The notes beneath the pieces were generated by a model. That model ran no database searches. It saw nothing but the letters and a program-made list of their open reading frames with translations, and was not told where the DNA came from. The position numbers and the translations under genes are program-made. Of a stretch of DNA of 64,000 nucleotides, positions 1-64,000 are shown piece after piece. The DNA lies in contig JAQXIM010000130.1 of the NCBI GenBank assembly GCA_029007785.1, positions 1 to 64,000 on the forward strand, given 5' to 3'. Each line of letters opens with the position of its first letter. Positions within the stretch are counted from its first letter, which is position 1. This DNA is from Clostridiales bacterium. GTDB lineage: Bacteria > Bacillota > Clostridia > Lachnospirales > Lachnospiraceae.

Positions 1-236
1 CGGAAAACTTCCCGAAAGGGGAACTGATCCACGGTGTAATCTTCAAATTCGAGGATAGCGGTTTTGTCAAAAATTCTTTCCGCAGTGATATTAGTGGGAA
101 ACTGGGCCAGATCACGACGTTCGCTTTCCGAGTAGGTTATGGGATGGAAATATGATATTGTACAAAGAATTCCAATGATAAGAAAGAATATGGATATGGC
201 TGTGGTTACAACACGGTTTTTCATCTTGTTATTCAT
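1..236 (-). CDS. DHHW-family / AlgJ-like protein, partial (N-terminus only)
   Basis: Reading leftward from an ATG at 236, an open frame runs off the left edge after about 78 codons. It starts with a lysine/arginine-rich tip and one hydrophobic segment (about residues 10-28), typical of a signal anchor. The motif ESERRDLAQFP follows, then a short stretch ending DQFPFRE. Tyr/Ser-E-x-E-x-R-x-L-A-x-F-P followed by D-Q-F-P-x-R is the usual opening of DHHW proteins (AlgJ/AlgX-like), which are exported partners of MBOAT acyltransferases in polysaccharide O-acetylation. It lies 109 bp downstream of such an MBOAT gene on the same strand, so the two are probably one operon. A ribosome-binding site (AAAGGTG) precedes the start. 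The catalytic part is outside the window. Confidence 0.8.
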   Translation of the reverse strand, partial: MNNKMKNRVVTTAISIFFLIIGILCTISYFHPITYSESERRDLAQFPTNITAERIFDKTAILEFEDYTVDQFPFREVF

Positions 237-345
237 ATCGCTGCACCTTTCACATAGGTCTATTAACGTTGTCCTTTTTCTGAAAAACATATCGAAATCT
301 TTTTAAAAATCATCTTGACATATCACCAGATTGTTTTCTGTGTGA

Positions 346-1764
346 TCAAAAACGAAAATACAAAAATGGACTAAAAGATCCATCAACAAAATAGGAGGTA
401 ACGATAAGCAGCATGCCAATCTGGAAGATGGGGATCATGAGATTGAGAATACGATTGGCAGCATTTTTCTGTCGAAGTCGGTGAAGGATGTTTTTTAGGA
501 TCGGCGTCGTGCCAAAAAGGGTTATCGCCAGTACAAAAGCATAGCTCTGCAGATAATATCCGGTTTGATTGGTCCAGAGAGGAATTCCTCCCATGCCAAA
601 CAGGGATTGTATATCGCAGATAGCTTCTGTCATGCCGTTTGCATTGAAAATTACAAAACTGATCATGATAATTACTGCAACATATATATGAGAAATGAAC
701 CCTGGTATTTTTGCCAGGATGTTTTTTAGGAAAAGCTTTTCCGCGACAAGGAATAAAGCAAAATACAATCCCCAAACGATGAATGTCCAGTCCGCTCCAT
801 GCCAGAAACCGGTCAAAAACCAAACAAGAAATATATTGAAAAACCAACGGGAAAAAGAGACCCGATTACCGCCTAAGGGAATGTAAACATAATCCCGGAA
901 CCAGGTGCCCAGTGATATATGCCATCGTCGCCAGAATTCGCCAATACTTTTTGATATAAAGGGGTAATTGAAGTTTTCCGGAAAATGAAAGCCGAAGATT
1001 CGTCCAAGAGCAATGGCCATATCAGAGTATCCGGAGAAATCATAATATATTTGTAAAGAAACAGCAATGGCATAGATCCAATAGCCAATGACGGAATTTT
1101 CCAAAGAGGAATGGAGGATATGGGCAAGTGATCCCAGAGTATCGGCAAACAGAACTTTTTTCGAAAGCCCAATGACAAAGCGGGTGACACCGTAGGAAAT
1201 ATTTTCTAAAGAATGGGTACGGCTGGTAAATTCTTTTTCCACGGCAGAGTATCGTACGATGGGACCTGCAATTAACTGGGGGAACAGTGTTATATAGGCT
1301 GCCAGCTCTATAAAATTCTTCTGAACTTTGACATTGTTTCGATAAACATCAATGGTATAGCTTAATGTTTGAAAGGTATAAAAACTGATTCCAATGGGAA
1401 GAGCAAGGTTTATAAGAGGAAATTCTGACTTCAGAATTCCATTTATATTGGAAATAAGGAAATCGGAATATTTGAAAAATCCCAGTATGCCGATACTGGT
1501 GATCACAGAAAACCACAGACCAACATTGCACCATTTTGTGCCGCGGAAATAGTCAATGATTAATCCGTAAATATAGGCTAAAACAGTGGTTATAAAGATC
1601 AGCAGTGTGTAAACGGGTTCACCATAAAAATAGAATACAAGGCTGGCGATCAGAAGAACCAGATTTTTCCAACGAAAGGGACCGAGGAAATATATAGGAA
1701 TTACGATTGGCAAAAAGTAGTATAGAAAGCTGATGCTGGAAAAAATCAGAAGGATCACCTCCAT
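346..1764 (-). CDS. MBOAT family O-acyltransferase (AlgI/DltB-like)
   Basis: Polytopic membrane enzyme of up to 472 residues, the usual length for AlgI-type MBOAT proteins that move acetyl groups across the membrane onto a surface glycan. Hydrophobic segments run through the whole chain. The family core is at about residues 275-332: the WHISLGTWFRDYVYIPLGG stretch (His282) and FWHGADW with the invariant His322. The downstream DHHW gene supports a two-part polysaccharide acetylation system; the acceptor is unknown. The start is doubtful: the ATG at 1764 sits inside a near-perfect ribosome-binding sequence (GGAGGTGATC), which would place translation at a CTG codon at 1749 and give a protein starting Met-Ile-Phe-Ser-Ser, as in many relatives. 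Confidence 0.9.
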   Translation of the reverse strand: MEVILLIFSSISFLYYFLPIVIPIYFLGPFRWKNLVLLIASLVFYFYGEPVYTLLIFITTVLAYIYGLIIDYFRGTKWCNVGLWFSVITSIGILGFFKYSDFLISNINGILKSEFPLINLALPIGISFYTFQTLSYTIDVYRNNVKVQKNFIELAAYITLFPQLIAGPIVRYSAVEKEFTSRTHSLENISYGVTRFVIGLSKKVLFADTLGSLAHILHSSLENSVIGYWIYAIAVSLQIYYDFSGYSDMAIALGRIFGFHFPENFNYPFISKSIGEFWRRWHISLGTWFRDYVYIPLGGNRVSFSRWFFNIFLVWFLTGFWHGADWTFIVWGLYFALFLVAEKLFLKNILAKIPGFISHIYVAVIIMISFVIFNANGMTEAICDIQSLFGMGGIPLWTNQTGYYLQSYAFVLAITLFGTTPILKNILHRLRQKNAANRILNLMIPIFQIGMLLIVTSYFVDGSFSPFLYFRF

Positions 1765-1785
1765 TTCATTAGCTGACGTTACCAG

Positions 1786-1818
1786 TTGAGGGCGAATTCA
1801 ATTTGAACTCGCCCTCAA
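1786..1818. other. Strong inverted repeat between lipoprotein and MBOAT genes
   Basis: TTGAGGGCGA (1786-1795) pairs perfectly with TCGCCCTCAA (1809-1818), and the loop can pair further through TTCAA. There is no T-run on either side, so it is at best a weak terminator for the lipoprotein gene at 1877-2413. It could instead be an mRNA-processing or protein-binding hairpin. Confidence 0.5.
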
Positions 1819-1876
1819 TAGATGATGAAAATTTCAAATAATATGATGATGAAAATGCAAATGATAAGGACAGATA

Positions 1877-2413
1877 TTAGTTATTTCCGGAAGGGCACAT
1901 AACGAAGAATACTTTATCGTCCATGGCACCGGCAACTGTCTGTTCTGCTGATACGCAGATATTCCAGTCCGGGTTGCAGTTGTCGGTAAGTGACGTAACA
2001 AATTCGTTCACATCTGTATTGTCATCCAAATCAAAAACATACCCGATAAATGCGATGGAACCAATAATAGGTCCGAATGATGCAGCGGATTCATAACCGG
2101 TAATACAGTACTCATCGAAGCCGGGAAAATATTCTGCATCCACTTCCAGAGGAGTGGCGATTCCTGCAAATTCGATGACAGGATTCTGGATAATCGTATT
2201 GGAAAGCTCTTCCATACTGATCTCAGGATTCTCTGTCAGTGTTTCCTGAAAAGTATTCCACAGGGCGGCTCCCATGGTGTCTTCTTCCACAGAAGGGGCA
2301 ATCACAGAAGATCCATTTTGATCTTCCCCGGCAGAGTTTTCATGATTGCTGCTGCATGCAGTAAAGGAAGTCAGTATCAGGGCGATGAGTAATAATGTAA
2401 TTGTTTTTTTCAC
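1877..2413 (-). CDS. Putative lipoprotein, unknown function
   Basis: 178-residue protein starting at a GTG (2413) after an AAAGGA site. A lysine tip, a hydrophobic segment and the lipobox SFTAC, with cysteine near residue 20, mark it as a lipoprotein anchored outside the membrane. A low-complexity Asn/Ser/Glu linker follows. The body (about residues 45-178) has no motif I can name; it contains three cysteines near the end (CNPDWNIC and MCPSG). A promoter is visible just upstream. It is one of the small lipoproteins common in gut Clostridia; I cannot assign a role. Confidence 0.75.
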   Translation of the reverse strand: MKKTITLLLIALILTSFTACSSNHENSAGEDQNGSSVIAPSVEEDTMGAALWNTFQETLTENPEISMEELSNTIIQNPVIEFAGIATPLEVDAEYFPGFDEYCITGYESAASFGPIIGSIAFIGYVFDLDDNTDVNEFVTSLTDNCNPDWNICVSAEQTVAGAMDDKVFFVMCPSGNN

Positions 2414-2453
2414 AATGAAAAGGATCCTTTCTTAAAAATGTAATATCTCTGTT

Positions 2454-2482
2454 TGTATATCATGGATTGAGAAAACAGTCAA
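2454..2482 (-). promoter_or_regulatory. Sigma-A promoter of the lipoprotein gene
   Basis: On the minus strand TTGACT (2477-2482), a 17-nt spacer, then TATACA (2454-2459) preceded by TG one base before, i.e. an extended -10. Predicted transcript start near 2447. Confidence 0.65.
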
Positions 2483-2635
2483 GGGCAGTCAACGCGATTT
2501 GTTTTATTTAACGTAATGATAGCAAAGAAACTAATTTATTAAAGGTAATAAAGCTGCAAATTCCGACTCACCTGACCATGAAGGGCCGTTCTTGCGGAAT
2601 ATGTACAAAGCCGCTTTATATACTTTGCATTATGT

Positions 2636-3295
2636 TTATAGATTATAGTTGAATATGTTTTCCACACATTTGCGTATATGTTTGGTTATAAATTTTATTA
2701 CAATTCCTGTACATAAGGCTGTAAGGATCGTTCCTTCTCTTGTTCCAATGATCTGGCCGTGAAAGAATATCAGGGATAATACAATGGCTGTGATTACACA
2801 GAAAACGTCAAATGCCACTTTTACATATCCAAATTCCAAATGAAACTTATCTGATATCGCCTTTACAAAAGCTTCTCCTGAATTCATAATGACATTCGCA
2901 ATGACAGACAGAGATATTCCGAATGAAATAATAATAATTCCAAGGAACAATATGATCAATCTGGTGAAATAGTTATTTAGCGGAAGAATGGAAACACACA
3001 TCATTCCAAAATCGGTAAACCATCCAAACAGAAAAGAAAGGGGAATTTGCAGAAGCTGATAGATTTTAAAATCTTTGCGGAGAATTACGATCTGTCCCAG
3101 TATCAGTACGCAGTTCCAGATAATAAGCCAGTTTCCTAAGCTCATTACGGGATACTTCAGACTCATGATATTGGCAACAGATGAAATGGGTGAAACTCCT
3201 AATCCACTGTATTTTGAAAAGGCGACTCCGACTCCGGCAAAAAATAATCCTGAAATAAATATCAGATATCGCCGAAATAATTCTTTCTTGTTCAA
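2636..3295 (-). CDS. YczE/YitT-like multipass membrane protein (DUF6198 type)
   Basis: 219 residues, starting with TTG at 3295 behind AAAGGAGAG. About five hydrophobic helices. The N-terminal GVGVAFSKYSGLGVSPISS matches the YczE/YyaS/YitT group of membrane proteins, where a small-residue-rich loop follows the first helix. The family's function is unclear; in Bacillus, yczE sits next to sfp. Here it stands alone between a lipoprotein gene (same strand) and a divergent flavodoxin gene. The annotation is to family only. Confidence 0.75.
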   Translation of the reverse strand: MNKKELFRRYLIFISGLFFAGVGVAFSKYSGLGVSPISSVANIMSLKYPVMSLGNWLIIWNCVLILGQIVILRKDFKIYQLLQIPLSFLFGWFTDFGMMCVSILPLNNYFTRLIILFLGIIIISFGISLSVIANVIMNSGEAFVKAISDKFHLEFGYVKVAFDVFCVITAIVLSLIFFHGQIIGTREGTILTALCTGIVIKFITKHIRKCVENIFNYNL

Positions 3296-3446
3296 TGAAA
3301 ATCTCTCCTTTGGTAATGAAACGATACGACTCTCGTAGTTGTGACTGCAGAAAAATTATAGCATGGCTTTGTGAAATGATCAACAGATTGAGAATGTCGA
3401 AGGAGACGACCGGGAATACGGCAGTATTGCAGCGTTTTCTATAAAT

Positions 3447-3475
3447 TTGACACATTTTTCTGAAAAAGGGACTAT
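3447..3475 (+). promoter_or_regulatory. Possible promoter of the flavodoxin gene
   Basis: TTGACA (3447-3452) and a 17-nt spacer before GACTAT, a poor -10. The 302-bp divergent spacer (3296-3597) otherwise shows only AT-rich sequence and the two ribosome-binding sites. Confidence 0.3.
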
Positions 3476-3597
3476 CAGAATTTCCTGTTATCCTATAAAA
3501 TAGAATTAACATATGAAGCGATACCAGAGAAAAACATATTGCCTGTGATACAGGAATTCGGATTAAGAAATGAATCAGAAAGAAAATAGAAAGGATT

Positions 3598-4131
3598 ATG
3601 GATGGAAAAACTATGAGCAATAAAAATGAAATCAAAGCAATTGTTTATACATCTAATACCGGCCACACAAAGGAATATGCCGAGCTGCTGGGAAAAAAAG
3701 TGGGAATTACAGTATTGGATCTGCAGAAGGCCAATAGAGATATTCCTGCCGGCAGTGCAATTCTTTACATGGGCTGGTTGATGGCAGGTCAGGTAAAAGG
3801 CTTTAAATCAGCACAGAAGAAATTCAACATAAAAGCGGTTTGTGGTGTTGGAATGGCAAAAACCGGCTCACAAGTAGAGGATATCCGAAAAACAAATGGT
3901 GTTCTGGAGTCTGTTCCTGTTTTTTCTCTGCAAGGCGGATTTGAGATGGAAAAACTTCATGGTGTTTACAAATTTATGATGTCTTTCATGAAAAGAATGA
4001 TTGAAAAGCGACAGAGAGGAAATAATCAGCCTACACCGGAAGAAACAGAGATGTTTGAACTTTTAAAAATCAGCGAAAATATGGTAAAGGAAGAATATTT
4101 GAAAGAACTGATAGATTGGCTGGAAAATTGA
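3598..4131 (+). CDS. Flavodoxin-like protein
   Basis: 177 residues (172 if translation begins at the second ATG, 3613, which has a GGATGG site at good distance). The N-terminal YTSNTGHTKEYAE is the flavodoxin phosphate-binding loop (T/S-x-T-G-x-T), followed by alternating strands and helices. YMGWLMAGQVKG near residue 60 resembles the second FMN loop of the HemG/flavodoxin_5 group. The C-terminal third is a charged helical tail. It probably binds FMN and carries electrons or performs a small redox reaction; the partner is unknown. It is followed by a small membrane protein gene on the same strand. Confidence 0.75.
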   Translation: MDGKTMSNKNEIKAIVYTSNTGHTKEYAELLGKKVGITVLDLQKANRDIPAGSAILYMGWLMAGQVKGFKSAQKKFNIKAVCGVGMAKTGSQVEDIRKTNGVLESVPVFSLQGGFEMEKLHGVYKFMMSFMKRMIEKRQRGNNQPTPEETEMFELLKISENMVKEEYLKELIDWLEN

Positions 4132-4245
4132 GCTTTCGTGTATGTCGGAGTGCAGGAATGATCAGGTGAACTTACAACCCTTTCTATGATCATGGAAAGG
4201 TAATCAGGTGAATAAAAAATAAGAAGTATTATGAGAGGAAACAAT

Positions 4246-4566
4246 ATGGGAAAAAAGTATGAATTGATGATGAACAATATTGATAACGGAAAATATACGG
4301 GGCGTGAGATTCTGCTTTCCGGTGCCGTGGTATTCCTGGCGGGAACTTTATTGGGAATGATCTGTTCACCTCGGAAATATCAGGTTATTGGAAGCCATAA
4401 TGGAAATGGAAGCTGCAATGGAAATGAAGCCAATGCAGATGGCAGAAAGATCGAGAAAAAGTTATTTCATGGAATGAAACGCACGGACGGATCGGAATCT
4501 GACGGCAGCGTAAAATCAGCTGATGGAAAGAAAAAAGCGAAAAGAAAGCAAAAAACAGGAAGATAA
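4246..4566 (+). CDS. Small single-pass membrane protein, unknown
   Basis: 106 residues from an ATG at 4246 behind GAGAGGAAAC. One hydrophobic segment (about residues 22-43: a GREILLSGAVVFLAGTLLGM stretch) follows a hydrophilic N-terminus, and the rest is Gly/Asn/Ser-rich then very basic (KKKAKRKQKTGR). It has a YtxH-like outline but no clear family match. A terminator follows 54 nt after the stop. Function unknown. Confidence 0.6.
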   Translation: MGKKYELMMNNIDNGKYTGREILLSGAVVFLAGTLLGMICSPRKYQVIGSHNGNGSCNGNEANADGRKIEKKLFHGMKRTDGSESDGSVKSADGKKKAKRKQKTGR

Positions 4567-4619
4567 AAACAGAAAGATAAAAACTGTCTATTATGAGAGT
4601 AACATATTGTTTTTTTAGA

Positions 4620-4645
4620 ACGCTCCGAAAGGGGCGTCCTTTTTT
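4620..4645 (+). terminator. Rho-independent terminator
   Basis: Stem ACGCTCC / GGGGCGT around a GAAA tetraloop, followed by CC and a run of six T. It ends the flavodoxin / small-membrane-protein transcript. Confidence 0.85.
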
Positions 4646-4680
4646 GCAGAAAATTGGAAGAAAATATGCATTTTATATCA

Positions 4681-4697
4681 TTCATGTGTGACATGAA
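4681..4697. promoter_or_regulatory. Perfect palindrome, candidate operator
   Basis: TTCATGT-GTG-ACATGAA: seven-base arms around three bases, in the AT-rich spacer upstream of the AraC remnant and dehydrogenase operon. The size fits a dimeric regulator site; which protein binds is unknown. Confidence 0.4.
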
Positions 4698-4774
4698 CTT
4701 AACAAAATTAAGAAAATAACAAAAATAAGATAAAAAAGAAAGAAGATATAAAATGTCGTATAAACGAAACAAAA

Positions 4775-5020
4775 ATGGTGCACAGAAAACATTTTGAAGT
4801 ATGCTATTATTTTGGCAAGTCCTTGATGCATTATTGTGTCGAAGTCGGGAACAGAAAGTGTTTTCGACATGGAGGAAAGTCTTCTTTTACAAGGGCTTTT
4901 CGGGAAGTGGAAGGCATCACTCCCAATCAGTATCGAAAAAGTACGATGGAGATTCGTATCAGAAATACTGGTACAGAGATTCCGCAGATGGAAAACAAGG
5001 AGGGTCCATATGAGAATTGA
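4775..5020 (+). pseudogene. C-terminal remnant of an AraC-type regulator
   Basis: 81 codons open from ATG 4775. The stretch at about residues 36-56, SSFTRAFREVEGITPNQYRKS, is the signature of the second helix-turn-helix of AraC/XylS regulators (S-x-F-x-R-x-F-K-x-x-x-G-x-T-P-x-x-Y-R). The approximately 200 residues that should precede it are absent, and the first helix-turn-helix is not recognisable upstream (4567-4774 is AT-rich non-coding). The frame ends TGA at 5018-5020, overlapping the next gene's start by 11 nt. Most likely a decayed regulator of the operon that follows; a short expressed DNA-binding peptide cannot be excluded. Confidence 0.65.
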
Positions 5021-5318
5021 GAAACACCCCATTCTCGATTTTGATCGTGGGGAGAAAGTGACATTTACCTTTAATGGTCAGCCGGTGGAAGGTTATACTT
5101 CTGAGACCATTGCAGCAGCGCTTCATGCAGCAGGTATTCGTGAGCTGGGACATAGTCAGCAGCTCCATCGTCCGCGGGGCCTGTTTTGTGCCATCGGCAA
5201 CTGCTCGTCCTGTTTTATGACTGTCGATGGAGAACCCAATGTCAGAGTTTGTGTGACTCGGGTGAAAGACGGTATGGTAGTAGAAGAACAGGAAGGAAAG
5301 GGGGTTGTGCATCCATGA
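5010..5318 (+). CDS. (2Fe-2S)-binding small subunit of amino-acid dehydrogenase complex
   Basis: 102 residues from ATG 5010 behind AAGGAGGGTCC. It has the Fer2_4 fold seen in HcnA, the gamma subunit of D-hydroxyproline dehydrogenase, and the N-terminal domain of sarcosine oxidase alpha. Cluster ligands are Cys60, Cys65, Cys68 and Cys81 (GLFCAIGNCSSC, then C after 12). It would take electrons from the flavin subunits. First gene of a five-gene operon whose members overlap by 4-8 nt (ATGA junction with the next gene at 5315), implying translational coupling and fixed stoichiometry. Longer upstream in-frame starts were rejected because the family begins here and the ribosome site is here. Confidence 0.9.
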   Translation: MRIEKHPILDFDRGEKVTFTFNGQPVEGYTSETIAAALHAAGIRELGHSQQLHRPRGLFCAIGNCSSCFMTVDGEPNVRVCVTRVKDGMVVEEQEGKGVVHP

Positions 5319-6412
5319 TTCGTGACGTAGAAGTAATGGTAATCGGCGGAGGTCCTGCTGGCTTGTGTGCGGCTCAGGCAGCAGCCAGTGCGGGAACTCA
5401 TGTTCTTCTTTGTGAAAGAGATTATGTTCCCGGAGGTCAGCTGGTAAAGCAGACTCATAAATTTTTCGGCTCCGAGAGACAGTATGCCGGTGACAGAGGT
5501 ATTTTCATCGGCAAGAAGCTGGTTCAGGAGGTAATGGAAGATCCCAATATTGAAGTGTTGACGGAAGCAACGGTTCTTGGTATGTATGAAGACGGAATCG
5601 TTACCGTTCTGAAAGATGAGAAACATTTGAAATTCCGTCCTAAGAAGACGATTGTGGCTACCGGAGCGGCAGAAAAGTTCCTTACTTTCCCCAATAATGA
5701 TCTGCCCGGTATCTACGGTGCAGGTGCAGTACAGACTCTGATGAATGTGGCAGGTGTGAAACCTGCAGAGCGAGTGGTTATGGTTGGAGCCGGAAACATC
5801 GGTCTGATCGTTTCCTATCAGCTTCTTCAGGCTGGTGTAAATGTAGTGTCTCTGGTTGAGGCAGCACCGAAGATCGGTGGTTTTCTGGTACATGCAGCGA
5901 AGCTTCGCCGTGCAGGTGTTCCCATTCGCACTGGTTATACTGTAAAAGAAGCTTACGGCAATGGAAAATTAGAAGGTGTAGTCATCTGTCAGTTAGACGA
6001 AAAGTGGCAGCAGATTCCCGGTACAGAGGAAGACATCCCTTGTGATACGCTGTGTCTGGCTGTTGGTCTGACTCCTCTGTCGGAGCTTTGCTGGCAGGCA
6101 GGTTGTCATATGGAGTTTATTCGTGAATTGTCCGGTCATGTGCCGATTACAGACGAGAATCTGATGACCAGCGTGGATGGTTTGTATGCAGCTGGTGATG
6201 TATCTGGTATCGAGGAGGCTTCTTCTGCCATGGTTGAGGGTCGCCTGGCCGGTTATGCGGTAGCTGTAAGCCTTGGATATGATGTGGAGAAATCGCAGGC
6301 TGAAGCAGATGCTGCCAGAGCAGAACTTAAGGAGCTTCGTTCGGGCCCTATGGGCGGAAAAATTCGGGCAGGATTGGAGAAAGTTGCCCAGAAGAGAGGT
6401 GACGCAGTATGA
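5315..6412 (+). CDS. FAD/NAD(P)-binding oxidoreductase, alpha subunit of the dehydrogenase complex
   Basis: 365 residues. Two Rossmann dinucleotide sites: GGGPAG at 11-16 (FAD) and GAGNIG at 158-163 (second nucleotide). VATGA follows at about 114-118 and GLYAAGDV near 310 closes the FAD site. This is the HcnB/SoxA-like pyridine-nucleotide-disulphide fold. In hydroxyproline dehydrogenases the alpha chain also carries a C-terminal BFD domain; here that domain is a separate gene (6902-7192). The same split is found in the archaeal dye-linked L-proline dehydrogenase (PDH1) operons. Substrate cannot be read from sequence. Overlaps both neighbours by 4 nt. Confidence 0.88.
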   Translation: MIRDVEVMVIGGGPAGLCAAQAAASAGTHVLLCERDYVPGGQLVKQTHKFFGSERQYAGDRGIFIGKKLVQEVMEDPNIEVLTEATVLGMYEDGIVTVLKDEKHLKFRPKKTIVATGAAEKFLTFPNNDLPGIYGAGAVQTLMNVAGVKPAERVVMVGAGNIGLIVSYQLLQAGVNVVSLVEAAPKIGGFLVHAAKLRRAGVPIRTGYTVKEAYGNGKLEGVVICQLDEKWQQIPGTEEDIPCDTLCLAVGLTPLSELCWQAGCHMEFIRELSGHVPITDENLMTSVDGLYAAGDVSGIEEASSAMVEGRLAGYAVAVSLGYDVEKSQAEADAARAELKELRSGPMGGKIRAGLEKVAQKRGDAV

Positions 6413-6909
6413 TTATTCAAGACGGAATTCCTACAAAAGAAGATTTGGCTGCAGTTATGCCCAGTGCTGAAAGATTAGCAAAAGGTCCGGTAGCCATTAC
6501 TGAATGTTTTCAGAATATAGCATGTAACCCTTGTACAAAAGCCTGTGTCAAACATGCGATTTCTATGGAGCCGGATATGAACGCGACTCCTAAAGTAGAC
6601 ACGGATGTTTGCAATGGATGCGGAGCATGTATTGCCCGCTGTCCCGGACTTGCCATTTTTGTTGTGGATATGACTTACAGCGAAAAAACCGCACTGGTTA
6701 AGATTCCTTTTGAGTTTATTCCCGTTCCCGAAGAGGGAAAGCTGGTATGCGGTTTGAACCGTGCCGGTGAAGAGCAGGGATGGTTCAGAGTGGTTAAAGT
6801 GGTTTCCGGAGGAAAGAAAAACATGACTTATGTGATTTCCCTGGAAGTGCCGAAGGAACTTGCCATGGAGGTAAGAAATATTCGAGTGGGAGGATACCGT
6901 AATGGCTGA
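6409..6909 (+). CDS. Ferredoxin-type protein with two 4Fe-4S motifs
   Basis: 166 residues, start ATG 6409 overlapping the preceding stop. Cysteines 39, 42, 46 (CNPCTKAC, with Cys33 nearby) and the classical C-x2-C-x2-C-x3-CP at 68, 71, 74, 78 give two 4Fe-4S sites. The C-terminal half is a beta-rich domain of unknown role. Within the operon it is the likely electron-transfer subunit linking the flavin subunits to an external acceptor, comparable to the ferredoxin-like subunit of archaeal proline dehydrogenase complexes. It overlaps the next gene by 8 nt. Confidence 0.85.
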   Translation: MIIQDGIPTKEDLAAVMPSAERLAKGPVAITECFQNIACNPCTKACVKHAISMEPDMNATPKVDTDVCNGCGACIARCPGLAIFVVDMTYSEKTALVKIPFEFIPVPEEGKLVCGLNRAGEEQGWFRVVKVVSGGKKNMTYVISLEVPKELAMEVRNIRVGGYRNG

Positions 6910-7192
6910 TAAAGATATTATTATGTGCCGCTGCGAAGATATTACAAGAGAAAGAATTCTGGAGTGTATTGCACAGGGCTACAGAACCATAGATGAGATT
7001 AAACGTGTCACTCGTGCCGGAATGGGACCCTGCCAGGGAAGAACCTGTCGTCTTCTGATTGCTCAGGAGCTTTCGAAAGCTTACGGAGTACCCATGGAAG
7101 AGGTACTGATGCCTACGTTCCGTCCTCCGACAAAGCCCATTACCATGGGAGCTTTAGCAGATGCTTATCGGGAAGGAGGAGAGGACGCATGA
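6902..7192 (+). CDS. BFD-like [2Fe-2S]-binding subunit
   Basis: 96 residues. Cys9-x-Cys11 (MCRCED) and Cys44-x4-Cys49 (GPCQGRTC) are the four ligands of a BFD/Fer2_BFD domain; the helical TIDEIKRVTRAGMGPCQG stretch is typical. The same domain ends the alpha chain of HcnB and opine / hydroxyproline dehydrogenases, so this is that domain as a stand-alone subunit. It ends with an ATGA overlap into the catalytic subunit gene. Confidence 0.88.
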   Translation: MADKDIIMCRCEDITRERILECIAQGYRTIDEIKRVTRAGMGPCQGRTCRLLIAQELSKAYGVPMEEVLMPTFRPPTKPITMGALADAYREGGEDA

Positions 7193-8334
7193 AAAAAGGA
7201 TATGATATTGTAATCGTCGGCGGAGGTATTGTCGGATGCGCCACTGCTTTCGAACTGGCAAAACGCGGCGTGAAAGACATTCTTCTGATAGAAAAACGTT
7301 TCCTGACAGCCGGTGCGACCGGAAGATGCGGTGCCGGTATCCGTCAGCAGTGGGGATCGGAACTGAATGCCCGTATTGCTTTGGAAAGTACTCAGATTTT
7401 TGAAAATCTGGAGGACTATACCGGATATCAGCGCAGCGTAGAACTTCATCAGGGAGGATATCTTCTGGTTGCTTACACCGAAAAAGAATGGGCACAGTTC
7501 CAGAAAAATCTGGAAGTTCAGCATAAACTCGGTATTGATTCTTATGCTTTGGACAGAGAAGCATGCAGGAAGAAGGTTCCTTATCTGAATCTTGACGGTG
7601 TATACGGCGGAACTTTCTGTCAGAAAGATGGTCATGCCAATCCTTTTCACTGTACCCAGGCTTATGCTCAGGGAGCACAGAGAATGGGCGTTGATATTGA
7701 AACATATTGTGAAGTAACCGGATTTCGTATGGAAGGCGGACGCATTGCCGGTGTAGAAACCACCAAAGGTTATGTGGAAGCAAAAACGGTAATCAACTGT
7801 GCCAATACCAGAGCACCGGAACTGGCGAAGATGGTAGGAGAGGAGATTCCTGTGTATTCCGAACGTCATCAGGCGCTGGTTACCGAACCGGTTGCTCCTT
7901 TGATTGACTGTATGGTTATGTCTTTCTCCCGTTCCTATTATGTCCAGCAGACTCCTCATGGAAGTTTTGTAATGGGTATTGGACCAAAGGAAGCTCCCAG
8001 TCACAATTTCAATTCCAGCTGGCAGTTTCTGGAGCACAACTGTGCTGTCATGTGCGAAGCTCTTCCTATTCTCAGAAAACTGCGGGTGGTTCGTCAGTGG
8101 GCCGGTCAGTATGATATGAGTCCGGACTGCAATCCTGTTATTGATGAGGCTGAAAGCTGTAAAAATTTCTATTCTATGTGCGGTTTCTCCGGACATGGAT
8201 TCATGGTCAGTCCGAGAGTTGCCATCCTGATGGCCAACTATCTGACTGGTCAGAGTGACGATCTGGATATTCATAAATTCAGTAAGAAACGTTTTGAGAC
8301 CGGTGAACTTCTTCTGGAGCCGGCTGTAGTATAA
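7189..8334 (+). CDS. FAD-dependent D-amino-acid / sarcosine-type dehydrogenase, beta (catalytic) subunit
   Basis: 381 residues of the DAO fold. GGGIVG at 11-16 binds FAD; the RCGAGIRQQWG stretch near residue 45 and GFSGHGFMVSP near 335 are the family's flavin-contact and C-terminal signatures. Relatives are sarcosine oxidase beta, HcnC and the beta chain of proline / D-hydroxyproline dehydrogenase. It would oxidise the C-N bond of a secondary amino acid and pass electrons to the Fe-S subunits encoded just before. No transporter or downstream catabolic gene is adjacent, so the substrate is undecided (sarcosine, proline, hydroxyproline or an opine-like compound). Strong site GGAAGGAGGAGAGG before ATG 7189. 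Last gene of the operon; a terminator follows. Confidence 0.88.
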   Translation: MKKGYDIVIVGGGIVGCATAFELAKRGVKDILLIEKRFLTAGATGRCGAGIRQQWGSELNARIALESTQIFENLEDYTGYQRSVELHQGGYLLVAYTEKEWAQFQKNLEVQHKLGIDSYALDREACRKKVPYLNLDGVYGGTFCQKDGHANPFHCTQAYAQGAQRMGVDIETYCEVTGFRMEGGRIAGVETTKGYVEAKTVINCANTRAPELAKMVGEEIPVYSERHQALVTEPVAPLIDCMVMSFSRSYYVQQTPHGSFVMGIGPKEAPSHNFNSSWQFLEHNCAVMCEALPILRKLRVVRQWAGQYDMSPDCNPVIDEAESCKNFYSMCGFSGHGFMVSPRVAILMANYLTGQSDDLDIHKFSKKRFETGELLLEPAVV

Positions 8335-8395
8335 GCATAAATACTGCAGCAGAATGTAAAAATGAATAAAAGGCCATTCTGGCTTTGATGCGGTG

Positions 8396-8447
8396 CCCCT
8401 TAAACAGACAAGGTGAATAACTGAAGTCTGCTTAAGGGGATTTTTTA
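8396..8447 (+). terminator. Terminator of the dehydrogenase operon
   Basis: CCCCTTAAaCAGAC (8396-8409) pairs with GTCTGcTTAAGGGG (8426-8439) followed by ATTTTTT. The T-run overlaps the stop of the convergent HTH gene. Confidence 0.9.
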
Positions 8448-8657
8448 TATGAATAAATCATCCTCTAATTGGAAAATTTCTTCTACATCCACATTTAGAA
8501 ACTGGGAGAGACGGAGTGCCATCTCCAGAGAGGGATTTCGTTCACCGCGTTCAATCCGGCTGATTGTGCGGCTGCAGGAACCGGCTGCTTTTGCCAGATC
8601 TTCCTGAGTCAGATTCCGTTCCAGGCGGATATCTCTTAAAGTATTGCGGACTGCCAT
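8445..8657 (-). CDS. Small XRE-family helix-turn-helix regulator
   Basis: 70 residues, nearly all one Cro/CI-type HTH: about residues 7-58, including NLTQEDLAKAAGSCSRTISR and ERGERNPSLEMALRLSQFL. The C-terminal Asp/Glu tail DVEEIFQLEDD is typical of the YgzD / stand-alone XRE group. Acts as a DNA-binding dimer; the target is not evident. It lies 36 nt downstream of the S24 repressor gene on the same strand and could be co-transcribed with it. Confidence 0.85.
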   Translation of the reverse strand: MAVRNTLRDIRLERNLTQEDLAKAAGSCSRTISRIERGERNPSLEMALRLSQFLNVDVEEIFQLEDDLFI

Positions 8658-8693
8658 TCAATTCCTTCTTTCTGTTAATATTTCATTTTTCGC

Positions 8694-9434
8694 TTATTGT
8701 TTCCTTTTGTGAATGTCAGAACTGCTGCATTTGCCGATAACTTTTCCGAATACTTTGAAGGAATCGTTTTCTTGCACGATGATGGGTGCGTATTTTTTAT
8801 TCAGAGAAAGCAAACGCAGACCGTCAGGCTCATCATATAATTTTTTGATATATGCTTCACCATTAAGATAGAAAATCCCCACTTCTCCGCTGCTCAGACT
8901 GTCTTTCTGCTGAATCCATGCAATTTCTCCATTAAGATATTCCGGTTCCATGCTGTCACCGGATATCCGTACTCCGAAAGATGCATGATCAGGGGCGATT
9001 CCGCTTACTTCGTAAGAATTTTTCGGTGTGTCTGTCAGGAAATTACCGGTACCTGCGGAAACGGCATCTTCGTAAATGTCTTTGAAAACAGCTGTTGGGC
9101 GAAACGGAATGATATTGGAATCCGGTTTGAATAATCCGGAAGCTCTCAAAATATCGGCATAGTCTTTAATTCTGTCTTTTCCGGCCTGATTCAGCCCATT
9201 CATTACACTGTACGGATTCACTCCGAAATATGCATCGTAAATATCTTCGATCTCCAATAATCTGCAGAGGGTAAAAAATGTATGCAATCCTGGTTCTCTT
9301 GCATCAGTCTCCCATTTGGAGATTGCTTTGGCAGTGACATGAATTCCCTGTTCGGATAATAAATCTGCCAGTTCGGGTTGGGACAGGCCTTTCTTTTTTC
9401 TGCTTTCTGCAATAATTTTACCGATAGAATGCAT
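8694..9434 (-). CDS. S24 self-cleaving repressor (HTH + LexA-like peptidase)
   Basis: 246 residues. N-terminal XRE helix-turn-helix at about 5-60 (GLSQPELADLLSEQG). A peptidase S24 domain follows: candidate autocleavage bond Ala127-Gly128 (VSAGTGNF), catalytic Ser161 (GDSMEP) and Lys197/198 (EAYIKKL). Such proteins cut themselves when RecA is activated, releasing repression. It is divergently transcribed from a Y-family polymerase gene (9668-10915), the likely target. It is distinct from the housekeeping LexA at 26951-27571. No phage genes are nearby, so this looks like a chromosomal damage-response cassette rather than a prophage. Confidence 0.88.
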   Translation of the reverse strand: MHSIGKIIAESRKKKGLSQPELADLLSEQGIHVTAKAISKWETDAREPGLHTFFTLCRLLEIEDIYDAYFGVNPYSVMNGLNQAGKDRIKDYADILRASGLFKPDSNIIPFRPTAVFKDIYEDAVSAGTGNFLTDTPKNSYEVSGIAPDHASFGVRISGDSMEPEYLNGEIAWIQQKDSLSSGEVGIFYLNGEAYIKKLYDEPDGLRLLSLNKKYAPIIVQENDSFKVFGKVIGKCSSSDIHKRKQ

Positions 9435-9480
9435 CGCTTCGCCTCATTTCTGAAAAAGTCTCATTAGTTCTTACGGTTGC

Positions 9481-9509
9481 ATTATACACGATGAAAAAGG
9501 AAAAATCAA
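9481..9509 (-). promoter_or_regulatory. Promoter of the S24 repressor gene
   Basis: Minus strand TTGATT (9504-9509), 17-nt spacer, TATAAT (9481-9486). Faces away from the polymerase promoter about 70 bp to the right, so one operator region could control both. Confidence 0.65.
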
Positions 9510-9550
9510 CAAAAATCTCCAATTAGTAGATCATACAACCAAAATGTCAG

Positions 9551-9580
9551 TTGAATATCTCCTTTGTGTCGGTTTATACT
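9551..9580 (+). promoter_or_regulatory. Possible promoter of the Y-family polymerase gene
   Basis: TTGAAT (9551-9556), 18-nt spacer, TATACT (9575-9580). Predicted start near 9587. I found no canonical GAAC-N4-GTTC box here, so control is more likely by the neighbouring S24 repressor than by LexA. Confidence 0.5.
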
Positions 9581-9667
9581 AATTCTGCAGGAAAGCTTAC
9601 TGCGAAAAAATCCTGCAATGATTATAAAAGGAATATTGACAGAGTAACCGAACGGAGAGTGAAGAGA

Positions 9668-10915
9668 ATGAGTGAACGAACGATTCTGCACTGCGAGATG
9701 GATTGTTTTTATGCCAGTGTGGAAATGCTGCATCATCCGGAACTGGAAGGGAAGCCATTGGCAGTGGTGGGAGATCCGGATGCGAGACATGGAATTGTTC
9801 TTACTGCAAATTATAAGGCAAAAAAAACGGGTGTTAAAACAGGAATGGCATTGTGGCAGGCAAAGCAGCTTTGCCCGGAGATTGCTTTTCTTCCTCCCAG
9901 GATGGATCTGTATCTTCGTTTTTCCGGTATGGCCAGGGAGATTTATTCGGAATATACCAATCAAATTGAACCTTACGGGATTGATGAAGCCTGGCTGGAT
10001 GTAACGGACAGCAGCATAATCAAAGGAGATGGGATCGGGATTGCCGGGGATATCAGCAAACGGATCAGATACGAGCTTGGTATTACGGTAAGTATTGGAG
10101 TTTCATGGAATAAGATATATGCAAAACTTGGTTCTGACTATAATAAGCCGGATGCCATTACATGGTTCCATCGCGGCAATTATAAAGATATCATCTGGAG
10201 ACTTCCCCTGTCAGATTTACTGTATGTCGGCCGGCAGACCAGTAGGAAATTATATAAACTCGGAATTTATACCATAGGACAGCTGGCTCAGATGGATGAA
10301 AAAATTCTGGAGAGTCATTTGGGGAAGATGGGATTGGTCTTATGGACTTTTGCCAATGGCTATGATGAGGATCCTGTCTGTGCAGAAGGTTATGAAGCTC
10401 CAATCAAATCCATTGGGAACAGTACGACGACACCACGGGATCTGGAAACAGATACGGATGTATGGATTATTTTAACGGCCCTGTCGGAAAGCGTATCGGC
10501 CCGTTTGAGGAAACATGGATTTAAGTGTAATGTGGTGGAGATATGGATCAGGGATATTCATTTGAACAGTATAACGAGGCAGATTCATATCAGTCAGCCG
10601 ACAAATATTACAGATGAAATTGTAAATACTGCATTTCAGTTATTCAGAAAACATTATCAATGGGAGCAACCGATTCGTAGTCTGGGTGTTCGGGCTTCCT
10701 CTCTTGTAATGGAAGATGTTCCGGTTCAATTGGATTTGTTTGAGAATCAGGCAAAGCGGGAAAAAATGGAAAAGCTGGATTGTGCGGTAGATGAGATCCG
10801 AAGGAGATTTGGATATTTCAGTATACAGAGGGCTGTCATGTATCAGGACAAAATCCTGTCTCATTTGGATGCCGGTAAACACAAGGTTCATCCCCACAGC
10901 TATTTTCATGGATAG
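9668..10915 (+). CDS. Y-family DNA polymerase (DinB/Pol IV type)
   Basis: 415 residues from ATG 9668 behind GGAGAGTGAAGAG. HCEMDCFYASVE holds the first catalytic Asp (about residue 12), and YGIDEAWLDVT near 100 the Asp/Glu pair. The central little-finger region follows, and VQLDLFE near the C-terminus is a beta-clamp binding motif (Q-x-D/L-L-F). It bypasses damaged template bases with low fidelity. Divergent from a self-cleaving S24 repressor and followed by a small partner gene, which suggests DNA-damage-inducible expression. An upstream extension in the same frame lies before the ribosome site and is not expected to be translated. Confidence 0.93.
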   Translation: MSERTILHCEMDCFYASVEMLHHPELEGKPLAVVGDPDARHGIVLTANYKAKKTGVKTGMALWQAKQLCPEIAFLPPRMDLYLRFSGMAREIYSEYTNQIEPYGIDEAWLDVTDSSIIKGDGIGIAGDISKRIRYELGITVSIGVSWNKIYAKLGSDYNKPDAITWFHRGNYKDIIWRLPLSDLLYVGRQTSRKLYKLGIYTIGQLAQMDEKILESHLGKMGLVLWTFANGYDEDPVCAEGYEAPIKSIGNSTTTPRDLETDTDVWIILTALSESVSARLRKHGFKCNVVEIWIRDIHLNSITRQIHISQPTNITDEIVNTAFQLFRKHYQWEQPIRSLGVRASSLVMEDVPVQLDLFENQAKREKMEKLDCAVDEIRRRFGYFSIQRAVMYQDKILSHLDAGKHKVHPHSYFHG

Positions 10916-10990
10916 ATATAGAAAGTTCGCTGGAAAATGAGGGGAAGCGCTGAAAAGGAAAAGTCATGGAGACCCGGTTATGGAGGCAGA

Positions 10991-11230
10991 ATGAATAAAG
11001 TTTATATTGATGTGGTAGCAAAATTCAGTAAGGATGGCTGTCTGCTTCCCATATCTTTTACCTGGGAAGACGGCAGAAAATATACGATTGACAGAGTGAT
11101 GAAGATCGAGCGATGTGCCAGCAGGAAGGCTGGAGGTGCAGGTATCATGTATACCTGCATGGTACAGGGACAGGAGAGCCATTTGTTTTTCGAGATGGAC
11201 AAATGGTTTCTGGAAAGGAAAGTGATTTGA
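10991..11230 (+). CDS. Small protein downstream of Y-family polymerase (DUF6504-like)
   Basis: 79 residues from ATG 10991 with GGAGGCAGA directly before it. The pattern P-I-S-F-T-W-x-D-G-R-x-Y-x-I-D-x-V near residue 20, then a short variable part, then H-L-F-F-E-x-D-K-W-F-L-E at the end, resembles the DUF6504 type of small protein found next to Y-family / ImuB polymerases in other phyla. Its place 76 nt behind the polymerase supports a shared transcript and a role in translesion synthesis or clamp handling. The family call is by pattern only. Confidence 0.6.
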   Translation: MNKVYIDVVAKFSKDGCLLPISFTWEDGRKYTIDRVMKIERCASRKAGGAGIMYTCMVQGQESHLFFEMDKWFLERKVI

Positions 11231-11296
11231 CGAGAAAGCTTTACAGACGGGAAAACAATATATCTCATATGCAGGCGGGAAATCAATGGATCTCTC

Positions 11297-11326
11297 TTGA
11301 CAAAACAGCAAATAAGAAATTAAAAT
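11297..11326 (+). promoter_or_regulatory. Promoter of ilvBN
   Basis: TTGACA (11297-11302), 18-nt spacer, TAAAAT (11321-11326). Predicted start near 11333, giving a leader of about 110 nt before ilvB. Confidence 0.7.
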
Positions 11327-11336
11327 GAAAGTAATT

Positions 11337-11412
11337 ACTTGCATGCGATGGAGAGAATGTGTTGCGGTACTGTCATTGGATAGTGCCGTATAAAAAAAAC
11401 AAGGATGCAAGT
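11337..11412 (+). promoter_or_regulatory. Structured ilvB leader RNA
   Basis: At the very start of the predicted transcript ACTTGCAT (11337-11344) pairs with ATGCAAGT (11405-11412), closing a domain that holds a 10-bp hairpin, CGGTACTGTC / GATAGTGCCG (11365-11388), around ATTG. An A-run, not a T-run, follows the hairpin. There is no T-box consensus. The closing stem ends 31 nt before the ilvB start. This may be an uncharacterised regulatory leader. Confidence 0.5.
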
Positions 11413-11443
11413 GAATACACGCATTATGAAGGGAGAACAGAAT

Positions 11444-13216
11444 ATGCAGATTACCGGAGCAGAATTATTTGTAAAAGCTTTATTAGCGGAAAATGTGAAT
11501 ACGCTTTTTGCCTATCCGGGAGGACAGGTTATTGATTTATTTGATGCACTTTATGATACGAAAGAGTTGGATGTCATTGTACCGCGGCATGAACAGGGGC
11601 TGGTTCATGCCGCAGATGGATATGCGCGTTCTACCGGAAAGGTTGGGGTATGTCTTGTAACAAGCGGACCAGGGGCAACAAATTTAGTTACAGGAATTGC
11701 TGCAGCAAATTATGACAGTGTTCCTCTGGTGTGTTTTACCGGACAGGTTCCAACACATTTGATCGGAAATGATGCCTTTCAGGAAGTGGACATTGTCGGA
11801 ATTACAAGAAGCATTAGTAAGTATGCTGTTACAGTTCGCCATCGTGAGGAGTTGGCCGCTGCCATAAAGAAAGCTTTCTGCATTGCCAGAACAGGAAAAC
11901 CAGGAGTAGTTGTTGTAGATTTGCCGAAAGATGTCCAGCAGGCAATGGGAAGCGATATCTATCCGGATCATGTCGAAATCCGTGGATATAAGCCAAATAC
12001 CACCGTGCATATGGGACAAATAAAGAAGGCATTGAATTGTTTAAAACAGGCAAAATACCCGGTTTTTCTTCTGGGCGGAGGTGTGAATATTGCCCATGCC
12101 AATGAAGAAATGACGGCATTGGCGGAAAAAACAGGAATTCCCGTTGTTACAACCATTATGGGAAAGGGGGCTGTTCCCACGAATCATCCTTTGTATGTCG
12201 GAAATATTGGGATTCATGGAAGCTATGCGGCAAACATGGCAATCAGTCAGTGCGATCTTCTATTTTCCATTGGAGTTCGGTTCAATGATCGTATTACGGG
12301 AAAGGTAAGCGAATTTGCCGAAAAAGCTGTTATTGTTCATGTGGATATCGACCCGGCGTCCATCTCACGGAATATTAAAGTGGATATTCCTATTGTGGCT
12401 GATGCCAAAAAGGCGATTATGGCATTGTTGGAAAAGGCTGAATCATTGGATTTCAGTGAGTGGAGATCAAAGATTGGGGAATGGAAAACACAGAAGCCAT
12501 TGGGAATGGAACAGCAGGAACTGTTTGGTGTCACTCCTCTGGCTGTCATTAAAAAAATAAATGAAGTATTTGACCAGGCGATTATCACAACGGATGTCGG
12601 ACAAAACCAGCTGTGGACAACTCAGTTTCTGGAAATAACAGATCAAAAACAAATGCTCACATCAGGGGGTTTGGGAACCATGGGGTATGGTTTACCGGCC
12701 GCTTTGGGGGCCAGCTTGGGAAATCCGGGAAAAGATGTGGTGGCCATTTGCGGAGATGGCGGTGTTCAGATGAATATTCAGGAAATGGCTACCGCGGTAG
12801 TGTATGAATTGCCGATCACTATTTGTATTTTGAACAATGGATATCTGGGAAATGTACGTCAGTGGCAGGAAATGTTTTTTCAGGGAAGATATTCCGGCAC
12901 TTGTCTGAGATACCGGAGAGGCTGTCCGGAAAAATGCGGTACCCAGAACAATTCCGCTGCTCCTGCAGCTGGCTGTCCGGAATATATACCGGATTTTGTA
13001 AGTTTGGCAGAAAGTTACGGAGCAAAGGCAATTCGTGTTCAGAAATATGAAGAAATAGAAAGTGCACTGCGGGAGGCTAAGAACACGAAGAAGGTTCCTA
13101 CGGTGATTGAATTTATTATTGAAAGAGAAGCCAATGTACTTCCCATGGTATCACCGGGAAAATCGATTGATCATATGATTATGGAGGTACAAACCAATGA
13201 AAAAAAGATGTATTAG
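11444..13216 (+). CDS. ilvB: Acetolactate synthase, large (catalytic) subunit
   Basis: 590 residues from ATG 11444 behind AAGGGAGAACAG. Makes 2-acetolactate or 2-aceto-2-hydroxybutyrate for valine, leucine and isoleucine, with thiamine diphosphate. Visible: the N-terminal PYR domain with the catalytic glutamate in RHEQGLVHAADGYAR (about residue 49), the middle FAD/nucleotide domain, and the C-terminal ThDP/Mg motif GDGGVQMN with ILNNGYLG. Unusual: between RYSGT and YIPDFV there is an insertion with four cysteines, Cys487-x6-Cys494-x3-Cys498-x12-Cys511, close to the ThDP/Mg site. Overlaps ilvN by 20 nt. Confidence 0.95.
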   Translation: MQITGAELFVKALLAENVNTLFAYPGGQVIDLFDALYDTKELDVIVPRHEQGLVHAADGYARSTGKVGVCLVTSGPGATNLVTGIAAANYDSVPLVCFTGQVPTHLIGNDAFQEVDIVGITRSISKYAVTVRHREELAAAIKKAFCIARTGKPGVVVVDLPKDVQQAMGSDIYPDHVEIRGYKPNTTVHMGQIKKALNCLKQAKYPVFLLGGGVNIAHANEEMTALAEKTGIPVVTTIMGKGAVPTNHPLYVGNIGIHGSYAANMAISQCDLLFSIGVRFNDRITGKVSEFAEKAVIVHVDIDPASISRNIKVDIPIVADAKKAIMALLEKAESLDFSEWRSKIGEWKTQKPLGMEQQELFGVTPLAVIKKINEVFDQAIITTDVGQNQLWTTQFLEITDQKQMLTSGGLGTMGYGLPAALGASLGNPGKDVVAICGDGGVQMNIQEMATAVVYELPITICILNNGYLGNVRQWQEMFFQGRYSGTCLRYRRGCPEKCGTQNNSAAPAAGCPEYIPDFVSLAESYGAKAIRVQKYEEIESALREAKNTKKVPTVIEFIIEREANVLPMVSPGKSIDHMIMEVQTNEKKMY

Positions 13217-13697
13217 TCTTTTGGTAGAAAACGATATCGGAGTGCTGGCTCGCATTTCCGGATTGTTTTCCGGAAAATCCTACAATTTGGATAGTTTGAC
13301 AGTGGGTACAACGGAAGATACCACTATTTCCAGAATGACCATCACATTAACCAGTGATGATCAAACTTTTGAACAAATTAAAAAGCAGCTGAATCGGAGC
13401 ATAGAAGTAATCAAGGTAATGGACTTTACAGATATGGCTGTTCACATGAAAGAACTGATGTTTGTTAAGATCCATGGCTGTCTGGAGAAAGATATGGTAA
13501 AGATTACCTGTATTAAAGAAATTTTCCAGGTGAAGCTGATTGATTATAATGCGTCAAATGTTCTGATCGAAAGTGTCCAGACAGAAGGAAGAAATAATGA
13601 GCTGATTCGTTTGCTGGAAGAAAACTTTCCCGGAAAATTGGAAATTGTCAGAGGCGGAAACGTGGCTATTGAAGCGATTAGCATTTCCGAAAAGTAA
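13197..13697 (+). CDS. ilvN: Acetolactate synthase, small (regulatory) subunit
   Basis: 166 residues, the usual length. N-terminal ACT domain (CISLLVENDIGVLARISGLF, with NLDSLTVG) that senses branched-chain amino acids, then the ALS_ss C-terminal domain ending EIVRGGNVAIEAIS. Binds IlvB, activates it and gives valine feedback inhibition in relatives. Its start ATG 13197 lies inside the 3' end of ilvB behind TATGGAGGTAC, so translation is coupled. Confidence 0.94.
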   Translation: MKKRCISLLVENDIGVLARISGLFSGKSYNLDSLTVGTTEDTTISRMTITLTSDDQTFEQIKKQLNRSIEVIKVMDFTDMAVHMKELMFVKIHGCLEKDMVKITCIKEIFQVKLIDYNASNVLIESVQTEGRNNELIRLLEENFPGKLEIVRGGNVAIEAISISEK

Positions 13698-13772
13698 TAA
13701 TCTTAAGCAGTAAGAGAAAAAGTGCAGGGGAAAATGTAAAAAGTAATACAGCAGCAAGGGGAACTGAAAGGA

Positions 13773-13820
13773 AGATTAGATATGGTAACGGGAAAAAGAT
13801 CAGATATGATAACGGAAAAA
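13773..13820. repeat. Two tandem 24-bp copies upstream of the TetR promoter
   Basis: Copy 1 at 13773-13796 and copy 2 at 13797-13820 differ at about three positions; both contain GATATGRTAACGG. They end five bases before the -35 of the regulator promoter. GTAAC matches one arm of the palindrome at 13858-13873, so they could be auxiliary half-sites. Confidence 0.6.
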
Positions 13821-13824
13821 AGCA

Positions 13825-13873
13825 TTGACAAGTAATAAATAGATGTATACAATCAAAGTAACCGATCGGTTAC
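13825..13873 (+). promoter_or_regulatory. Promoter and 16-bp palindromic operator of the TetR gene
   Basis: TTGACA (13825-13830), 17-nt spacer, TACAAT (13848-13853), start near 13860. The perfect palindrome GTAACCGATCGGTTAC occupies 13858-13873, right at the transcription start, a classic position for an auto-repressing TetR dimer. Confidence 0.8.
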
Positions 13874-13932
13874 AAAAAGGGCCGACAGGCTATAAAGTTG
13901 AGATAATTGGAGTTGAAAGCAGGGATCGTTGC

Positions 13933-14556
13933 ATGGATAAGAAAACAAAAGGACGAATATTGGAGGAAGCTTTGAAACTGTTTTCGCGGAATGGATATTC
14001 GGGTACTTCGATGAGCGATATTGCAAATCAGCTGAACATAACGAAAGGTGCGCTTTATCGTCACTATTCCAGCAAGCAGGCGATTTTTGATTCCATTGTG
14101 GAGAAGATGAGTCAGCTGGATTTGGAACGGGCAAAAGAATATGAGATGCCGGAAGGTACCATAGAAGAAATGGAAGAGGTTTACAGCCTCACTTCTGCAG
14201 CGAATATCATAACGTATACGAAGGAACAGTTTCGATATTGGACGAAAGAGGAATTCCCTTCCTGTTTTCGCAGGATGCTGACTCTGGAACAGTATCGGGA
14301 TGAAAATATGGCTAAGCTGTACCATAATTATATTGCAGCCGGACCACTTCAATATATGGCTGATATTTTTGGCGCTATATTGGGAGAAGAGGTGGACGCC
14401 ATGCAGACTGCACTGGATTTCTATGGACCTGTATTTTTACTTTACAGTGTTTATGATGGAATGGAAGATAAAGAGGTTGTTTTGAAAATCCTGGATCAGC
14501 ATGTGGATCACTTTCTCGATATTTTAAAGAATAAAAACACCGGAGACATCATATGA
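13933..14556 (+). CDS. TetR-family transcriptional regulator
   Basis: 207 residues from ATG 13933. The N-terminal HTH is clear: ILEEALKLFSRNGYSGTSMS then DIANQLNITKGALYRHYSSK (about residues 9-50). The rest is the helical ligand/dimer domain. Upstream ATG 13843 was rejected because the predicted transcript starts at about 13860. A perfect palindrome at the transcription start suggests autorepression. Its stop overlaps the start of the RsgA-type GTPase gene (ATGA), so the regulator, GTPase and acetyltransferase probably form one ligand-controlled operon. The ligand is unknown. Confidence 0.9.
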   Translation: MDKKTKGRILEEALKLFSRNGYSGTSMSDIANQLNITKGALYRHYSSKQAIFDSIVEKMSQLDLERAKEYEMPEGTIEEMEEVYSLTSAANIITYTKEQFRYWTKEEFPSCFRRMLTLEQYRDENMAKLYHNYIAAGPLQYMADIFGAILGEEVDAMQTALDFYGPVFLLYSVYDGMEDKEVVLKILDQHVDHFLDILKNKNTGDII

Positions 14557-15653
14557 AACGAGATAAAGAGTATCAAGGCAGTGAAGGAAATGTTCCAGTA
14601 TATTCCGAGTTGGAAAAATGGGGATGGGAGAGTCGTTATCTGAAGGGGCTTTTTTATTCTCATGAATGGTGCCCGGCCCGGGTAATTTCACAGGAAAGAG
14701 GTATCTATGAGATTGTATCCCAAACGGGAATCACTCATGCAGTCGTTTCCGGCAAGTTTCGATATCAGACAGAAACGGTATCGGAATATCCGGCTGTGGG
14801 AGATTTTGTACTCGTCGAACCAAACGAAAAGGGACAGGCTGTCATCCATCAGGTGCTGCCGCGAAAGAGTGTTTTTGTTCGAAAAGCAGCAGGAACGGCA
14901 GGAAAAGAGCAGATCGTTGCCGCAAATGTGGATATTGTTTTTTTGTGCATGGCCCTTAACCGGGATTTCAATCTTCGCAGAATGGAACGATACATATCCA
15001 TTGCCTGGGATAGTGGTGCAACTCCAGTCATTATTTTGACAAAAAGCGATCTTTGCGAAGATCTGGAAATCAAAAAAAGTGAAATAGAAAATATTGCTAT
15101 GGGAATTGACATCCTGGTGACTTCCAGTATGGAAACAGACGGCTATCGTTCTGTTTTGCCTTATTTGCAAGAGGGAAAGACCGCGGCATTGATAGGTTCC
15201 TCCGGTGTAGGAAAATCCACACTGATCAATCACATATTAGGGGAAGAATTGCTGGCAACCAATGGTCTTCGGTCGGATGACAAAGGACGCCATACGACCA
15301 CGCATCGTGAACTTATGCTTCTGAAAGGAAAGGGGATGATGATTGATACTCCGGGAATGCGTGAACTGGGAATGTGGGACGCAGCGGTCGGTTTGGAAAA
15401 ATCATTTGAAGATATAGAAGAACTGACTCGTTTCTGTCATTTCCGTAACTGTACCCATCAGACAGAGCGCGGCTGTGCGGTAAGAGCTGCAGTCGAACGT
15501 GGAGCGCTTTCCGAGGAGCGTTTTTTGTCCTGGAAGAAACTGCTCAGAGAAAATGCATGGTCAGAAGACAGAGAAAGTTGTTTGTCAGCAAAAGAGAATA
15601 AATTTAAGGAGATATCCCGGATCAATAAGTCGAGACGAAAAGGAAGATACTGA
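14553..15653 (+). CDS. rsgA: Ribosome small-subunit-dependent GTPase A (RsgA/YjeQ)
   Basis: 366 residues. OB-fold N-domain (about 35-110), then a circularly permuted GTPase: G4 TKSD (about 168), G1 GSSGVGKST (about 223), G3 DTPG (about 273). A zinc-finger with C-x-F-R-N-C-x-H and a later Cys (CHFRNCTHQTERGC) is near 298. RsgA checks maturation of the 30S subunit. The canonical gene in Firmicutes usually sits in the prkC/prpC-rpe neighbourhood; this copy is instead behind a TetR regulator and before a GNAT gene, so it may be a second, conditionally expressed paralogue. The rest of the genome is not visible. Confidence 0.9.
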   Translation: MKRDKEYQGSEGNVPVYSELEKWGWESRYLKGLFYSHEWCPARVISQERGIYEIVSQTGITHAVVSGKFRYQTETVSEYPAVGDFVLVEPNEKGQAVIHQVLPRKSVFVRKAAGTAGKEQIVAANVDIVFLCMALNRDFNLRRMERYISIAWDSGATPVIILTKSDLCEDLEIKKSEIENIAMGIDILVTSSMETDGYRSVLPYLQEGKTAALIGSSGVGKSTLINHILGEELLATNGLRSDDKGRHTTTHRELMLLKGKGMMIDTPGMRELGMWDAAVGLEKSFEDIEELTRFCHFRNCTHQTERGCAVRAAVERGALSEERFLSWKKLLRENAWSEDRESCLSAKENKFKEISRINKSRRKGRY

Positions 15654-15668
15654 AGGAGTGATAGAAAG

Positions 15669-16295
15669 TTGAAAGAGAAGGAATACTGTATTCGTTTGGA
15701 ACAGAAGGAAGAGCAAAGGGACGTAGAAAATCTTACCAGAGAAGCATTTTGGAATGTATATCGTCCCGGATGTTTGGAGCATTATGTATTGCATTGCCTG
15801 AGAAATGATCCGGATTTTGTTCCGGAACTGAACTTTGTTATGGAGAAAGATGGAAAATTGATTGGTCAGGTGATGTATATGCGTGCTTTCATCGATGCGG
15901 ATGATGGACGAAAGATTCCGATTATGACCTTCGGTCCCATTGGGATTCTGCCGGAATACAAACGAAAAGGATATGGGAAGGCACTGTTGGATTATTCGAT
16001 GGAAAAAGCCCGGGAAATGGGGGCGGGGGCCCTCTGTATGGAAGGCAATATTGATTTTTATGGAAAGTCCGGATTTGTTGTGGCAAGTACGAAGGGGATT
16101 CATTATCATGGAGAACCCAGAGAGAATGAAGTGCCGTATTTTCTGCTAAAAGAATTGAAAGAAGGTTTTCTGGATGGGATTACAGGTGTGTATCATACAC
16201 CTAAGGGATATTATGTAGATGAGCAGGAGGCCGAGGATTTTGATGCAGAATTTCCGAAAAAGAAAAAAGAGAAGCTGCCCGGACAGTTATTCTAA
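15669..16295 (+). CDS. GNAT-family N-acetyltransferase
   Basis: 208 residues, start TTG at 15669 behind AAGGAGTG. The acetyl-CoA motif A is GPIGILPEYKRKGYGKALLD (about 90-110: V/I-x-P-x-x-x-x-x-G-x-G), and FYGKSGF near 137 is the usual motif B end. The C-terminal third (GVYHTPKGYYVDEQEAEDFD and a KKKKEK tail) is typical of a subgroup of small-molecule or protein acetyltransferases annotated only as GNAT. Substrate unknown. Probably last gene of the TetR-RsgA operon (15-nt gap). Confidence 0.88.
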   Translation: MKEKEYCIRLEQKEEQRDVENLTREAFWNVYRPGCLEHYVLHCLRNDPDFVPELNFVMEKDGKLIGQVMYMRAFIDADDGRKIPIMTFGPIGILPEYKRKGYGKALLDYSMEKAREMGAGALCMEGNIDFYGKSGFVVASTKGIHYHGEPRENEVPYFLLKELKEGFLDGITGVYHTPKGYYVDEQEAEDFDAEFPKKKKEKLPGQLF

Positions 16296-16343
16296 ATCAT
16301 CATAAAAAGAAATCTTTTTGGACAAGGTTTGATATAAAAGGAA

Positions 16344-16392
16344 AACCATCCCGGAATTAGTTTATAGAATAAATTTCGGGATGGTTTATTTC
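16344..16392. terminator. Terminator between convergent genes
   Basis: AACCATCCCGGAATT pairs with AATTTCGGGATGGTT (one-base bulge) around a short AT loop. Moderate T-tracts on both sides suggest it works in both directions. It ends the GNAT operon; the tandem repeats start directly after it. Confidence 0.75.
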
Positions 16393-16393
16393 T

Positions 16394-16632
16394 TAAGAAT
16401 GATTCTATCTCAGGATAGTGCGTTTTCTAAGAATGATTCTATCTCAGAATAGTGCGTTTTCTAAGAATGATTCTATCTCAGAATAGTGCGTTTTCTAAGA
16501 ATGATTCTATCTCAGAATAGTGCGTTTTCTAAGAATGATTCTATCTCAGGATAGTACGTTTTTTAAGAATGATTCTATCTCAGGATAGTACGTTTTTTTG
16601 AGAATGATTTAATTTCAGGATAGTGCGTTTTT
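16394..16632. repeat. 34-bp tandem repeat, seven copies
   Basis: Copies start at 16394, 16428, 16462, 16496, 16530, 16564 and 16599. Each begins TAAGAATGATTCTATCTCAG and ends GATAGTGCG plus a T-run. The first six are nearly identical and the last is diverged. Inside each unit ATTCT and AGAAT, and CTAT and ATAG, form short inverted pairs. The units abut without unique spacers. The array fills the gap between the convergent GNAT and M24 peptidase genes. Confidence 0.95.
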
Positions 16633-16643
16633 GCTGACTGATT

Positions 16644-17723
16644 TTATTCCAGAATGGTCAGTTCTTTCGGATATTTATTCAGAATCTCTGCACCATTCTC
16701 TGTAACCAAAGCCAGATCTTCAATGCGGATTCCCATATCGTTCGGAATATAGATACCCGGTTCAATGGAGAAAACATTGCCGGGGCGGGTCAGAGCCGTA
16801 TTGGCCAGGGAAACATCACCGTAGTCGTGATCTTCAATACCAATGAAATGGCCAAGGCGGTGGGTAAACTCTTTGCCGTATCCAGCTTTTGTAATGATAT
16901 CGCGGGCAGTCTTATCCAATTCGCAGAGCTGGATACCGGGACGGATCAGTGCTTCTGCTGATTCATTGGCCTGTTTTACCGTATCATAAACAAAACGATC
17001 GTTCTCTTTAAGAATTTTTTTGTAGAAGAAGGAGCGGGTCATATCGGAACAGTATCCATGGTAACGGCATCCGATATCAATGATAATAGAATCGCCTTCT
17101 TTCAAAGGAGTATCGTCCGGAGTATGATGGCCGATGGCACAATTCGGTCCAAATTCAACCAGAGGATCAAAGGAAAAACCTTCACCTCCCAATTTTCGAT
17201 AAATGCCAGCAACAGCTCCAGCAACTTCTCTTTCTGTAATTCCGGTAGTAAGAAGCTTTACAATTTCTCCCATAGCTGCGTCATTAATCCGGGATGAGTG
17301 ACGCATCAGTTCGATTTCTTCCGCATCTTTCACGGCCCGGGCCTCATCTGCACAGATGGAGGTATTGATGAAAGCCGTTGCACATTTTCCATCAATCAAA
17401 GGAAGCAGAAAACGTGCATGCATCGTTTTATCTACACCAAGAGGCGCAGTGGGATCCGTATATTTACCAAGGAGATGGAGATAATCGTCTGTATCACAAA
17501 ACCAAACTTTTTCTACGCCCAAATCTTCCGGAACGGTAAATAATTCGTTAATGAAGATGCGGTTCTGTCCATTCTGATTGATATAAAGAGCAAAGAGTCT
17601 CTCTCCGGGATCCTGATAACGTCCTGTCAGATAAAAAATGGTGTAGGGATCGGTAATGATCATCTGAGTAATACCTTGTTCGGCAAGATGTCCCAGAATA
17701 CTATCCAGTCGCTGTTTGTTCAT
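16644..17723 (-). CDS. Xaa-Pro aminopeptidase (M24 family)
   Basis: 359 residues, normal for PepQ/YpdF-type peptidases. N-terminal creatinase domain (1-125), then the pita-bread catalytic domain with the five metal ligands: Asp in IIDIGC and in CSDMTR (about 217 and 228), His in HRLGHFIGIEDHD (about 293), Glu in SIEPGIYIP (about 325) and Glu in RIEDLAL (about 339). Releases the N-terminal residue from X-Pro peptides in the cytoplasm. Start ATG 17723 behind AAAGGAG. Single-gene unit with its own promoter. Confidence 0.9.
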   Translation of the reverse strand: MNKQRLDSILGHLAEQGITQMIITDPYTIFYLTGRYQDPGERLFALYINQNGQNRIFINELFTVPEDLGVEKVWFCDTDDYLHLLGKYTDPTAPLGVDKTMHARFLLPLIDGKCATAFINTSICADEARAVKDAEEIELMRHSSRINDAAMGEIVKLLTTGITEREVAGAVAGIYRKLGGEGFSFDPLVEFGPNCAIGHHTPDDTPLKEGDSIIIDIGCRYHGYCSDMTRSFFYKKILKENDRFVYDTVKQANESAEALIRPGIQLCELDKTARDIITKAGYGKEFTHRLGHFIGIEDHDYGDVSLANTALTRPGNVFSIEPGIYIPNDMGIRIEDLALVTENGAEILNKYPKELTILE

Positions 17724-17946
17724 TTGTAGAATCTCCTTTCAGATTATCGGGGTATAAAAGAGGCAGATTTTTTGATCGTATATCCTTAAATCCGACTCAT
17801 TTGCATACTCGATTGTATGAATGATAATATTCACATATTCGGAAGCAAATCGTACCTGAATATATGGATTAAGGTGTTAGTATATTCAGAAAAATCATGT
17901 GTTTGACGATATGATTTATGACATTCATATAACAAAGACAAAATAT

Positions 17947-17992
17947 GCCTGATTATCAGGCTCATTATATCAAATTACAATCACAAAATCAA
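17947..17992 (-). promoter_or_regulatory. Promoter of the M24 peptidase gene with palindrome at the start site
   Basis: Minus strand TTGATT (17987-17992), 17-nt spacer, TATAAT (17964-17969) with an upstream TGA (extended -10). Transcription would start near 17957, inside the palindrome GCCTGATTATCAGGC (17947-17961), which may be an operator or a 5'-end hairpin. The remaining spacer to 18172 shows no gene. Confidence 0.6.
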
Positions 17993-18172
17993 GAAAGAAC
18001 CCGGGATAAACAAGAGGAAAAGCAGATATTTTCTGAGAAGTAGGTTTGGCAGAGGCAAGGGAAAGAAAATTCTGTTTTGTAATTCAGTAGGTATTTCTGA
18101 ATTATGGGAATATATCGACATAAGTAATGGGCTGTCGTATGTTTTGCGGAATTTCTTTGATACAATTTACAA

Positions 18173-18201
18173 TTGACGCATCTAAGACATAGATTTATAA
18201 T
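18173..18201 (+). promoter_or_regulatory. Promoter of the radical SAM / RNase G operon
   Basis: TTGACG (18173-18178), 17-nt spacer, TATAAT (18196-18201). The leader to the GTG start at 18436 is about 228 nt; no clear riboswitch was recognised in it. Confidence 0.75.
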
Positions 18202-18435
18202 TAATATGTTAGAGTTTTGTCGAATACCGGTATGATAAGGGATGGATTATATGGTTTTCGTCTGTTTCTTGGAATAAAACTTGAAGGCAGGTCACGATTA
18301 TGATATTCTTTTGACTGTTGCTGCTGTTCACAAGATTTTACAGGAAACAAATATAGATTGTCGTAAATGGTTGCCTCCGGAGATCTTACCGGTCATGTGA
18401 AATATAAAATAATAATACAAGAAAGCGAGAAAAAA

Positions 18436-20298
18436 GTGAGAAAATTAGCCCTTTCTGATGACATACTGATGAACATTGACAAACCGGCCCGATATATCGG
18501 CGGTGAAGTGAATTCTGTGTACAAAGATCTGAACAATGTGAAGGTTCGTTTTGCCATGTGTTTTCCAGACGTATATGAGATTGGTATGTCCCATCTCGGT
18601 ATCCAGATCATTTATCATATGCTGAATACCAGAGATGATATCTGGTGCGAACGAGTATATTCGCCCTGGACGGATCTGGATCCGATTATGAGAGAGAAGA
18701 AAATTCCTCTTTTTGCTCTGGAGTCCCAGGATCCCGTCAATTGCTTTGATTTCCTTGGAATTACCATTCAATACGAAATGTGTTATACAAATATTCTCCA
18801 GATTCTGGATTTGGCCGGAATTCCTCTTCATGCGGATCAGCGGGGAGAGAATGATCCCATTGTTATTGGAGGTGGTCCCTGTACTTATAATCCGGAACCA
18901 TTGGCAGACTTTTTTGATTTGTTTTATATTGGAGAAGGAGAAACTTCTATGCTGCCCCTGGTGGATACCTATGAGGAAAACAAGAGACAGGGCGGAACCC
19001 GTCGGGATTTTCTGAAAAAGGCAGCACTCATACCTGGCATTTATGTTCCGTCTCTTTACGAAGTTACTTACAAAGATGACGGAACCATCGAAACATTTTC
19101 TCCCATTGAGCCGGGAATTCCTGAAAAGATCCGGAAAGAAATCGTTACAGATCTGAGCCATACCTACTATCCGGAAAAGCCTGTGGTACCTTTTATCAAG
19201 TCAACACAGGATAGGGTAGTCATGGAAATCCAAAGAGGATGTATTCGAGGCTGTCGATTCTGTCAGGCCGGTATGATTTATCGTCCTGTTCGGGAGCGAA
19301 GTTTGGATTATCTTCGTCAGCTGGCTGTCCGCATGCTGGAAAGCACCGGTCATGAGGAAATTTCTCTTAGTTCTCTTAGCTCCAGTGATTACAGTCAGCT
19401 GAAGCCTCTGCTCGAAGGGCTTATAGATGAATGCAGTCAAAGGCATGTGAATATTTCTTTGCCTTCTCTTCGAATTGACTCTTTTTCTCTGGATGTGATG
19501 AGTAAAGTACAGGATATCAAAAAGAGCAGTTTGACTTTTGCACCGGAAGCGGGAACCCAGAGACTGAGAAATGTTATCAATAAAGGATTGACGGAAGATG
19601 ACATTATGGAGGGGGCTGCTGCCGCCTTCCGCGGAGGCTGGACAAAAGTAAAACTCTATTTTATGCTGGGACTCCCCACCGAGACCGAGGAGGATATGAT
19701 CGGAATTGCAGAATTATCTGATCGGATCGCCCGCCGTTTCTTTGATGAAGTGCCCAAAGAAAAGAGAAATGGAAAAATTCAGCTGACTGCCAGCTCTTCT
19801 TTCTTTGTTCCCAAACCCTTTACGCCGTTCCAGTGGGCGACGATGTATCCAAAGGAAGAATATCTGCGACGGGCTCATCTGGTGAAAGATGCCTTTTTCC
19901 AGCAGCTGAATCACAAATCTCTTCATTATCAGTATCATGAAGCTGATGTAACTGTATTGGAAGGTGTCCTGGCAAGAGGTGACCGGAAGGTAGCCGCTGC
20001 AATTGAAGCCGCTTATAGAAAAGGCTGCATTTATGATTCTTGGTCCGATTATTTTAACAATGAAAAATGGATGATGGCTTTTGCTGAAACGGGAGTAGAT
20101 CCCGATTTCTATACACTGAGAGAACGAGATTTGGATGAAATCTTCCCTTGGGATTTCATTGATATCGGAGTGACGAAAAAGTTCCTTCGGAGAGAGTGGG
20201 AAAAAGCTCAGCGTGAAGAAGTAACGCCAAACTGCCGTGTTGCCTGCAGTGGATGCGGAGCATCTGTATTCCAGGGAGGTATCTGCCATGAAAATTAG
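18436..20298 (+). CDS. B12-binding-domain radical SAM protein, TIGR03960 type
   Basis: 620 residues from GTG 18436, where relatives start (RKLALSDDILMNIDKPARYIGGEVN region). The N-terminal part is a cobalamin-like Rossmann domain (FPDVYEIGMSHLGIQIIYHM). The radical SAM cluster is CIRGCRFCQAG (C-x3-C-x2-C) near residue 277. The C-terminal CRVACSGCGAS could bind another metal. In Firmicutes the gene sits beside DUF2344, RNase G and L21, as here; the natural reaction is not established, though an RNA or ribosomal modification is often suspected from context. It overlaps the DUF2344 gene by 11 nt. Confidence 0.9.
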   Translation: MRKLALSDDILMNIDKPARYIGGEVNSVYKDLNNVKVRFAMCFPDVYEIGMSHLGIQIIYHMLNTRDDIWCERVYSPWTDLDPIMREKKIPLFALESQDPVNCFDFLGITIQYEMCYTNILQILDLAGIPLHADQRGENDPIVIGGGPCTYNPEPLADFFDLFYIGEGETSMLPLVDTYEENKRQGGTRRDFLKKAALIPGIYVPSLYEVTYKDDGTIETFSPIEPGIPEKIRKEIVTDLSHTYYPEKPVVPFIKSTQDRVVMEIQRGCIRGCRFCQAGMIYRPVRERSLDYLRQLAVRMLESTGHEEISLSSLSSSDYSQLKPLLEGLIDECSQRHVNISLPSLRIDSFSLDVMSKVQDIKKSSLTFAPEAGTQRLRNVINKGLTEDDIMEGAAAAFRGGWTKVKLYFMLGLPTETEEDMIGIAELSDRIARRFFDEVPKEKRNGKIQLTASSSFFVPKPFTPFQWATMYPKEEYLRRAHLVKDAFFQQLNHKSLHYQYHEADVTVLEGVLARGDRKVAAAIEAAYRKGCIYDSWSDYFNNEKWMMAFAETGVDPDFYTLRERDLDEIFPWDFIDIGVTKKFLRREWEKAQREEVTPNCRVACSGCGASVFQGGICHEN

Positions 20299-21019
20299 AA
20301 TTCGATTTGAAAAAGAAGGTGCTGTAAGGTATATCGGTCATCTGGATGTGATGCGTTATTTTCACAAGGCACTCCAGAGGGCACATATTGATGTGAGTTT
20401 TTCTGCCGGATTTCATCCTCATCCCATTATGTCCTTTGCGTCTCCGTTGGGAGTTGGATTGACTTCCCGTGGAGAATATGTTGATATCGAAATTGGAAAA
20501 GAAGAAAGCAGTCAGGAAATGATCCGCCGTCTCAATGAAGTTATGGTGGAGGGAATCCGGGTTACCGGTATTTGCCGCCTGGAGGAAGAAGGACGGAAAA
20601 ATAATGCCATGGCTCTGGTGGAAATGGCCGAATATCTGGTTCGAATTAAAGAAGAAGCCGGCCGGAATTTTTTCTCAGATTCCAATGAGACAGAAAAATA
20701 CAATTGGGATGAATCGGTGCAGGCTTTCCTGAACCAGTCTCAAATTCATATTTTGAAAAAAACAAAAAAGAGTGAGAAGGAAGTAGATATTCGTCCTCTG
20801 ATTCTTGTCATGAAATGGGATGAAAAGGAGAAAGGTTTCTGCATGAGATTAACAGCAGGTTCCATGAATAATCTCAAACCGGAACTTGTTATGGATACCT
20901 TCTTTCATTTCATAGATCTTCCTTTGGAGGGATCCAGAAAAACTTTGGAAATATGTCGTCTCGACATGCTGACAAAGGATGGAATTTCCCTTGGCAGTAT
21001 GGGGGAGGAAATTCAGTAA
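20288..21019 (+). CDS. DUF2344 (TIGR03936) protein
   Basis: 243 residues from ATG 20288 behind GGGAGGTATCTGCC, inside the end of the radical SAM gene. KIRIRFEKEGAVRYIGHLDV and ISHP-like FHPHPIMSFASPLGVG are hallmarks of this domain, which in some species is fused to the C-terminus of the TIGR03960 radical SAM protein. This suggests the two proteins act together, perhaps with DUF2344 presenting an RNA substrate. Not characterised. Confidence 0.88.
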   Translation: MKIRIRFEKEGAVRYIGHLDVMRYFHKALQRAHIDVSFSAGFHPHPIMSFASPLGVGLTSRGEYVDIEIGKEESSQEMIRRLNEVMVEGIRVTGICRLEEEGRKNNAMALVEMAEYLVRIKEEAGRNFFSDSNETEKYNWDESVQAFLNQSQIHILKKTKKSEKEVDIRPLILVMKWDEKEKGFCMRLTAGSMNNLKPELVMDTFFHFIDLPLEGSRKTLEICRLDMLTKDGISLGSMGEEIQ

Positions 21020-21022
21020 TCC

Positions 21023-22204
21023 ATGAATAAACTTTTAATCACGCGGAGAAATGATAAGATTCTTTCTGCTTTGTGGGACGGTTCACAGGTTGTAGAATTT
21101 CAGGCGGAAAATGCAGACCGCGGCCCATCGGCAGGCGACATTTATATAGGAAGACTGAAAGATCTGGTGAAAAATATTAATGCCGGTTTTGTGGAGATTT
21201 CTCCCGGAGAAATCTGCTTCTATCAGTTTCCGCCAGACGGATCTCGGTATAAAATTGGAGACGAATTTGTGGTGCAGATTACCAGAGAAGCAGTAAAGAC
21301 AAAATCACCGGTTGTATCGGATCAGTTGAGTCTCAATGGCAGACTTCTCGTGCTGAATGAAGACAACTGCCGTGTTTCTGTTTCTGCCAAAATATCAAAT
21401 CCGGATCGCCGTCAGGAGTTAAAAGCACTGTTGGAAGAAACAGCAGCAAGAAATGCTGTGGGATTTATTCTTCGTACCAATGCCGAATATGCAGAGAATG
21501 AAGAAATACTCAAAGAAGCGGAAGTACTTTTGGCTCGCCGAAAAGCCATTCGGGAAAAAGCAAGATTCCGGCCTTGCTTTTCAAAATTGGAGGAAAGTTC
21601 TCCTTCCTATCTTGCCATGATTCAAAATGCCGGAAAAGGAACCCTGGAAGAAGTTGTCACAGATGAAGAAGATATTTATCAGCAGGTATGCGATTATTAC
21701 TCTCGTTCCTGCAAAGACAGTGAAACGAACATTTATCTGTATCGGGACTCCATGCTACCCATGGCCAGTCTTTATCGCTTGGAATATTACCTGAAAATGG
21801 CTCTGGAACGTCGTGTCTGGCTGAAATCCGGGGGATATCTTGTGATCGAACCGACAGAAGCATTGACGGTAATTGATGTCAATACGGGCAAATATGACGG
21901 TCACAAAAACAGAGAAGAAACGTTTTTTAAAATAAATATGGAAGCGGCTCAGGAGATCGCATTTCAATTAAGGCTGAGAAATCTTTCCGGAATCATATTG
22001 GTTGACTTTATTGATTTGAAATCAGAAGAAAAACAGCAGGAATTATATGATTATTTGAAAGAACTTTTGCGAAAAGATTCTGTGAAATCTGTTTTAGTGG
22101 ATATCACTCCCCTTCATCTGGCGGAAATAACCAGAAAAAAAATCCGTGCCACGCTGTCAGAACAACTGAAAACATCAGAAAAACGGAACGGAAGAGGAAA
22201 TTAA
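21023..22204 (+). CDS. rng: Ribonuclease E/G family protein, short form
   Basis: 393 residues. S1-like RNA-binding part near 35-120 and the DNase I-like catalytic part with the two Mg-binding aspartates in VIDVNTGK (about 286) and VDFIDLK (about 328). Cuts single-stranded RNA, for example in rRNA maturation and mRNA decay. It starts 3 nt after the DUF2344 stop. The chain stops at the ITRKKIRATLSEQL helix, so the Zn-link CPxC motif and the tail that help RNase E/G form tetramers are missing; the family usually reaches 450-490 residues. Confidence 0.9.
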   Translation: MNKLLITRRNDKILSALWDGSQVVEFQAENADRGPSAGDIYIGRLKDLVKNINAGFVEISPGEICFYQFPPDGSRYKIGDEFVVQITREAVKTKSPVVSDQLSLNGRLLVLNEDNCRVSVSAKISNPDRRQELKALLEETAARNAVGFILRTNAEYAENEEILKEAEVLLARRKAIREKARFRPCFSKLEESSPSYLAMIQNAGKGTLEEVVTDEEDIYQQVCDYYSRSCKDSETNIYLYRDSMLPMASLYRLEYYLKMALERRVWLKSGGYLVIEPTEALTVIDVNTGKYDGHKNREETFFKINMEAAQEIAFQLRLRNLSGIILVDFIDLKSEEKQQELYDYLKELLRKDSVKSVLVDITPLHLAEITRKKIRATLSEQLKTSEKRNGRGN

Positions 22205-22275
22205 TTTTTTGCTTCCGAATCGAAAGTGATAGTAAAAACAGCAAGGATAAATAGTAAAAATATCGAAGAAAAGTA

Positions 22276-22304
22276 TTGACATCCTTGTAGAAAAATGGTA
22301 ATAT
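22276..22304 (+). promoter_or_regulatory. Promoter of rplU-rpmA
   Basis: TTGACA (22276-22281), 17-nt spacer, TAATAT (22299-22304); transcript start near 22311. Confidence 0.8.
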
Positions 22305-22310
22305 GTCGAA

Positions 22311-22424
22311 GTGTGTGTAGACACACCGGTTTGTGGTCCGATAATCATGAAGCCGCACAGTGAGGTTTAAGATTCGCTTATGCGGACACCGTAATTGGCG
22401 AGTATGGAAATAGGAGGTGCTCAA
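22311..22424 (+). promoter_or_regulatory. Ribosomal protein L21 leader (probable)
   Basis: About 114 nt between the predicted start and rplU. It holds GTGTGT / ACACAC near 22311-22326 and a longer CCGCA / TGCGG hairpin near 22353-22385. Firmicutes carry an L21 autoregulatory leader at exactly this place; I assign it by position and folding, not by a verified consensus match. Confidence 0.55.
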
Positions 22425-22733
22425 ATGTACGCAATTATCGCAACAGGTGGAAAACAGTATAAGGTAGCAGAAGGCGACGTAGTATTCGTAGAAAAGCTGG
22501 ACGTTGCTGAAGGCGAGACTTATGAATTCGATCAGGTTCTGGCTGTAAATGATGGTGAACTGACCATTGGAAATCCTACTGTAGCAGGTGCTAAAGTTAA
22601 AGCTACTGTTATGGGTGAGACCAAGGGCAAAAAGGTTATCGTTTACAAGTATAAGAGAAAAACTGGCTATCATAAGAAAAATGGTCACAGACAGACTTAT
22701 ACCAAGTGCAAGATCGAAGCCATCGAAAAATAA
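22425..22733 (+). CDS. rplU: 50S ribosomal protein L21
   Basis: 102 residues, standard length. [13 protein letters not shown] at the N-terminus and [16 protein letters not shown] near the C-terminus are diagnostic. Binds 23S rRNA. The start ATG 22425 follows TAGGAGGTGCTCAA; an upstream in-frame ATG at 22395 falls inside the leader and was not used. Followed by rpmA after 47 nt with nothing between. Confidence 0.97.
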
Positions 22734-22780
22734 TATAAGTGATCGATAAGAAATGATTTGAGTACAAGGAGGTGTAATTC

Positions 22781-23047
22781 ATGGCTCATAAAAAAGGTGT
22801 GGGCTCTACAAAGAACGGTAGAGATTCCGAGGCTAAACGCTTAGGTGCGAAGAGAGCTGACGGACAGTTTGTACTGGCTGGCAACATTCTTTACAGACAG
22901 CGTGGAACCAAGATTCATCCTGGTGTAAACGTTGGCCGTGGAGGAGATGATACCCTGTTCGCTATGGCAGATGGTATTGTTAGATTTGAGAGAAAAGGCA
23001 GAGACAAGAAACAGGTTTCTGTATATCCCAGAGTAACGAACGAATAA
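22781..23047 (+). CDS. rpmA: 50S ribosomal protein L27 (no N-terminal extension)
   Basis: 88 residues. [20 protein letters not shown] is the N-terminus that reaches the peptidyl-transferase centre. In most Firmicutes L27 is made with about nine extra residues ending in FFA that the Prp protease (gene between rplU and rpmA) removes. Here the protein starts directly MAHKKGVG behind AAGGAGGTGTAATTC, and no prp gene lies between L21 and L27. The mature N-terminus would be made directly. Confidence 0.97.
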
Positions 23048-23052
23048 TTTGG

Positions 23053-23083
23053 AAAGCCGACGTCTCAAAACGCCGGCTTTTTT
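23053..23083 (+). terminator. Terminator of rplU-rpmA
   Basis: GCCGaCGT and ACGcCGGC stem with a CTCAAA loop, followed by six T. Confidence 0.9.
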
Positions 23084-23232
23084 CAAAAGACACAGAAGCC
23101 AGACCCCGGTTTCTGTGTTTTTAATCTAAAGGAGAATAGATTTTCTTATAGTAGAGAATCATTATTTCTGTATAAACAGATCCATTATTATAAACAGATT
23201 CCATATCCTGGAAATAATTTTGATAAAATGAA

Positions 23233-23336
23233 GCGGTCATATTTTTAGCGGTCATATTTTTAGCGTTTTATTTTTAGCAGTTATATTTTTAACAGTTATG
23301 TTTTTAGCGGCTATATTTTTAACGGTTATTTTTTTG
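23233..23336. repeat. Degenerate 15-bp tandem repeat, seven copies
   Basis: Units start at 23233, 23248, 23263 (14 bp), 23277, 23292, 23307 and 23322, with consensus RCRGTYATATTTTTA. They lie in the 466-bp gap between rpmA and obgE, which holds no gene. A 15-bp period is close to one and a half helical turns. Confidence 0.9.
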
Positions 23337-23513
23337 AAGGAAAGAATTGTTTTACAGAACGAATTTGTATTCCTGCAGCGGAATATTTGTTTTTTTAAAT
23401 GGATCCGTATCTTGTATTTAAGAGCGAATATATTGGTTATTTGGTTATTTGGATGTTTCAGATAGGAAAATCATTGTTCTTGTCTTGGATAGGTATACAG
23501 TGGAGGGATCATA

Positions 23514-24788
23514 ATGTTTGCAGATTATGCTAAGATATTTATTAAATCCGGTAAAGGCGGAGATGGTCATGTTAGCTTCCGTCGGGAACTTTTTGTCCCG
23601 GACGGCGGTCCGGACGGCGGTGACGGCGGCAAGGGCGGTGATATTATCTTTGAAGTAGATAAAGGTCTCAATACACTGACAGATTATCGACATGTCCGCA
23701 AATATGTAGCAAAAGATGGAGAATCGGGACAGAAAAGACGCTGCCATGGAGCCAATGCCCAGGATCTTGTTTTGAAAGTTCCCGAAGGAACGGTTATCAA
23801 AGAAGCCGAATCCGGTAAAGTAATTGCAGATATGTCCGGTGATAATCAGAGAGAAGTGATTTTGAAAGGCGGTCGGGGAGGTCTTGGAAATCAGCATTAT
23901 GCGACATCCACCATGCAGGCTCCCAAATATGCTCAGCCTGGAAAACCTGGACAGGAGCTTTGGGTTACTTTGGAATTGAAAGTGATTGCCGATGTTGGTT
24001 TGCTTGGCTATCCCAATGTTGGAAAATCTACTCTTCTTTCGCATGTAACCAATGCGAAACCCAAGATTGCAAATTATCATTTTACTACCATCCATCCTAA
24101 TTTGGGTGTTGTTGAACTTGGCGGCGGACAGGGATTTGTTATTGCTGATATTCCTGGATTGATTGATGGTGCTGCTGACGGAGTCGGTCTGGGACATAAT
24201 TTCCTTCGTCATATTGAGAGAACACGAATGCTGATTCATCTGGTGGATGCTGCCGGTACCGAAGGCCGCGATCCCATTGAAGATATTCGTGCCATTAATA
24301 AAGAATTGGCTCAGTATAATCCGGAGCTGGCAAAGGTTCCTCAGGTAATTGCAGCCAACAAGGTTGACGTTATTTACGGAGATGAAGATCCGATTCAGCA
24401 CTTGAAAGATACCTTTGAACCAGAGGGATACAAAGTATTCCCGATTTCTGCCGTAACCGGTCAGGGTTTGAAGGAACTGATGTATTATGTAAATGATTGT
24501 CTGAAAAAGCTGGATCAGAAGCCTGTCGTATTTGAAAAAGAATATGTACCCGAGCACAACATCGAAGAATTGCCTTACGACGTAACGAAAGATGGAGATA
24601 TCTTTGTCGTAGAAGGTCCTCTGATCGAAAAAATGTTGGGATATACGAATTTGGAATCAGAAAAAGGATTCTTGTTCTTCCAGAATTTTCTGAAGGACAG
24701 AGGTATTCTGAATGAACTGGAAAGACAGGGCATTCAGGAAGGCGACACGGTTCGCATGTATGGACTTGTTTTCGATTATTACAAATAA
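23514..24788 (+). CDS. obgE: GTPase ObgE/CgtA
   Basis: 424 residues. Glycine-rich Obg fold (1-158, DGGPDGGDGGKGGD), then the G domain: G1 GYPNVGKST (about 166), G3 DIPGLIDGA (about 212) and G4 NKVD. The C-terminal OCT domain ends MYGLVFDYYK, as in Gram-positive Obg. Essential in 50S assembly and stress/sporulation control. Start ATG 23514 behind GGAGGGATCATA. Its stop codon is the first base of a copy of the dispersed element at 24788. Confidence 0.96.
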   Translation: MFADYAKIFIKSGKGGDGHVSFRRELFVPDGGPDGGDGGKGGDIIFEVDKGLNTLTDYRHVRKYVAKDGESGQKRRCHGANAQDLVLKVPEGTVIKEAESGKVIADMSGDNQREVILKGGRGGLGNQHYATSTMQAPKYAQPGKPGQELWVTLELKVIADVGLLGYPNVGKSTLLSHVTNAKPKIANYHFTTIHPNLGVVELGGGQGFVIADIPGLIDGAADGVGLGHNFLRHIERTRMLIHLVDAAGTEGRDPIEDIRAINKELAQYNPELAKVPQVIAANKVDVIYGDEDPIQHLKDTFEPEGYKVFPISAVTGQGLKELMYYVNDCLKKLDQKPVVFEKEYVPEHNIEELPYDVTKDGDIFVVEGPLIEKMLGYTNLESEKGFLFFQNFLKDRGILNELERQGIQEGDTVRMYGLVFDYYK

Positions 24789-24830
24789 TGAGCTACCCGA
24801 CAAATGGGCCTGACGTCGATTCTTTTGATA
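24788..24830 (+). repeat. Dispersed element, copy A (one arm)
   Basis: Begins ATGAGCTACCCGACAAATGG and continues GCCTGACGTCGATTC directly at the obgE stop. Same sequence family as the copies at 27609-27788, 53523-53591 and 58977-59049, here on the plus strand, i.e. in the sense direction of the downstream yhbY gene. Only one arm is recognisable. Confidence 0.75.
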
Positions 24831-24939
24831 TAAGAGTTCTGAAAGTACAGCCCGATGAAACAAAGGAATCCGGAGCTATAGAAATCCTAAGGATTGTATA
24901 GATTGTATAAATTCCGGAGCAGCGATAAGGAGATATATC

Positions 24940-25227
24940 ATGACAAGCAAACAGAGAAGTTATCTGATGAAATTAGCTTCCAGCATCGATCCTATTCTTC
25001 AGATTGGAAAATCCAGTCTAACTCCCGAGATTGTTCAATCTGTGGATGAAGCTCTGGAAGCTCGGGAATTGATAAAGATTCATATTTTAAAAAACTGTTT
25101 TGATGACGGAAATGAACTGGCAAACACTTTGGCGGAGCGTACCCGTTCTTCCGTAGTAAAAGTGATCGGCCGAATGATTATTTTGTATCGGGAATCCAAA
25201 ACAAAGAAGAAAATTCTTCTTCCCTAA
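24940..25227 (+). CDS. yhbY: YhbY-type CRM-domain RNA-binding protein
   Basis: 95 residues, all one CRM domain: MTSKQRSYLMKLASSIDPIL, then QIGKSSLTPEIV, then a central LIKIHIL strand and VVKVIGRMIILYR at the end. Binds pre-50S RNA in relatives. Start ATG 24940 behind AAGGAGATATATC. It lies between obgE and nadD, the usual Clostridia order. Confidence 0.93.
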   Translation: MTSKQRSYLMKLASSIDPILQIGKSSLTPEIVQSVDEALEARELIKIHILKNCFDDGNELANTLAERTRSSVVKVIGRMIILYRESKTKKKILLP

Positions 25228-25263
25228 TAACAGAAAAGAAGCATCTTGCAGGAGGATCTGGAA

Positions 25264-26397
25264 GTGAAAATCGGTATTCTTGGAGGAACATTTGATCCGA
25301 TTCATAAGGCACATCTGGAAATAGGGCATCAGGCACTGGAATATTTTCAATTGGATCAGGTATGGTTTATGCCGGCTGGGAATTCTTATTTTAAAACGGT
25401 TCTCGGAGGCAGTCGTGTCACGGATGCTTATTATCGTGCAGCCATGGTAAAGCTTGCTATTCAGGGAGAAAGCAGATTTCATTTCTCTGATATGGAATTG
25501 ATTCGTGAGGGATACACATACACTTCGGATACTCTGTTGGAACTGAAACATCACAATCCGGATGCAGAATTATATTTTATTATTGGAGCAGATTCTCTTC
25601 ACACGATGAAAAACTGGTATGCGCCGGAAGTGATTTTTCATAATGCTTCCATTATTGTTGCCGGCCGGAGCAACCAGATCTCAGAGGAAGTAAAGCAGAA
25701 GGATCGGGAATATCTGGTAAATCGATATGATGCACAAATCGAGTTCATGGAGCTGGATCATCTGGATGTTTCCTCCAGTCAAATCAGAATGGAAATTCAA
25801 CATGGGATTTTTCCTCATCCCATGCTTCCGGACTCGATCAATCAGTATTTGGAACAGCATCTTCTTTATCGAAATCCGCTGACAGAAGAGGAAATCATGG
25901 AGGTTCTGCAGAAGAAACTGAAGCCGTCTCGCTACCGTCATACTTTAGGTGTGGCAGATACGGCTGAAAAAATGGCGCGCTGTTATGGAACTGTCAAACC
26001 GGAACAGGCTCATCTGGCAGGAATCCTTCATGATTGCGGCAAAAATGAAGGAACTGCTATCACCCACGGCCCTGTGGGTGCCCGTATTGCCAGAGAAGAG
26101 TTTGGAATCACAGATGAAGAAATTCTCGGTGCGATTCGCTGGCATACCACGGGAAAACCGGGCATGAGTGATTTGGAAAAGATTATTTTTATAGCGGATT
26201 ATATTGAACCGGGAAGAGATCAGGCTCCCAGGCTGAATGAACTTCGCAAAATGGCTTATATAGATCTTGATCAAACCATGGTTTGGATTTTGGAAGATAC
26301 GTTATCTTATCTTAAAAATATCGGTACCAATATTGATAAAAGTACGATACAAACTTACAATTATTATTGCAGCCGCATACCTTCGGTTAAGAAATAA
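25264..26397 (+). CDS. nadD: Fused nicotinate-nucleotide adenylyltransferase (NadD) and HD-domain YqeK
   Basis: 377 residues from GTG 25264 behind AGGAGGATCTGGAA. Residues about 1-200 are NadD: GGTFDPIHKAHL is the nucleotidyltransferase (T/H)xGH-like motif and SSSQIR the C-terminal signature; it makes deamido-NAD from NaMN and ATP. Residues about 205-377 are YqeK: an HD domain with HTLGV, HDCGKN and HGPVGA. YqeK proteins hydrolyse diadenosine tetraphosphate symmetrically. In Bacillus these are two adjacent genes; here they are one chain, which would couple NAD synthesis and Ap4A breakdown. Confidence 0.92.
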   Translation: MKIGILGGTFDPIHKAHLEIGHQALEYFQLDQVWFMPAGNSYFKTVLGGSRVTDAYYRAAMVKLAIQGESRFHFSDMELIREGYTYTSDTLLELKHHNPDAELYFIIGADSLHTMKNWYAPEVIFHNASIIVAGRSNQISEEVKQKDREYLVNRYDAQIEFMELDHLDVSSSQIRMEIQHGIFPHPMLPDSINQYLEQHLLYRNPLTEEEIMEVLQKKLKPSRYRHTLGVADTAEKMARCYGTVKPEQAHLAGILHDCGKNEGTAITHGPVGARIAREEFGITDEEILGAIRWHTTGKPGMSDLEKIIFIADYIEPGRDQAPRLNELRKMAYIDLDQTMVWILEDTLSYLKNIGTNIDKSTIQTYNYYCSRIPSVKK

Positions 26398-26483
26398 CCT
26401 CATTTTAAATGGAAGTGAGATACTATATTGGTATTTTCATCAATCGTCGATGGAAAAAGAGTAGGGAAAGAAGGAGATCATAA

Positions 26484-26849
26484 ATGGATCAGGCAAAAAA
26501 GATTTTAGCAGAGGCATACAGTGCACTGGATGAAAAGCAGGGCAGAGATATCACTATGATTGACATTGCCGACGTTTCCAGTATTGCAGACTATTATATC
26601 ATTACGAATGGAGATAATCCGAACCATGTCCAGGCTCTTGTAGAGAATGTTCAGGAAAAGCTCCATAAAGCAGGGTTCAGCTGCCGATCCCTGGAAGGTT
26701 TTCGAACCGCCAGCTGGGTTTTGATGGACTATGGTGATGTAGTTGTCAATGTTTTTTCCAGAGATGATCGTCGTTGGTTCGATCTGGAAAGAATCTGGAG
26801 AGATGGAAAGTTTCTGGATAAAGACGATATGAAAAGAATTACAGAATAA
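26484..26849 (+). CDS. rsfS: Ribosome silencing factor RsfS
   Basis: 121 residues. The core is SSIADYYIITNGDNPNHVQA and the C-terminal WVLMDYGDVVVNVFS with W-x-D-L-E-R-I-W, typical of RsfS/YbeB. It binds L14 and blocks subunit joining under starvation. Start ATG 26484 behind AAGGAGATCATAA; same strand as and downstream of nadD-yqeK. Confidence 0.95.
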   Translation: MDQAKKILAEAYSALDEKQGRDITMIDIADVSSIADYYIITNGDNPNHVQALVENVQEKLHKAGFSCRSLEGFRTASWVLMDYGDVVVNVFSRDDRRWFDLERIWRDGKFLDKDDMKRITE

Positions 26850-26856
26850 GAAATGG

Positions 26857-26900
26857 AAAGCCTGCTGATGGGATCGAACAATATCAGCAGGCTTTATATT
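26857..26900. terminator. Terminator between rsfS and lexA
   Basis: AAAGCCTGCTGAT pairs with ATCAGCAGGCTTT (26883-26895). T-rich flank on the plus side; it probably serves both converging genes. Confidence 0.85.
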
Positions 26901-26950
26901 TGCAGTTGGAAGAAACGGCTGTCAGCAGATTCCGTTGGTGTTCCTTCCAG

Positions 26951-27571
26951 CTATTGGATTTTTGTGCGGATCAGACCGATGACTTTACCGAGAATTTCAC
27001 AGCTGGGTACCAGAATCGGATCCATGCTGTCATTTTCAGGTTGAAGACGAATATGATCGTTTTCACGGTAAAAACGCTTTACGGTAGCGGAATCTTCAAT
27101 CAAAGCAACGATCACTTCACCGTTATTGGCCGTGGATTGTTTCTCAACTAAAACAAGATCCTGATTAAAAATTCCCATGTTAATCATGCTGTCACCTTTT
27201 ACGCGAAGCATGAACATCTCATTTTTAGGAAGCTGATCGGCAGGGAAGGGATAAAAATCTTCGATATTTTCCGTTGCCAGAATCGGTTCTCCGGCAGCTA
27301 CCTGCCCAACAATCGGTACACGTACAATATCACCGTGGTAAATACCAAATTCATCATCTACGATCTCAATGGCACGTGGTTTCGTAGGATCCCGGCGTAT
27401 GTAGCCGTTGCGTTCCAATGTCTCAAGATGGGAATGAACACTGGATGTGGATTTCAAATTGACCGCTTCGCAAATTTCACGTACGGCGGGCGGGTATCCC
27501 TTCTTCAGAATACAGTCACGGATAAATTCCAGAATTTGCTTCTGTTTCTCAGTAATTCTATTCTCAGTCAT
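26951..27571 (-). CDS. lexA: LexA repressor
   Basis: 206 residues. Winged-helix DNA-binding domain (1-70: [20 protein letters not shown] with [15 protein letters not shown]), then the S24 peptidase with cleavage bond Ala93-Gly94 (VAAGEP), Ser128 (GDSMI) and Lys165 (ATVKRF). Represses the SOS regulon until RecA filaments trigger self-cleavage. Three LexA-like boxes overlap and flank its own promoter (27891-27919), about 320 nt upstream. The long leader contains a copy of the dispersed palindromic element. Confidence 0.97.
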
Positions 27572-27608
27572 GTATCATTTCTCCATTCTATAATCATAAT
27601 TCCATCAA

Positions 27609-27788
27609 ATGAGTCAAGGGACAAATGGACATAAAATACATACTTGATTTATATCTATTTGTCTCGCCAAACATGAGAAAGCAGCCATTTTTCGCAGAAA
27701 AATGAGCGAATTTCGAATGTTTGAGTCGATTTTGAGAGTGTAAAGCACGAAAAAAATCGACTTGAGGCTCATTTATCGGGTGACTCAT
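27609..27788 (-). repeat. Dispersed palindromic element, copy B, in the lexA leader
   Basis: Left arm ATGAGTCAAGGGACAAATGG (27609-27628) and right arm GCTCATTTATCGGGTGACTC (27767-27786) are imperfect inverted repeats. Between them AGTCGATTTT and AAAATCGACT form a further perfect 10-bp stem (about 27724-27762). The element lies inside the predicted lexA mRNA leader, ending 38 nt before the start codon. Confidence 0.75.
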
Positions 27789-27890
27789 CAAATGATGTTG
27801 GGGTCAAAAGGATTTGAATCCATGATATAAAAGGTTTTCCGATTTGTTGATCAGATTCAGTTAATTGATCTTTTGATTTCCTTTTCGGAC

Positions 27891-27919
27891 ATTATAACAT
27901 AGGCGAATTGAAATTGCAA
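27891..27919 (-). promoter_or_regulatory. lexA promoter
   Basis: Minus strand TTGCAA (27914-27919), 17-nt spacer, TATAAT (27891-27896). LexA-like box 27917-27930 overlaps the -35. Predicted start near 27885. Confidence 0.75.
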
Positions 27920-27969
27920 ACAAATGTTCTGCGAAAGTATGTTTGGTATGATTTGCAAAAGTATGTTTT
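27917..27969 (-). promoter_or_regulatory. Three LexA (SOS) boxes at the lexA promoter
   Basis: Sites resembling CGAACRNRYGTTYG: CAAACAAATGTTCT (27917-27930), CGAAAGTATGTTTG (27932-27945) and CAAAAGTATGTTTT (27956-27969, weakest). The tight spacing, 15 then 24 bp between site starts, would allow adjacent dimers. Confidence 0.75.
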
Positions 27970-28170
27970 ATTATTCTACGTATATAAATTTTTCTGATCT
28001 TGTTCCTTTTCTATTATATGTCGATGAAATACACAAGGTTTCCCATAAAAAGAACGGAAATCGTTCAAAGAAGAGAGGCTATGTCGAATTCTTTTCGTGT
28101 ATTTGCTACATAACTTGGATTCGTTGTAAATAATTATAACTAGATGATGAAAATGCAAACAAATGGCGAT

Positions 28171-28244
28171 CGAAAATATGTTCGAATTTTGTTGACAAAC
28201 GTATGTTCGTATATTATAATGTCAATATAAAGAACGAATGTTCG
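28171..28244 (+). promoter_or_regulatory. SOS promoter of the yneA-type gene with three LexA boxes
   Basis: Boxes CGAAAATATGTTCG (28171-28184), CAAACGTATGTTCG (28196-28209) and AGAACGAATGTTCG (28231-28244). The promoter TTGACA (28192-28197), 17-nt spacer, TATAAT (28215-28220) is close to consensus; the middle box lies in its spacer and the last just after the start. This is a tightly shut, strong inducible promoter. Confidence 0.85.
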
Positions 28245-28286
28245 ATTTGTTGTTTGTTCATTCAAGCAGTGATGGGAGGACATAAA

Positions 28287-28607
28287 ATGAGAAGAAGAAA
28301 ATTTCAAAAAAGACTGATGATTATCGTTCTTGTTCTGTTTGCAGTAGGCGGAATTCGGGTTCAGGCAATGGCTTCCGATAATTTATCCGGAATCAATCCT
28401 CGTAGCTATGCCTCCCGTCAAATTCAGCGCGGCGATACGCTTTGGTCCATCGCAGAAGAATGCATTGGCAGCGACGATGTTAAGGATATTCAGGAATGTG
28501 TAGAGGAATTAAAGTCGATTAACCATATTGTAAATGACAGAAATTTAAAAGCTGGTGCGTATCTCACTGTGTATTATGAGACGTCACGGGAGTATTCTGC
28601 AAAATAG
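28287..28607 (+). CDS. yneA: SOS-induced LysM membrane protein, YneA-like cell-division suppressor
   Basis: 106 residues from ATG 28287 behind GGGAGGACATAAA. A basic tip (RRRKFQKR), one membrane segment (about 10-27) and a LysM domain at about 48-100 (IQRGDTLWSIAEECIG and LKAGAYLTVYY). This is the layout of Bacillus YneA, which is encoded divergently from lexA, is induced by DNA damage and blocks division outside the membrane. Position, LexA boxes and architecture all agree; sequence identity is not checked. Confidence 0.85.
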   Translation: MRRRKFQKRLMIIVLVLFAVGGIRVQAMASDNLSGINPRSYASRQIQRGDTLWSIAEECIGSDDVKDIQECVEELKSINHIVNDRNLKAGAYLTVYYETSREYSAK

Positions 28608-28679
28608 ACGAACTACGGACAGAATAGAAGACTTACTGGGAAAAGTTTGGGATAACCGGTTATGAATGGATCTCATTTC

Positions 28680-28722
28680 GGAAATTAAGAAAGACAGGGC
28701 TTCCTGTCTTTTTTAATTTCCG
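28680..28722. terminator. Terminator after the yneA-type gene
   Basis: GGAAATTAAGAAAGACAGG pairs with CCTGTCTTTTTTAATTTCC (one A/G-T mismatch) around GCTT. Embedded T-run on the plus strand. Confidence 0.85.
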
Positions 28723-28820
28723 GATTTGACGTTACAGATTATGTGAATGAGAAGCTGAGCTGGTAACATAGCTTATGCCTTGGAAAATAATCGGACTCCA
28801 GAAATGGTGGGAAAAATAAG

Positions 28821-28880
28821 GAAAGCGTCTATCAGAGGATGAAATCCTGATCACCCTGGTAAGCGCTTTCTTTGTTCTTT
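28821..28880 (+). terminator. Second hairpin with T-rich tail, possible sRNA end
   Basis: GAAAGCG (28821-28827) pairs with CGCTTTC (28864-28870). An inner arm ATCAGaGGAT / ATCCTGAT sits inside. TTTGTTCTTTT follows. A complete second terminator about 100 nt after the first leaves room for a short untranslated transcript (about 28730-28880), but no good promoter was seen. Confidence 0.5.
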
Positions 28881-28983
28881 TGGGATTGCAATAAGACTGG
28901 TACATGATTGGCCTGCAGCAGATCATATTTCAAGTAACAATAATTACAATAAAAATGAGACTACGGCACCTTCCACTGCCGCG

Positions 28984-30069
28984 TTATGGTTTTTCTCTTA
29001 ACTGAACCTTATTGCGGGCGTTTCGGCGCCGATCTTCCTCCAGGGCAGCATAATGACGACGCGTCGTATTTACATCAGAATGGCCAAGAACATCAGCTAC
29101 CAGATAAATATCACCGGTTTCCCGGTAAAGACTTGTACCGTAGGTGCTTCGCAATTTATGGGGAGTGATCCTTTTTAATGAAGTTACCGTACGGGCGTAT
29201 TTCTTAACCATGTTCTCAACACTGCGGACACTGATCCTTTTTTTCTGAAGAGAAAGGAAAAAAGCATTTTCATTATTGTCAGCAGGAATGATTTTTTTTC
29301 TTTCTTCGGCGTAGAAGAGAAGTGCTTCTTCCACTTCGTCACCAAAATAGACGATTACATTTTTTCCTCCTTTTCGTTGAATATGAATTCCGGAATTTTT
29401 GAAATCCACATCATCCATATCGAGTCCGACACATTCAGATACACGGATGCCGGTGCCAAGCATCAGGGTTAAAATTGCCAGGTCTCTGACTTTTGTTTTT
29501 TCGTGGTAATATTTTTGTCTGTCAGTGAGTTTGTCTCCGGATTCCACTTCATCCAGCAGGAGAGCAATTTCATCCACATCCAGGCGAACAATTTCTTTTT
29601 CATGGAGTTTGGGAAGAGTAATCAGTGCAGCCGGATTTGTCTGAATCAATTCCTTGCAGAAATAGTAATGGTAAAAGGATTTTAAGGAAGAGATTTTTCT
29701 TTTTATTCCCAATTCTGTGTTCATCCGATCCATGGAAAGGTTTTCCGTATCGTCGGAGGCCCCGGAACTGCCGGTACGATAGTATCGAAGATATTCCATA
29801 TATTTTTCCAGATCAATGGCTTTGATCTGATCCAGCATGGTGACGGTTATGTCGGAGAAAGAAAGATTAAGGAACGCAGGATGATTTTCCTGCAGATAAT
29901 GGAAGAAAACCTGAAGGTCATAAGCATAGGCAATCCTTGTTCTGGAGGCTGTGGTTGGCTCAATGCCGCGGAAAAAATCTGTCACAAAGGGAGGCAATCC
30001 CTGAATCAATTCTCTTAATTTGCATATATTGTTGATGTCCATTTGTTCGTGATAGCTTCTTTTACCCAT
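28984..30069 (-). CDS. Tyrosine recombinase (XerC/XerD-like)
   Basis: 361 residues from ATG 30069 behind GGAAAGGAGCCGCTA; the ATG overlaps the upstream stop (TAATG). N-terminal SAM-like core-binding domain, then the catalytic domain with Arg in GTGIRVSE, His-x-x-Arg in HKLRSTYG, His in LGHSDVNTT and the Tyr nucleophile in RRHYAAL. No excisionase, att repeat or other mobile gene is adjacent, and it is coupled to a tRNA-modification gene, so a chromosomal Xer-type role is likelier than a mobile-element integrase. Loosely parallels the yneA-yneB (resolvase) order in Bacillus. Confidence 0.88.
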   Translation of the reverse strand: MGKRSYHEQMDINNICKLRELIQGLPPFVTDFFRGIEPTTASRTRIAYAYDLQVFFHYLQENHPAFLNLSFSDITVTMLDQIKAIDLEKYMEYLRYYRTGSSGASDDTENLSMDRMNTELGIKRKISSLKSFYHYYFCKELIQTNPAALITLPKLHEKEIVRLDVDEIALLLDEVESGDKLTDRQKYYHEKTKVRDLAILTLMLGTGIRVSECVGLDMDDVDFKNSGIHIQRKGGKNVIVYFGDEVEEALLFYAEERKKIIPADNNENAFFLSLQKKRISVRSVENMVKKYARTVTSLKRITPHKLRSTYGTSLYRETGDIYLVADVLGHSDVNTTRRHYAALEEDRRRNARNKVQLREKP

Positions 30070-30800
30070 TAGCGGCTCCTTTCCGGCCAATCGCCAATAT
30101 TGCCATGGATGATGGCATGAAACATTCTGTCTTTTGCACCGTGATTTTCTCTGTTAATCTGATGAATTAATTGTTTCATATATTCCCGACGTGTAAAGCC
30201 GTCGGCAGGACAGGGATTTTTGAAAATAGGAAGCTGATATTTGTTGCGAAATCCGATGATATCAGCCTCATCGATATACATCAGCGGTCTTATGACGTCG
30301 ATATTCGTATTGTCCAGATGGGTTACAGGTGGAAAGGCGTAGAAAGTACCTTCATATACCAAAGACATCATCATGGTTTCCACCATATCATCCTTATGAT
30401 GTCCGTAGGCGACCTTATTGCAGCCCAGCTGCAGAGCTGCTTCATTTAAAGCACCTTTCCGCAATTTTGCGCACAGAGAACAGGGATTCGTTTCCTGACG
30501 GTGCTGAAATACGATTTCATTAATTTGAGTGGAAATAATGGTAAGAGGTACATCCAGGTTACGGCAAAGATCCTGAATTGGTGCTATATGATCCTGAAAT
30601 TCTGAAAAACCAAGATCAACGATAATCGCATTCAGAGTAAATGGAATGGGATAAAATCGGCGCAGACCAGCCAGTGCGTACAGTAAAGTTAAACTGTCTT
30701 TACCGCCGGAAATGCCAACTGCAATATGATCATTGGTGTTAATCATATGATAATCATCAATGGCTTGTCTTGTGTAACTATATAATTTTTGGAGCTTCAT
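30069..30800 (-). CDS. TtcA/TilS-family PP-loop ATPase (tRNA thiolation-like)
   Basis: 243 residues. The PP-loop SGGKDSLTLLYAL is near 30. A C-x-x-C pair is in NPCSLCAKLRKG (about 107-110), then GHHKDDMVET, and a further Cys is in KNPCPADG. This set is that of TtcA, which thiolates C32 of tRNA using an Fe-S cluster. It might be a relative with another tRNA substrate. Expressed as a two-gene unit with the recombinase. Confidence 0.85.
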   Translation of the reverse strand: MKLQKLYSYTRQAIDDYHMINTNDHIAVGISGGKDSLTLLYALAGLRRFYPIPFTLNAIIVDLGFSEFQDHIAPIQDLCRNLDVPLTIISTQINEIVFQHRQETNPCSLCAKLRKGALNEAALQLGCNKVAYGHHKDDMVETMMMSLVYEGTFYAFPPVTHLDNTNIDVIRPLMYIDEADIIGFRNKYQLPIFKNPCPADGFTRREYMKQLIHQINRENHGAKDRMFHAIIHGNIGDWPERSR

Positions 30801-30994
30801 TGTTTATTTGTCCTTTATGGTTGTTTATATTTATGGTAAGCAAAGTATTATTTAAATAAATCAAACGTATGGTTTTATTTCCTTGGTTCTGCAAATCTAT
30901 TTGTCATTGCCTCATTATATGGATCATTCATTTATAAGAATCGGTTAATAGCCATTCTACAATAAGATTATAAGGATTTCATAGATTTTTGTCA

Positions 30995-31032
30995 ATAACT
31001 ATTCGTTAAACAAGTGTTTCGCGAATAGTTAT
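30995..31032. promoter_or_regulatory. Long palindrome, candidate operator
   Basis: ATAACTATTCG (30995-31005) and CGAATAGTTAT (31022-31032) are perfect inverted arms with a further AAAC/GTTT pair inside. It lies between the divergent TtcA-like and glmS genes, 29 bp left of the glmS promoter. No T-run, so not a terminator. Confidence 0.5.
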
Positions 31033-31060
31033 ATATCTGACTCTCATGTTTACTTTTTTA

Positions 31061-31089
31061 TTTACATTAGCAATTAACCATGGTAGAAT
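31061..31089 (+). promoter_or_regulatory. glmS promoter
   Basis: TTTACA (31061-31066), 17-nt spacer, TAGAAT (31084-31089). Start near 31096; the ribozyme begins about 155 nt later. Confidence 0.65.
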
Positions 31090-31249
31090 ATATAGAATAT
31101 GTCCGAACATATTGGATTACACAGTAAGAAAGAATTATCTCAGAAAGATCAGAATCAACAGATATGGCTAGTCTCTGTGGGAATCCATTTTCAAAAGTTA
31201 AGAATGCAGTTATCAATCACTTTCATTTTTGAAATTTTCGGGCATGACA

Positions 31250-31415
31250 TAATAGCGCCAGGCACCTTGTGGTACGTGAAATGTTTTACTCAGAGGTTAA
31301 CGAGGAAATTGAGTGATCGAAGTATTCGGCGGATGCTCAATCGCTGATCCGGCTGCGTATTCCTGAAGAAATATGCTGGCAACAGCAAAACAAACTTGAG
31401 GAAACCGGGAAAACT
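31250..31415 (+). ncRNA. glmS ribozyme (glucosamine-6-phosphate riboswitch)
   Basis: The hallmark sequences are present in order. AGCGCC starts at 31254, with predicted self-cleavage between A31254 and G31255. Then come AACGAGG (about 31309), ATCGAAGTATTCGGCGGATG (about 31317-31336) closing a stem with TTGAG/CTCAA, the CCGGCTG segment, and a 3' pseudoknotted part up to about 31415. When glucosamine-6-phosphate binds, the RNA cuts itself and the downstream mRNA is degraded, giving feedback on glmS, which starts 22 nt later. Confidence 0.95.
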
Positions 31416-31436
31416 ATTTAAAGGAGTTATATAAAC

Positions 31437-33260
31437 ATGTGTGGAATTATTGGTTACACAGGACCGCTGCAGGCCAGAGGAATTGTATTGCTTGGACTTT
31501 CTCAGCTGGAATATCGTGGATATGACAGTGCCGGATTGGCTCTCTTTACGGAGGATAATAAGATCTATCTTCAAAAAAAGGTTGGTCAGGTTTCTGAGTT
31601 GGAAAAAAACTGCGATAAAAGCATAAAATCCCATTGTGGTATCGGTCATACCAGATGGGCTACCCATGGTGGTGTTACAGATGCTAATGCCCATCCTCAT
31701 ATGGTAGGCAGCGTAACTCTGCTTCACAATGGAATTATTGAGAATTATCATACGATTCAGAAACAGTACGGCTTTGAAGGTCTTACAACTTCAGAAACAG
31801 ATACAGAGGTTGCTGCACAGCTTATCAACTATTACTATCAGGAATATCAGGATCCATATCTTGCCATTAGAAAATCCATCGATATCATTGAAGGATCTTT
31901 TGCATTCTGTATTATGTTTAATGATATTCCCGGCAAGATTTTCGCTGTAAGAAATGTAAGTCCTATGGTAGCTTCTGCCACCGAACAGGGATCTTTTATT
32001 GCTTCGGATGTTACAGCATTGATTCCCTATACCCGTTCCTATTTTGTTGTTCCGGAGTATCACATTCTTACTTTGACGGACACTGCCATTGAAATGGAGG
32101 ACATGAAGGGAAATCGGGTGGAACCGGAATTGATGGAGGTTTCCTGGGATGTTGAGGCAGCTCAGAAAAATGGCTATCCCCACTTTATGCTGAAAGAAAT
32201 CTATGAACAGCCGGAAGTTTTTCAGAAGACGGTATTGCCTCGTCTTCTTGGGGGAATTCCTGATTTCTCAGCAGAGGGAATTCCGGACAGCATTCTGGAA
32301 GAATGTAAACAGATTCAGATTGTTGCCTGCGGAACGGCCATGTATGCAGGTATGGTTGGCCGTGCCATTATTGAACAGAAATTGAGAATTCCGGTGACGG
32401 TAAGTGTTGCTTCTGAATTTCGATATGATACACCCCTGATTGATGAGCATACTCTTGTTATTGTAATTTCTCAGTCGGGCGAAACCATCGATACATTGGC
32501 TGCACTTCGTCTTGCAAAGACCTGTGGTGCAAAAGTACTTTCTATTGTTAATGTCAAGGGCTCCACCATTGCCAGAGAAAGCGATTATGTTCTCTATACA
32601 CATGCAGGTCCTGAGATTGCAGTTGCCAGCACAAAGGCTTATATGGTCCAATTAGCCGTTTTGTATTTGATAACGGGCAGAATGATGTATGTCAGAAAAA
32701 AAGCCTCAGATGAGGAAATACGCGAGTTTACAAGCAATCTCCTCTCTTCCACTGACACCATTCAGCATATGCTGGATACGATTTCTCAGAAAGTACGTAC
32801 CCAGGCTGAGAAAATTGCTTTCTCAACAGATGCGTTTTTTATCGGACGCGGACTGGATTATGCTTTTTCCCTGGAAGGTGCTCTTAAGATGAAAGAGATT
32901 TCTTACATCCATGCAGAGGCCTATGCAGCCGGAGAACTGAAGCATGGTACCATTGCTCTGATTGAGGAAAATGTTCCTGTCGTTGCTCTGGCTACTCAGG
33001 ATCATGTTTTTAATAAAACGATTTCAAATATTCGTGAAGTGAAGGCCAGAGGTGCTTATGTCATTTTGATTACAAAAGAAGGCGTCTCTGTTTCGGATGA
33101 TGTATGCGATATCCATTTTGAGGTTCCGGTAAAAGATGATTGCTTCTCCGTATTCCCTTGTGCTGTTGTTCTTCAGATGCTTGCATATTATACGGCCTAT
33201 GCCAAAGGTTATGATATGGACAAACCCAGAAATCTGGCAAAATCGGTAACGGTGGAATAA
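31437..33260 (+). CDS. glmS: Glutamine-fructose-6-phosphate aminotransferase (isomerising)
   Basis: 607 residues, full length. N-terminal glutamine amidotransferase (Cys2 nucleophile in MCGIIGYTG, HTRWATHG, NGIIENY), then two SIS sugar-isomerase domains (ACGTAMYAG, ISQSGETIDT, STKAY) and the conserved C-terminus DKPRNLAKSVTVE. Makes glucosamine-6-phosphate, the entry point to peptidoglycan precursors. Controlled by the glmS ribozyme directly upstream; start ATG 31437 behind AAAGGAGTT. Confidence 0.98.
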   Translation: MCGIIGYTGPLQARGIVLLGLSQLEYRGYDSAGLALFTEDNKIYLQKKVGQVSELEKNCDKSIKSHCGIGHTRWATHGGVTDANAHPHMVGSVTLLHNGIIENYHTIQKQYGFEGLTTSETDTEVAAQLINYYYQEYQDPYLAIRKSIDIIEGSFAFCIMFNDIPGKIFAVRNVSPMVASATEQGSFIASDVTALIPYTRSYFVVPEYHILTLTDTAIEMEDMKGNRVEPELMEVSWDVEAAQKNGYPHFMLKEIYEQPEVFQKTVLPRLLGGIPDFSAEGIPDSILEECKQIQIVACGTAMYAGMVGRAIIEQKLRIPVTVSVASEFRYDTPLIDEHTLVIVISQSGETIDTLAALRLAKTCGAKVLSIVNVKGSTIARESDYVLYTHAGPEIAVASTKAYMVQLAVLYLITGRMMYVRKKASDEEIREFTSNLLSSTDTIQHMLDTISQKVRTQAEKIAFSTDAFFIGRGLDYAFSLEGALKMKEISYIHAEAYAAGELKHGTIALIEENVPVVALATQDHVFNKTISNIREVKARGAYVILITKEGVSVSDDVCDIHFEVPVKDDCFSVFPCAVVLQMLAYYTAYAKGYDMDKPRNLAKSVTVE

Positions 33261-33290
33261 TTGGCTGGATTTTACTATTGATAATAGCAG

Positions 33291-33337
33291 AAAAGCCTTC
33301 CGTATATCAGATTTTGGTATACGGAAGGCTTTTTATA
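33291..33337. terminator. Terminator of glmS
   Basis: AAAAGCCTTCCGTATA pairs with TATACGGAAGGCTTTT, then TTATA. Symmetric A/T flanks suggest bidirectional function. Confidence 0.92.
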
Positions 33338-33352
33338 AAAGAGTTTTTATTT

Positions 33353-33383
33353 AAAGCAGTCATGGAGAAAACATGACTGCTTT
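33353..33383 (-). terminator. Hairpin ending the convergent kinase-like gene
   Basis: AAAGCAGTCATG (33353-33364) and CATGACTGCTTT (33372-33383) form a perfect 12-bp stem; on the minus strand it is followed by AAATAAAAA, so the terminator tail is weak. Confidence 0.55.
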
Positions 33384-33435
33384 CTCCATGAAGGTATTCA
33401 CCGTTCTGTTTTTTTAATGACGAATGCGATTATCA

Positions 33436-34050
33436 TTACTTAAGAGATAAAAAATGAAGAATCATATTTACGCAGCCGTCGATTCCCAAAACGCTGCTGT
33501 TCATGGTAAGATCGTATGTACTTGCTACTCCCCATTTTTTATTGGAATAATAGTTATAGTAGTTTGCTCTTCTCTTATCCGTTTTTGTAATCAGATCCAA
33601 GGCTTTATCTTTTGTAAGGTGGAATTCCTCAGCTACACGATTCACTTTATCTTCCAGGTTACCGCAAATAAAAATATTGGTAACATTCTGAAAGCTTTCC
33701 AAAGCGTAATCAGCGCATCTTCCAACAATGACGCAGGATTCCTGGCGGGCAAGATTCTGAATGGATTCAAACTGCGCGAGAAATACTTTTTGATTTAAAG
33801 GCATTTCGACATAGCCTCCTACTCCCTGATAGCCGGAAGAATGGTCTAAAACCAGGTTATAGAAAAAGCTGTTGATCGGTTTCTCATCATGTGTCTCAAA
33901 TATTTCTGCGGACAAGCCGCTTTCTTTTGATGCAATGGCGAGAAGTTCTTTGTCATAACACTGAATTCCAAGTTCTGCTGCCAGTTTCTTACCGATCAGC
34001 TTTCCGCCGCTTCCAAACTCACGTCCAATAGTAATAATTCGATTTTGCAT
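33436..34050 (-). CDS. Cytidylate kinase-like family protein
   Basis: 204 residues. TIGREFGSGGKLIGKKLAAELG at the N-terminus is the modified P-loop of the cytidylate-kinase-like family (AAA_26), followed by CYDKELL and VIVGRCADYAL; KTDKRRANYYNYYS is also typical. Members are common in gut Clostridia; CMP kinase activity is not established and some are fused to other domains. Start ATG 34050 behind AAGGAGGTTGTC. Single-gene unit. Confidence 0.88.
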   Translation of the reverse strand: MQNRIITIGREFGSGGKLIGKKLAAELGIQCYDKELLAIASKESGLSAEIFETHDEKPINSFFYNLVLDHSSGYQGVGGYVEMPLNQKVFLAQFESIQNLARQESCVIVGRCADYALESFQNVTNIFICGNLEDKVNRVAEEFHLTKDKALDLITKTDKRRANYYNYYSNKKWGVASTYDLTMNSSVLGIDGCVNMILHFLSLK

Positions 34051-34172
34051 AAATATGACAACCTCCTTATAGGAAATGCATTCAGCCTTTCCCTAAATCC
34101 GTTCCATGAGTAGTGGATCTCGGGTTAATCATGGATAATATTCCTTTGATTATTTGACTTGTTTTCGCATTT

Positions 34173-34201
34173 ATTATAATGCATAATGTGAAACAATACA
34201 A
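34173..34201 (-). promoter_or_regulatory. Promoter of the cytidylate-kinase-like gene
   Basis: Minus strand TTGTAT (34196-34201), 17-nt spacer, TATAAT (34173-34178). Confidence 0.6.
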
Positions 34202-34289
34202 TGAAAAATCGAACAATTATGGAAAAATTTACAAAGCTAATGGTAATACTATATTTTGACAGCATTTTTAACTATTTCACAAACAAGTC

Positions 34290-35201
34290 CTAATTCAAAA
34301 TATCCAGCAGGTGCCGGAAATACTCCGGCAAAGGTGCTTCACATTCCAGGTATTCGCCGGTTCGGGGATGTACCAGACCTAAAACCTTTGCATGAAGGGT
34401 CTGGCCCTGAAGATGGTATTTATTCGGAATATTTCCATAGAGCGTATCACCAAGCAGAGGATGATGAATCTGAGTCATATGGACACGGATTTGATGGGTT
34501 CGACCGGTTTCCAGCTGACATTCAATATAAGTATAATTTTGGAAGCGTTTCAGTACACGATAATGAGTCACTGCACGTTTTCCATTTATCATATCTCTGG
34601 CCATTTTTAAGCGATTATTCTTGGATCGGCCGATGGGGAAATCAACAGTGCCCTCCTCTTCCTGAATCACACCATGAACAATAGCATGATACTTACGGGT
34701 AATGGAATGATCGGCAAGCTGTGCAGCAACCTGGGTATGGGTAAAGTCATTTTTGCAGACAACCAGAACGCCAGTCGTATCCATATCGATTCGATGAACA
34801 ATACCTGGGCGTAAAACACCGTTGATACCGGACAGATCATTTCCACAATGAGCCATTAATCCGTTGACCAAGGTGCCGGTGGAGTGTCCTGCAGCAGGAT
34901 GAACAACCATCCCCTTGGGTTTATTCACGAAAATCAGATCGGAATCTTCGTATAAAATATCCAAATTCATGGGTTCAGCAATGATATTCAGAGGATCCGG
35001 ATCGGGAATCGTTGCTTCTATCTGATCAAGGGAATGGCATTTGTAATTAGGTTTCACTTCTTTTTGATTAACAAGAATTTGTCCGTTTCGGATCAGTTTC
35101 TGCAGATACGAGCGGGAATAACCATCCAGATAGCCTGCGAGGCAAGCATCCAGTCTGCTTCCTTCCTGATCGGAATCGACAATCATATTCCAGTGTTCCA
35201 T
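34290..35201 (-). CDS. rluD: RluA-family 23S rRNA pseudouridine synthase
   Basis: 303 residues. S4 domain (about 15-65: SRLDACLAGYL and SRSYLQKLIRNGQILVNQ) and the RluA catalytic domain with HRIDMDTTGVLV (catalytic Asp near 141) and LETGRTHQIRVHM. Modifies uridines in 23S rRNA; which site cannot be told from sequence. It follows lspA, the common Firmicutes order. Start ATG 35201 behind AAGGAGATATCAGG. Confidence 0.93.
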   Translation of the reverse strand: MEHWNMIVDSDQEGSRLDACLAGYLDGYSRSYLQKLIRNGQILVNQKEVKPNYKCHSLDQIEATIPDPDPLNIIAEPMNLDILYEDSDLIFVNKPKGMVVHPAAGHSTGTLVNGLMAHCGNDLSGINGVLRPGIVHRIDMDTTGVLVVCKNDFTHTQVAAQLADHSITRKYHAIVHGVIQEEEGTVDFPIGRSKNNRLKMARDMINGKRAVTHYRVLKRFQNYTYIECQLETGRTHQIRVHMTQIHHPLLGDTLYGNIPNKYHLQGQTLHAKVLGLVHPRTGEYLECEAPLPEYFRHLLDILN

Positions 35202-35285
35202 TATTTCCTGATATCTCCTTTTTCACGTTCATTGATGAGTATCTAATCCACTAATGATGAATAAGAATTGGATATCCTGCTTCTT

Positions 35286-35783
35286 TTACAGAATTCCCTG
35301 AAGATCATCCTCTTTGTAAATGAAGAGAATAAGGATCAGAAAAAGGGCACAGGATAAGGTGATATAGCAATCTGCCACATTAAATACCGGAAAATCAATC
35401 AGCTTAAAATACATGAAATCGACAACATAACCAAGGCGAACCCGGTCCAGGAAATTACCCAGAGTACCGGAAATCAGAAGAATGCAGACGACATTGAATG
35501 GTCTGAATTTTTTGTCATTGGGAATCCGAAATAAATACAGCCAGACAACGGCAACCAAAACAAGGCCGGTTAGAATCATAAAAAGAAGTTGTTTTTGCTG
35601 AAGTATACCAAAGGCTGCTCCCTGATTGATGGTATAGGTGAATTCAAATACCCCGTCAAGAATCACAAAAGATGAATGATCTTTCAGAATCTTTACTGCT
35701 GAAAATTTTGTACCCTGATCTATGGCGATGAGCAATATGATACTGATCAAAGCGATAAGGATTGTCTTTATGTTCTTTTTCAT
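35286..35783 (-). CDS. lspA: Lipoprotein signal peptidase (signal peptidase II)
   Basis: 165 residues with four membrane segments. The catalytic aspartates are in GNFLDRVRLGYVVDF (about 113) and FNVADCYI (about 137); NQGAAFGIL is also diagnostic. Removes signal peptides of lipoproteins after lipid attachment, so it processes proteins such as those encoded at 1877 and 59809. Start ATG 35783 behind GGAGGGTATT. Confidence 0.95.
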   Translation of the reverse strand: MKKNIKTILIALISIILLIAIDQGTKFSAVKILKDHSSFVILDGVFEFTYTINQGAAFGILQQKQLLFMILTGLVLVAVVWLYLFRIPNDKKFRPFNVVCILLISGTLGNFLDRVRLGYVVDFMYFKLIDFPVFNVADCYITLSCALFLILILFIYKEDDLQGIL

Positions 35784-35818
35784 AATACCCTCCGAAATTT
35801 ATTGGTTATCATATGTCT

Positions 35819-35863
35819 AAAAAAGCTATCGTCGGGAGAGTTCTCCACGAAACGATAGCTTTT
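35819..35863 (-). terminator. Terminator downstream of sepF
   Basis: AAAAGCTATCGT pairs with ACGATAGCTTTT; on the minus strand a run of T (TTTTTTAGAC) follows. It separates sepF from lspA. Confidence 0.88.
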
Positions 35864-35918
35864 GTACACTAAGCATGACAGCAGGCAGGATACATATCCT
35901 GACCTGATGTACGGATCA

Positions 35919-36455
35919 TCAGATATCAAGATTTAATGCAGATAAATCCTGGCTGCCTTCGATGGAATCCTGGAAATCACCGGTCAGACCGATGGACTGA
36001 GGTGATACAATAAAAATATACTTGGAAATCTTCTGCAGATTTCCGTTAATGGAATAAACGGCACCAGAAGTAAAGTCAATAATTCTCTGAGCCAGATCAA
36101 CATGCACACCTTCCATGTTAATAACTACGGCACGGCCGCTGAGAAGAACATCACATACTTCACGAGCGTCATCCAAGGTAGAGGGCTTAATCATACATAC
36201 CTCCATACTATTGACACGACTTTTCATAGAAACAACATTAGAAGCGTTAGGTCGTTTTGTTTTAGCGACTCTCTCCTTTTCTGAATAATCGGTATGTTTC
36301 ATATGCTGAGGCTGTTCGTTCATTTCCGGTTCGGATTTTTTTCGGAAAGACCGGCGGGGAGCTTCCTCCTCTTCCATATCAAATTCATCATCCTCATAGT
36401 CATCGTCTTCGTATAATTTCATAGAGTTCAAAAACTTATCTAAAATATTTGCCAT
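35919..36455 (-). CDS. sepF: Cell division protein SepF
   Basis: 178 residues. N-terminal amphipathic helix (MANILDKFLNSMKLY), an acidic then basic linker, and the SepF domain at about 90-165 (MIKPSTLDDAREVCDVLLSG, VVINMEG, RIIDFTSGAVYSINGNLQKI). It bundles FtsZ and anchors it to the membrane in Gram-positives. Start ATG 36455 behind GCAGGGAG. It has its own promoter although the HlyD-like gene upstream is on the same strand. Confidence 0.95.
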   Translation of the reverse strand: MANILDKFLNSMKLYEDDDYEDDEFDMEEEEAPRRSFRKKSEPEMNEQPQHMKHTDYSEKERVAKTKRPNASNVVSMKSRVNSMEVCMIKPSTLDDAREVCDVLLSGRAVVINMEGVHVDLAQRIIDFTSGAVYSINGNLQKISKYIFIVSPQSIGLTGDFQDSIEGSQDLSALNLDI

Positions 36456-36517
36456 TATAAATCTCCCTGCTCAGATTTTAAGTGTACGTATTGAAACTGT
36501 AACACCTTTACTAATCT

Positions 36518-36546
36518 ATTATCTACAATTTTGTGTGGGATGTCAA
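36518..36546 (-). promoter_or_regulatory. sepF promoter
   Basis: Minus strand TTGACA (36541-36546), 17-nt spacer, GATAAT (36518-36523). Confidence 0.7.
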
Positions 36547-36665
36547 CACTACTTTGTCATTTTCTGCGAAAGAAAACGGTATTTGTCGTTGCATTTTATA
36601 TATATCTATAGGTGAATACCCATTGAAAGTCTGTCATGAAGCCGATTTTTCACAACATAAAACAT

Positions 36666-38117
36666 TTAGTAAATCAGTTCGCCTTCTTCAAAATGACTGC
36701 CGTTCAGAAGAATGTGATCATAAACAGAAAGGCCATATTCCTGGCCGGAAGCAACAACATAGTAGTCCTCAGTTGCCAGAAGAATATCAATTTGTTTGAA
36801 TACGGTATAGCCTTTATTAACGGAATAAACTCCTTTTAGATCAGCAGTGCTTCCGATGGTAAAGGTTTGAGATGTTGTTTTCGTTTGTCCTGACGATTCT
36901 GAGTCATTCCCATCCTTGTTATCCGATTCAGGTTTTAATAGAATGACACCTGCATCAACATCGTCTTTGGCTGCATAATAATAATTATCGTCTTCTGCAT
37001 AGATGGCAGGCGAAATAAACTCAGCTTTCGTTCCTTCTGCAGTGTAAACTTCACGAATAAATCCGGTTTTTGAATCATTGCCGCCAATTGTACCAAATTC
37101 CAAAGGTATCGTATAGAATTCTTTCGTAACTAAAGAGGAGGTAGGAATCTTCAAGCCGGAAACATTTAAGCTTGCCTGCTTTGATTTCTTTAGTGTGACA
37201 GACGTATAACGACGATCCGCCAACTGAATCATATATTTAGACAGAGTGCATTTTCCTAATACCTGACCGTCACTGGTCTTTATCAGAGAGAAATCTGCAG
37301 TAACTTCCAAATTGACATCATTAAAATGAAGAACTGCAGTTTTTTCATCAGCCATATCTGCCTGATCTTTTTCCGAAAGGGGCAGATAAACGTTCCAGGT
37401 TTCCGATGTTATGGTTTTGTATACGGGAGCATCTTTTTCCAAAAGAGAACCGGAAGATATCGCATTGGCTTTATAATTCTGGGAAGGAAAATAATCCGAA
37501 GTCAATTTATCCTCTGTCAATGACTCCATGCCATCGGTATAGTATTCGACAATACCGCTGTTTACAGATTCCACAGTACTGAGATATTTGGTATCGATTC
37601 CAAGATTCTCCAATTCTTCAAGGGTACTGGTACCAAGATAACTCAACAGTTGATTTTCCAATTGGAATTTTAAATCGTAAATCCGATGGAAGGAACCGGA
37701 TTGATAAGATGAGGTATAAACAGTCAGTTTTTTCTTGAGAGCATCTAATTGTTCATTGCTCAAAGTACTGTCACCTGACGTTCCTGAATTTACCAGATTG
37801 GTATATGCGCCATTTTCATCAATAGAGTAAATGACATCACCGACCGCTGCACGGTTACCTTCTCGAATATAGAAATTAATATAGCCAGCTTTTGGGGCGG
37901 TATAAACTTCTTCCTGACGAAGAATTAATCCATCGTAGGTACTATCGTGAATGGCAGAACTGATTTCTCCTACCTCATAAATCTGAACCCTATCTTTCGT
38001 CAAATATATGGCTACATTATAGGCCAGGTATAAGAAAAAGATAAAAAAGACAATCATACCGATATTCAGATTAATGGGACGTCGATATCGTATGACTTTT
38101 GGATTCTTGTTTGCCAT
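36666..38117 (-). CDS. HlyD/lipoyl-domain membrane-anchored protein near sepF
   Basis: 483 residues from ATG 38117 behind AAAGGAGATTCC. A short basic cytoplasmic tip, one membrane segment (about 18-38), then an extracytoplasmic part with a split biotinyl-lipoyl-like domain (GLILRQEEVYTAPKAGYINF and REGNRAAVGDVIYSID). A helical region, beta-rich domains and a Ser/Asp/Gly linker (DNKDGNDSESSGQTKTTSQ) follow. Automatic pipelines name such proteins HlyD-family adaptors, but no ABC transporter is nearby; its regular place beside sepF in Clostridia suggests a cell-envelope or division role instead. Function unproven. Confidence 0.75.
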   Translation of the reverse strand: MANKNPKVIRYRRPINLNIGMIVFFIFFLYLAYNVAIYLTKDRVQIYEVGEISSAIHDSTYDGLILRQEEVYTAPKAGYINFYIREGNRAAVGDVIYSIDENGAYTNLVNSGTSGDSTLSNEQLDALKKKLTVYTSSYQSGSFHRIYDLKFQLENQLLSYLGTSTLEELENLGIDTKYLSTVESVNSGIVEYYTDGMESLTEDKLTSDYFPSQNYKANAISSGSLLEKDAPVYKTITSETWNVYLPLSEKDQADMADEKTAVLHFNDVNLEVTADFSLIKTSDGQVLGKCTLSKYMIQLADRRYTSVTLKKSKQASLNVSGLKIPTSSLVTKEFYTIPLEFGTIGGNDSKTGFIREVYTAEGTKAEFISPAIYAEDDNYYYAAKDDVDAGVILLKPESDNKDGNDSESSGQTKTTSQTFTIGSTADLKGVYSVNKGYTVFKQIDILLATEDYYVVASGQEYGLSVYDHILLNGSHFEEGELIY

Positions 38118-38204
38118 GGAATCTCCTTTCATGGAATTTTTTTCCTGTTATAAAAAATGAAATCGGATGCATAATAAGGAAAGAACGAAATAAGGAGGTT
38201 TCTT

Positions 38205-38411
38205 ATGAAATATCTGGATTATATTGTTCTTACCATTGGGATCATAGGAGCAATCAATTGGGGGTTGGTAGGAATATTTCAATGGGATTTGGTTGCATTT
38301 CTTTTCGGAACCATGAGTTGGTTTACCAGACTGATTTATATTCTGGTAGGTCTTTCCGGTCTTTACTTTATCAGTTATTTCGGAAGAATCTCACAGGGAA
38401 TGGAAGAATAA
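38205..38411 (+). CDS. DUF378 small membrane protein
   Basis: 68 residues, two membrane helices. The family signature is LDYIVLTIGIIGAINWGLVG followed by two hydrophobic residues and ...DLVAFLFG... then RLIYILVGLSGLY. Start ATG 38205 behind AAGGAGGTTTCTT. Function unknown throughout the family. Divergent from the HlyD-like gene. Confidence 0.92.
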   Translation: MKYLDYIVLTIGIIGAINWGLVGIFQWDLVAFLFGTMSWFTRLIYILVGLSGLYFISYFGRISQGMEE

Positions 38412-38421
38412 AACAGGAAAC

Positions 38422-38452
38422 GGGCGCCTGGATCAACCAAGGCGCCCCATTT
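38422..38452. terminator. Terminator between DUF378 gene and convergent P-loop gene
   Basis: GGGCGCC and GGCGCCC with an inner TGG/CCA pair. The T-tract is short on the plus side (CATTTTCC) and better on the minus side (GTTTCCTGTTTT). Confidence 0.65.
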
Positions 38453-38474
38453 TCCATGCGAGTTTATCCTCGTA

Positions 38475-38894
38475 TTATAATGCAAGAATCGATTTTGCCT
38501 GAGCATTGGCGGGCAGATTCTCATTATCTTCAGAAACGCTGAGAACGAAAGTAACTCCGAATTTATCGCCGACAGCAGTCAGATCATCAATTGCCTTTTC
38601 AATGTCACTTCCTTCAAGGCAAGCCAGCTTCAGGAAGCTGTCCAAATATACTTCTTCCAGATCATGATCCTGGGAAATGATACCACAAAGGAATCCAAGG
38701 AAAGCACTATAATTTGAAATAGGGAACTGAGAAACATCAATGAGTCTAACTTTGTTGTTCAATTCATACATATGCTTCGTGTTCTTGTCCAAATAAACAA
38801 TTGTTCCATGAGCTTCCTTAATAGAAGCATTAACCTTGTCCAGAAGATATTTAGTTTTTCCTTTTCCTTTTTTACCTGAAATAATCTGAACCAT
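38475..38894 (-). CDS. Small P-loop ATP-binding protein, unknown function
   Basis: 139 residues. The Walker A motif is right at the N-terminus: ISGKKGKGKTKYLLDK. The middle holds EEVYLDSFLKLA, which could supply a Walker B aspartate, and the C-terminal third carries TFVLSVSEDNENLP, sensor-like. Too short for a full AAA or RecA motor. I do not recognise a characterised family; relatives appear in Lachnospiraceae genomes as hypothetical proteins. Start ATG 38894 behind AAGGAGGAGACAGGT; own promoter. Confidence 0.7.
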   Translation of the reverse strand: MVQIISGKKGKGKTKYLLDKVNASIKEAHGTIVYLDKNTKHMYELNNKVRLIDVSQFPISNYSAFLGFLCGIISQDHDLEEVYLDSFLKLACLEGSDIEKAIDDLTAVGDKFGVTFVLSVSEDNENLPANAQAKSILAL

Positions 38895-39005
38895 ACCTGT
38901 CTCCTCCTTGAGTTAAATATCTAATTTTTAATAAAATAGATGCATTGTTATGAAATTAAAATGCGAACCGTACAATTTTCTGTCCGGTTGTGAAATATTA
39001 CATTC

Positions 39006-39034
39006 ATTATAGTATAAAACAGCAAAAAGCACAA
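39006..39034 (-). promoter_or_regulatory. Promoter of the small P-loop gene
   Basis: Minus strand TTGTGC (39029-39034), 17-nt spacer, TATAAT (39006-39011). Confidence 0.55.
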
Positions 39035-39187
39035 GAAGAATTAGTTATTATTTTGCCGAATTTTCGCTGAATTCATTGAAATATAACATTTCTATGATGC
39101 GATTCTATGATGTTGTGGTCAATCGATCCAAGTGTCTTTATTTGAAAATCATTTCGTTTCCTGGCAGCCTCTGATAAATGCTGGAGA

Positions 39188-40339
39188 TTACCATTCAATG
39201 GCATTCTCATCGACTCGCTGTAAAGCCACATTCATAACTAACCCCATACCAATGAACAAACTCAGCAAAGAGCTGATTCCGGCACTGATAAAAGGAAGGG
39301 GCAGTCCTGTATTGGGAAGAAGGTGGGTTGCAACACCGATATTAACAAAGGACTGGAATGCAATCAGGGATGCCATTCCGACGCAAATCAGTCGTCCCGC
39401 CTTATCTCGGGCTTTGGATGCGATTCTCAGACACAGCATGATCAATATCAGCAGAAGTCCAATCACGATAATACTGCCGAGAAAGCCCAGTTCCTCTCCT
39501 ATTACTGCGAAAATGAAATCGCAGTTTTCTTCTGAAAGAAAATTTCCGTTTTTAACAGACTCAAAACTGGTATTATTTAATCCTTTGCCAAAGAGCTGTC
39601 CTGATGCAATTGCCATAACAGAATTTTCCTGTTGGGTGTTATTTCCGGTGGATACATATTTATCCGGATACATCCAGGACAGGAGACGTCTGATCTGATA
39701 AAAATTTTCATACAGATAATTCTGATAACGAATGATAAAAAACATTCCGACTGCTGCTAAAGGAATAATAATCAAAACCGCGGCTAATATCCATTTGTAA
39801 CTGATGCCGGCGGTATACAGCATGGCTATGAAAATGAAGGTTACTACTAATGTGGTAGACAGATCAGGCTCTTTAAAAATTAAAAAGGCTGGGATCAGGA
39901 AAAAGAGTAAACCGCCAAAAACAATCAGTGGTTTATTAATCTTCCTTTCGTTTTTCCAGTAAAACCATGCCATAAACACAATCAGAGAAATCTTTGCAAA
40001 CTCGGATGGCTGAATCTGGAATCCTATCTTTAGCCATCTTTGGGCACCGTGAGAGGCTACGCCAAGGGGCGTAAGAACCAGCAGTAAAAGTAAAATAACC
40101 ATGACATAAATGACTGGTGCAAAGCGCAGAACAAAATGATAGTCTACGATAGTGAGGAAAAACATTACACACAGTCCCATAATAATTCCGCCAAGCTGTT
40201 TAATCATGGTTCCGTCATGATCCACATCATTTGCCATGGCACTGTTTAGAATAACAAGGCCAATGCCGCACAGAGCCAGGATACACAGAACCAGCTGATA
40301 ACTGAAATACTTTCTTTTGTATAGTTGAAAACGAAACAT
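39188..40339 (-). CDS. rodA: Rod-shape SEDS glycosyltransferase RodA
   Basis: 383 residues from ATG 40339 behind AAGGAGCGACTGC. About ten membrane segments. SEDS signatures: AQRWLKIG-x-x-x-QPSEFAKI (about 96), FKEPDLSTTLV (the Glu/Asp pair, about 150) and the C-terminal GVATHLLPNTGLPLPFISAG. Polymerises glycan strands with PBP2, whose gene lies upstream in the same cluster. Placed after minD and mreCD-PBP2, so RodA rather than FtsW/SpoVE. Upstream in-frame residues were rejected for lack of a ribosome site. Confidence 0.92.
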   Translation of the reverse strand: MFRFQLYKRKYFSYQLVLCILALCGIGLVILNSAMANDVDHDGTMIKQLGGIIMGLCVMFFLTIVDYHFVLRFAPVIYVMVILLLLLVLTPLGVASHGAQRWLKIGFQIQPSEFAKISLIVFMAWFYWKNERKINKPLIVFGGLLFFLIPAFLIFKEPDLSTTLVVTFIFIAMLYTAGISYKWILAAVLIIIPLAAVGMFFIIRYQNYLYENFYQIRRLLSWMYPDKYVSTGNNTQQENSVMAIASGQLFGKGLNNTSFESVKNGNFLSEENCDFIFAVIGEELGFLGSIIVIGLLLILIMLCLRIASKARDKAGRLICVGMASLIAFQSFVNIGVATHLLPNTGLPLPFISAGISSLLSLFIGMGLVMNVALQRVDENAIEW

Positions 40340-40422
40340 GAAAGCAGTCGCTCCTTGTAAGAAAAACAATCCTATATCATTCTGTTTCAAGTGGTCCTTT
40401 GACAGGTCTTATAAACAGAAAT

Positions 40423-41202
40423 TTAATGTTGAAATAGCCGGGAAAAAAGTCCTTTCCTTCGATCCGTCTTCAAAAACGGGACTTCTTCTCCAAGAATACG
40501 CCGAACAATATTCTGATAGGCCTGTCCGGGGAGACTGTTTCCCTGAACAAGTGGAGTTCCCTGATTTGTGGCAATTACGACGGCTTCATCATCCGGAATG
40601 ACTCCGATCAGAGGAATGCCAAGAATCTCAACCACATCATCCGGTGACATCATATCACCCTGACGAACAAGGCTGGGGCGTAATCGATTCAATAAAAGAT
40701 GAACATTACGGATTCCATTATCTTCCAGAAGACCCATGACTCTATCCGCATCTCGTATGGCTGAAACATCTGGTGTTGTTACAATAATTCCACGATCTGC
40801 AGATGCAATAGCACATTGAAAACCTTGTTCAATTCCGGCAGGAGAATCCAAGAGTATGAAATCATATTCCTTTCGAAGAGATTCCAGCAGCTTGGTTATT
40901 TGCCTGGGTGAAACGGAGGATTTGTCTCTGGTCTGTGCCGTAGGAAGAAGATAGAGATTCGGTTGTACTTTGTCTCGAATCACTGCCTGTTTGATCCGAC
41001 AGTTTCCTTCTATAACATCCACAAGATTATATACGATACGATTTTCCAGGCCAAGTACAACATCGAGATTTCGAAGTCCTGTGTCAATATCAATTAACAG
41101 AACCTTTTTATCCATCATGGCAAGACCCATACCAATATTCGCGGTGGTTGTTGTTTTGCCTACTCCACCTTTTCCGGAAGTGATTACAATTACTTCTCCC
41201 AT
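40423..41202 (-). CDS. minD: Septum site-determining ATPase MinD
   Basis: 259 residues. Deviant Walker A SGKGGVGKTTTTANIG, then DIDTGLRNLDVVLGLE, LLDSPAGIE and NRLRPSLV. The C-terminal amphipathic helix RRKGLFSRLFQH is the membrane targeting sequence. In rods MinD recruits MinC to block polar division. Neither minC (upstream gap 111 bp) nor minE (downstream gap 83 bp) is beside it, unlike the usual minC-minD-minE block. Start ATG 41202 behind GAAGGAGGCATAGCT. Confidence 0.95.
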   Translation of the reverse strand: MGEVIVITSGKGGVGKTTTTANIGMGLAMMDKKVLLIDIDTGLRNLDVVLGLENRIVYNLVDVIEGNCRIKQAVIRDKVQPNLYLLPTAQTRDKSSVSPRQITKLLESLRKEYDFILLDSPAGIEQGFQCAIASADRGIIVTTPDVSAIRDADRVMGLLEDNGIRNVHLLLNRLRPSLVRQGDMMSPDDVVEILGIPLIGVIPDDEAVVIATNQGTPLVQGNSLPGQAYQNIVRRILGEEVPFLKTDRRKGLFSRLFQH

Positions 41203-41313
41203 AGCTATGCCTCCTTCAGATGATGATCTCAGGATTTCGTCGGTGTCAAACGAAACGATGCCATCCAGTTAAAATCAATTGTATTCAGGCTGCATTTCAT
41301 GGAATGCATACCA

Positions 41314-44157
41314 TTAATCATCAGAAACAGTTCCGGAACTGGTATTTGCTGTTCCTCCAAGAATATCATTGAGAGTAGTCATGCCGTAAAGCAATTCCAT
41401 GGAGGAGTTGGCTAATCGACATGAATAGGTGGAGGAGAATCCATAAGGGATTGTAACAGCGATGGCATATTCCGGGTTATCATAAGGAGCATATCCAACA
41501 AAGGTTGCGTGATTTGGACGCATCTTGTTTTCCTCTGCTGTACCGGTTTTACCGGCAATTTTTAATGAAGATGTAAATTCTGATCGATGATCACCCTGGG
41601 CAACTACCCGGTACATACCTTTGTGTACAATGTCCCAGGTACTCAGGGAAATATCCGCAGTGCTTACAATGTCAGAATGAAATTCTTTCGTTACCTTACC
41701 ACTGATATCAGTAATTCGATCCAATAATGTCAAATCATATACTGTACCGGATGTGGCAAGAGTTGCCGCATATCGAGCCAGCTGGACATTTGTGTAGGCA
41801 TGGGTACCTTGACCGATTGCGGAGGGAATCGGAGCTGAATCAGAGACCTTGGGCTCCATTTCAGTTACCTCTGCCCCGGATTTTTCGGAAAGACCTACCA
41901 TGGCAGAATACTTTTGAATCATACTGACACCCTGTGATTCAGAGTAGTTGTCCTGGCTGTCCAGACTGAGCTGAAATCCGACTTCACTGAAAAATACGTT
42001 ACAGGATTTCTGAATGGCTGATTCCACATCAAGATATCCATGGTATCCCGTACAAGCAAGTTTTAATCCCTGTTTGGTGAAAATACCGTCGCAGAATATG
42101 GTCTGCGAGGAATCCAGAATATTTTCCTCCAAACCGGCAATGGTTGATACCAGTTTGAATGCCGAACCGGGGGCTGTTCTTGTCTGAGCTGCACTGCTGT
42201 AAAGAGGATGAGCCAGATCATTAGACAGGCTGTAATAGTAGGATGAATCGGAAATCCGATTATTGTCATAGCCAGGATAGGATACAATGGCTTTGATTGT
42301 ACCTGTTTTAGAATCTACAATCGTTACGGCAGCAGAACAAGGATCCAACGCAAGCTGTGCCGGTGTAATTTCCAGATTTCGGATCTTTGTCTGCATAAAT
42401 TGGTAGGCTGTGGCTGCGCTGCCGGTTTCCAGACTGGCAATGGCATTTTCATCCTTCTCCAGAATTCCCTGTTCAAAAAGAGCAAGACAGATATCACAGC
42501 CGCTTATCTGCTCCGCATGAATCAATTGCTCATATATTTTCTTAGTGAAATCAGAGTCGTTTCTAAGAAGTTCCAGGGTCTTTTTGACGAGAGCCTGATA
42601 TGTTTCTTCGGCACTTGTATATTTTTCGTTGAGTTCCAGTTCGGCTGTATCGATCCAGGATTGGGATAGAGCATAACGAAGGAATTCTTCCAGGCTCATA
42701 TCTTCATCTTTATGGTAAGCAATATACACATCGTCAGAAGTATTTACCTTTGATGTGATTAAAATACCATTGTCTTCCAGTGTGGAGTAGGTATAGGTCA
42801 TATATGCCTGCATATCTTCCGATAAGTCCTGATAGGCACTGGGAGCTGCAGATGTCAGCTGAACAGACATCTGCTCCAGAACATCTTTCTGTTCCTGAGT
42901 GAATGTCTGATAAATGCGTTTCTCACAGGCACTGGCATTATCATCAGAAAAGGCATTCATATCTAGTATATTATTATTAATCAGCTGAAAATAGACTTCT
43001 TTTATGCCGATTTTTCTCTCGGAACTTTTCATGGTCGGGAGAATTGTTACATCTTCTGCTGACAGTTTATCGAGAATAATTCCGGCCAGCTGCTGTTCAA
43101 TCAAATGATAGAGACCTACCTGGAGATCGGCATCGATGGTAAGATAGATATCTGAACCGGTAACAGCTGTTGTCTCACTGAGAACGGAAGTGATGTGACC
43201 TTCACTGTCAACATACATAACACGTTCTCCTTTTTCTCCCTGAAGGTCTGTTTCGCAGTAGCTTTCAATTCCGGTTTTTCCAATGATGTCACCGCTGCTG
43301 TAATTATTACCATTCTGGTTCAGTGATTCAATTTCTTCAGAAGAAGCTTTGCCTGTATATCCGATGATATGGGAAAAACAAACACTGTCCGTATATTCCC
43401 GGACATAGTCCTCCACCACCTCTACACCAAGAAGCTCAGTAGAATGTTCCAAAATATCCTGTACCGTTTTTGTACTGATATCTTCTGCAATGGTGGTAGG
43501 AACATATTTCTGATAACTGTTCATGGAAAGACCAAAACGGATATTAATTACTTTTAATGCATCTTCATCCGAAATATCATAAGTATCATTTTCTTTCCGG
43601 GAATACTTTCCGACACCATAATGGTTTTTCATATATTCAAATGCTTCCCTGGCAGTGGTTGATGCCGGTTTTGTCTCGGTAAAGTCATCAATGCTTTTAA
43701 ACCCGTACATATCCCGCAGAAAACGAAGAAGGGTATTTCCTTCAACTGTATAGCGAAAATTTCCTTTTCTGTCGATAATAATGGGAATTTCACTGGTAAG
43801 AGTTTCATTATACTTGTCCAAAATTCTAACAAGCTGAAGCAGCATCACATTCTTTTCGTAGCCATTGGCGTAATCGCCATTGTCTGTAACCGTAACCACA
43901 TAAACCAGCTTATTATAAGCCAGGAGTTTTCCGTTGCAGTCATAAATGTTGCCTCGGGTACTGGGAAGACTTACTGTCTTTTTTGTTGTTTGGGTGTATT
44001 CTTCCTGGGCCTGCTCTCCTTCCACGATCTGGAGTTGGAATAAATGGCCGATCAGGATGATAAACATGGCACAAAAAAGAAGCGTTAAGGGAAAAAGCCT
44101 GGATTTTATGACCTGTTTGCATTTATATCCCAGAAATTCAAGTATGTCTCTAAACAA
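41314..44157 (-). CDS. Penicillin-binding protein 2 (elongasome transpeptidase), large form
   Basis: About 947 residues. One N-terminal membrane segment, the class B dimerisation region (STRGNIYDCNGKLLAYNKLVY) with IIGYTGKASSEEIESLN, and the transpeptidase with Ser-x-x-Lys in APGSAFKLVST, Ser-Ala-Ile in PIPSAIGQGTHAYT, and KTGTAEE. About 250 residues, rich in acidic/helical sequence, are inserted before VTIVDSKTGTIKAIVSYPG, so the chain is much longer than the usual 600-700. Works with RodA and MreCD in side-wall synthesis. Start uncertain: TTG 44157 lies 11 nt after GAGGAG and overlaps the mreD stop; an open frame extends to a TTG at 44190. Confidence 0.85.
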   Translation of the reverse strand: MFRDILEFLGYKCKQVIKSRLFPLTLLFCAMFIILIGHLFQLQIVEGEQAQEEYTQTTKKTVSLPSTRGNIYDCNGKLLAYNKLVYVVTVTDNGDYANGYEKNVMLLQLVRILDKYNETLTSEIPIIIDRKGNFRYTVEGNTLLRFLRDMYGFKSIDDFTETKPASTTAREAFEYMKNHYGVGKYSRKENDTYDISDEDALKVINIRFGLSMNSYQKYVPTTIAEDISTKTVQDILEHSTELLGVEVVEDYVREYTDSVCFSHIIGYTGKASSEEIESLNQNGNNYSSGDIIGKTGIESYCETDLQGEKGERVMYVDSEGHITSVLSETTAVTGSDIYLTIDADLQVGLYHLIEQQLAGIILDKLSAEDVTILPTMKSSERKIGIKEVYFQLINNNILDMNAFSDDNASACEKRIYQTFTQEQKDVLEQMSVQLTSAAPSAYQDLSEDMQAYMTYTYSTLEDNGILITSKVNTSDDVYIAYHKDEDMSLEEFLRYALSQSWIDTAELELNEKYTSAEETYQALVKKTLELLRNDSDFTKKIYEQLIHAEQISGCDICLALFEQGILEKDENAIASLETGSAATAYQFMQTKIRNLEITPAQLALDPCSAAVTIVDSKTGTIKAIVSYPGYDNNRISDSSYYYSLSNDLAHPLYSSAAQTRTAPGSAFKLVSTIAGLEENILDSSQTIFCDGIFTKQGLKLACTGYHGYLDVESAIQKSCNVFFSEVGFQLSLDSQDNYSESQGVSMIQKYSAMVGLSEKSGAEVTEMEPKVSDSAPIPSAIGQGTHAYTNVQLARYAATLATSGTVYDLTLLDRITDISGKVTKEFHSDIVSTADISLSTWDIVHKGMYRVVAQGDHRSEFTSSLKIAGKTGTAEENKMRPNHATFVGYAPYDNPEYAIAVTIPYGFSSTYSCRLANSSMELLYGMTTLNDILGGTANTSSGTVSDD

Positions 44158-44668
44158 ATCTCTTCGCACTCCTCTTTTCAAAATTCTCAAATCTGGAATT
44201 CAGATTCAGGAAGAACTTATAAAGAACCAAAGTCAGAACCGCTGTATAGACAACCTCCGGAAGGATTACCTGTTCCACATAGGTAACAATTTGTAAACGT
44301 CTGTGAAGCAGGAAGCCAAATACATAAATATACAAATTATAGAGGAAGTCACTGAGTATACAGAGGAAAATAGGCATATTCAGGAATTCTTTGTAAAAAA
44401 GCTGTCCAAGTACTCCGTTCACGTAACCGATGATCAGATAGATCAGACCATAGTAACCGACGCAATCTCCAAAGCAGACATCCATCAGAAGTCCGCAGCA
44501 CAGACCAAGAATCATTCCTTCTTTTTTACCTCGAATAAAACCAAAGGAAAATGTAACAATCAAAAGCAGATTTGGGGTGGCGTCAATGAGGGAAGAACAG
44601 GCAAATATATTATTCTGTAAGAGAAAAGAACACAGAACGATTGCCGTGTAAAATAGAAATCTTTTCAC
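44150..44668 (-). CDS. mreD: Rod shape-determining protein MreD
   Basis: 172 residues, five to six membrane segments, start GTG 44668 behind AAGGAGGATGCG. Family traits include LLIVTFSFGFIRGKKEGMILG then LLMDVCFG. Membrane partner of MreC and the PBP2/RodA elongasome. It overlaps the PBP2 gene by 8 nt (or more). Confidence 0.9.
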   Translation of the reverse strand: MKRFLFYTAIVLCSFLLQNNIFACSSLIDATPNLLLIVTFSFGFIRGKKEGMILGLCCGLLMDVCFGDCVGYYGLIYLIIGYVNGVLGQLFYKEFLNMPIFLCILSDFLYNLYIYVFGFLLHRRLQIVTYVEQVILPEVVYTAVLTLVLYKFFLNLNSRFENFEKRSAKRFV

Positions 44669-44709
44669 TCCGCATCCTCCTTATGGAAAATGATATTCTA
44701 CACAAAGAT

Positions 44710-45579
44710 TTATTCTTCGGGAACGTCATCATTTTCAGCCGTTACCTTCTGGGTTGTGATAATCAAAACCGTATCCAGGTGTGAAAAATCTACAACAGGA
44801 AGCAGGTAACCGGATTTTGTCAGATTGTTCGTGTCAACTTCCAGGCTGTCAGCATAGCCAATCAGAATTCCGGGAAGAAACAGATTACTGGTGTTGGAAG
44901 TTACAATCTTATCTCCATCCTGAATATCATCATCTTTTGCAATCTTGCTCAGTGCCAGCTTTCCTTCTTCATACAAGGTAAGATCACCGGTAACAATACA
45001 TGCATCTTTGGAACGAAGGCCCATGGCACCAACATTCCGATTGTCATTGATAATCGTGCTGATGGTGGCTGTCGTATTGGTGACAGAAGTAACAATACCA
45101 ACGAGTCCTCCATCGGCAATTACATTCATGTTCACCTCAATTCCGTCTTTGGCTCCTTTATCCACATGAATGGTTTTGTACCAGTTATCGGAATTTTTAC
45201 CAATAATATGAGCACCTACCGTATCATAATCAGGATACTGATCGGCAAGATTAAGGAGAGACTGATATTGACTGAGTTCTGTGAGCTGAAGCTGATAACG
45301 GGTATTTTGTTCTGTCAGTTCTGCCAGCTGCTCTTTCAGACTTTCATTTTCATCCTGCACTTTTTTCAATTCCATGAGTTCTTCTGTCTGACCGAAAATA
45401 GCATGGCCAATGGTATTAAAACCTTTTTGCAGGGGCATCAGGACGGTATTGACACCACTTCTCAGCATATTATTGGAAGTGGTGCTTACCGAGGTGACAA
45501 CAATCAGGATCAGGCAAACACCTGCCAACAGATAAAAAATATGGCGTGGTCTTATCTCAGGCCGGAGTCTTTTTTTCAT
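44710..45579 (-). CDS. mreC: Cell shape-determining protein MreC
   Basis: 289 residues. N-terminal membrane helix (about 13-31), a coiled-coil (about 65-105: ELMELKKVQDENESLKEQLA) and the beta-rich MreC domain (AHIIGKNSDNWYKTIHVDKG, GLVGIVTSV, VTSNTSNLFLPGILIGYA). Scaffolds the elongation machinery outside the membrane. Start ATG 45579 overlaps the radC stop by 4 nt. Confidence 0.94.
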   Translation of the reverse strand: MKKRLRPEIRPRHIFYLLAGVCLILIVVTSVSTTSNNMLRSGVNTVLMPLQKGFNTIGHAIFGQTEELMELKKVQDENESLKEQLAELTEQNTRYQLQLTELSQYQSLLNLADQYPDYDTVGAHIIGKNSDNWYKTIHVDKGAKDGIEVNMNVIADGGLVGIVTSVTNTTATISTIINDNRNVGAMGLRSKDACIVTGDLTLYEEGKLALSKIAKDDDIQDGDKIVTSNTSNLFLPGILIGYADSLEVDTNNLTKSGYLLPVVDFSHLDTVLIITTQKVTAENDDVPEE

Positions 45580-46277
45580 TCAATATATCCTCGTTCTTTT
45601 AAACTTACGTATCGATGGTCTCCGATGATAATATGATCAATCAAAGGGATTTCCAGCAGTTGTCCTGCTTCAGCCATGCGGTTTGTCAAGACAAGATCCT
45701 CTCGGCTGGGAGTTGGATCACCACTGGGATGGTTATGAAGAAGTACCAAATAGACAGCCTGGTATTTCATGGCTTCAATAAAAACTTCTCTGGGAGTAAT
45801 CAGGGAGGCATTGACCGTTCCTTTTGTGATAATGGAACAGTGAAGAAGCTTGTTCTTTGTATTGAAAAAAACAGCAGCCGTTACCTCCTGCTGAAGGTGA
45901 CAGAGTTCTTCCATGTAATATGCAGCAATGGAAGAAGGGGAATAGAGACAAACATCATTCTCTGCATTCTGGCGGGAAATCCGCTTGGCCAGCTCGGCAA
46001 TGCAGAGAAGCTGAATGGATTTTACCTTTCCAATGCCGCGAAACTGACAAAGCTCTTCCACTGTCATACCGGAAGCGATGGCACCAAGGCCGCCCCTCTC
46101 CTCCAGGTAATGAAGAAGACGGATCGCCAGATCCCTGGAATTTTCGCCGGGTGTGCCGCTTCGAAGAATAACAGCCAGAAGCTCCGCATCGCTCAGATAA
46201 GTCGTTCCAAAACGAAGACACTTTTCATAGGGACGTTCCGATTCCGGCAGCTCTTTCATGATGTTTCGATAATTCAT
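45576..46277 (-). CDS. radC: RadC-family JAMM protein
   Basis: 233 residues. N-terminal helix-hairpin-helix region (about 15-90: LSDAELLAVILRSGT then LCQFRGIGKVKS) and the JAMM metalloprotease-like domain with FFNTKNKLL, H-x-H in HNHPSGDPTPSRED, and the C-terminal DHIIIGDHRYVSLKERG. Named for DNA repair, but that role is doubtful; usual position directly before mreBCD. Start ATG 46277 behind CAGGAGGATTT. Confidence 0.94.
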   Translation of the reverse strand: MNYRNIMKELPESERPYEKCLRFGTTYLSDAELLAVILRSGTPGENSRDLAIRLLHYLEERGGLGAIASGMTVEELCQFRGIGKVKSIQLLCIAELAKRISRQNAENDVCLYSPSSIAAYYMEELCHLQQEVTAAVFFNTKNKLLHCSIITKGTVNASLITPREVFIEAMKYQAVYLVLLHNHPSGDPTPSREDLVLTNRMAEAGQLLEIPLIDHIIIGDHRYVSLKERGYIE

Positions 46278-46322
46278 AAATCCTCCTGGTCTCTCCCATG
46301 CTTCCCAGGAATTATAATTTTA

Positions 46323-47612
46323 TCACAGCTGGAAACCTGAGTCCACCAATTTCTGTAAAGACATCAAAATTCCATATTTAGCATGATACCAGGTAATTCC
46401 CCCCTGAAAATATACGGTATAGGGAGGTCTTAATGGACCGTCTGCACTCAATTCAATGGAAGCACCCTGAATAAAAGCTCCAGCAGCCATGATGACATCG
46501 GAATCATAGCCAGGCATTGCCCAGGGTTCCGGCGTAACAAAACTGTCGACCGGTGCGGCAGCCTGAATGCCCTGACAGAATGCTTTCAACCCTTCTGCTG
46601 TCTTCATATCAATGGCCTGAATGATATCATAACGGGGAGCATCACCAGCCGGATGAACACGGAAGCCCAGACGTTCATAGAGTTTAGCGGCAAAGATGGC
46701 ACCTTTTTCAGCAGACGCAGTAACGGTAGGAGCCAGGAAGAATCCCTGATAGAAAGACGGATTGGTTCCCAGATTCGCGCCTACTTCACGACCAAGTCCC
46801 GGTGAAGTGAGGCGTCTTGCCACACGTTCAACACATTCTGCGGTTCCGCAGATATACCCGCCGGCAGGAGCCAGACCGCCTCCGGGATTTTTGATCAGAG
46901 ACCCTACAATCATATCAGCACCATAATCGGAAGGTTCTTTTGTTTCTACAAATTCACCGTAGCAGTTATCTACCATGCAGATAATATCCGGCTTGATCTG
47001 TTTCATAAATGCAATCAATTCTCCAATTTGTTTCGGAGACAGGGTCGGACGGGATGCATATCCCTTGGAACGCTGAATCGTTGCCATCCTGGTTTTTGGT
47101 TTGATGGCTTTTCGAATTCCTTCGTAATCGAAGCTGCCGTCGGGCAGGAGATCTACCTGAGAATAGGATACACCATACTCTTTCAGGGAACCTACGGAAT
47201 CCCTGATTCCAATGACTTCTTCCAGGGTATCGTAAGGCTTCCCTACCGGGGAAAGAAGTTCATCGCCGGGACGGAGATTACCGGAAAGAGCCAGGTGAAG
47301 AGCATGAGTTCCGCAGGTGATCTGGGAACGTACCAGAGCATCCTCCGTGTGGAAGGTATCGGCATAAACCCGTTCCAGAGTGTCACGGCCGCTGTCATTA
47401 TATCCATAACCGGTGGTAGCGGCAAAATGCATTTCACTCACCCGGTTCTTTCGCATGGCGGAAAGGACTTTCATCTGATTATACTCTGCAACTGCATCAA
47501 TCTTTGCGAATCGAGGTGAGAGCTCTTCCAATACTTCTTCTCCCAATTTCAATACCTCGGGAGAAATTCCGCAGTCTTTATACATTTGATTAATGGTTTC
47601 ATTAAGGTTCAT
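46323..47612 (-). CDS. PLP-dependent methionine gamma-lyase-like protein (YnbB / aluminium resistance type)
   Basis: 429 residues. Fold-type I PLP enzyme: SQITCGTHALHLALSGNLRP near 97, CMVDNCYGEFVE holding the PLP-binding Asp (about 213), and GSLIKNPGGG with the Schiff-base Lys (about 238). The family is annotated as methionine gamma-lyase or aluminium resistance protein, and in Bacillus as YnbB; true substrate unsettled. It sits beside miaA (hfq/glnR region in Bacillus), as usual. Start ATG 47612 behind AGGAGTAGTAAAA. Confidence 0.92.
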   Translation of the reverse strand: MNLNETINQMYKDCGISPEVLKLGEEVLEELSPRFAKIDAVAEYNQMKVLSAMRKNRVSEMHFAATTGYGYNDSGRDTLERVYADTFHTEDALVRSQITCGTHALHLALSGNLRPGDELLSPVGKPYDTLEEVIGIRDSVGSLKEYGVSYSQVDLLPDGSFDYEGIRKAIKPKTRMATIQRSKGYASRPTLSPKQIGELIAFMKQIKPDIICMVDNCYGEFVETKEPSDYGADMIVGSLIKNPGGGLAPAGGYICGTAECVERVARRLTSPGLGREVGANLGTNPSFYQGFFLAPTVTASAEKGAIFAAKLYERLGFRVHPAGDAPRYDIIQAIDMKTAEGLKAFCQGIQAAAPVDSFVTPEPWAMPGYDSDVIMAAGAFIQGASIELSADGPLRPPYTVYFQGGITWYHAKYGILMSLQKLVDSGFQL

Positions 47613-47631
47613 TTTTACTACTCCTAATCTA

Positions 47632-48591
47632 TTATGATAAATCGGCAGGACCGGCAGTCAATCCTTTTTCCCGACAAAGTTTTTCAATGTAATTCAGCAT
47701 TTCATCCATGGTGGGATAGTCTTCCCAGTTCAGCCATGTTACATCCTTTTCCCGGTGGAACCAGGTAAGCTGCCTTTTTGCAAAGTGGCGGGTATCCCGC
47801 TTGATTTTATAGATGGCTTCTTCCAGAGATATTTCACCGTCCAGATATTCCAGAATTTCTTTATAACCCAATCCCTGCATGGATACCATCTGACGGTGAT
47901 ATCCCATTTCCCGGAGATTGCGTACTTCTTCCAGCAAACCGTTTTGCATCATAATATCTACCCGAAGGTCGATACGACGATAGAGTTCATCTCGTCTGCG
48001 GTTCAGTACAAGATATAGAAAATCATAGGGGGAAGTTCGTTCTCTTTCGATTTTGTTATGAACGGAAATCTTCTCACCGGTAAAGTGTTAGTATTCCAGG
48101 GCCCGAATAACTCGTTTGATATTGTTGGCATGGATTTCCCCGGCAGATTCCGGATCGACAAGAGCCAACTCCCTGTGGAGGACTTCCGGTCCTTCTTCCT
48201 TCGCACGGATTTCCAGGGATTCCCGGTAATCAGGGTCTCCTGCTGTTTCGGTAAAGTCGATATCGCGCAGCAGGGCCTGGACATAAAAACCCGTACCTCC
48301 TGCTACAATGGGAATCTTTCCATGGGACCAGATTTGCTGAATAGCATTTTTTGCAGCCCGCTGAAACTCCACAACATGAAATTCTTCCGAAGGATCGTAG
48401 CAGTCAATCAGGTAATGGGGAACGCCCTGCTGCTCTTCCTTTGTGACTTTGGCTGAACCGATATTCATATACCGATAAACCTGCATGGAGTCGGCACTGA
48501 TGATTTCTCCTCCGATTCTTTTTGCAAGCAATACAGATAATTCTGTTTTTCCCACAGCAGTGGGACCGGCCAAAACAATGAGTGGTTTCAT
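47632..48591 (-). pseudogene. miaA: tRNA dimethylallyltransferase MiaA, interrupted by an in-frame stop
   Basis: The frame from ATG 48591 (behind CAGGAGGTATCC) encodes a complete MiaA of 319 codons except that codon 168 is TAA (48088-48090). Before it: the P-loop GPTAVGKTELS, ISADSMQVYR and IVAGGTGFYVQALL, ending NNIKRVIRALEY. After it, in the same frame: the HFTGEKIS segment, FLYLVLNRRRDELY, GLGYKEILEYLDG and RDTRHFAKRQLTWFH. One base change from TAT or TAC explains it. MiaA adds isopentenyl to A37 of tRNAs reading UNN codons. The N-terminal 167 residues lack the tRNA-binding part, so function should be lost unless the stop is read through or is a sequencing error. Confidence 0.88.
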
Positions 48592-48603
48592 GGATACCTC
48601 CTG

Positions 48604-50790
48604 TCAGGAAACAACACGTTTGAATTTTTTCTCCAGTTCATATTGGGTCATGGTTATAATGGTGGGACGTCCGTGGGGACACATATAGGGATTCTCCAAT
48701 TCAAGAAGAGAATCCAGAAGAGCCCAGGCCTCTTCTCGGGAAAGGCGATGATTCCCTTTTACAGCAGCCTTACATGACATGAGTGCTATTTTTTCTTCGA
48801 TCAATGTCATTTGGGTATGAGCAGAATCATCGGCCAGAGTGTCGATGCATTCAATCAGCAAATCCTGTCGGGCAATATTGAACAAGTTGGAAGGAACTCC
48901 GTGAACTGCATACTCTTTTCCGCCGAAGGGTTCCAACTGGAATCCAAGATGCTCCAGATTTTCACGATACTCTTCTACCACTTGAATCTCCCGATCACTC
49001 AGTGTCAGAATGATCGGAGGCTGTACCTGTTGAGAGAGCAATTCCCGATTTTTCATATCCTTCATCGTCTTTTCGAAAAGGACTTTTTCATGGGCGGCAT
49101 GCTGATCCATAATCATCAGCTGATCGCGATATTGAATCAGCCAGTATGTATCAAAGAGCTGACCGATAAGATGATATTCATCTCTGGCCTGGGAGGACAG
49201 CAGCTTTTCTTCAAACAGATTCATCTGCTGAGGATTTTCTATTTCCATTGCTGTTTCCTTTTCCCGAAAGGAAGGGGTTTCCTGAAACGTATCTTCTTTT
49301 TTATCGGGCTTATCCTTTCCCATAATGGAAATCACGGGATCGAGTAAGGCGGATTCTGTTTTATCTGCAGACACTCGTTTTTCCTTGGAAACGATGGAAT
49401 CTTCGCTGGAAACGAAGGAATTTTCCTTTTCCTTGAAGTCAGGTTTCGCTGTGAATTCGGCGGCTTTCAGCCGTTCCTGAGATTCTTCCATAGATGGACG
49501 CGTTTCATTAGAAACGGAAGAATTCCATGAGGACGATCCGGTAAGATTCTTCTGCATGAGTTCAATGGTGGAAGGTTCATACTTCACTGTTTCCCGCAAA
49601 GCAGATAAATGACGCCGTCTCGTTTCAAAAGGTTCCGGTCCCCTTTCCGATTTGTTCTGGCTTTTCTGGAATGACTGGTTGCTTATGCTTACCTGATTCG
49701 AATCCTTCCGTGTGTTTTCACGTTTATTCTCCTGTTTTTCCCTGGATAAAATGTTTCCGTTCAATGAATCATCATCAGAAAAACTGTTGGAAGGAATCAG
49801 TTCTTTTCCGGTTAATTCACTGCGTATGCCCTTCCATACCGTTTCATAAACCTCTTCTTCATTTCGGAAACGAAGTTCCATCTTGGTGGGATGTACATTC
49901 ACATCCAGAAAAGAAGAAGGAATAGTCATATGAAGCACGGCGAAGGGATACTTGTGCTGCATAACAAATCCGTGATAGGCATTTTCAATGGCTTTGGTAA
50001 TCATTGCGCTTTTTACATAGCGGCCATTGATGAAATAGTTTTCGTAGGTTCTGTTTCCTCTGGATACTTCCGGTTTGCAGGCAAAGCCCTCCACTTTAAT
50101 GTTTTCTGATTCAATATGGATGGGCATAAGGGCACCGGCAATTTCCTTTCCGAAAATCGTGTAAATAATGTCTTTCAGGTGATGATTACCTGATGTCTGA
50201 AGGCGGGTCTGATTGCCGATGATCAGACGGAAGGAAATGTCCGGATGGGATAAAGCCATACGTTCCATGAGAGAACTGATATAGGAACCTTCCGTGGAAG
50301 CCGATTTCAGAAATTTCCGTCTTGCCGGTGTGTTAAAGAAAAGGTTGCGTACTAAAAAGGTGGTACCATCCGGAGCACCGATTTCCTCCTTGCCGAGTTC
50401 CTGTCCGCCTTCTATCCGATAGCGAACACCGGTCAGATTCTCCTTTGTCTTCGTGATGACTTCTACCTGAGCCACGGATGCAATACTGGAAAGAGCTTCT
50501 CCGCGGAATCCCAGAGAAGAAACCGTCAGGAGATCTTCTGCACTTTTAATTTTACTGGTGGCATGCTGAAGGAAGGCAAGCGGAATGTCTTCCGGGGTGA
50601 TGCCGCTTCCATTATCGGTTACACGAATCAGCGTGGTGCCGCCGTCACGGATTTCCACCGTAATAGCTGTAGCACCGGCATCCATGGCATTTTCCACCAG
50701 TTCTTTTACAACGGAAGAAGGACGTTCAATTACCTCACCGGCGGCAATTTGATTAATGGTATTTTGATCTAAAACATTAATTGACGACAT
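48604..50790 (-). CDS. mutL: DNA mismatch repair protein MutL (endonuclease type)
   Basis: 728 residues. GHKL ATPase N-domain (IAAGEVIERPSSVVKELVENAMDAG region, DNGSGI, GFRGEALSSI), then a long charged linker (about 345-530). The C-terminal dimer domain has the endonuclease motif DQHAAHEKVLFE and the CPHGRP zinc-site motif. Nicks DNA after MutS recognises a mismatch, the mode used in bacteria without MutH. Start ATG 50790 behind AAAAGGAGTACCT; mutS lies 22 nt upstream. Confidence 0.96.
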   Translation of the reverse strand: MSSINVLDQNTINQIAAGEVIERPSSVVKELVENAMDAGATAITVEIRDGGTTLIRVTDNGSGITPEDIPLAFLQHATSKIKSAEDLLTVSSLGFRGEALSSIASVAQVEVITKTKENLTGVRYRIEGGQELGKEEIGAPDGTTFLVRNLFFNTPARRKFLKSASTEGSYISSLMERMALSHPDISFRLIIGNQTRLQTSGNHHLKDIIYTIFGKEIAGALMPIHIESENIKVEGFACKPEVSRGNRTYENYFINGRYVKSAMITKAIENAYHGFVMQHKYPFAVLHMTIPSSFLDVNVHPTKMELRFRNEEEVYETVWKGIRSELTGKELIPSNSFSDDDSLNGNILSREKQENKRENTRKDSNQVSISNQSFQKSQNKSERGPEPFETRRRHLSALRETVKYEPSTIELMQKNLTGSSSWNSSVSNETRPSMEESQERLKAAEFTAKPDFKEKENSFVSSEDSIVSKEKRVSADKTESALLDPVISIMGKDKPDKKEDTFQETPSFREKETAMEIENPQQMNLFEEKLLSSQARDEYHLIGQLFDTYWLIQYRDQLMIMDQHAAHEKVLFEKTMKDMKNRELLSQQVQPPIILTLSDREIQVVEEYRENLEHLGFQLEPFGGKEYAVHGVPSNLFNIARQDLLIECIDTLADDSAHTQMTLIEEKIALMSCKAAVKGNHRLSREEAWALLDSLLELENPYMCPHGRPTIITMTQYELEKKFKRVVS

Positions 50791-50811
50791 AGGTACTCCT
50801 TTTATCCATAC

Positions 50812-53493
50812 TTAACTCTGCTGCCATCGATTATTGATTTTATTCTGAAGGCGATAAAGGGTATTGAGAGCATCGATGGGAGTCATGTTTCCCAATTCCA
50901 GTTCTTTCAGTTCATCCAGAATATCCTGATCGCTTACTGTGTCAAATAAACTCATCTGGTGAAGATCCACATCATCCAGTTTTTTCACTGCTTTGGAGGA
51001 TGTGGAAGTACCTGAGGCAGCAATTTCTCTGGCACGAAGTGTGATATCTGCATGAGACAACTCGGCTACCAATTCTTTTGCCCGGTCAATGACCGGATCC
51101 GGAACACCAGCCAGCTTTGCTACCTGAATGCCGTAACTCTTATCGGCACCGCCTTTGACAATTTTTCGCAGAAAGACAATGGAATCTCCCTGTTCCTTTA
51201 CGGCGATACAGTAGTTATTGACACCAGCCAGACTGCCCTCCAGTTCAGTTAATTCATGGTAATGGGTGGCAAACAGGGTTTTCGCACCCAGAAGCCTGGT
51301 ATTGCTGATATATTCGAGAACAGCCCAGGCAATAGAGAGTCCGTCAAAGGTACTGGTACCTCGTCCGATTTCATCAAGAATCAAAAGACTGTTCCTGGTG
51401 GCATTGCGGAGAATATTGGCTACTTCTGTCATCTCTACCAGAAAGGTACTTTGTCCCGAAGCCAGATCATCGGAAGCACCGACACGGGTAAAAATACGGT
51501 CACAGATGCCGATATTGGCTGAATTTGCAGGAACAAAAGAACCGATCTGAGCCATCAGAACAATCAGTGCGGTCTGGCGCATATAGGTGGATTTTCCCGC
51601 CATATTTGGTCCTGTAATGATGGAGATCCGATGGGTGTTGTTATCCAGATAGGTATCATTGGCGATGAACAAATCATCGGTCATCATTTTTTCAACCACC
51701 GGATGGCGTCCTTCCCGGATATCGATGATTCCTTTCTCATTGATGGATGGACGGACATATCGGTTTTTGTCTGCCGCAAAGGCGAGAGAGGCCAGAACAT
51801 CAATCTGAGCAATCGCCTTTGCACTGGTCTGAACACGAATCACCTGTTCATCAATTCCGTCCCGAAGTTCACAGAACAGCTGATACTCCAGATTAAAGAG
51901 CTTGTCTTCCGCACCAAGAATAACATCTTCCAGTTCTTTCAGACGAGGCGTTGTAAAACGCTCTGCATTGGTGAGAGTCTGCTTTCGTATGTAATCTTCG
52001 GGTACGAGATTTAAAAAAGAATTGGTGACTTCCAGATAATATCCGAAGACTTTATTGAATTTGATCCGAAGATTTTTGATTCCCGTTCTTTCCCGTTCCG
52101 ACTGTTCCAAATCAGCCAGCCACTGTTTTCCTTCGGTTTTTGCTTTCCGAAGACGGTCCGCTTCTTCGGAATAGCCTTCCTTAATGATTCCGCCTTCTTT
52201 TACGGTAATAGGCGGATCCTCTTCAATGGCTCTTTCAATCCAATCGGCAAGATCTTCAAGGCTATCCAGCTGATCGTTTAGTTCACATAAGAGCTCACTG
52301 GAAAAATCCTTCAGAAGATGTTTAATGGGAGGAATCATTTGAAGTGAGGTTTTAAAAGCAACCAGATCTCTGGGATTTGCCGTATGGTAGGAAATCCGGC
52401 CAATTAATCGCTCCAAATCATAAATCGGGTTCAGATATTCTCTTAATTCATCTCTTGTCATCAAATGATGATTCAGTTCCTCCACCGCATTCTGACGATT
52501 CACAATCTCCTGACGATCAATCAAAGGCTGTTCCAGAAAACTGCGAAGCATTCGGGCTCCCATGGCTGTCTTTGTTCGATCCAGAACCCAAAGAAGCGTG
52601 CCCGTTTTTCGCTTTTCCCGCAGAGTTTCTGTTAATTCCAGATTTCGGCGGGTTGAGGTATCCAGTACCATGTATTTTCCCGTCTGGTAAGGCTGGATAT
52701 GGGTAAGATGAGACAGGGTATTTTTCTGAGTATCATAAAGATATCCCATTAAAGCTCCGGCAGCCACGATTCCCGTGGGGTAGTCCTGAAGGCCCAGACC
52801 ACCCAGAGAATGAATGTGAAAATGTTCCTTTAGAATTCGTTCGCAGTTTTCATCACTGAAATAACGGTTTTCCAGAGAGGACATGGCAATGCCCAGACGA
52901 TTCCGAAGATCGGATAAATCTACGCTGCTCATACAGAAGGCATCGTTGCTGATAATTTCCGCCGGTGAAAACTTATGAATTTCGTCCATGAGAACTCTGG
53001 GTGTATCCACCTCTGTTACTAAGAAGTCACCGGTGGATACGTCTGTGACGGCCAGACCAAAGGTTTTATCCAGATATACGATGCACATCAGATAATTATT
53101 TTTTGTTTCATCCAATGCCTGGGTACAAAGATTGGTGCCGGGAGTAACCACACGAACCACTTCACGTTTTACCAAACCTTTGGCAAATTTGGGATCTTCC
53201 ATTTGTTCAGCAATGGCAACCTTGTATCCTTTTTCAACCAGTCGGCTTAAATAAACTTCGGCGGCATGATGGGGGATTCCGCACATGGGTGCCCGTTCCT
53301 CCAAACCGCAGTCCTTACCGGTCAGGGTGATTTCCAATTCCCGCGAAGCCGTGATGGCATCATCAAAAAACATTTCATAAAAATCTCCCAGTCGATAGAA
53401 CAAAATACAATCCGGGTATTCCTTTTTTGTCTCCAGATAATGCTGCATCATGGGAGACAGAGATTTCAGGTTCGTGTCTTTTAAGGATTTCAT
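50812..53493 (-). CDS. mutS: DNA mismatch repair protein MutS
   Basis: 893 residues from ATG 53493. Mismatch-recognition domain with the F-Y-E motif (RLGDFYEMFFDDA, about 38), connector, lever and clamp domains, then the ABC ATPase: Walker A GPNMAGKST (about 622), DEIGRGTSTFDG and ATHYHEL. The C-terminal part ends with a helix-turn-helix dimer region. Recognises mispairs and calls MutL, which is encoded next. The element at 53523-53591 lies in its leader, 30 nt before the start; an upstream frame extension into that element was rejected. Confidence 0.96.
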   Translation of the reverse strand: MKSLKDTNLKSLSPMMQHYLETKKEYPDCILFYRLGDFYEMFFDDAITASRELEITLTGKDCGLEERAPMCGIPHHAAEVYLSRLVEKGYKVAIAEQMEDPKFAKGLVKREVVRVVTPGTNLCTQALDETKNNYLMCIVYLDKTFGLAVTDVSTGDFLVTEVDTPRVLMDEIHKFSPAEIISNDAFCMSSVDLSDLRNRLGIAMSSLENRYFSDENCERILKEHFHIHSLGGLGLQDYPTGIVAAGALMGYLYDTQKNTLSHLTHIQPYQTGKYMVLDTSTRRNLELTETLREKRKTGTLLWVLDRTKTAMGARMLRSFLEQPLIDRQEIVNRQNAVEELNHHLMTRDELREYLNPIYDLERLIGRISYHTANPRDLVAFKTSLQMIPPIKHLLKDFSSELLCELNDQLDSLEDLADWIERAIEEDPPITVKEGGIIKEGYSEEADRLRKAKTEGKQWLADLEQSERERTGIKNLRIKFNKVFGYYLEVTNSFLNLVPEDYIRKQTLTNAERFTTPRLKELEDVILGAEDKLFNLEYQLFCELRDGIDEQVIRVQTSAKAIAQIDVLASLAFAADKNRYVRPSINEKGIIDIREGRHPVVEKMMTDDLFIANDTYLDNNTHRISIITGPNMAGKSTYMRQTALIVLMAQIGSFVPANSANIGICDRIFTRVGASDDLASGQSTFLVEMTEVANILRNATRNSLLILDEIGRGTSTFDGLSIAWAVLEYISNTRLLGAKTLFATHYHELTELEGSLAGVNNYCIAVKEQGDSIVFLRKIVKGGADKSYGIQVAKLAGVPDPVIDRAKELVAELSHADITLRAREIAASGTSTSSKAVKKLDDVDLHQMSLFDTVSDQDILDELKELELGNMTPIDALNTLYRLQNKINNRWQQS

Positions 53494-53522
53494 GTGGCAT
53501 TTACTCTTTCTGTAAAAAATGA

Positions 53523-53591
53523 ATGAGCGAAGGGACAAATGGACATAAGAGACATGTTTTTGACGCCAGGCTCATTTGTCAGGTGACTCAT
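53523..53591 (-). repeat. Dispersed palindromic element, copy C, in the mutS leader
   Basis: Left arm ATGAGCGAAGGGACAAATGG (53523-53542), right arm GCTCATTTGTCAGGTGACTC (53570-53589); imperfect inverted repeats 69 bp end to end. It ends 30 nt from the mutS start codon, in the same orientation to mutS as copy B is to lexA. Confidence 0.78.
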
Positions 53592-53653
53592 ATGAATGAT
53601 ATAAGGGTTAAAAGGTCATGTGTTTCATACTTTCATGAAAATACGAATATAAA

Positions 53654-53726
53654 ATGGATGGTTGAAAACAGAACAGATAACAGTACAAAAGAAAACCATC
53701 CATGAATTCATCAATGGTTTTCTTTT
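53654..53726 (-). terminator. Overlapping alternative hairpins between miaB and mutS
   Basis: On the minus strand a terminator-like stem of 13 perfect pairs (AAAAGAAAACCAT with ATGGTTTTCTTTT, 53687-53726) ends in T-rich sequence just after miaB. The segment AACCATCCAT (53694-53703) can instead pair with ATGGATGGTT (53654-53663). The two folds exclude each other, so this could be a simple terminator or an attenuator before mutS. Confidence 0.7.
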
Positions 53727-53733
53727 CTCATAA

Positions 53734-55200
53734 TTATTCTTCTGCCCGTACTCCCATATAATAGAATCCGTGGGATTCCGTCAGTTTAACCGGCACGATT
53801 TCTCCGATGAGAGAAGCATCTCCGGGAAAATGTACCATGATATTATTGCTGAGCCGGCCGGTCACCATGGAGTCATCGTGATCATCCATTTCTTCTACCA
53901 GGGCTTTTTGCACGGTACCAAGATCACGGCTGCATACCTGAGAAGCGATCTGCTGAACTTCCTTCAGCAGACGGTCAAATCGAGGTTTTACCACTTCCGG
54001 AGGAACCTGATTTTCCATAGCCGCTGCCGGAGTTCCCGTTCTTTTGGAATAAATAAAGGTAAAGGCACTGTCATAGCGAACGCGGCGAACTACATCCATG
54101 GTATCTTCGAAATCCTCTTCCGTCTCACCGGGAAAACCTACAATGATATCCGTGGTAAGGGAAATATCAGGAATTGCCTGACGGATTCGGTCTACCAGAG
54201 CCAGATACTGCTCTTTGTCATATTTCCGATTCATGATTTTCAGAATACGGCTGCTTCCGGATTGGAGCGGAAGATGGAGGTGACGGCAGATTTTTTTCGA
54301 TTCGGCCATTACCTGAATCAGTTCATCAGAAAGATCCTTGGGATGGGAAGTCATAAAACGAATTCTTTCCAATCCGTCAATCTCTTCGATCTGACGCAGC
54401 AGCTGAGCAAAGGTAATCCGGGGATCCAGATTTTTACCGTAGGAGTTAACGTTTTGCCCCAGAAGCATGACTTCTTTTACGCCATCCTGAACCATCTGAC
54501 GGATTTCCTGAACGATATCTTCCGGTTTTCTGCTGCGTTCCCGTCCCCGAACATAGGGAACGATACAGTAAGAACAAAAATTATTGCAGCCAAACATGAT
54601 ATTGACTCCGGACTTAAAAGGGTATTTTCGATCGGAAGGAAGCTCTTCTACGATCTTTTCCGTATCCGGCCAGATATCGACTACCATTTTCTGGCTGACT
54701 TTTCTCTGGAAAATCAATTCTGCCAGTTTGAAAATATTGTGGGTTCCGAAAATAATATCAACAAAACGGTAGGAGGAAGTGATTTTCTCTACCACCTGGG
54801 GTTCCTGCATCATGCAGCCGCAGAGAGCAATTACCATGTGGGGATTTTTCCGTTTCAGACTGTTGAGATGCCCCAGTCTTCCGTAAACACGAAGATTTGC
54901 GTTTTCTCTTACGGTGCATGTATTGTAAAGTACAAAATCGGCTTCTTCCGAATCTGTTTCATGATAACCTATTTCATTAAGAATTCCCAAAAGCTTTTCC
55001 GAATCTCTGGCATTCATCTGACAACCGATACACACAGACTTACAGGTGAGAGGACGGCCAAGCATCTCTTCCTCCTGCTTGATAATTTCCCGCATCTTCT
55101 TAATAAAATAATACTGTCTGTTGGGTTCTTCTTCCGGCGGGATCTTTGTAATATCAATGTTTTCCAGTGTTTCTTCAAATTCTTTACTCAATGGTTTCAT
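53734..55200 (-). CDS. miaB: tRNA-2-methylthio-N6-dimethylallyladenosine synthase MiaB
   Basis: 488 residues. N-terminal UPF0004 domain with its cluster cysteines (CIGCQMNARDSE, TCTVRENA, CGCMMQEP), the radical SAM domain (NNFCSYCIVPYVRGRERSR, C-x3-C-x2-C near 209) and a C-terminal TRAM domain. Adds the methylthio group to i6A37 of tRNA, so it needs the product of MiaA; miaA in this window carries a nonsense codon. Start ATG 55200 behind AAAGGAAAAAGAAT. Confidence 0.95.
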   Translation of the reverse strand: MKPLSKEFEETLENIDITKIPPEEEPNRQYYFIKKMREIIKQEEEMLGRPLTCKSVCIGCQMNARDSEKLLGILNEIGYHETDSEEADFVLYNTCTVRENANLRVYGRLGHLNSLKRKNPHMVIALCGCMMQEPQVVEKITSSYRFVDIIFGTHNIFKLAELIFQRKVSQKMVVDIWPDTEKIVEELPSDRKYPFKSGVNIMFGCNNFCSYCIVPYVRGRERSRKPEDIVQEIRQMVQDGVKEVMLLGQNVNSYGKNLDPRITFAQLLRQIEEIDGLERIRFMTSHPKDLSDELIQVMAESKKICRHLHLPLQSGSSRILKIMNRKYDKEQYLALVDRIRQAIPDISLTTDIIVGFPGETEEDFEDTMDVVRRVRYDSAFTFIYSKRTGTPAAAMENQVPPEVVKPRFDRLLKEVQQIASQVCSRDLGTVQKALVEEMDDHDDSMVTGRLSNNIMVHFPGDASLIGEIVPVKLTESHGFYYMGVRAEE

Positions 55201-55240
55201 ATTCTTTTTCCTTTATTTTGATGATTCAATGTATCGGCAG

Positions 55241-55807
55241 TCATATCGTCTCTTTGCTGTGAAAACCGGATTCCGTGAGGACACGATCCATGGGGCAATC
55301 CAGTTCTTCATAAGGAATTTCATGAAAAAGCTGGAAATCAAATCCGATGCCTACGGTACGAAGGTAAGAGTATTTTTCCAGAAAACGATCGTAAAAGCCA
55401 CCGCCGTATCCGATCCGATGGCCTTCCGGATCATAGGCAACACCGGGAACGAGAAAAAGAAAATCTTCTTCCGGTTTTACAGGACGACAGGTGAGTTTCG
55501 GTTCCAGAATATGAAAACTGCCTTCTTCTAGATCATCCATGGACTCGATCCAGTAAAACGTCATATCCTTTCCATTCACCCGGGGAACGGCAATAGGCTT
55601 TTTGTTCTTCCAGGCTTCCTGACGAAGAAACTCCATGGAAACTTCTCCCTGGGTTTCAATATAGGTAAGAACGCCGGAAGCATTCCGGTAATCGGGATCC
55701 GAAAGAATCTGACGGCATATCATCTGACTCTTATTCTGACGATCCATTTCCGATTGTTCCATCCGGGCCTGGCGGCAGGCTGCACGAATACTCTTCTTTG
55801 TTGTCAT
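55241..55807 (-). CDS. 5-formyltetrahydrofolate cyclo-ligase
   Basis: 188 residues from ATG 55807 behind AAGGGGTATTTCT. Motifs: the basic N-terminus KKSIRAACRQARM, then LFLVPGVAYDPEGHRIGYGG with GFYDRFL (ATP/folate site) near 125-150. Converts 5-formyl-THF to 5,10-methenyl-THF with ATP. Lies 15 nt downstream of the DUF896 gene. Confidence 0.93.
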   Translation of the reverse strand: MTTKKSIRAACRQARMEQSEMDRQNKSQMICRQILSDPDYRNASGVLTYIETQGEVSMEFLRQEAWKNKKPIAVPRVNGKDMTFYWIESMDDLEEGSFHILEPKLTCRPVKPEEDFLFLVPGVAYDPEGHRIGYGGGFYDRFLEKYSYLRTVGIGFDFQLFHEIPYEELDCPMDRVLTESGFHSKETI

Positions 55808-55821
55808 AGAAATACCCCTTA

Positions 55822-56046
55822 TCATTGATCCTTCTTAATGTGACCATATTTTTCTCCCAAATCAACCACACGGCCATCGGGATACTGGATTTTTGTACTG
55901 TTCAGAGTTCCGCGAAGATTCTCACGGATGCAGGCAATGTATTCCTGACGCAAACGATCCTGTTCGATTTTTTCTTCAGGAGTCAGAGTTCCTGCTTGTT
56001 TTTTATGGTATAATTCGTTGATTCTCTCGATATCTTTCATGTCCAT
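55822..56046 (-). CDS. DUF896 (YnzC-like) protein
   Basis: 74 residues, two helices plus a C-terminal strand: RINELYHKKQAGTLTPEEKI, then RQEYIACIRENLRGTLNSTK and YPDGRVVDLG. In Bacillus the DUF896 protein YnzC is encoded with lexA-yneA; here it is in the folate/flavoprotein unit instead. Overlaps the upstream flavoprotein gene by 10 nt. Confidence 0.92.
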   Translation of the reverse strand: MDMKDIERINELYHKKQAGTLTPEEKIEQDRLRQEYIACIRENLRGTLNSTKIQYPDGRVVDLGEKYGHIKKDQ

Positions 56047-57647
56047 GGCTGGTACCTCCTGATAATTTCTTCTGCAACTTTTATTCCGTCAACTGCGGCG
56101 GAAGTAATTCCACCGGCATAGCCGGCTCCTTCTCCGCAAGGGAAAAGACCTTTCACACTACTTTCAAAATGCTCTCCGCGAAGGATCTTGACAGGTGAAG
56201 AGGTCCGGCTTTCCACACCGGACAGAACGGCATCCTTTCGGTCATATCCTCGGATTTTTCTGCCAAATTCCGGCATCGCCTCCAGGATCGATTGGCTGAT
56301 CGAATCCGGAAGGACTTCTCTTAAGTTTCCCAATTGATAACCACCGAAGATATCCGGTTCAACCTGACCGATGATCGTGGAGGACGTATTCTGATGAAAA
56401 TCAGCCAGAAGCTGGGAAGGTATTTTCCCTTGTCCCGTCAGCCAGGCAAGATGTTCCAGATTACGCTGGAATTGAACTCCTGCCAGTGGGCCGGTTCCCG
56501 GGTAATCTCTGGGAGTAACGGTTACTACCAGAGCGGAATTGGCATTTCTTCCGTTTCGAGCGGAAAGACTCATTCCATTGACAACCGTTCGTTCCGGCTC
56601 AGAAGACGCATTTACGACCTGTCCGCCCGGGCACATACAAAAAGAATACACTCCTCTTCCGGACTTTGTCTGGGCAGTCAGCTTATAATCTGCCGCAGGA
56701 AGGCAGGAAGGTGAGGCTTCTCCATACTGGGAGGCCTGAATCATGGATTGGGGGTGTTCAATTCGAAGGCCAACGGCAAAGGATTTTGATTCCATGGGAA
56801 TGCCTGATTCTTCCAGCATGGCAAATGTATCCCGGGCACTGTGTCCGATGGCAAGGATGACCGGTCCGGCCTCAAGGGTGATCAGCTGACCATGGGAATC
56901 CCGATACTGGATGGCTTCCAACACAGGGCCGTCTTTTTGACTGCAATCGATCTGAAAGCCGGTGACACAGCTATGAAAATGAACTTCTCCGCCCAGAGAA
57001 ATGATCTTTTCCCGGAGATTGCGGACGACCTGAGTTAACACGTCCGTTCCGATATGGGGTTTGTTCCAATATAGTATGCTGGGATCAGCGCCTGCTTCCA
57101 CAAACCATTCCAGAGTCTGACGAATCCGAAAGAATCGATCTTTCACCTGGGTGTTTAGTTTTCCATCGGAGAAGGTTCCGGCACCGCCTTCACCAAACTG
57201 TACATTAGAATCGGGCAGCAGGCTCCCTGTCTCCCAGAACGTATGTACATCTTTCGTTCTTTCTTCCACCGATGCTCCTCTCTCCAACAGAATGGGAGCA
57301 TATCCGGCTTCTGCCAGCAGTCTTCCTGCGAAAAGTCCTGCCGGTCCGGCTCCAATAATAATGGGACGAGAGGGCAGGGCCTGCTTTCCCTGTTCCGGCA
57401 TCTGATATTTGCCAGGAGACACCAGAGTAATATCCGGATTGCGGTTTTTTTTGATGTAGGCAGCTTCTCCGGGAAAACTGGCCTGAACCGAGCAGAGATA
57501 ATGAAGATTATCTTTTTTTCGGGCGTCCAAAGACAGACGATGAATCTTCCATTCGGCATTTTCAGGAATTCGATTTTTTTTCAGACGATTCGAAAGGATT
57601 TCGGAAGAAAAATCCGGCGGCAATTTGATGTTATTGATTTGTATCAT
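56037..57647 (-). CDS. FAD-dependent protein of the COG2509 group
   Basis: 536 residues. An N-terminal domain of about 90 residues typical of this family, then FAD-binding GAGPAGLFAGRLLAEAGY (about 97). Also SNVQFGEGGAGTFSDGKLNT, AIGHSARDTFAML, CMCPGGQVV and the C-terminal PCGEGAGYAGGITSAAVDG. Reaction unknown; annotated only as an uncharacterised dehydrogenase. Overlaps the upstream HI0933-type gene by 17 nt, so they are co-transcribed. Confidence 0.9.
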   Translation of the reverse strand: MIQINNIKLPPDFSSEILSNRLKKNRIPENAEWKIHRLSLDARKKDNLHYLCSVQASFPGEAAYIKKNRNPDITLVSPGKYQMPEQGKQALPSRPIIIGAGPAGLFAGRLLAEAGYAPILLERGASVEERTKDVHTFWETGSLLPDSNVQFGEGGAGTFSDGKLNTQVKDRFFRIRQTLEWFVEAGADPSILYWNKPHIGTDVLTQVVRNLREKIISLGGEVHFHSCVTGFQIDCSQKDGPVLEAIQYRDSHGQLITLEAGPVILAIGHSARDTFAMLEESGIPMESKSFAVGLRIEHPQSMIQASQYGEASPSCLPAADYKLTAQTKSGRGVYSFCMCPGGQVVNASSEPERTVVNGMSLSARNGRNANSALVVTVTPRDYPGTGPLAGVQFQRNLEHLAWLTGQGKIPSQLLADFHQNTSSTIIGQVEPDIFGGYQLGNLREVLPDSISQSILEAMPEFGRKIRGYDRKDAVLSGVESRTSSPVKILRGEHFESSVKGLFPCGEGAGYAGGITSAAVDGIKVAEEIIRRYQPWT

Positions 57648-58926
57648 AAGACTTTTTGCCTCCCTTCGTCCTGTTTTGACTGTAGGATGATTTTGTTTTC
57701 TGAGTCATTCCGGCTGCGGCGCTGCTCCCTGCAAGCCAGCCGCTGCTCCATGCCCATTGAAGATTGTATCCACCGCAGATACCATCTACATCTATAATTT
57801 CACCGGCAAAATAAAGCCCAGGACAAAGCCTGGATTCCATAGTATCGGGATTCAATTCCCGGGTAGAAACACCGCCTGCAGTAACCTGGGCCTGGTCGAA
57901 ACCATTTACCGCTGTCACCTTCATGGAAAAATGATGAATTTCCTGTTCCAGCCGATTGAGGTCTGAGGTCGTCAGTTTCCCAAGAGGGAGATTCGGATCC
58001 AAATTCAATCGAAACAGAATCCCCAGAGCAAGCTTGTTTGAAAAAAGGCCGTGGAGCAGGGAAAAGACAGAACTATCCGGTGAGTGTTTTTTTCTGACAT
58101 AGACGAGAGTTTTCCAATCCGGTGAATTGGCTGCGGAAAGAAAATCCAGTTCTGCTTTTACTTCCTTGCCTTCAGCCAGAGAATAAGAGGCATAACGGCT
58201 TACCTGAAAAATGGGAATACCGGACAAACCGTAATCGGTCATCTGGATTTCACCGTAATCATCGGCAAGCTTTTTTCCCTGAGAAAAGAGACGGATACTG
58301 GCTTTTACCCGAACACCGTGAAGCTTTTTGCAGATTTTATCACTGCAGCGGAGCTGTACCAGAGAAGGCACAGGGGGAATAATCCTGTGTCCAAGAGATC
58401 CGGCAAGAGTATAGCCGCTGCCATCGGATCCTGTTTTGGGAGCTGCCATCCCTCCGGCGGCGAGTATTACACGATCGGCTCGTCGTTTTTCTCCGTTTGC
58501 CAAAGTCAGGATAAAGCGGTCACGTACGGATATCTCAGCAACGGGTGTTTCACAAAGCAGATGAACTCCTTTTCGTGAAACCTCTTCCAGTAAAGCTTCC
58601 CGGATTGTGGATGCCTGCTCACTATGGGGATAGCAATATCCGTTTTTTTCCATGAAAGGAACACCCAGCTGAAGAAAGAAATCAAGAGTCTTTTTTTCGT
58701 CAAAAGAACTAATAACCTGCATGGGAAATCCGGACTGTTTTGATCGAAAACAGCTGGCTTTCATATAAAGGTTTGTAAAATTGCATTTGCCGTTTCCTGT
58801 GGCAAGAATTTTCTTTGCTACCATGGGTCCGGATTCATAAATGGTGACAGAAATATCCTGATATTGAGACGCCGCGATGGCGGCCATGAGGCCTGCTGCA
58901 CCGCCGCCAATAATTGCAAGCTGCAA
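57631..58926 (-). CDS. NAD(P)/FAD-dependent oxidoreductase, HI0933 / YhiN type
   Basis: 431 residues from TTG 58926, 7 nt after GGGAGGG; this start gives the family-typical N-terminus just before the FAD motif IIGGGAAGLMAAI. Further signatures: MVAKKILATGNGKCNFTN (about 42), VILAAGGMAAPKTGSDGSGY and the C-terminal GLYFAGEIIDVDGICGGYNLQWAWSSG (split here by the usual DVDG motif). Function unknown. Copy D of the dispersed element lies 51 nt upstream. Confidence 0.92.
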   Translation of the reverse strand: MQLAIIGGGAAGLMAAIAASQYQDISVTIYESGPMVAKKILATGNGKCNFTNLYMKASCFRSKQSGFPMQVISSFDEKKTLDFFLQLGVPFMEKNGYCYPHSEQASTIREALLEEVSRKGVHLLCETPVAEISVRDRFILTLANGEKRRADRVILAAGGMAAPKTGSDGSGYTLAGSLGHRIIPPVPSLVQLRCSDKICKKLHGVRVKASIRLFSQGKKLADDYGEIQMTDYGLSGIPIFQVSRYASYSLAEGKEVKAELDFLSAANSPDWKTLVYVRKKHSPDSSVFSLLHGLFSNKLALGILFRLNLDPNLPLGKLTTSDLNRLEQEIHHFSMKVTAVNGFDQAQVTAGGVSTRELNPDTMESRLCPGLYFAGEIIDVDGICGGYNLQWAWSSGWLAGSSAAAGMTQKTKSSYSQNRTKGGKKSYDTNQ

Positions 58927-58976
58927 ATTATTTCCCTCCCGCATTCTTACGTTTGGTTTATTCTGGGGTATTGAGT

Positions 58977-59049
58977 GTGAGTCAAGAGACAAATGAACAC
59001 ATATACATGACGTACAAAGAATCGACGTTGGCTCATTTGTCGTGTAAAT
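58977..59049 (-). repeat. Dispersed palindromic element, copy D
   Basis: Left arm GTGAGTCAAGAGACAAATGA (58977-58996), right arm GGCTCATTTGTCGTGTAAAT (59030-59049), preceded by AATCGACGTT. Same sense orientation towards the HI0933-type gene as copies B and C towards lexA and mutS. Confidence 0.75.
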
Positions 59050-59085
59050 CTTAGTATATCATTGACAAGCATTATTCGTCAATGT

Positions 59086-59565
59086 TCAGCTTGTCAAGCT
59101 TTCCAAAAAAGCGTACATTTCCTCGATTGATGAAAAAGTCATTTCATTTGTCAACTCCTGTAAATCCATGGAGGAGAGATGCATGTCTTTCACGGGAAGG
59201 GATTCCAGTATCATTTGGTGTTCCAGATCCAAAGCATAAAGATATTCTTCGTAAATGAATAGTACGATAACATCCTTTTGATCCTTATGGTCTTCCTGGT
59301 TTTCTTTTGTTTCGATGCCCCAGGTGCCATCCTCACTGAGAGAGGAAAAGACACCATGGAAGGAACGGATCATTTCGTTGGATGCAGCCGTATCTTCTAT
59401 TGTTTCCTCCGGCTGCCCGTTATCGGTTATTTGGCTCTCATAAACACTTCGATTTTCCTCTTCTCCCCGTTTGAAAGAGAAGCTTCCTCCAATCCATACA
59501 AGAAAAAGAAGCAGTAAAATAACAACAAGGAAAAGAAGCAAGCAGATACGATATCGTTTTTTCAT
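59086..59565 (-). CDS. Membrane-anchored protein of unknown function
   Basis: 159 residues from ATG 59565 behind CGGAGTGTCAT. Basic tip, one strong hydrophobic segment (about 7-27), then an acidic extracytoplasmic part with many Glu/Asp. An Asn-Glu-rich linker, a beta-rich stretch DVIVLFIYEEYLYALDLE and a helical end SSIEEMYAFLESL follow. No cysteine for lipid attachment. I do not recognise the family. Confidence 0.65.
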   Translation of the reverse strand: MKKRYRICLLLFLVVILLLLFLVWIGGSFSFKRGEEENRSVYESQITDNGQPEETIEDTAASNEMIRSFHGVFSSLSEDGTWGIETKENQEDHKDQKDVIVLFIYEEYLYALDLEHQMILESLPVKDMHLSSMDLQELTNEMTFSSIEEMYAFLESLTS

Positions 59566-59730
59566 ATGACACTCCGATCGTTAGAATGGGATAGGGAATC
59601 AAAAGAGAACGCCATGATTTCATGATCTGCTTTTGTCCTATCTGCTATAGTATCTGCCAATATTTTATTTTTAAACAAGACTGTGAAACAAGATTGTGTA
59701 AAATCCGAAGATAACAGGACATTGAAATAA

Positions 59731-59769
59731 GAAAAAAGAGAAGAAACAGAACACTGCCTCTTCTCTTCT
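59731..59769 (-). terminator. Terminator of the DUF3048 gene
   Basis: Minus strand AAGAGAAGA and TCTTCTCTT stem with an inner GCAG/CTG pair, followed by TTTTTC. It lies 40 nt past the stop at 59809. Confidence 0.75.
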
Positions 59770-59808
59770 ATTCAATTAAGAGATCAACCGCCAAATAAAC
59801 GGATTCAT

Positions 59809-60927
59809 TTAGGGCTCAATTTCAATCTCGCCTGTCATATCATCAAGAACAATACAAACCCAGGTTCGGCCGGTATTCAGTATGATTTCCTGTCCGTTTT
59901 CGTCTTTGTAAATGGTATTGGACCATTTATCTTTTTTGGACCAGGTAATGGGTACAGCCTTTCCGGCGGTTATGTAAACGCCGGTTCCGCTGCCTACAGA
60001 ATGTATATCCGTGGTATAATTATCGGGCTGCATATTGTAATCACAGTACTGAACAATGATGTTCCGACAAGTTACCTGTTTTCCATCCAGTTCATCAATC
60101 TGAGCTTCCCCAAATTCATAACGATAGTAAAGCTGATCTTCTTCGGAATACTCAAACCATGGTTTGTTGATGGGATAACCGATCGTTACCTTGCCGGCAG
60201 CTTCTCCACCAGCTGGAGCTGCCGTTTCTTCGTTTTCAGAAAACTTAAACTTTCCTGTATAATCTTCCTTGTATTTTCTGCGAAATTCCAGGGACTTAAT
60301 CTTTTCATCCAAAAGCTCCGGAGTGGTAAAGGCATTATGAGGAGCTTTTCTGTCGGAAGTACGATAGAAAGCAGAATATCCCAATCCGGTTACACCATCA
60401 ATGTCATCGCAGCATTCTTCATTTAATTCGGATACCGCATATTTACTGCGTCCAAAATGAATATAAATCGCATCATATTCCGAAGCAATCCAGGGATGAT
60501 AGGTTCGGGCACTTCGAACAGAGCCGATTCGTTCCAGATTTTTATAATCTTCCAGGATCATTTCCAGCCTTACTTCTCCGCCTTCCATGGGAGTTTCATA
60601 AATGACGCCGGCTGAATTCAGTCCGTTGCAGGGAAGAGCACCTTTGACATTATTAATCATGACAGCCAAAGGTCTTTTTTCTCCGATTTTTTTCGAGACC
60701 CATTCTCCTGTAAGATAACTTTTTACCATACCCTCATGGGGGTCTTCAGGAGCCTCGGTGACAGCCTCCGTTGTCTGCGGCAAGGTAGTTTCCGGTACTG
60801 AAATTTCTGTCATGACAGTCTCGGTACCGATCGATTCTTCAGACTGCTTTCGGCAGGAGCATAAGCCTCCCATACACATCATGGCAACAGCAGCAATCAG
60901 CAAACGATGATAAAAATGTCCCCTCAT
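59809..60927 (-). CDS. DUF3048 (YerB-like) lipoprotein
   Basis: 372 residues. Signal sequence with lipobox GGLCSC (Cys25 likely lipidated), a Thr/Glu/Pro-rich linker (30-60), then DUF3048: RPLAVMINNVKGALPCNGL, ETPMEGGEVRLEM, IGSVRSARTYH, IHFGRSKYA and the C-terminal TGRTWVCIVLDD. Anchored outside the membrane; role unknown, the fold resembles peptide or sugar-binding domains only loosely. Start ATG 60927 behind GGGGGAAGATAC. Confidence 0.92.
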   Translation of the reverse strand: MRGHFYHRLLIAAVAMMCMGGLCSCRKQSEESIGTETVMTEISVPETTLPQTTEAVTEAPEDPHEGMVKSYLTGEWVSKKIGEKRPLAVMINNVKGALPCNGLNSAGVIYETPMEGGEVRLEMILEDYKNLERIGSVRSARTYHPWIASEYDAIYIHFGRSKYAVSELNEECCDDIDGVTGLGYSAFYRTSDRKAPHNAFTTPELLDEKIKSLEFRRKYKEDYTGKFKFSENEETAAPAGGEAAGKVTIGYPINKPWFEYSEEDQLYYRYEFGEAQIDELDGKQVTCRNIIVQYCDYNMQPDNYTTDIHSVGSGTGVYITAGKAVPITWSKKDKWSNTIYKDENGQEIILNTGRTWVCIVLDDMTGEIEIEP

Positions 60928-61016
60928 GTATCTTCCCCCTTCATTGAATGGAATGCATTCCTTAAAAAGTTTCTCTGCCGGAACAGGTCCCTGAGCAGAG
61001 GACTTCCGGACGGATG

Positions 61017-61511
61017 TTATCGCCGGATATCCAGGATATCCATCAGTTGATTCTGGCGTTCCTCCATTTGAATTCGTTCTTCTTCTTCCATATGATCGTA
61101 ACCCATCAGATGAAACATACTGTGTGCAACCAGGAAAGCCAGTTCACGGAGCTGGCTATGACCGTATTTTTCGGCCTGTTCTTTCACCTTTTCCAGAGAG
61201 ATTACGATATCACCAAGGATCAGTTCTCCTGTCTCAGGATGAAAGACACTCAGGTCCTCTTCCAGACGGGAAAAATCACCTGGTGCAGGATATTCTGCCA
61301 TGGGAAAAGAAAGAACGTCCGTAGGTCGGTCAATTCCCCGATTCTCAAGATTGATTTCATGAATGGCTGCATTATCTGTCAAAAGAACATTCACTTCCGC
61401 TTCATAGGGGCATTCTTCGAAATCCAGGACTGCCTCTACAACACGGCTGATGACCTGTTCATAATCAAAATCCAGATTCTTTTCTGTTTCTTTTTCTATG
61501 GTAATGGTCAT
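61017..61511 (-). CDS. ybeY: Endoribonuclease YbeY
   Basis: 164 residues. The zinc motif HSMFHLMGYDH (H-x3-H-x5-H; first His near 131) and INLENRGIDRPTDVLSFPM are diagnostic. Processes the 3' end of 16S rRNA and takes part in ribosome quality control. Follows phoH after a 3-nt gap, standard order yqfC-yqfD-phoH-ybeY. Confidence 0.95.
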   Translation of the reverse strand: MTITIEKETEKNLDFDYEQVISRVVEAVLDFEECPYEAEVNVLLTDNAAIHEINLENRGIDRPTDVLSFPMAEYPAPGDFSRLEEDLSVFHPETGELILGDIVISLEKVKEQAEKYGHSQLRELAFLVAHSMFHLMGYDHMEEEERIQMEERQNQLMDILDIRR

Positions 61512-61514
61512 ATT

Positions 61515-62537
61515 CTATTCCTCTCGATTGCGGGACCGGCTTCGTACCCGGTATGTCTCCCTGCGTTTTTCCTGATAAGCTTCTTTCTTTTCGTATTTTT
61601 CGTAGGCTTCTACGATTTGCTGAACCAGCGGATGGCGAACGACATCCTTATTGGTTAAGGTAATCATTCCAATGTCTTCCACGTCTCGTAAAACCTTCAT
61701 GGCGACATCGAGACCCGAGGGCATATGGGGTGGCAGGTCTTTCTGGGAGGGATCTCCCGTTACGATGACTTTTGAGCCAAATCCAATTCGAGTAAGGAAC
61801 ATCTTCATCTGGGCCGGGGTTGTATTCTGGGCCTCATCCAGAATAATATATGCATTATCCAGAGTACGGCCTCTCATATATGCCAGAGGAGCCACTTCGA
61901 TGAGTCCCTTTTCATAATTGCTGAGATAGGACTCCGCCCCCATTATCTGATACAGCGCGTCATAAAGGGGGCGCAGATAAGGATCAATTTTACTCTGAAG
62001 ATCTCCCGGCAAAAAGCCCAGATTTTCTCCGGCTTCAATGGCCGGCCTTGTCAGAATAATGCGGTTTACTTCATTATTCTTAAATGCCTGGATTGCCATA
62101 GCCATGGCAAGATATGTTTTTCCTGTACCGGCGGGTCCCAGGCCGAAACATATCATTTTCTGCCGAATGGCATCCACATATTTTTTCTGTCCCATGGTTT
62201 TGGGCTTAATGGGTTTGCCTCCTACGGTACGGCAGATAATGTCTTTGTCAATTTCCAGAATATCGTCTTCTTTTTCATCGAAGGAAAGAGATAAAGCATA
62301 ATCCACATTCTGTTCCGTAATAATGTTGCCGCGCCGCGACAGCTCTGCCAGATTTTCAAATACCTTTTTTGCCTGTGATACACTATGAGAAGGACCGATA
62401 ATTTTGATCATGCCATCCCTGGGAACCAGGGAAACATGAAGGGTTCTTTCGATCTTTTTCATATGACAGTCAAGCTGGCCACAAACATTCTGCATATGCT
62501 CTGTGGGAATATCAATCATTGTTTCCAATATACTCAT
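61515..62537 (-). CDS. phoH: PhoH-family ATPase
   Basis: 340 residues from ATG 62537, overlapping the yqfD stop (ATGA). N-terminal KH-like segment (about 30-110), then the ATPase: Walker A FGLGPAGTGKTYLAMA (about 139), ILTRPAIEAGENLGFLPGD, and Walker B with YIILDEAQNTTPAQMK. Probable RNA helicase/NTPase partner of YbeY. Longer upstream starts lie inside yqfD and lack a ribosome site. Confidence 0.94.
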   Translation of the reverse strand: MSILETMIDIPTEHMQNVCGQLDCHMKKIERTLHVSLVPRDGMIKIIGPSHSVSQAKKVFENLAELSRRGNIITEQNVDYALSLSFDEKEDDILEIDKDIICRTVGGKPIKPKTMGQKKYVDAIRQKMICFGLGPAGTGKTYLAMAMAIQAFKNNEVNRIILTRPAIEAGENLGFLPGDLQSKIDPYLRPLYDALYQIMGAESYLSNYEKGLIEVAPLAYMRGRTLDNAYIILDEAQNTTPAQMKMFLTRIGFGSKVIVTGDPSQKDLPPHMPSGLDVAMKVLRDVEDIGMITLTNKDVVRHPLVQQIVEAYEKYEKKEAYQEKRRETYRVRSRSRNREE

Positions 62538-63820
62538 ACTTCTTCTTGATTCTCCTTTTCTTTTGCCGGATCTGTGGATGGAATCTGTTTCCCGAAGGGA
62601 GTGATGACAGTCACTGTTCCGTCCATTTCCAGACAAAAGCTTCCGTAGTTTATTTTAACATCTTTTTCCAGAATTTGCACTCCCATAATCTGTAAATTAT
62701 CGGAATATTTCTCCCATTCTTTTTGGCAAAGAGACTGCATTTCCTTTTTTGAGTATCTTCTCTGGATAAAACAGGGGTGATAGCTCATGGAAAGATCAAG
62801 ACGTACAGGAAGATGAAAACTGGAAAAGAGAGGAAGATCGCTGCTGACAGTCCATATATCATCGGATTGAAAAGATCCCAGGGAAAGGGCAGTTCTATGT
62901 CCCAAAATGGTAAGAGAAAAACCGATTCCCTGTAAGGAATGAAACCGTCGTTTTTCTTCGTACATATCTGTTTCCCAATGATAGGGAAGTATTACCCGAG
63001 CCAGGATGTCTGCATCTGCCTGACAGAAATGTGCACCGACGGTTTGTTGGGAATCGTCCAGCAGAGGAACTATTCCGGAGACTAATATGGTTCCCTTTTT
63101 CACTATGTCACCGGCTTTTACCATGGGAACACCTTGTCGGGTTACGATGGATTCGATCACGCCGTCGGATTCTGCAACCAAATCATAACCTTTCTCCAAA
63201 GAGGTATGTTCTTTTTCATTTTCAGCAGCAGTTTCTTCATAAGATATCACAGGTTCTTCAGACTCCGGCAAGGATTCCTCATAGGACGTATTTTCTTTCA
63301 GACGGATCCGAAGCCATGCTCCATCCTTTTCTACAGAAGCCCAGGAAATATCCGGATATTGAATCCGAATATCTTCTTCAAGATTCTGGCTGGAAATCTG
63401 ATCCATCGGGATTCCTGCATGGAGTCCTTCTTGAATCAGAAGCTGCATGATCTGATCCTTCGTATGAAACATACCGCCTGTCAGTTCCACTTCCCATAAA
63501 AAATGAGAACCGCCTGCCAGAATAACAAGGAAAAACAGCATTCCTGTGATCCATCCCGGACGTCGTCGAAAGCGTAACAAGATGAATGGAAGACCAAGCT
63601 TTTTCTGAATATGAACCTGAACTCTTGCCTTTCTGGCAAAGGTTCTGCATCGGAGAAAATCTTCAGCATACATGGTACAGATGCATTCCTTATCACAGCA
63701 GGATATGTTTTTTATAATAAATCCATGGTAAGCACATAAACCAAGAAAACGTTCCGGGGATCTCCCTCGAATATGGACAAGAACGCGGCCATCCAGTATG
63801 TGGGTATCTTTAACAACCAT
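62534..63820 (-). CDS. yqfD: Sporulation protein YqfD
   Basis: 428 residues. N-terminal cytoplasmic domain, one membrane segment (about 92-110: a GMLFFLVILAGG core) and a long extracytoplasmic part with WEVELTGGMFHTKDQI and YDLVAESDGVIESIVTRQGV. The latter includes a lipoyl-like APxDG-type turn and is related in layout to stage IV sporulation membrane proteins. In Bacillus it is expressed in the mother cell at late sporulation. Start ATG 63820 behind GAGGAGATGCC. Confidence 0.9.
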   Translation of the reverse strand: MVVKDTHILDGRVLVHIRGRSPERFLGLCAYHGFIIKNISCCDKECICTMYAEDFLRCRTFARKARVQVHIQKKLGLPFILLRFRRRPGWITGMLFFLVILAGGSHFLWEVELTGGMFHTKDQIMQLLIQEGLHAGIPMDQISSQNLEEDIRIQYPDISWASVEKDGAWLRIRLKENTSYEESLPESEEPVISYEETAAENEKEHTSLEKGYDLVAESDGVIESIVTRQGVPMVKAGDIVKKGTILVSGIVPLLDDSQQTVGAHFCQADADILARVILPYHWETDMYEEKRRFHSLQGIGFSLTILGHRTALSLGSFQSDDIWTVSSDLPLFSSFHLPVRLDLSMSYHPCFIQRRYSKKEMQSLCQKEWEKYSDNLQIMGVQILEKDVKINYGSFCLEMDGTVTVITPFGKQIPSTDPAKEKENQEEV

Positions 63821-63831
63821 CCGGCATCTCC

Positions 63832-64000
63832 TCAGAATATTTCAATTCGTTGAATCAAACCACGGATCTGCAATTCTTCCCTGGTGTAATATTCAATATG
63901 AAGACCGTTTCCCTGGACGGAAAGACAACCGTCTTGGGTTTGAATAGAAATTTTGCATGGAGTCACCTCCAACAGAGATCTGACATGCTCCGCATGGAGA
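63832..64000 (-). CDS. yqfC: Sporulation protein YqfC, partial (C-terminus)
   Basis: The last 56 codons enter from the right edge and stop at TGA 63832-63834. The segment ends LQIRGLIQRIEIF, with CLSVQGNGLHIEYYTREE before it, matching the repeating beta-strand pattern of YabP/YqfC proteins. Position 12 nt before yqfD is the usual one. Start outside the window. Confidence 0.82.
   Translation of the reverse strand, partial: LHAEHVRSLLEVTPCKISIQTQDGCLSVQGNGLHIEYYTREELQIRGLIQRIEIF

Follow-up and report, generated by a model that had tools for sequence, protein, structure and literature searches.

An in-frame stop codon in the only miaA gene of a Lachnospiraceae draft genome: recent null allele or consensus error

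The only miaA gene of the Lachnospiraceae draft genome analysed here is interrupted by a single in-frame TAA codon. We lean towards the reading that this stop is real: a loss-of-function substitution of very recent origin in the strain's single miaA, or else the allele carried by the majority of a polymorphic population. All coordinates refer to the window, that is, the whole stretch of 64,000 nucleotides that was analysed, unless another contig is named. The miaA locus comprises the following features:

47632–48591, minus strand: miaA (tRNA dimethylallyltransferase) frame with one interruption, 319 codons plus stop; Pfam PF01715 E = 1.8e-94 for the read-through frame; closest solved protein 2qgn, E = 3.5e-88
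48088–48090, minus strand: in-frame TAA, codon 168 of miaA; relatives carry Y, F, H or N at this column
48088–48591, minus strand: upstream miaA piece of 167 codons; P-loop present, second half of the IPPT domain absent, AGGAGG before the ATG
47632–48087, minus strand: downstream half of miaA, conserved; no start codon for 45 codons, first ATG without a ribosome-binding site

Reading the minus-strand frame from 48591 to 47632 directly reveals exactly one internal stop, the TAA at codon 168. For the profile search only, the frame was read through this codon. The piece before the stop matched positions 1–130 of the Pfam IPPT profile and the piece after it positions 134–242; since these matches are contiguous, nothing is missing between the two halves. 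The read-through frame scored 316 bits, compared to 165 and 134 bits for the halves alone (curated cut-off 23.6). Judged as a member of MiaA (PF01715), the gene possesses an IPPT domain above the curated cut-off and lacks an uninterrupted frame. At the column of the stop, the 68 intact homologues carry tyrosine (41), phenylalanine (13), histidine (9) or asparagine (5), with no gaps.

The genes around miaA are intact. They are arranged in the order miaB, mutS, mutL, miaA and a methionine gamma-lyase-like gene, and the mutS-mutL-miaA order is the same at the miaA loci of relatives:

53734–55200, minus strand: miaB, intact; TIGR01574 532 bits, no stop
50812–53538, minus strand: mutS, intact (profile search)
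48604–50790, minus strand: mutL, intact (profile search)

This miaB encodes the one MiaB of the genome that lies above the curated cut-off.

The source assembly is a 2.35 Mb draft of 149 contigs (97.3% complete, 3.3% contaminated) with one copy of miaA, and a search across all 2.35 Mb found no second one. Among 61 genomes (our own and 60 relatives), 58 contain miaA, with two interruptions reported: the TAA described here and a TGA in the congener G005. The latter, an apparent frameshift/TGA, falls on a stretch of ten Ns (L143, G005:C7, about 4840–4920) and was rejected as a scaffolding artefact, and with it the idea of recurrent miaA breakage in the genus. A genuine stop at the codon-168 position was found in none of the 60 relatives. 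In a Lachnospiraceae sample, 193 of 200 genomes contained miaA, and among the matches listed only our own copy carries a stop. Among named organisms, Hominifimenecus microfluidus (Lachnospiraceae) comes closest, with 71% protein identity in MiaA; relatives do not exceed this value, and no strain of the same species was found among the named genomes. The miaA DNA of congeners reached at most 77% identity in any aligned piece. No relative was detected on viral contigs.

Some genomes of the family deviate from the common pattern. G149 and G033 lack miaA and possess a true MiaB; they were not accepted as genuine miaA-less genomes, as the miaB of G149 borders the end of a contig and the completeness of G033 is 60%, and the absence may be a gap. 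G134 (90% complete) possesses no miaA and no MiaB above the cut-off, which may mean that the ms2i6A pathway was lost as a whole or that the assembly has a gap.

We then used an alignment of 69 MiaA proteins to date the stop, defining a near-invariant column as one shared by at least 95% of the other members. Our MiaA breaks 1 of 43 such columns before the stop, through the conservative exchange I104V, and none of 33 after it, while the other members show on average 0.6 and 0.7 violations in the two parts. As far as the sequence tells, relaxed selection has left no sign on either side. With the conserved columns preserved before and after it, the stop is young and any loss very recent. Rough arithmetic suggests that no more than about 6% of codons have changed since the stop arose, equivalent to a neutral nucleotide divergence of some 3%, which would roughly fall within the lifetime of a species. 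The first-pass annotation had described a single TAA at 48088–48090 with an open frame on both sides, next to an intact miaB, and had taken the lack of other decay to mean either a very recent event or an error. Our frame reading and the alignment with 68 homologues agree with the first point, the 532-bit TIGR01574 match and the stop-free frame bear out the second, and the 76 near-invariant columns leave the same two options. A second intact copy, which that annotation had named as evidence against its view, was looked for in the assembly and is absent.

Is the base itself real? That a base error, or the choice of a minor variant in the consensus, produced the TAA while the miaA of the organism is intact is a realistic possibility, though the less probable one. 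It would require one substitution only, in a gene whose 76 near-invariant columns are without decay; the source is a draft assembly, split into 149 contigs and 3.3% contaminated; and miaA is found in 163 of 165 good-quality genomes of the family, as expected under selection. Total absence of decay, in particular, is expected equally from a consensus error and from a real null allele. However, the site contains neither a homopolymer nor a repeat, and the general error rate of the assembly looks low. This was judged by a scan that covered 446 kb of the genome, with the 102 kb contig in full, and looked for adjacent coding stretches in the same frame that are split by one stop. In this crude scan, whose reach covers stops and not frameshifts, the sole isolated nonsense codon upheld was that of miaA; the other candidates followed up were explained by frames that are weak or lie antisense, or by genes ending normally. 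Comparison with the proteins of G007 and Hominifimenecus revealed no other broken genes in the syntenic part, the remaining stop-containing matches being antisense or very small doubtful frames. Since no other isolated nonsense codon was upheld in the 446 kb, the assembly does not appear to be rich in errors. Even so, a low error rate always leaves room for a single error somewhere in a genome: at an error rate of 1e-5 per base, which is assumed and not measured, a genome of this size would be expected to contain about one spurious nonsense codon.

Null alleles created by nonsense codons occur commonly in dispensable genes. Because of this, and because the assembly shows few errors, we infer that a recent real null is somewhat likelier than a consensus error. 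This favoured reading is further supported by a single-copy miaA with one TAA while the other relatives searched are uninterrupted, by the 446 kb without another upheld nonsense codon, and by the dispensability of miaA in E. coli. Either outcome is ordinary, and nothing new is needed as an explanation.

Apart from these two readings, the stop might be bypassed. The conserved downstream half would also fit a TAA that is read through or recoded, yielding full-length MiaA at a lower level, but we consider this very improbable. TAA is the commonest stop in the sampled stretches of this genome (148 of 274 complete long frames, versus 76 TGA and 50 TAG), the anticodons of the tRNA genes found are ordinary and include no TTA (reading UAA), in a tRNA set that is incomplete in this draft, and no relative has a stop at the same place, hence no conserved recoding signal exists. 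Still more remote is the notion that leaky UAA readthrough tunes MiaA in a feedback loop, in which MiaA sets its own level through the UNN-reading tRNAs it modifies. Similarly, conservation of both halves would suit a split MiaA whose parts are made separately and assemble, but we give this hardly any weight: the normal start is an ATG preceded by a canonical AGGAGG ribosome-binding site, whereas internal restart was rejected, with no start for 45 codons past the stop and a first ATG that lies well inside the domain and has no such site. Neither tandem nor inverted repeats were found in or around miaA (47600–48620), as phase variation would need at a switch site. Taken together, stop usage, tRNAs, restart and repeat results make it unlikely that the stop is read through, that MiaA is a split protein or that the gene is phase-variable; the readthrough and phase-type options raised in the first-pass annotation found no support.

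With regard to the tRNA complement, several expected tRNAs are absent from the draft. The same tRNA-Val/tRNA-Met pair occurs near the ends of contigs C42 and C119 and inside C124 (L122, L123 and L124), and is probably a repeat where the assembly broke.

Should the favoured null allele be real, translation would start normally and halt after 167 residues. The truncated MiaA, whose transferase domain lacks its second half, would presumably be inactive, the tRNAs reading UNN codons would keep an unmodified A37, and MiaB would be left with nothing to methylthiolate. Candidate substrates are present: tRNAs for Tyr, Phe, Trp, three Ser and Leu-UAA carry A36-A37-A38. In tRNA-Cys(GCA) (L133, 291–362) we observed A36-A37-C38 instead, a difference that may lower its quality as a MiaA substrate. 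By the known pathway MiaB lacks its substrate without i6A37, so a real stop should leave the tRNAs devoid of i6A37 and consequently of ms2i6A37; the ms2i6A37 loss deduced in the first-pass annotation is correct under this condition only. We would then be looking at a natural strain with MiaB and without MiaA, of use at most as an example from the wild of a Lachnospiraceae bacterium that has lost i6A37. If the stop is an error, it cautions against inferring pathway loss from one draft genome.

Compared with the solved MiaA proteins 2qgn, 3d3q and 2zm5 (PF01715), our gene has in common the whole domain, the P-loop and a contiguous alignment, and differs from MiaA by the in-frame stop at codon 168. 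With young nonsense pseudogenes of bacterial genomes it shares a frame disrupted here and intact in relatives, a single stop and no further decay, and no feature sets it apart from them. The mutation in PMC3071312 was dismissed as a precedent, since it sits between miaA and hfq and is irrelevant here. In E. coli, laboratory mutants deleted for miaA are viable and show more frameshifting, that is, miaA is dispensable there (PMC9303304). The predicted loss of i6A37 and a MiaB without substrate are shared with these mutants, but they are deletions, whereas our case would be a natural single substitution, known from the sequence of one assembly.
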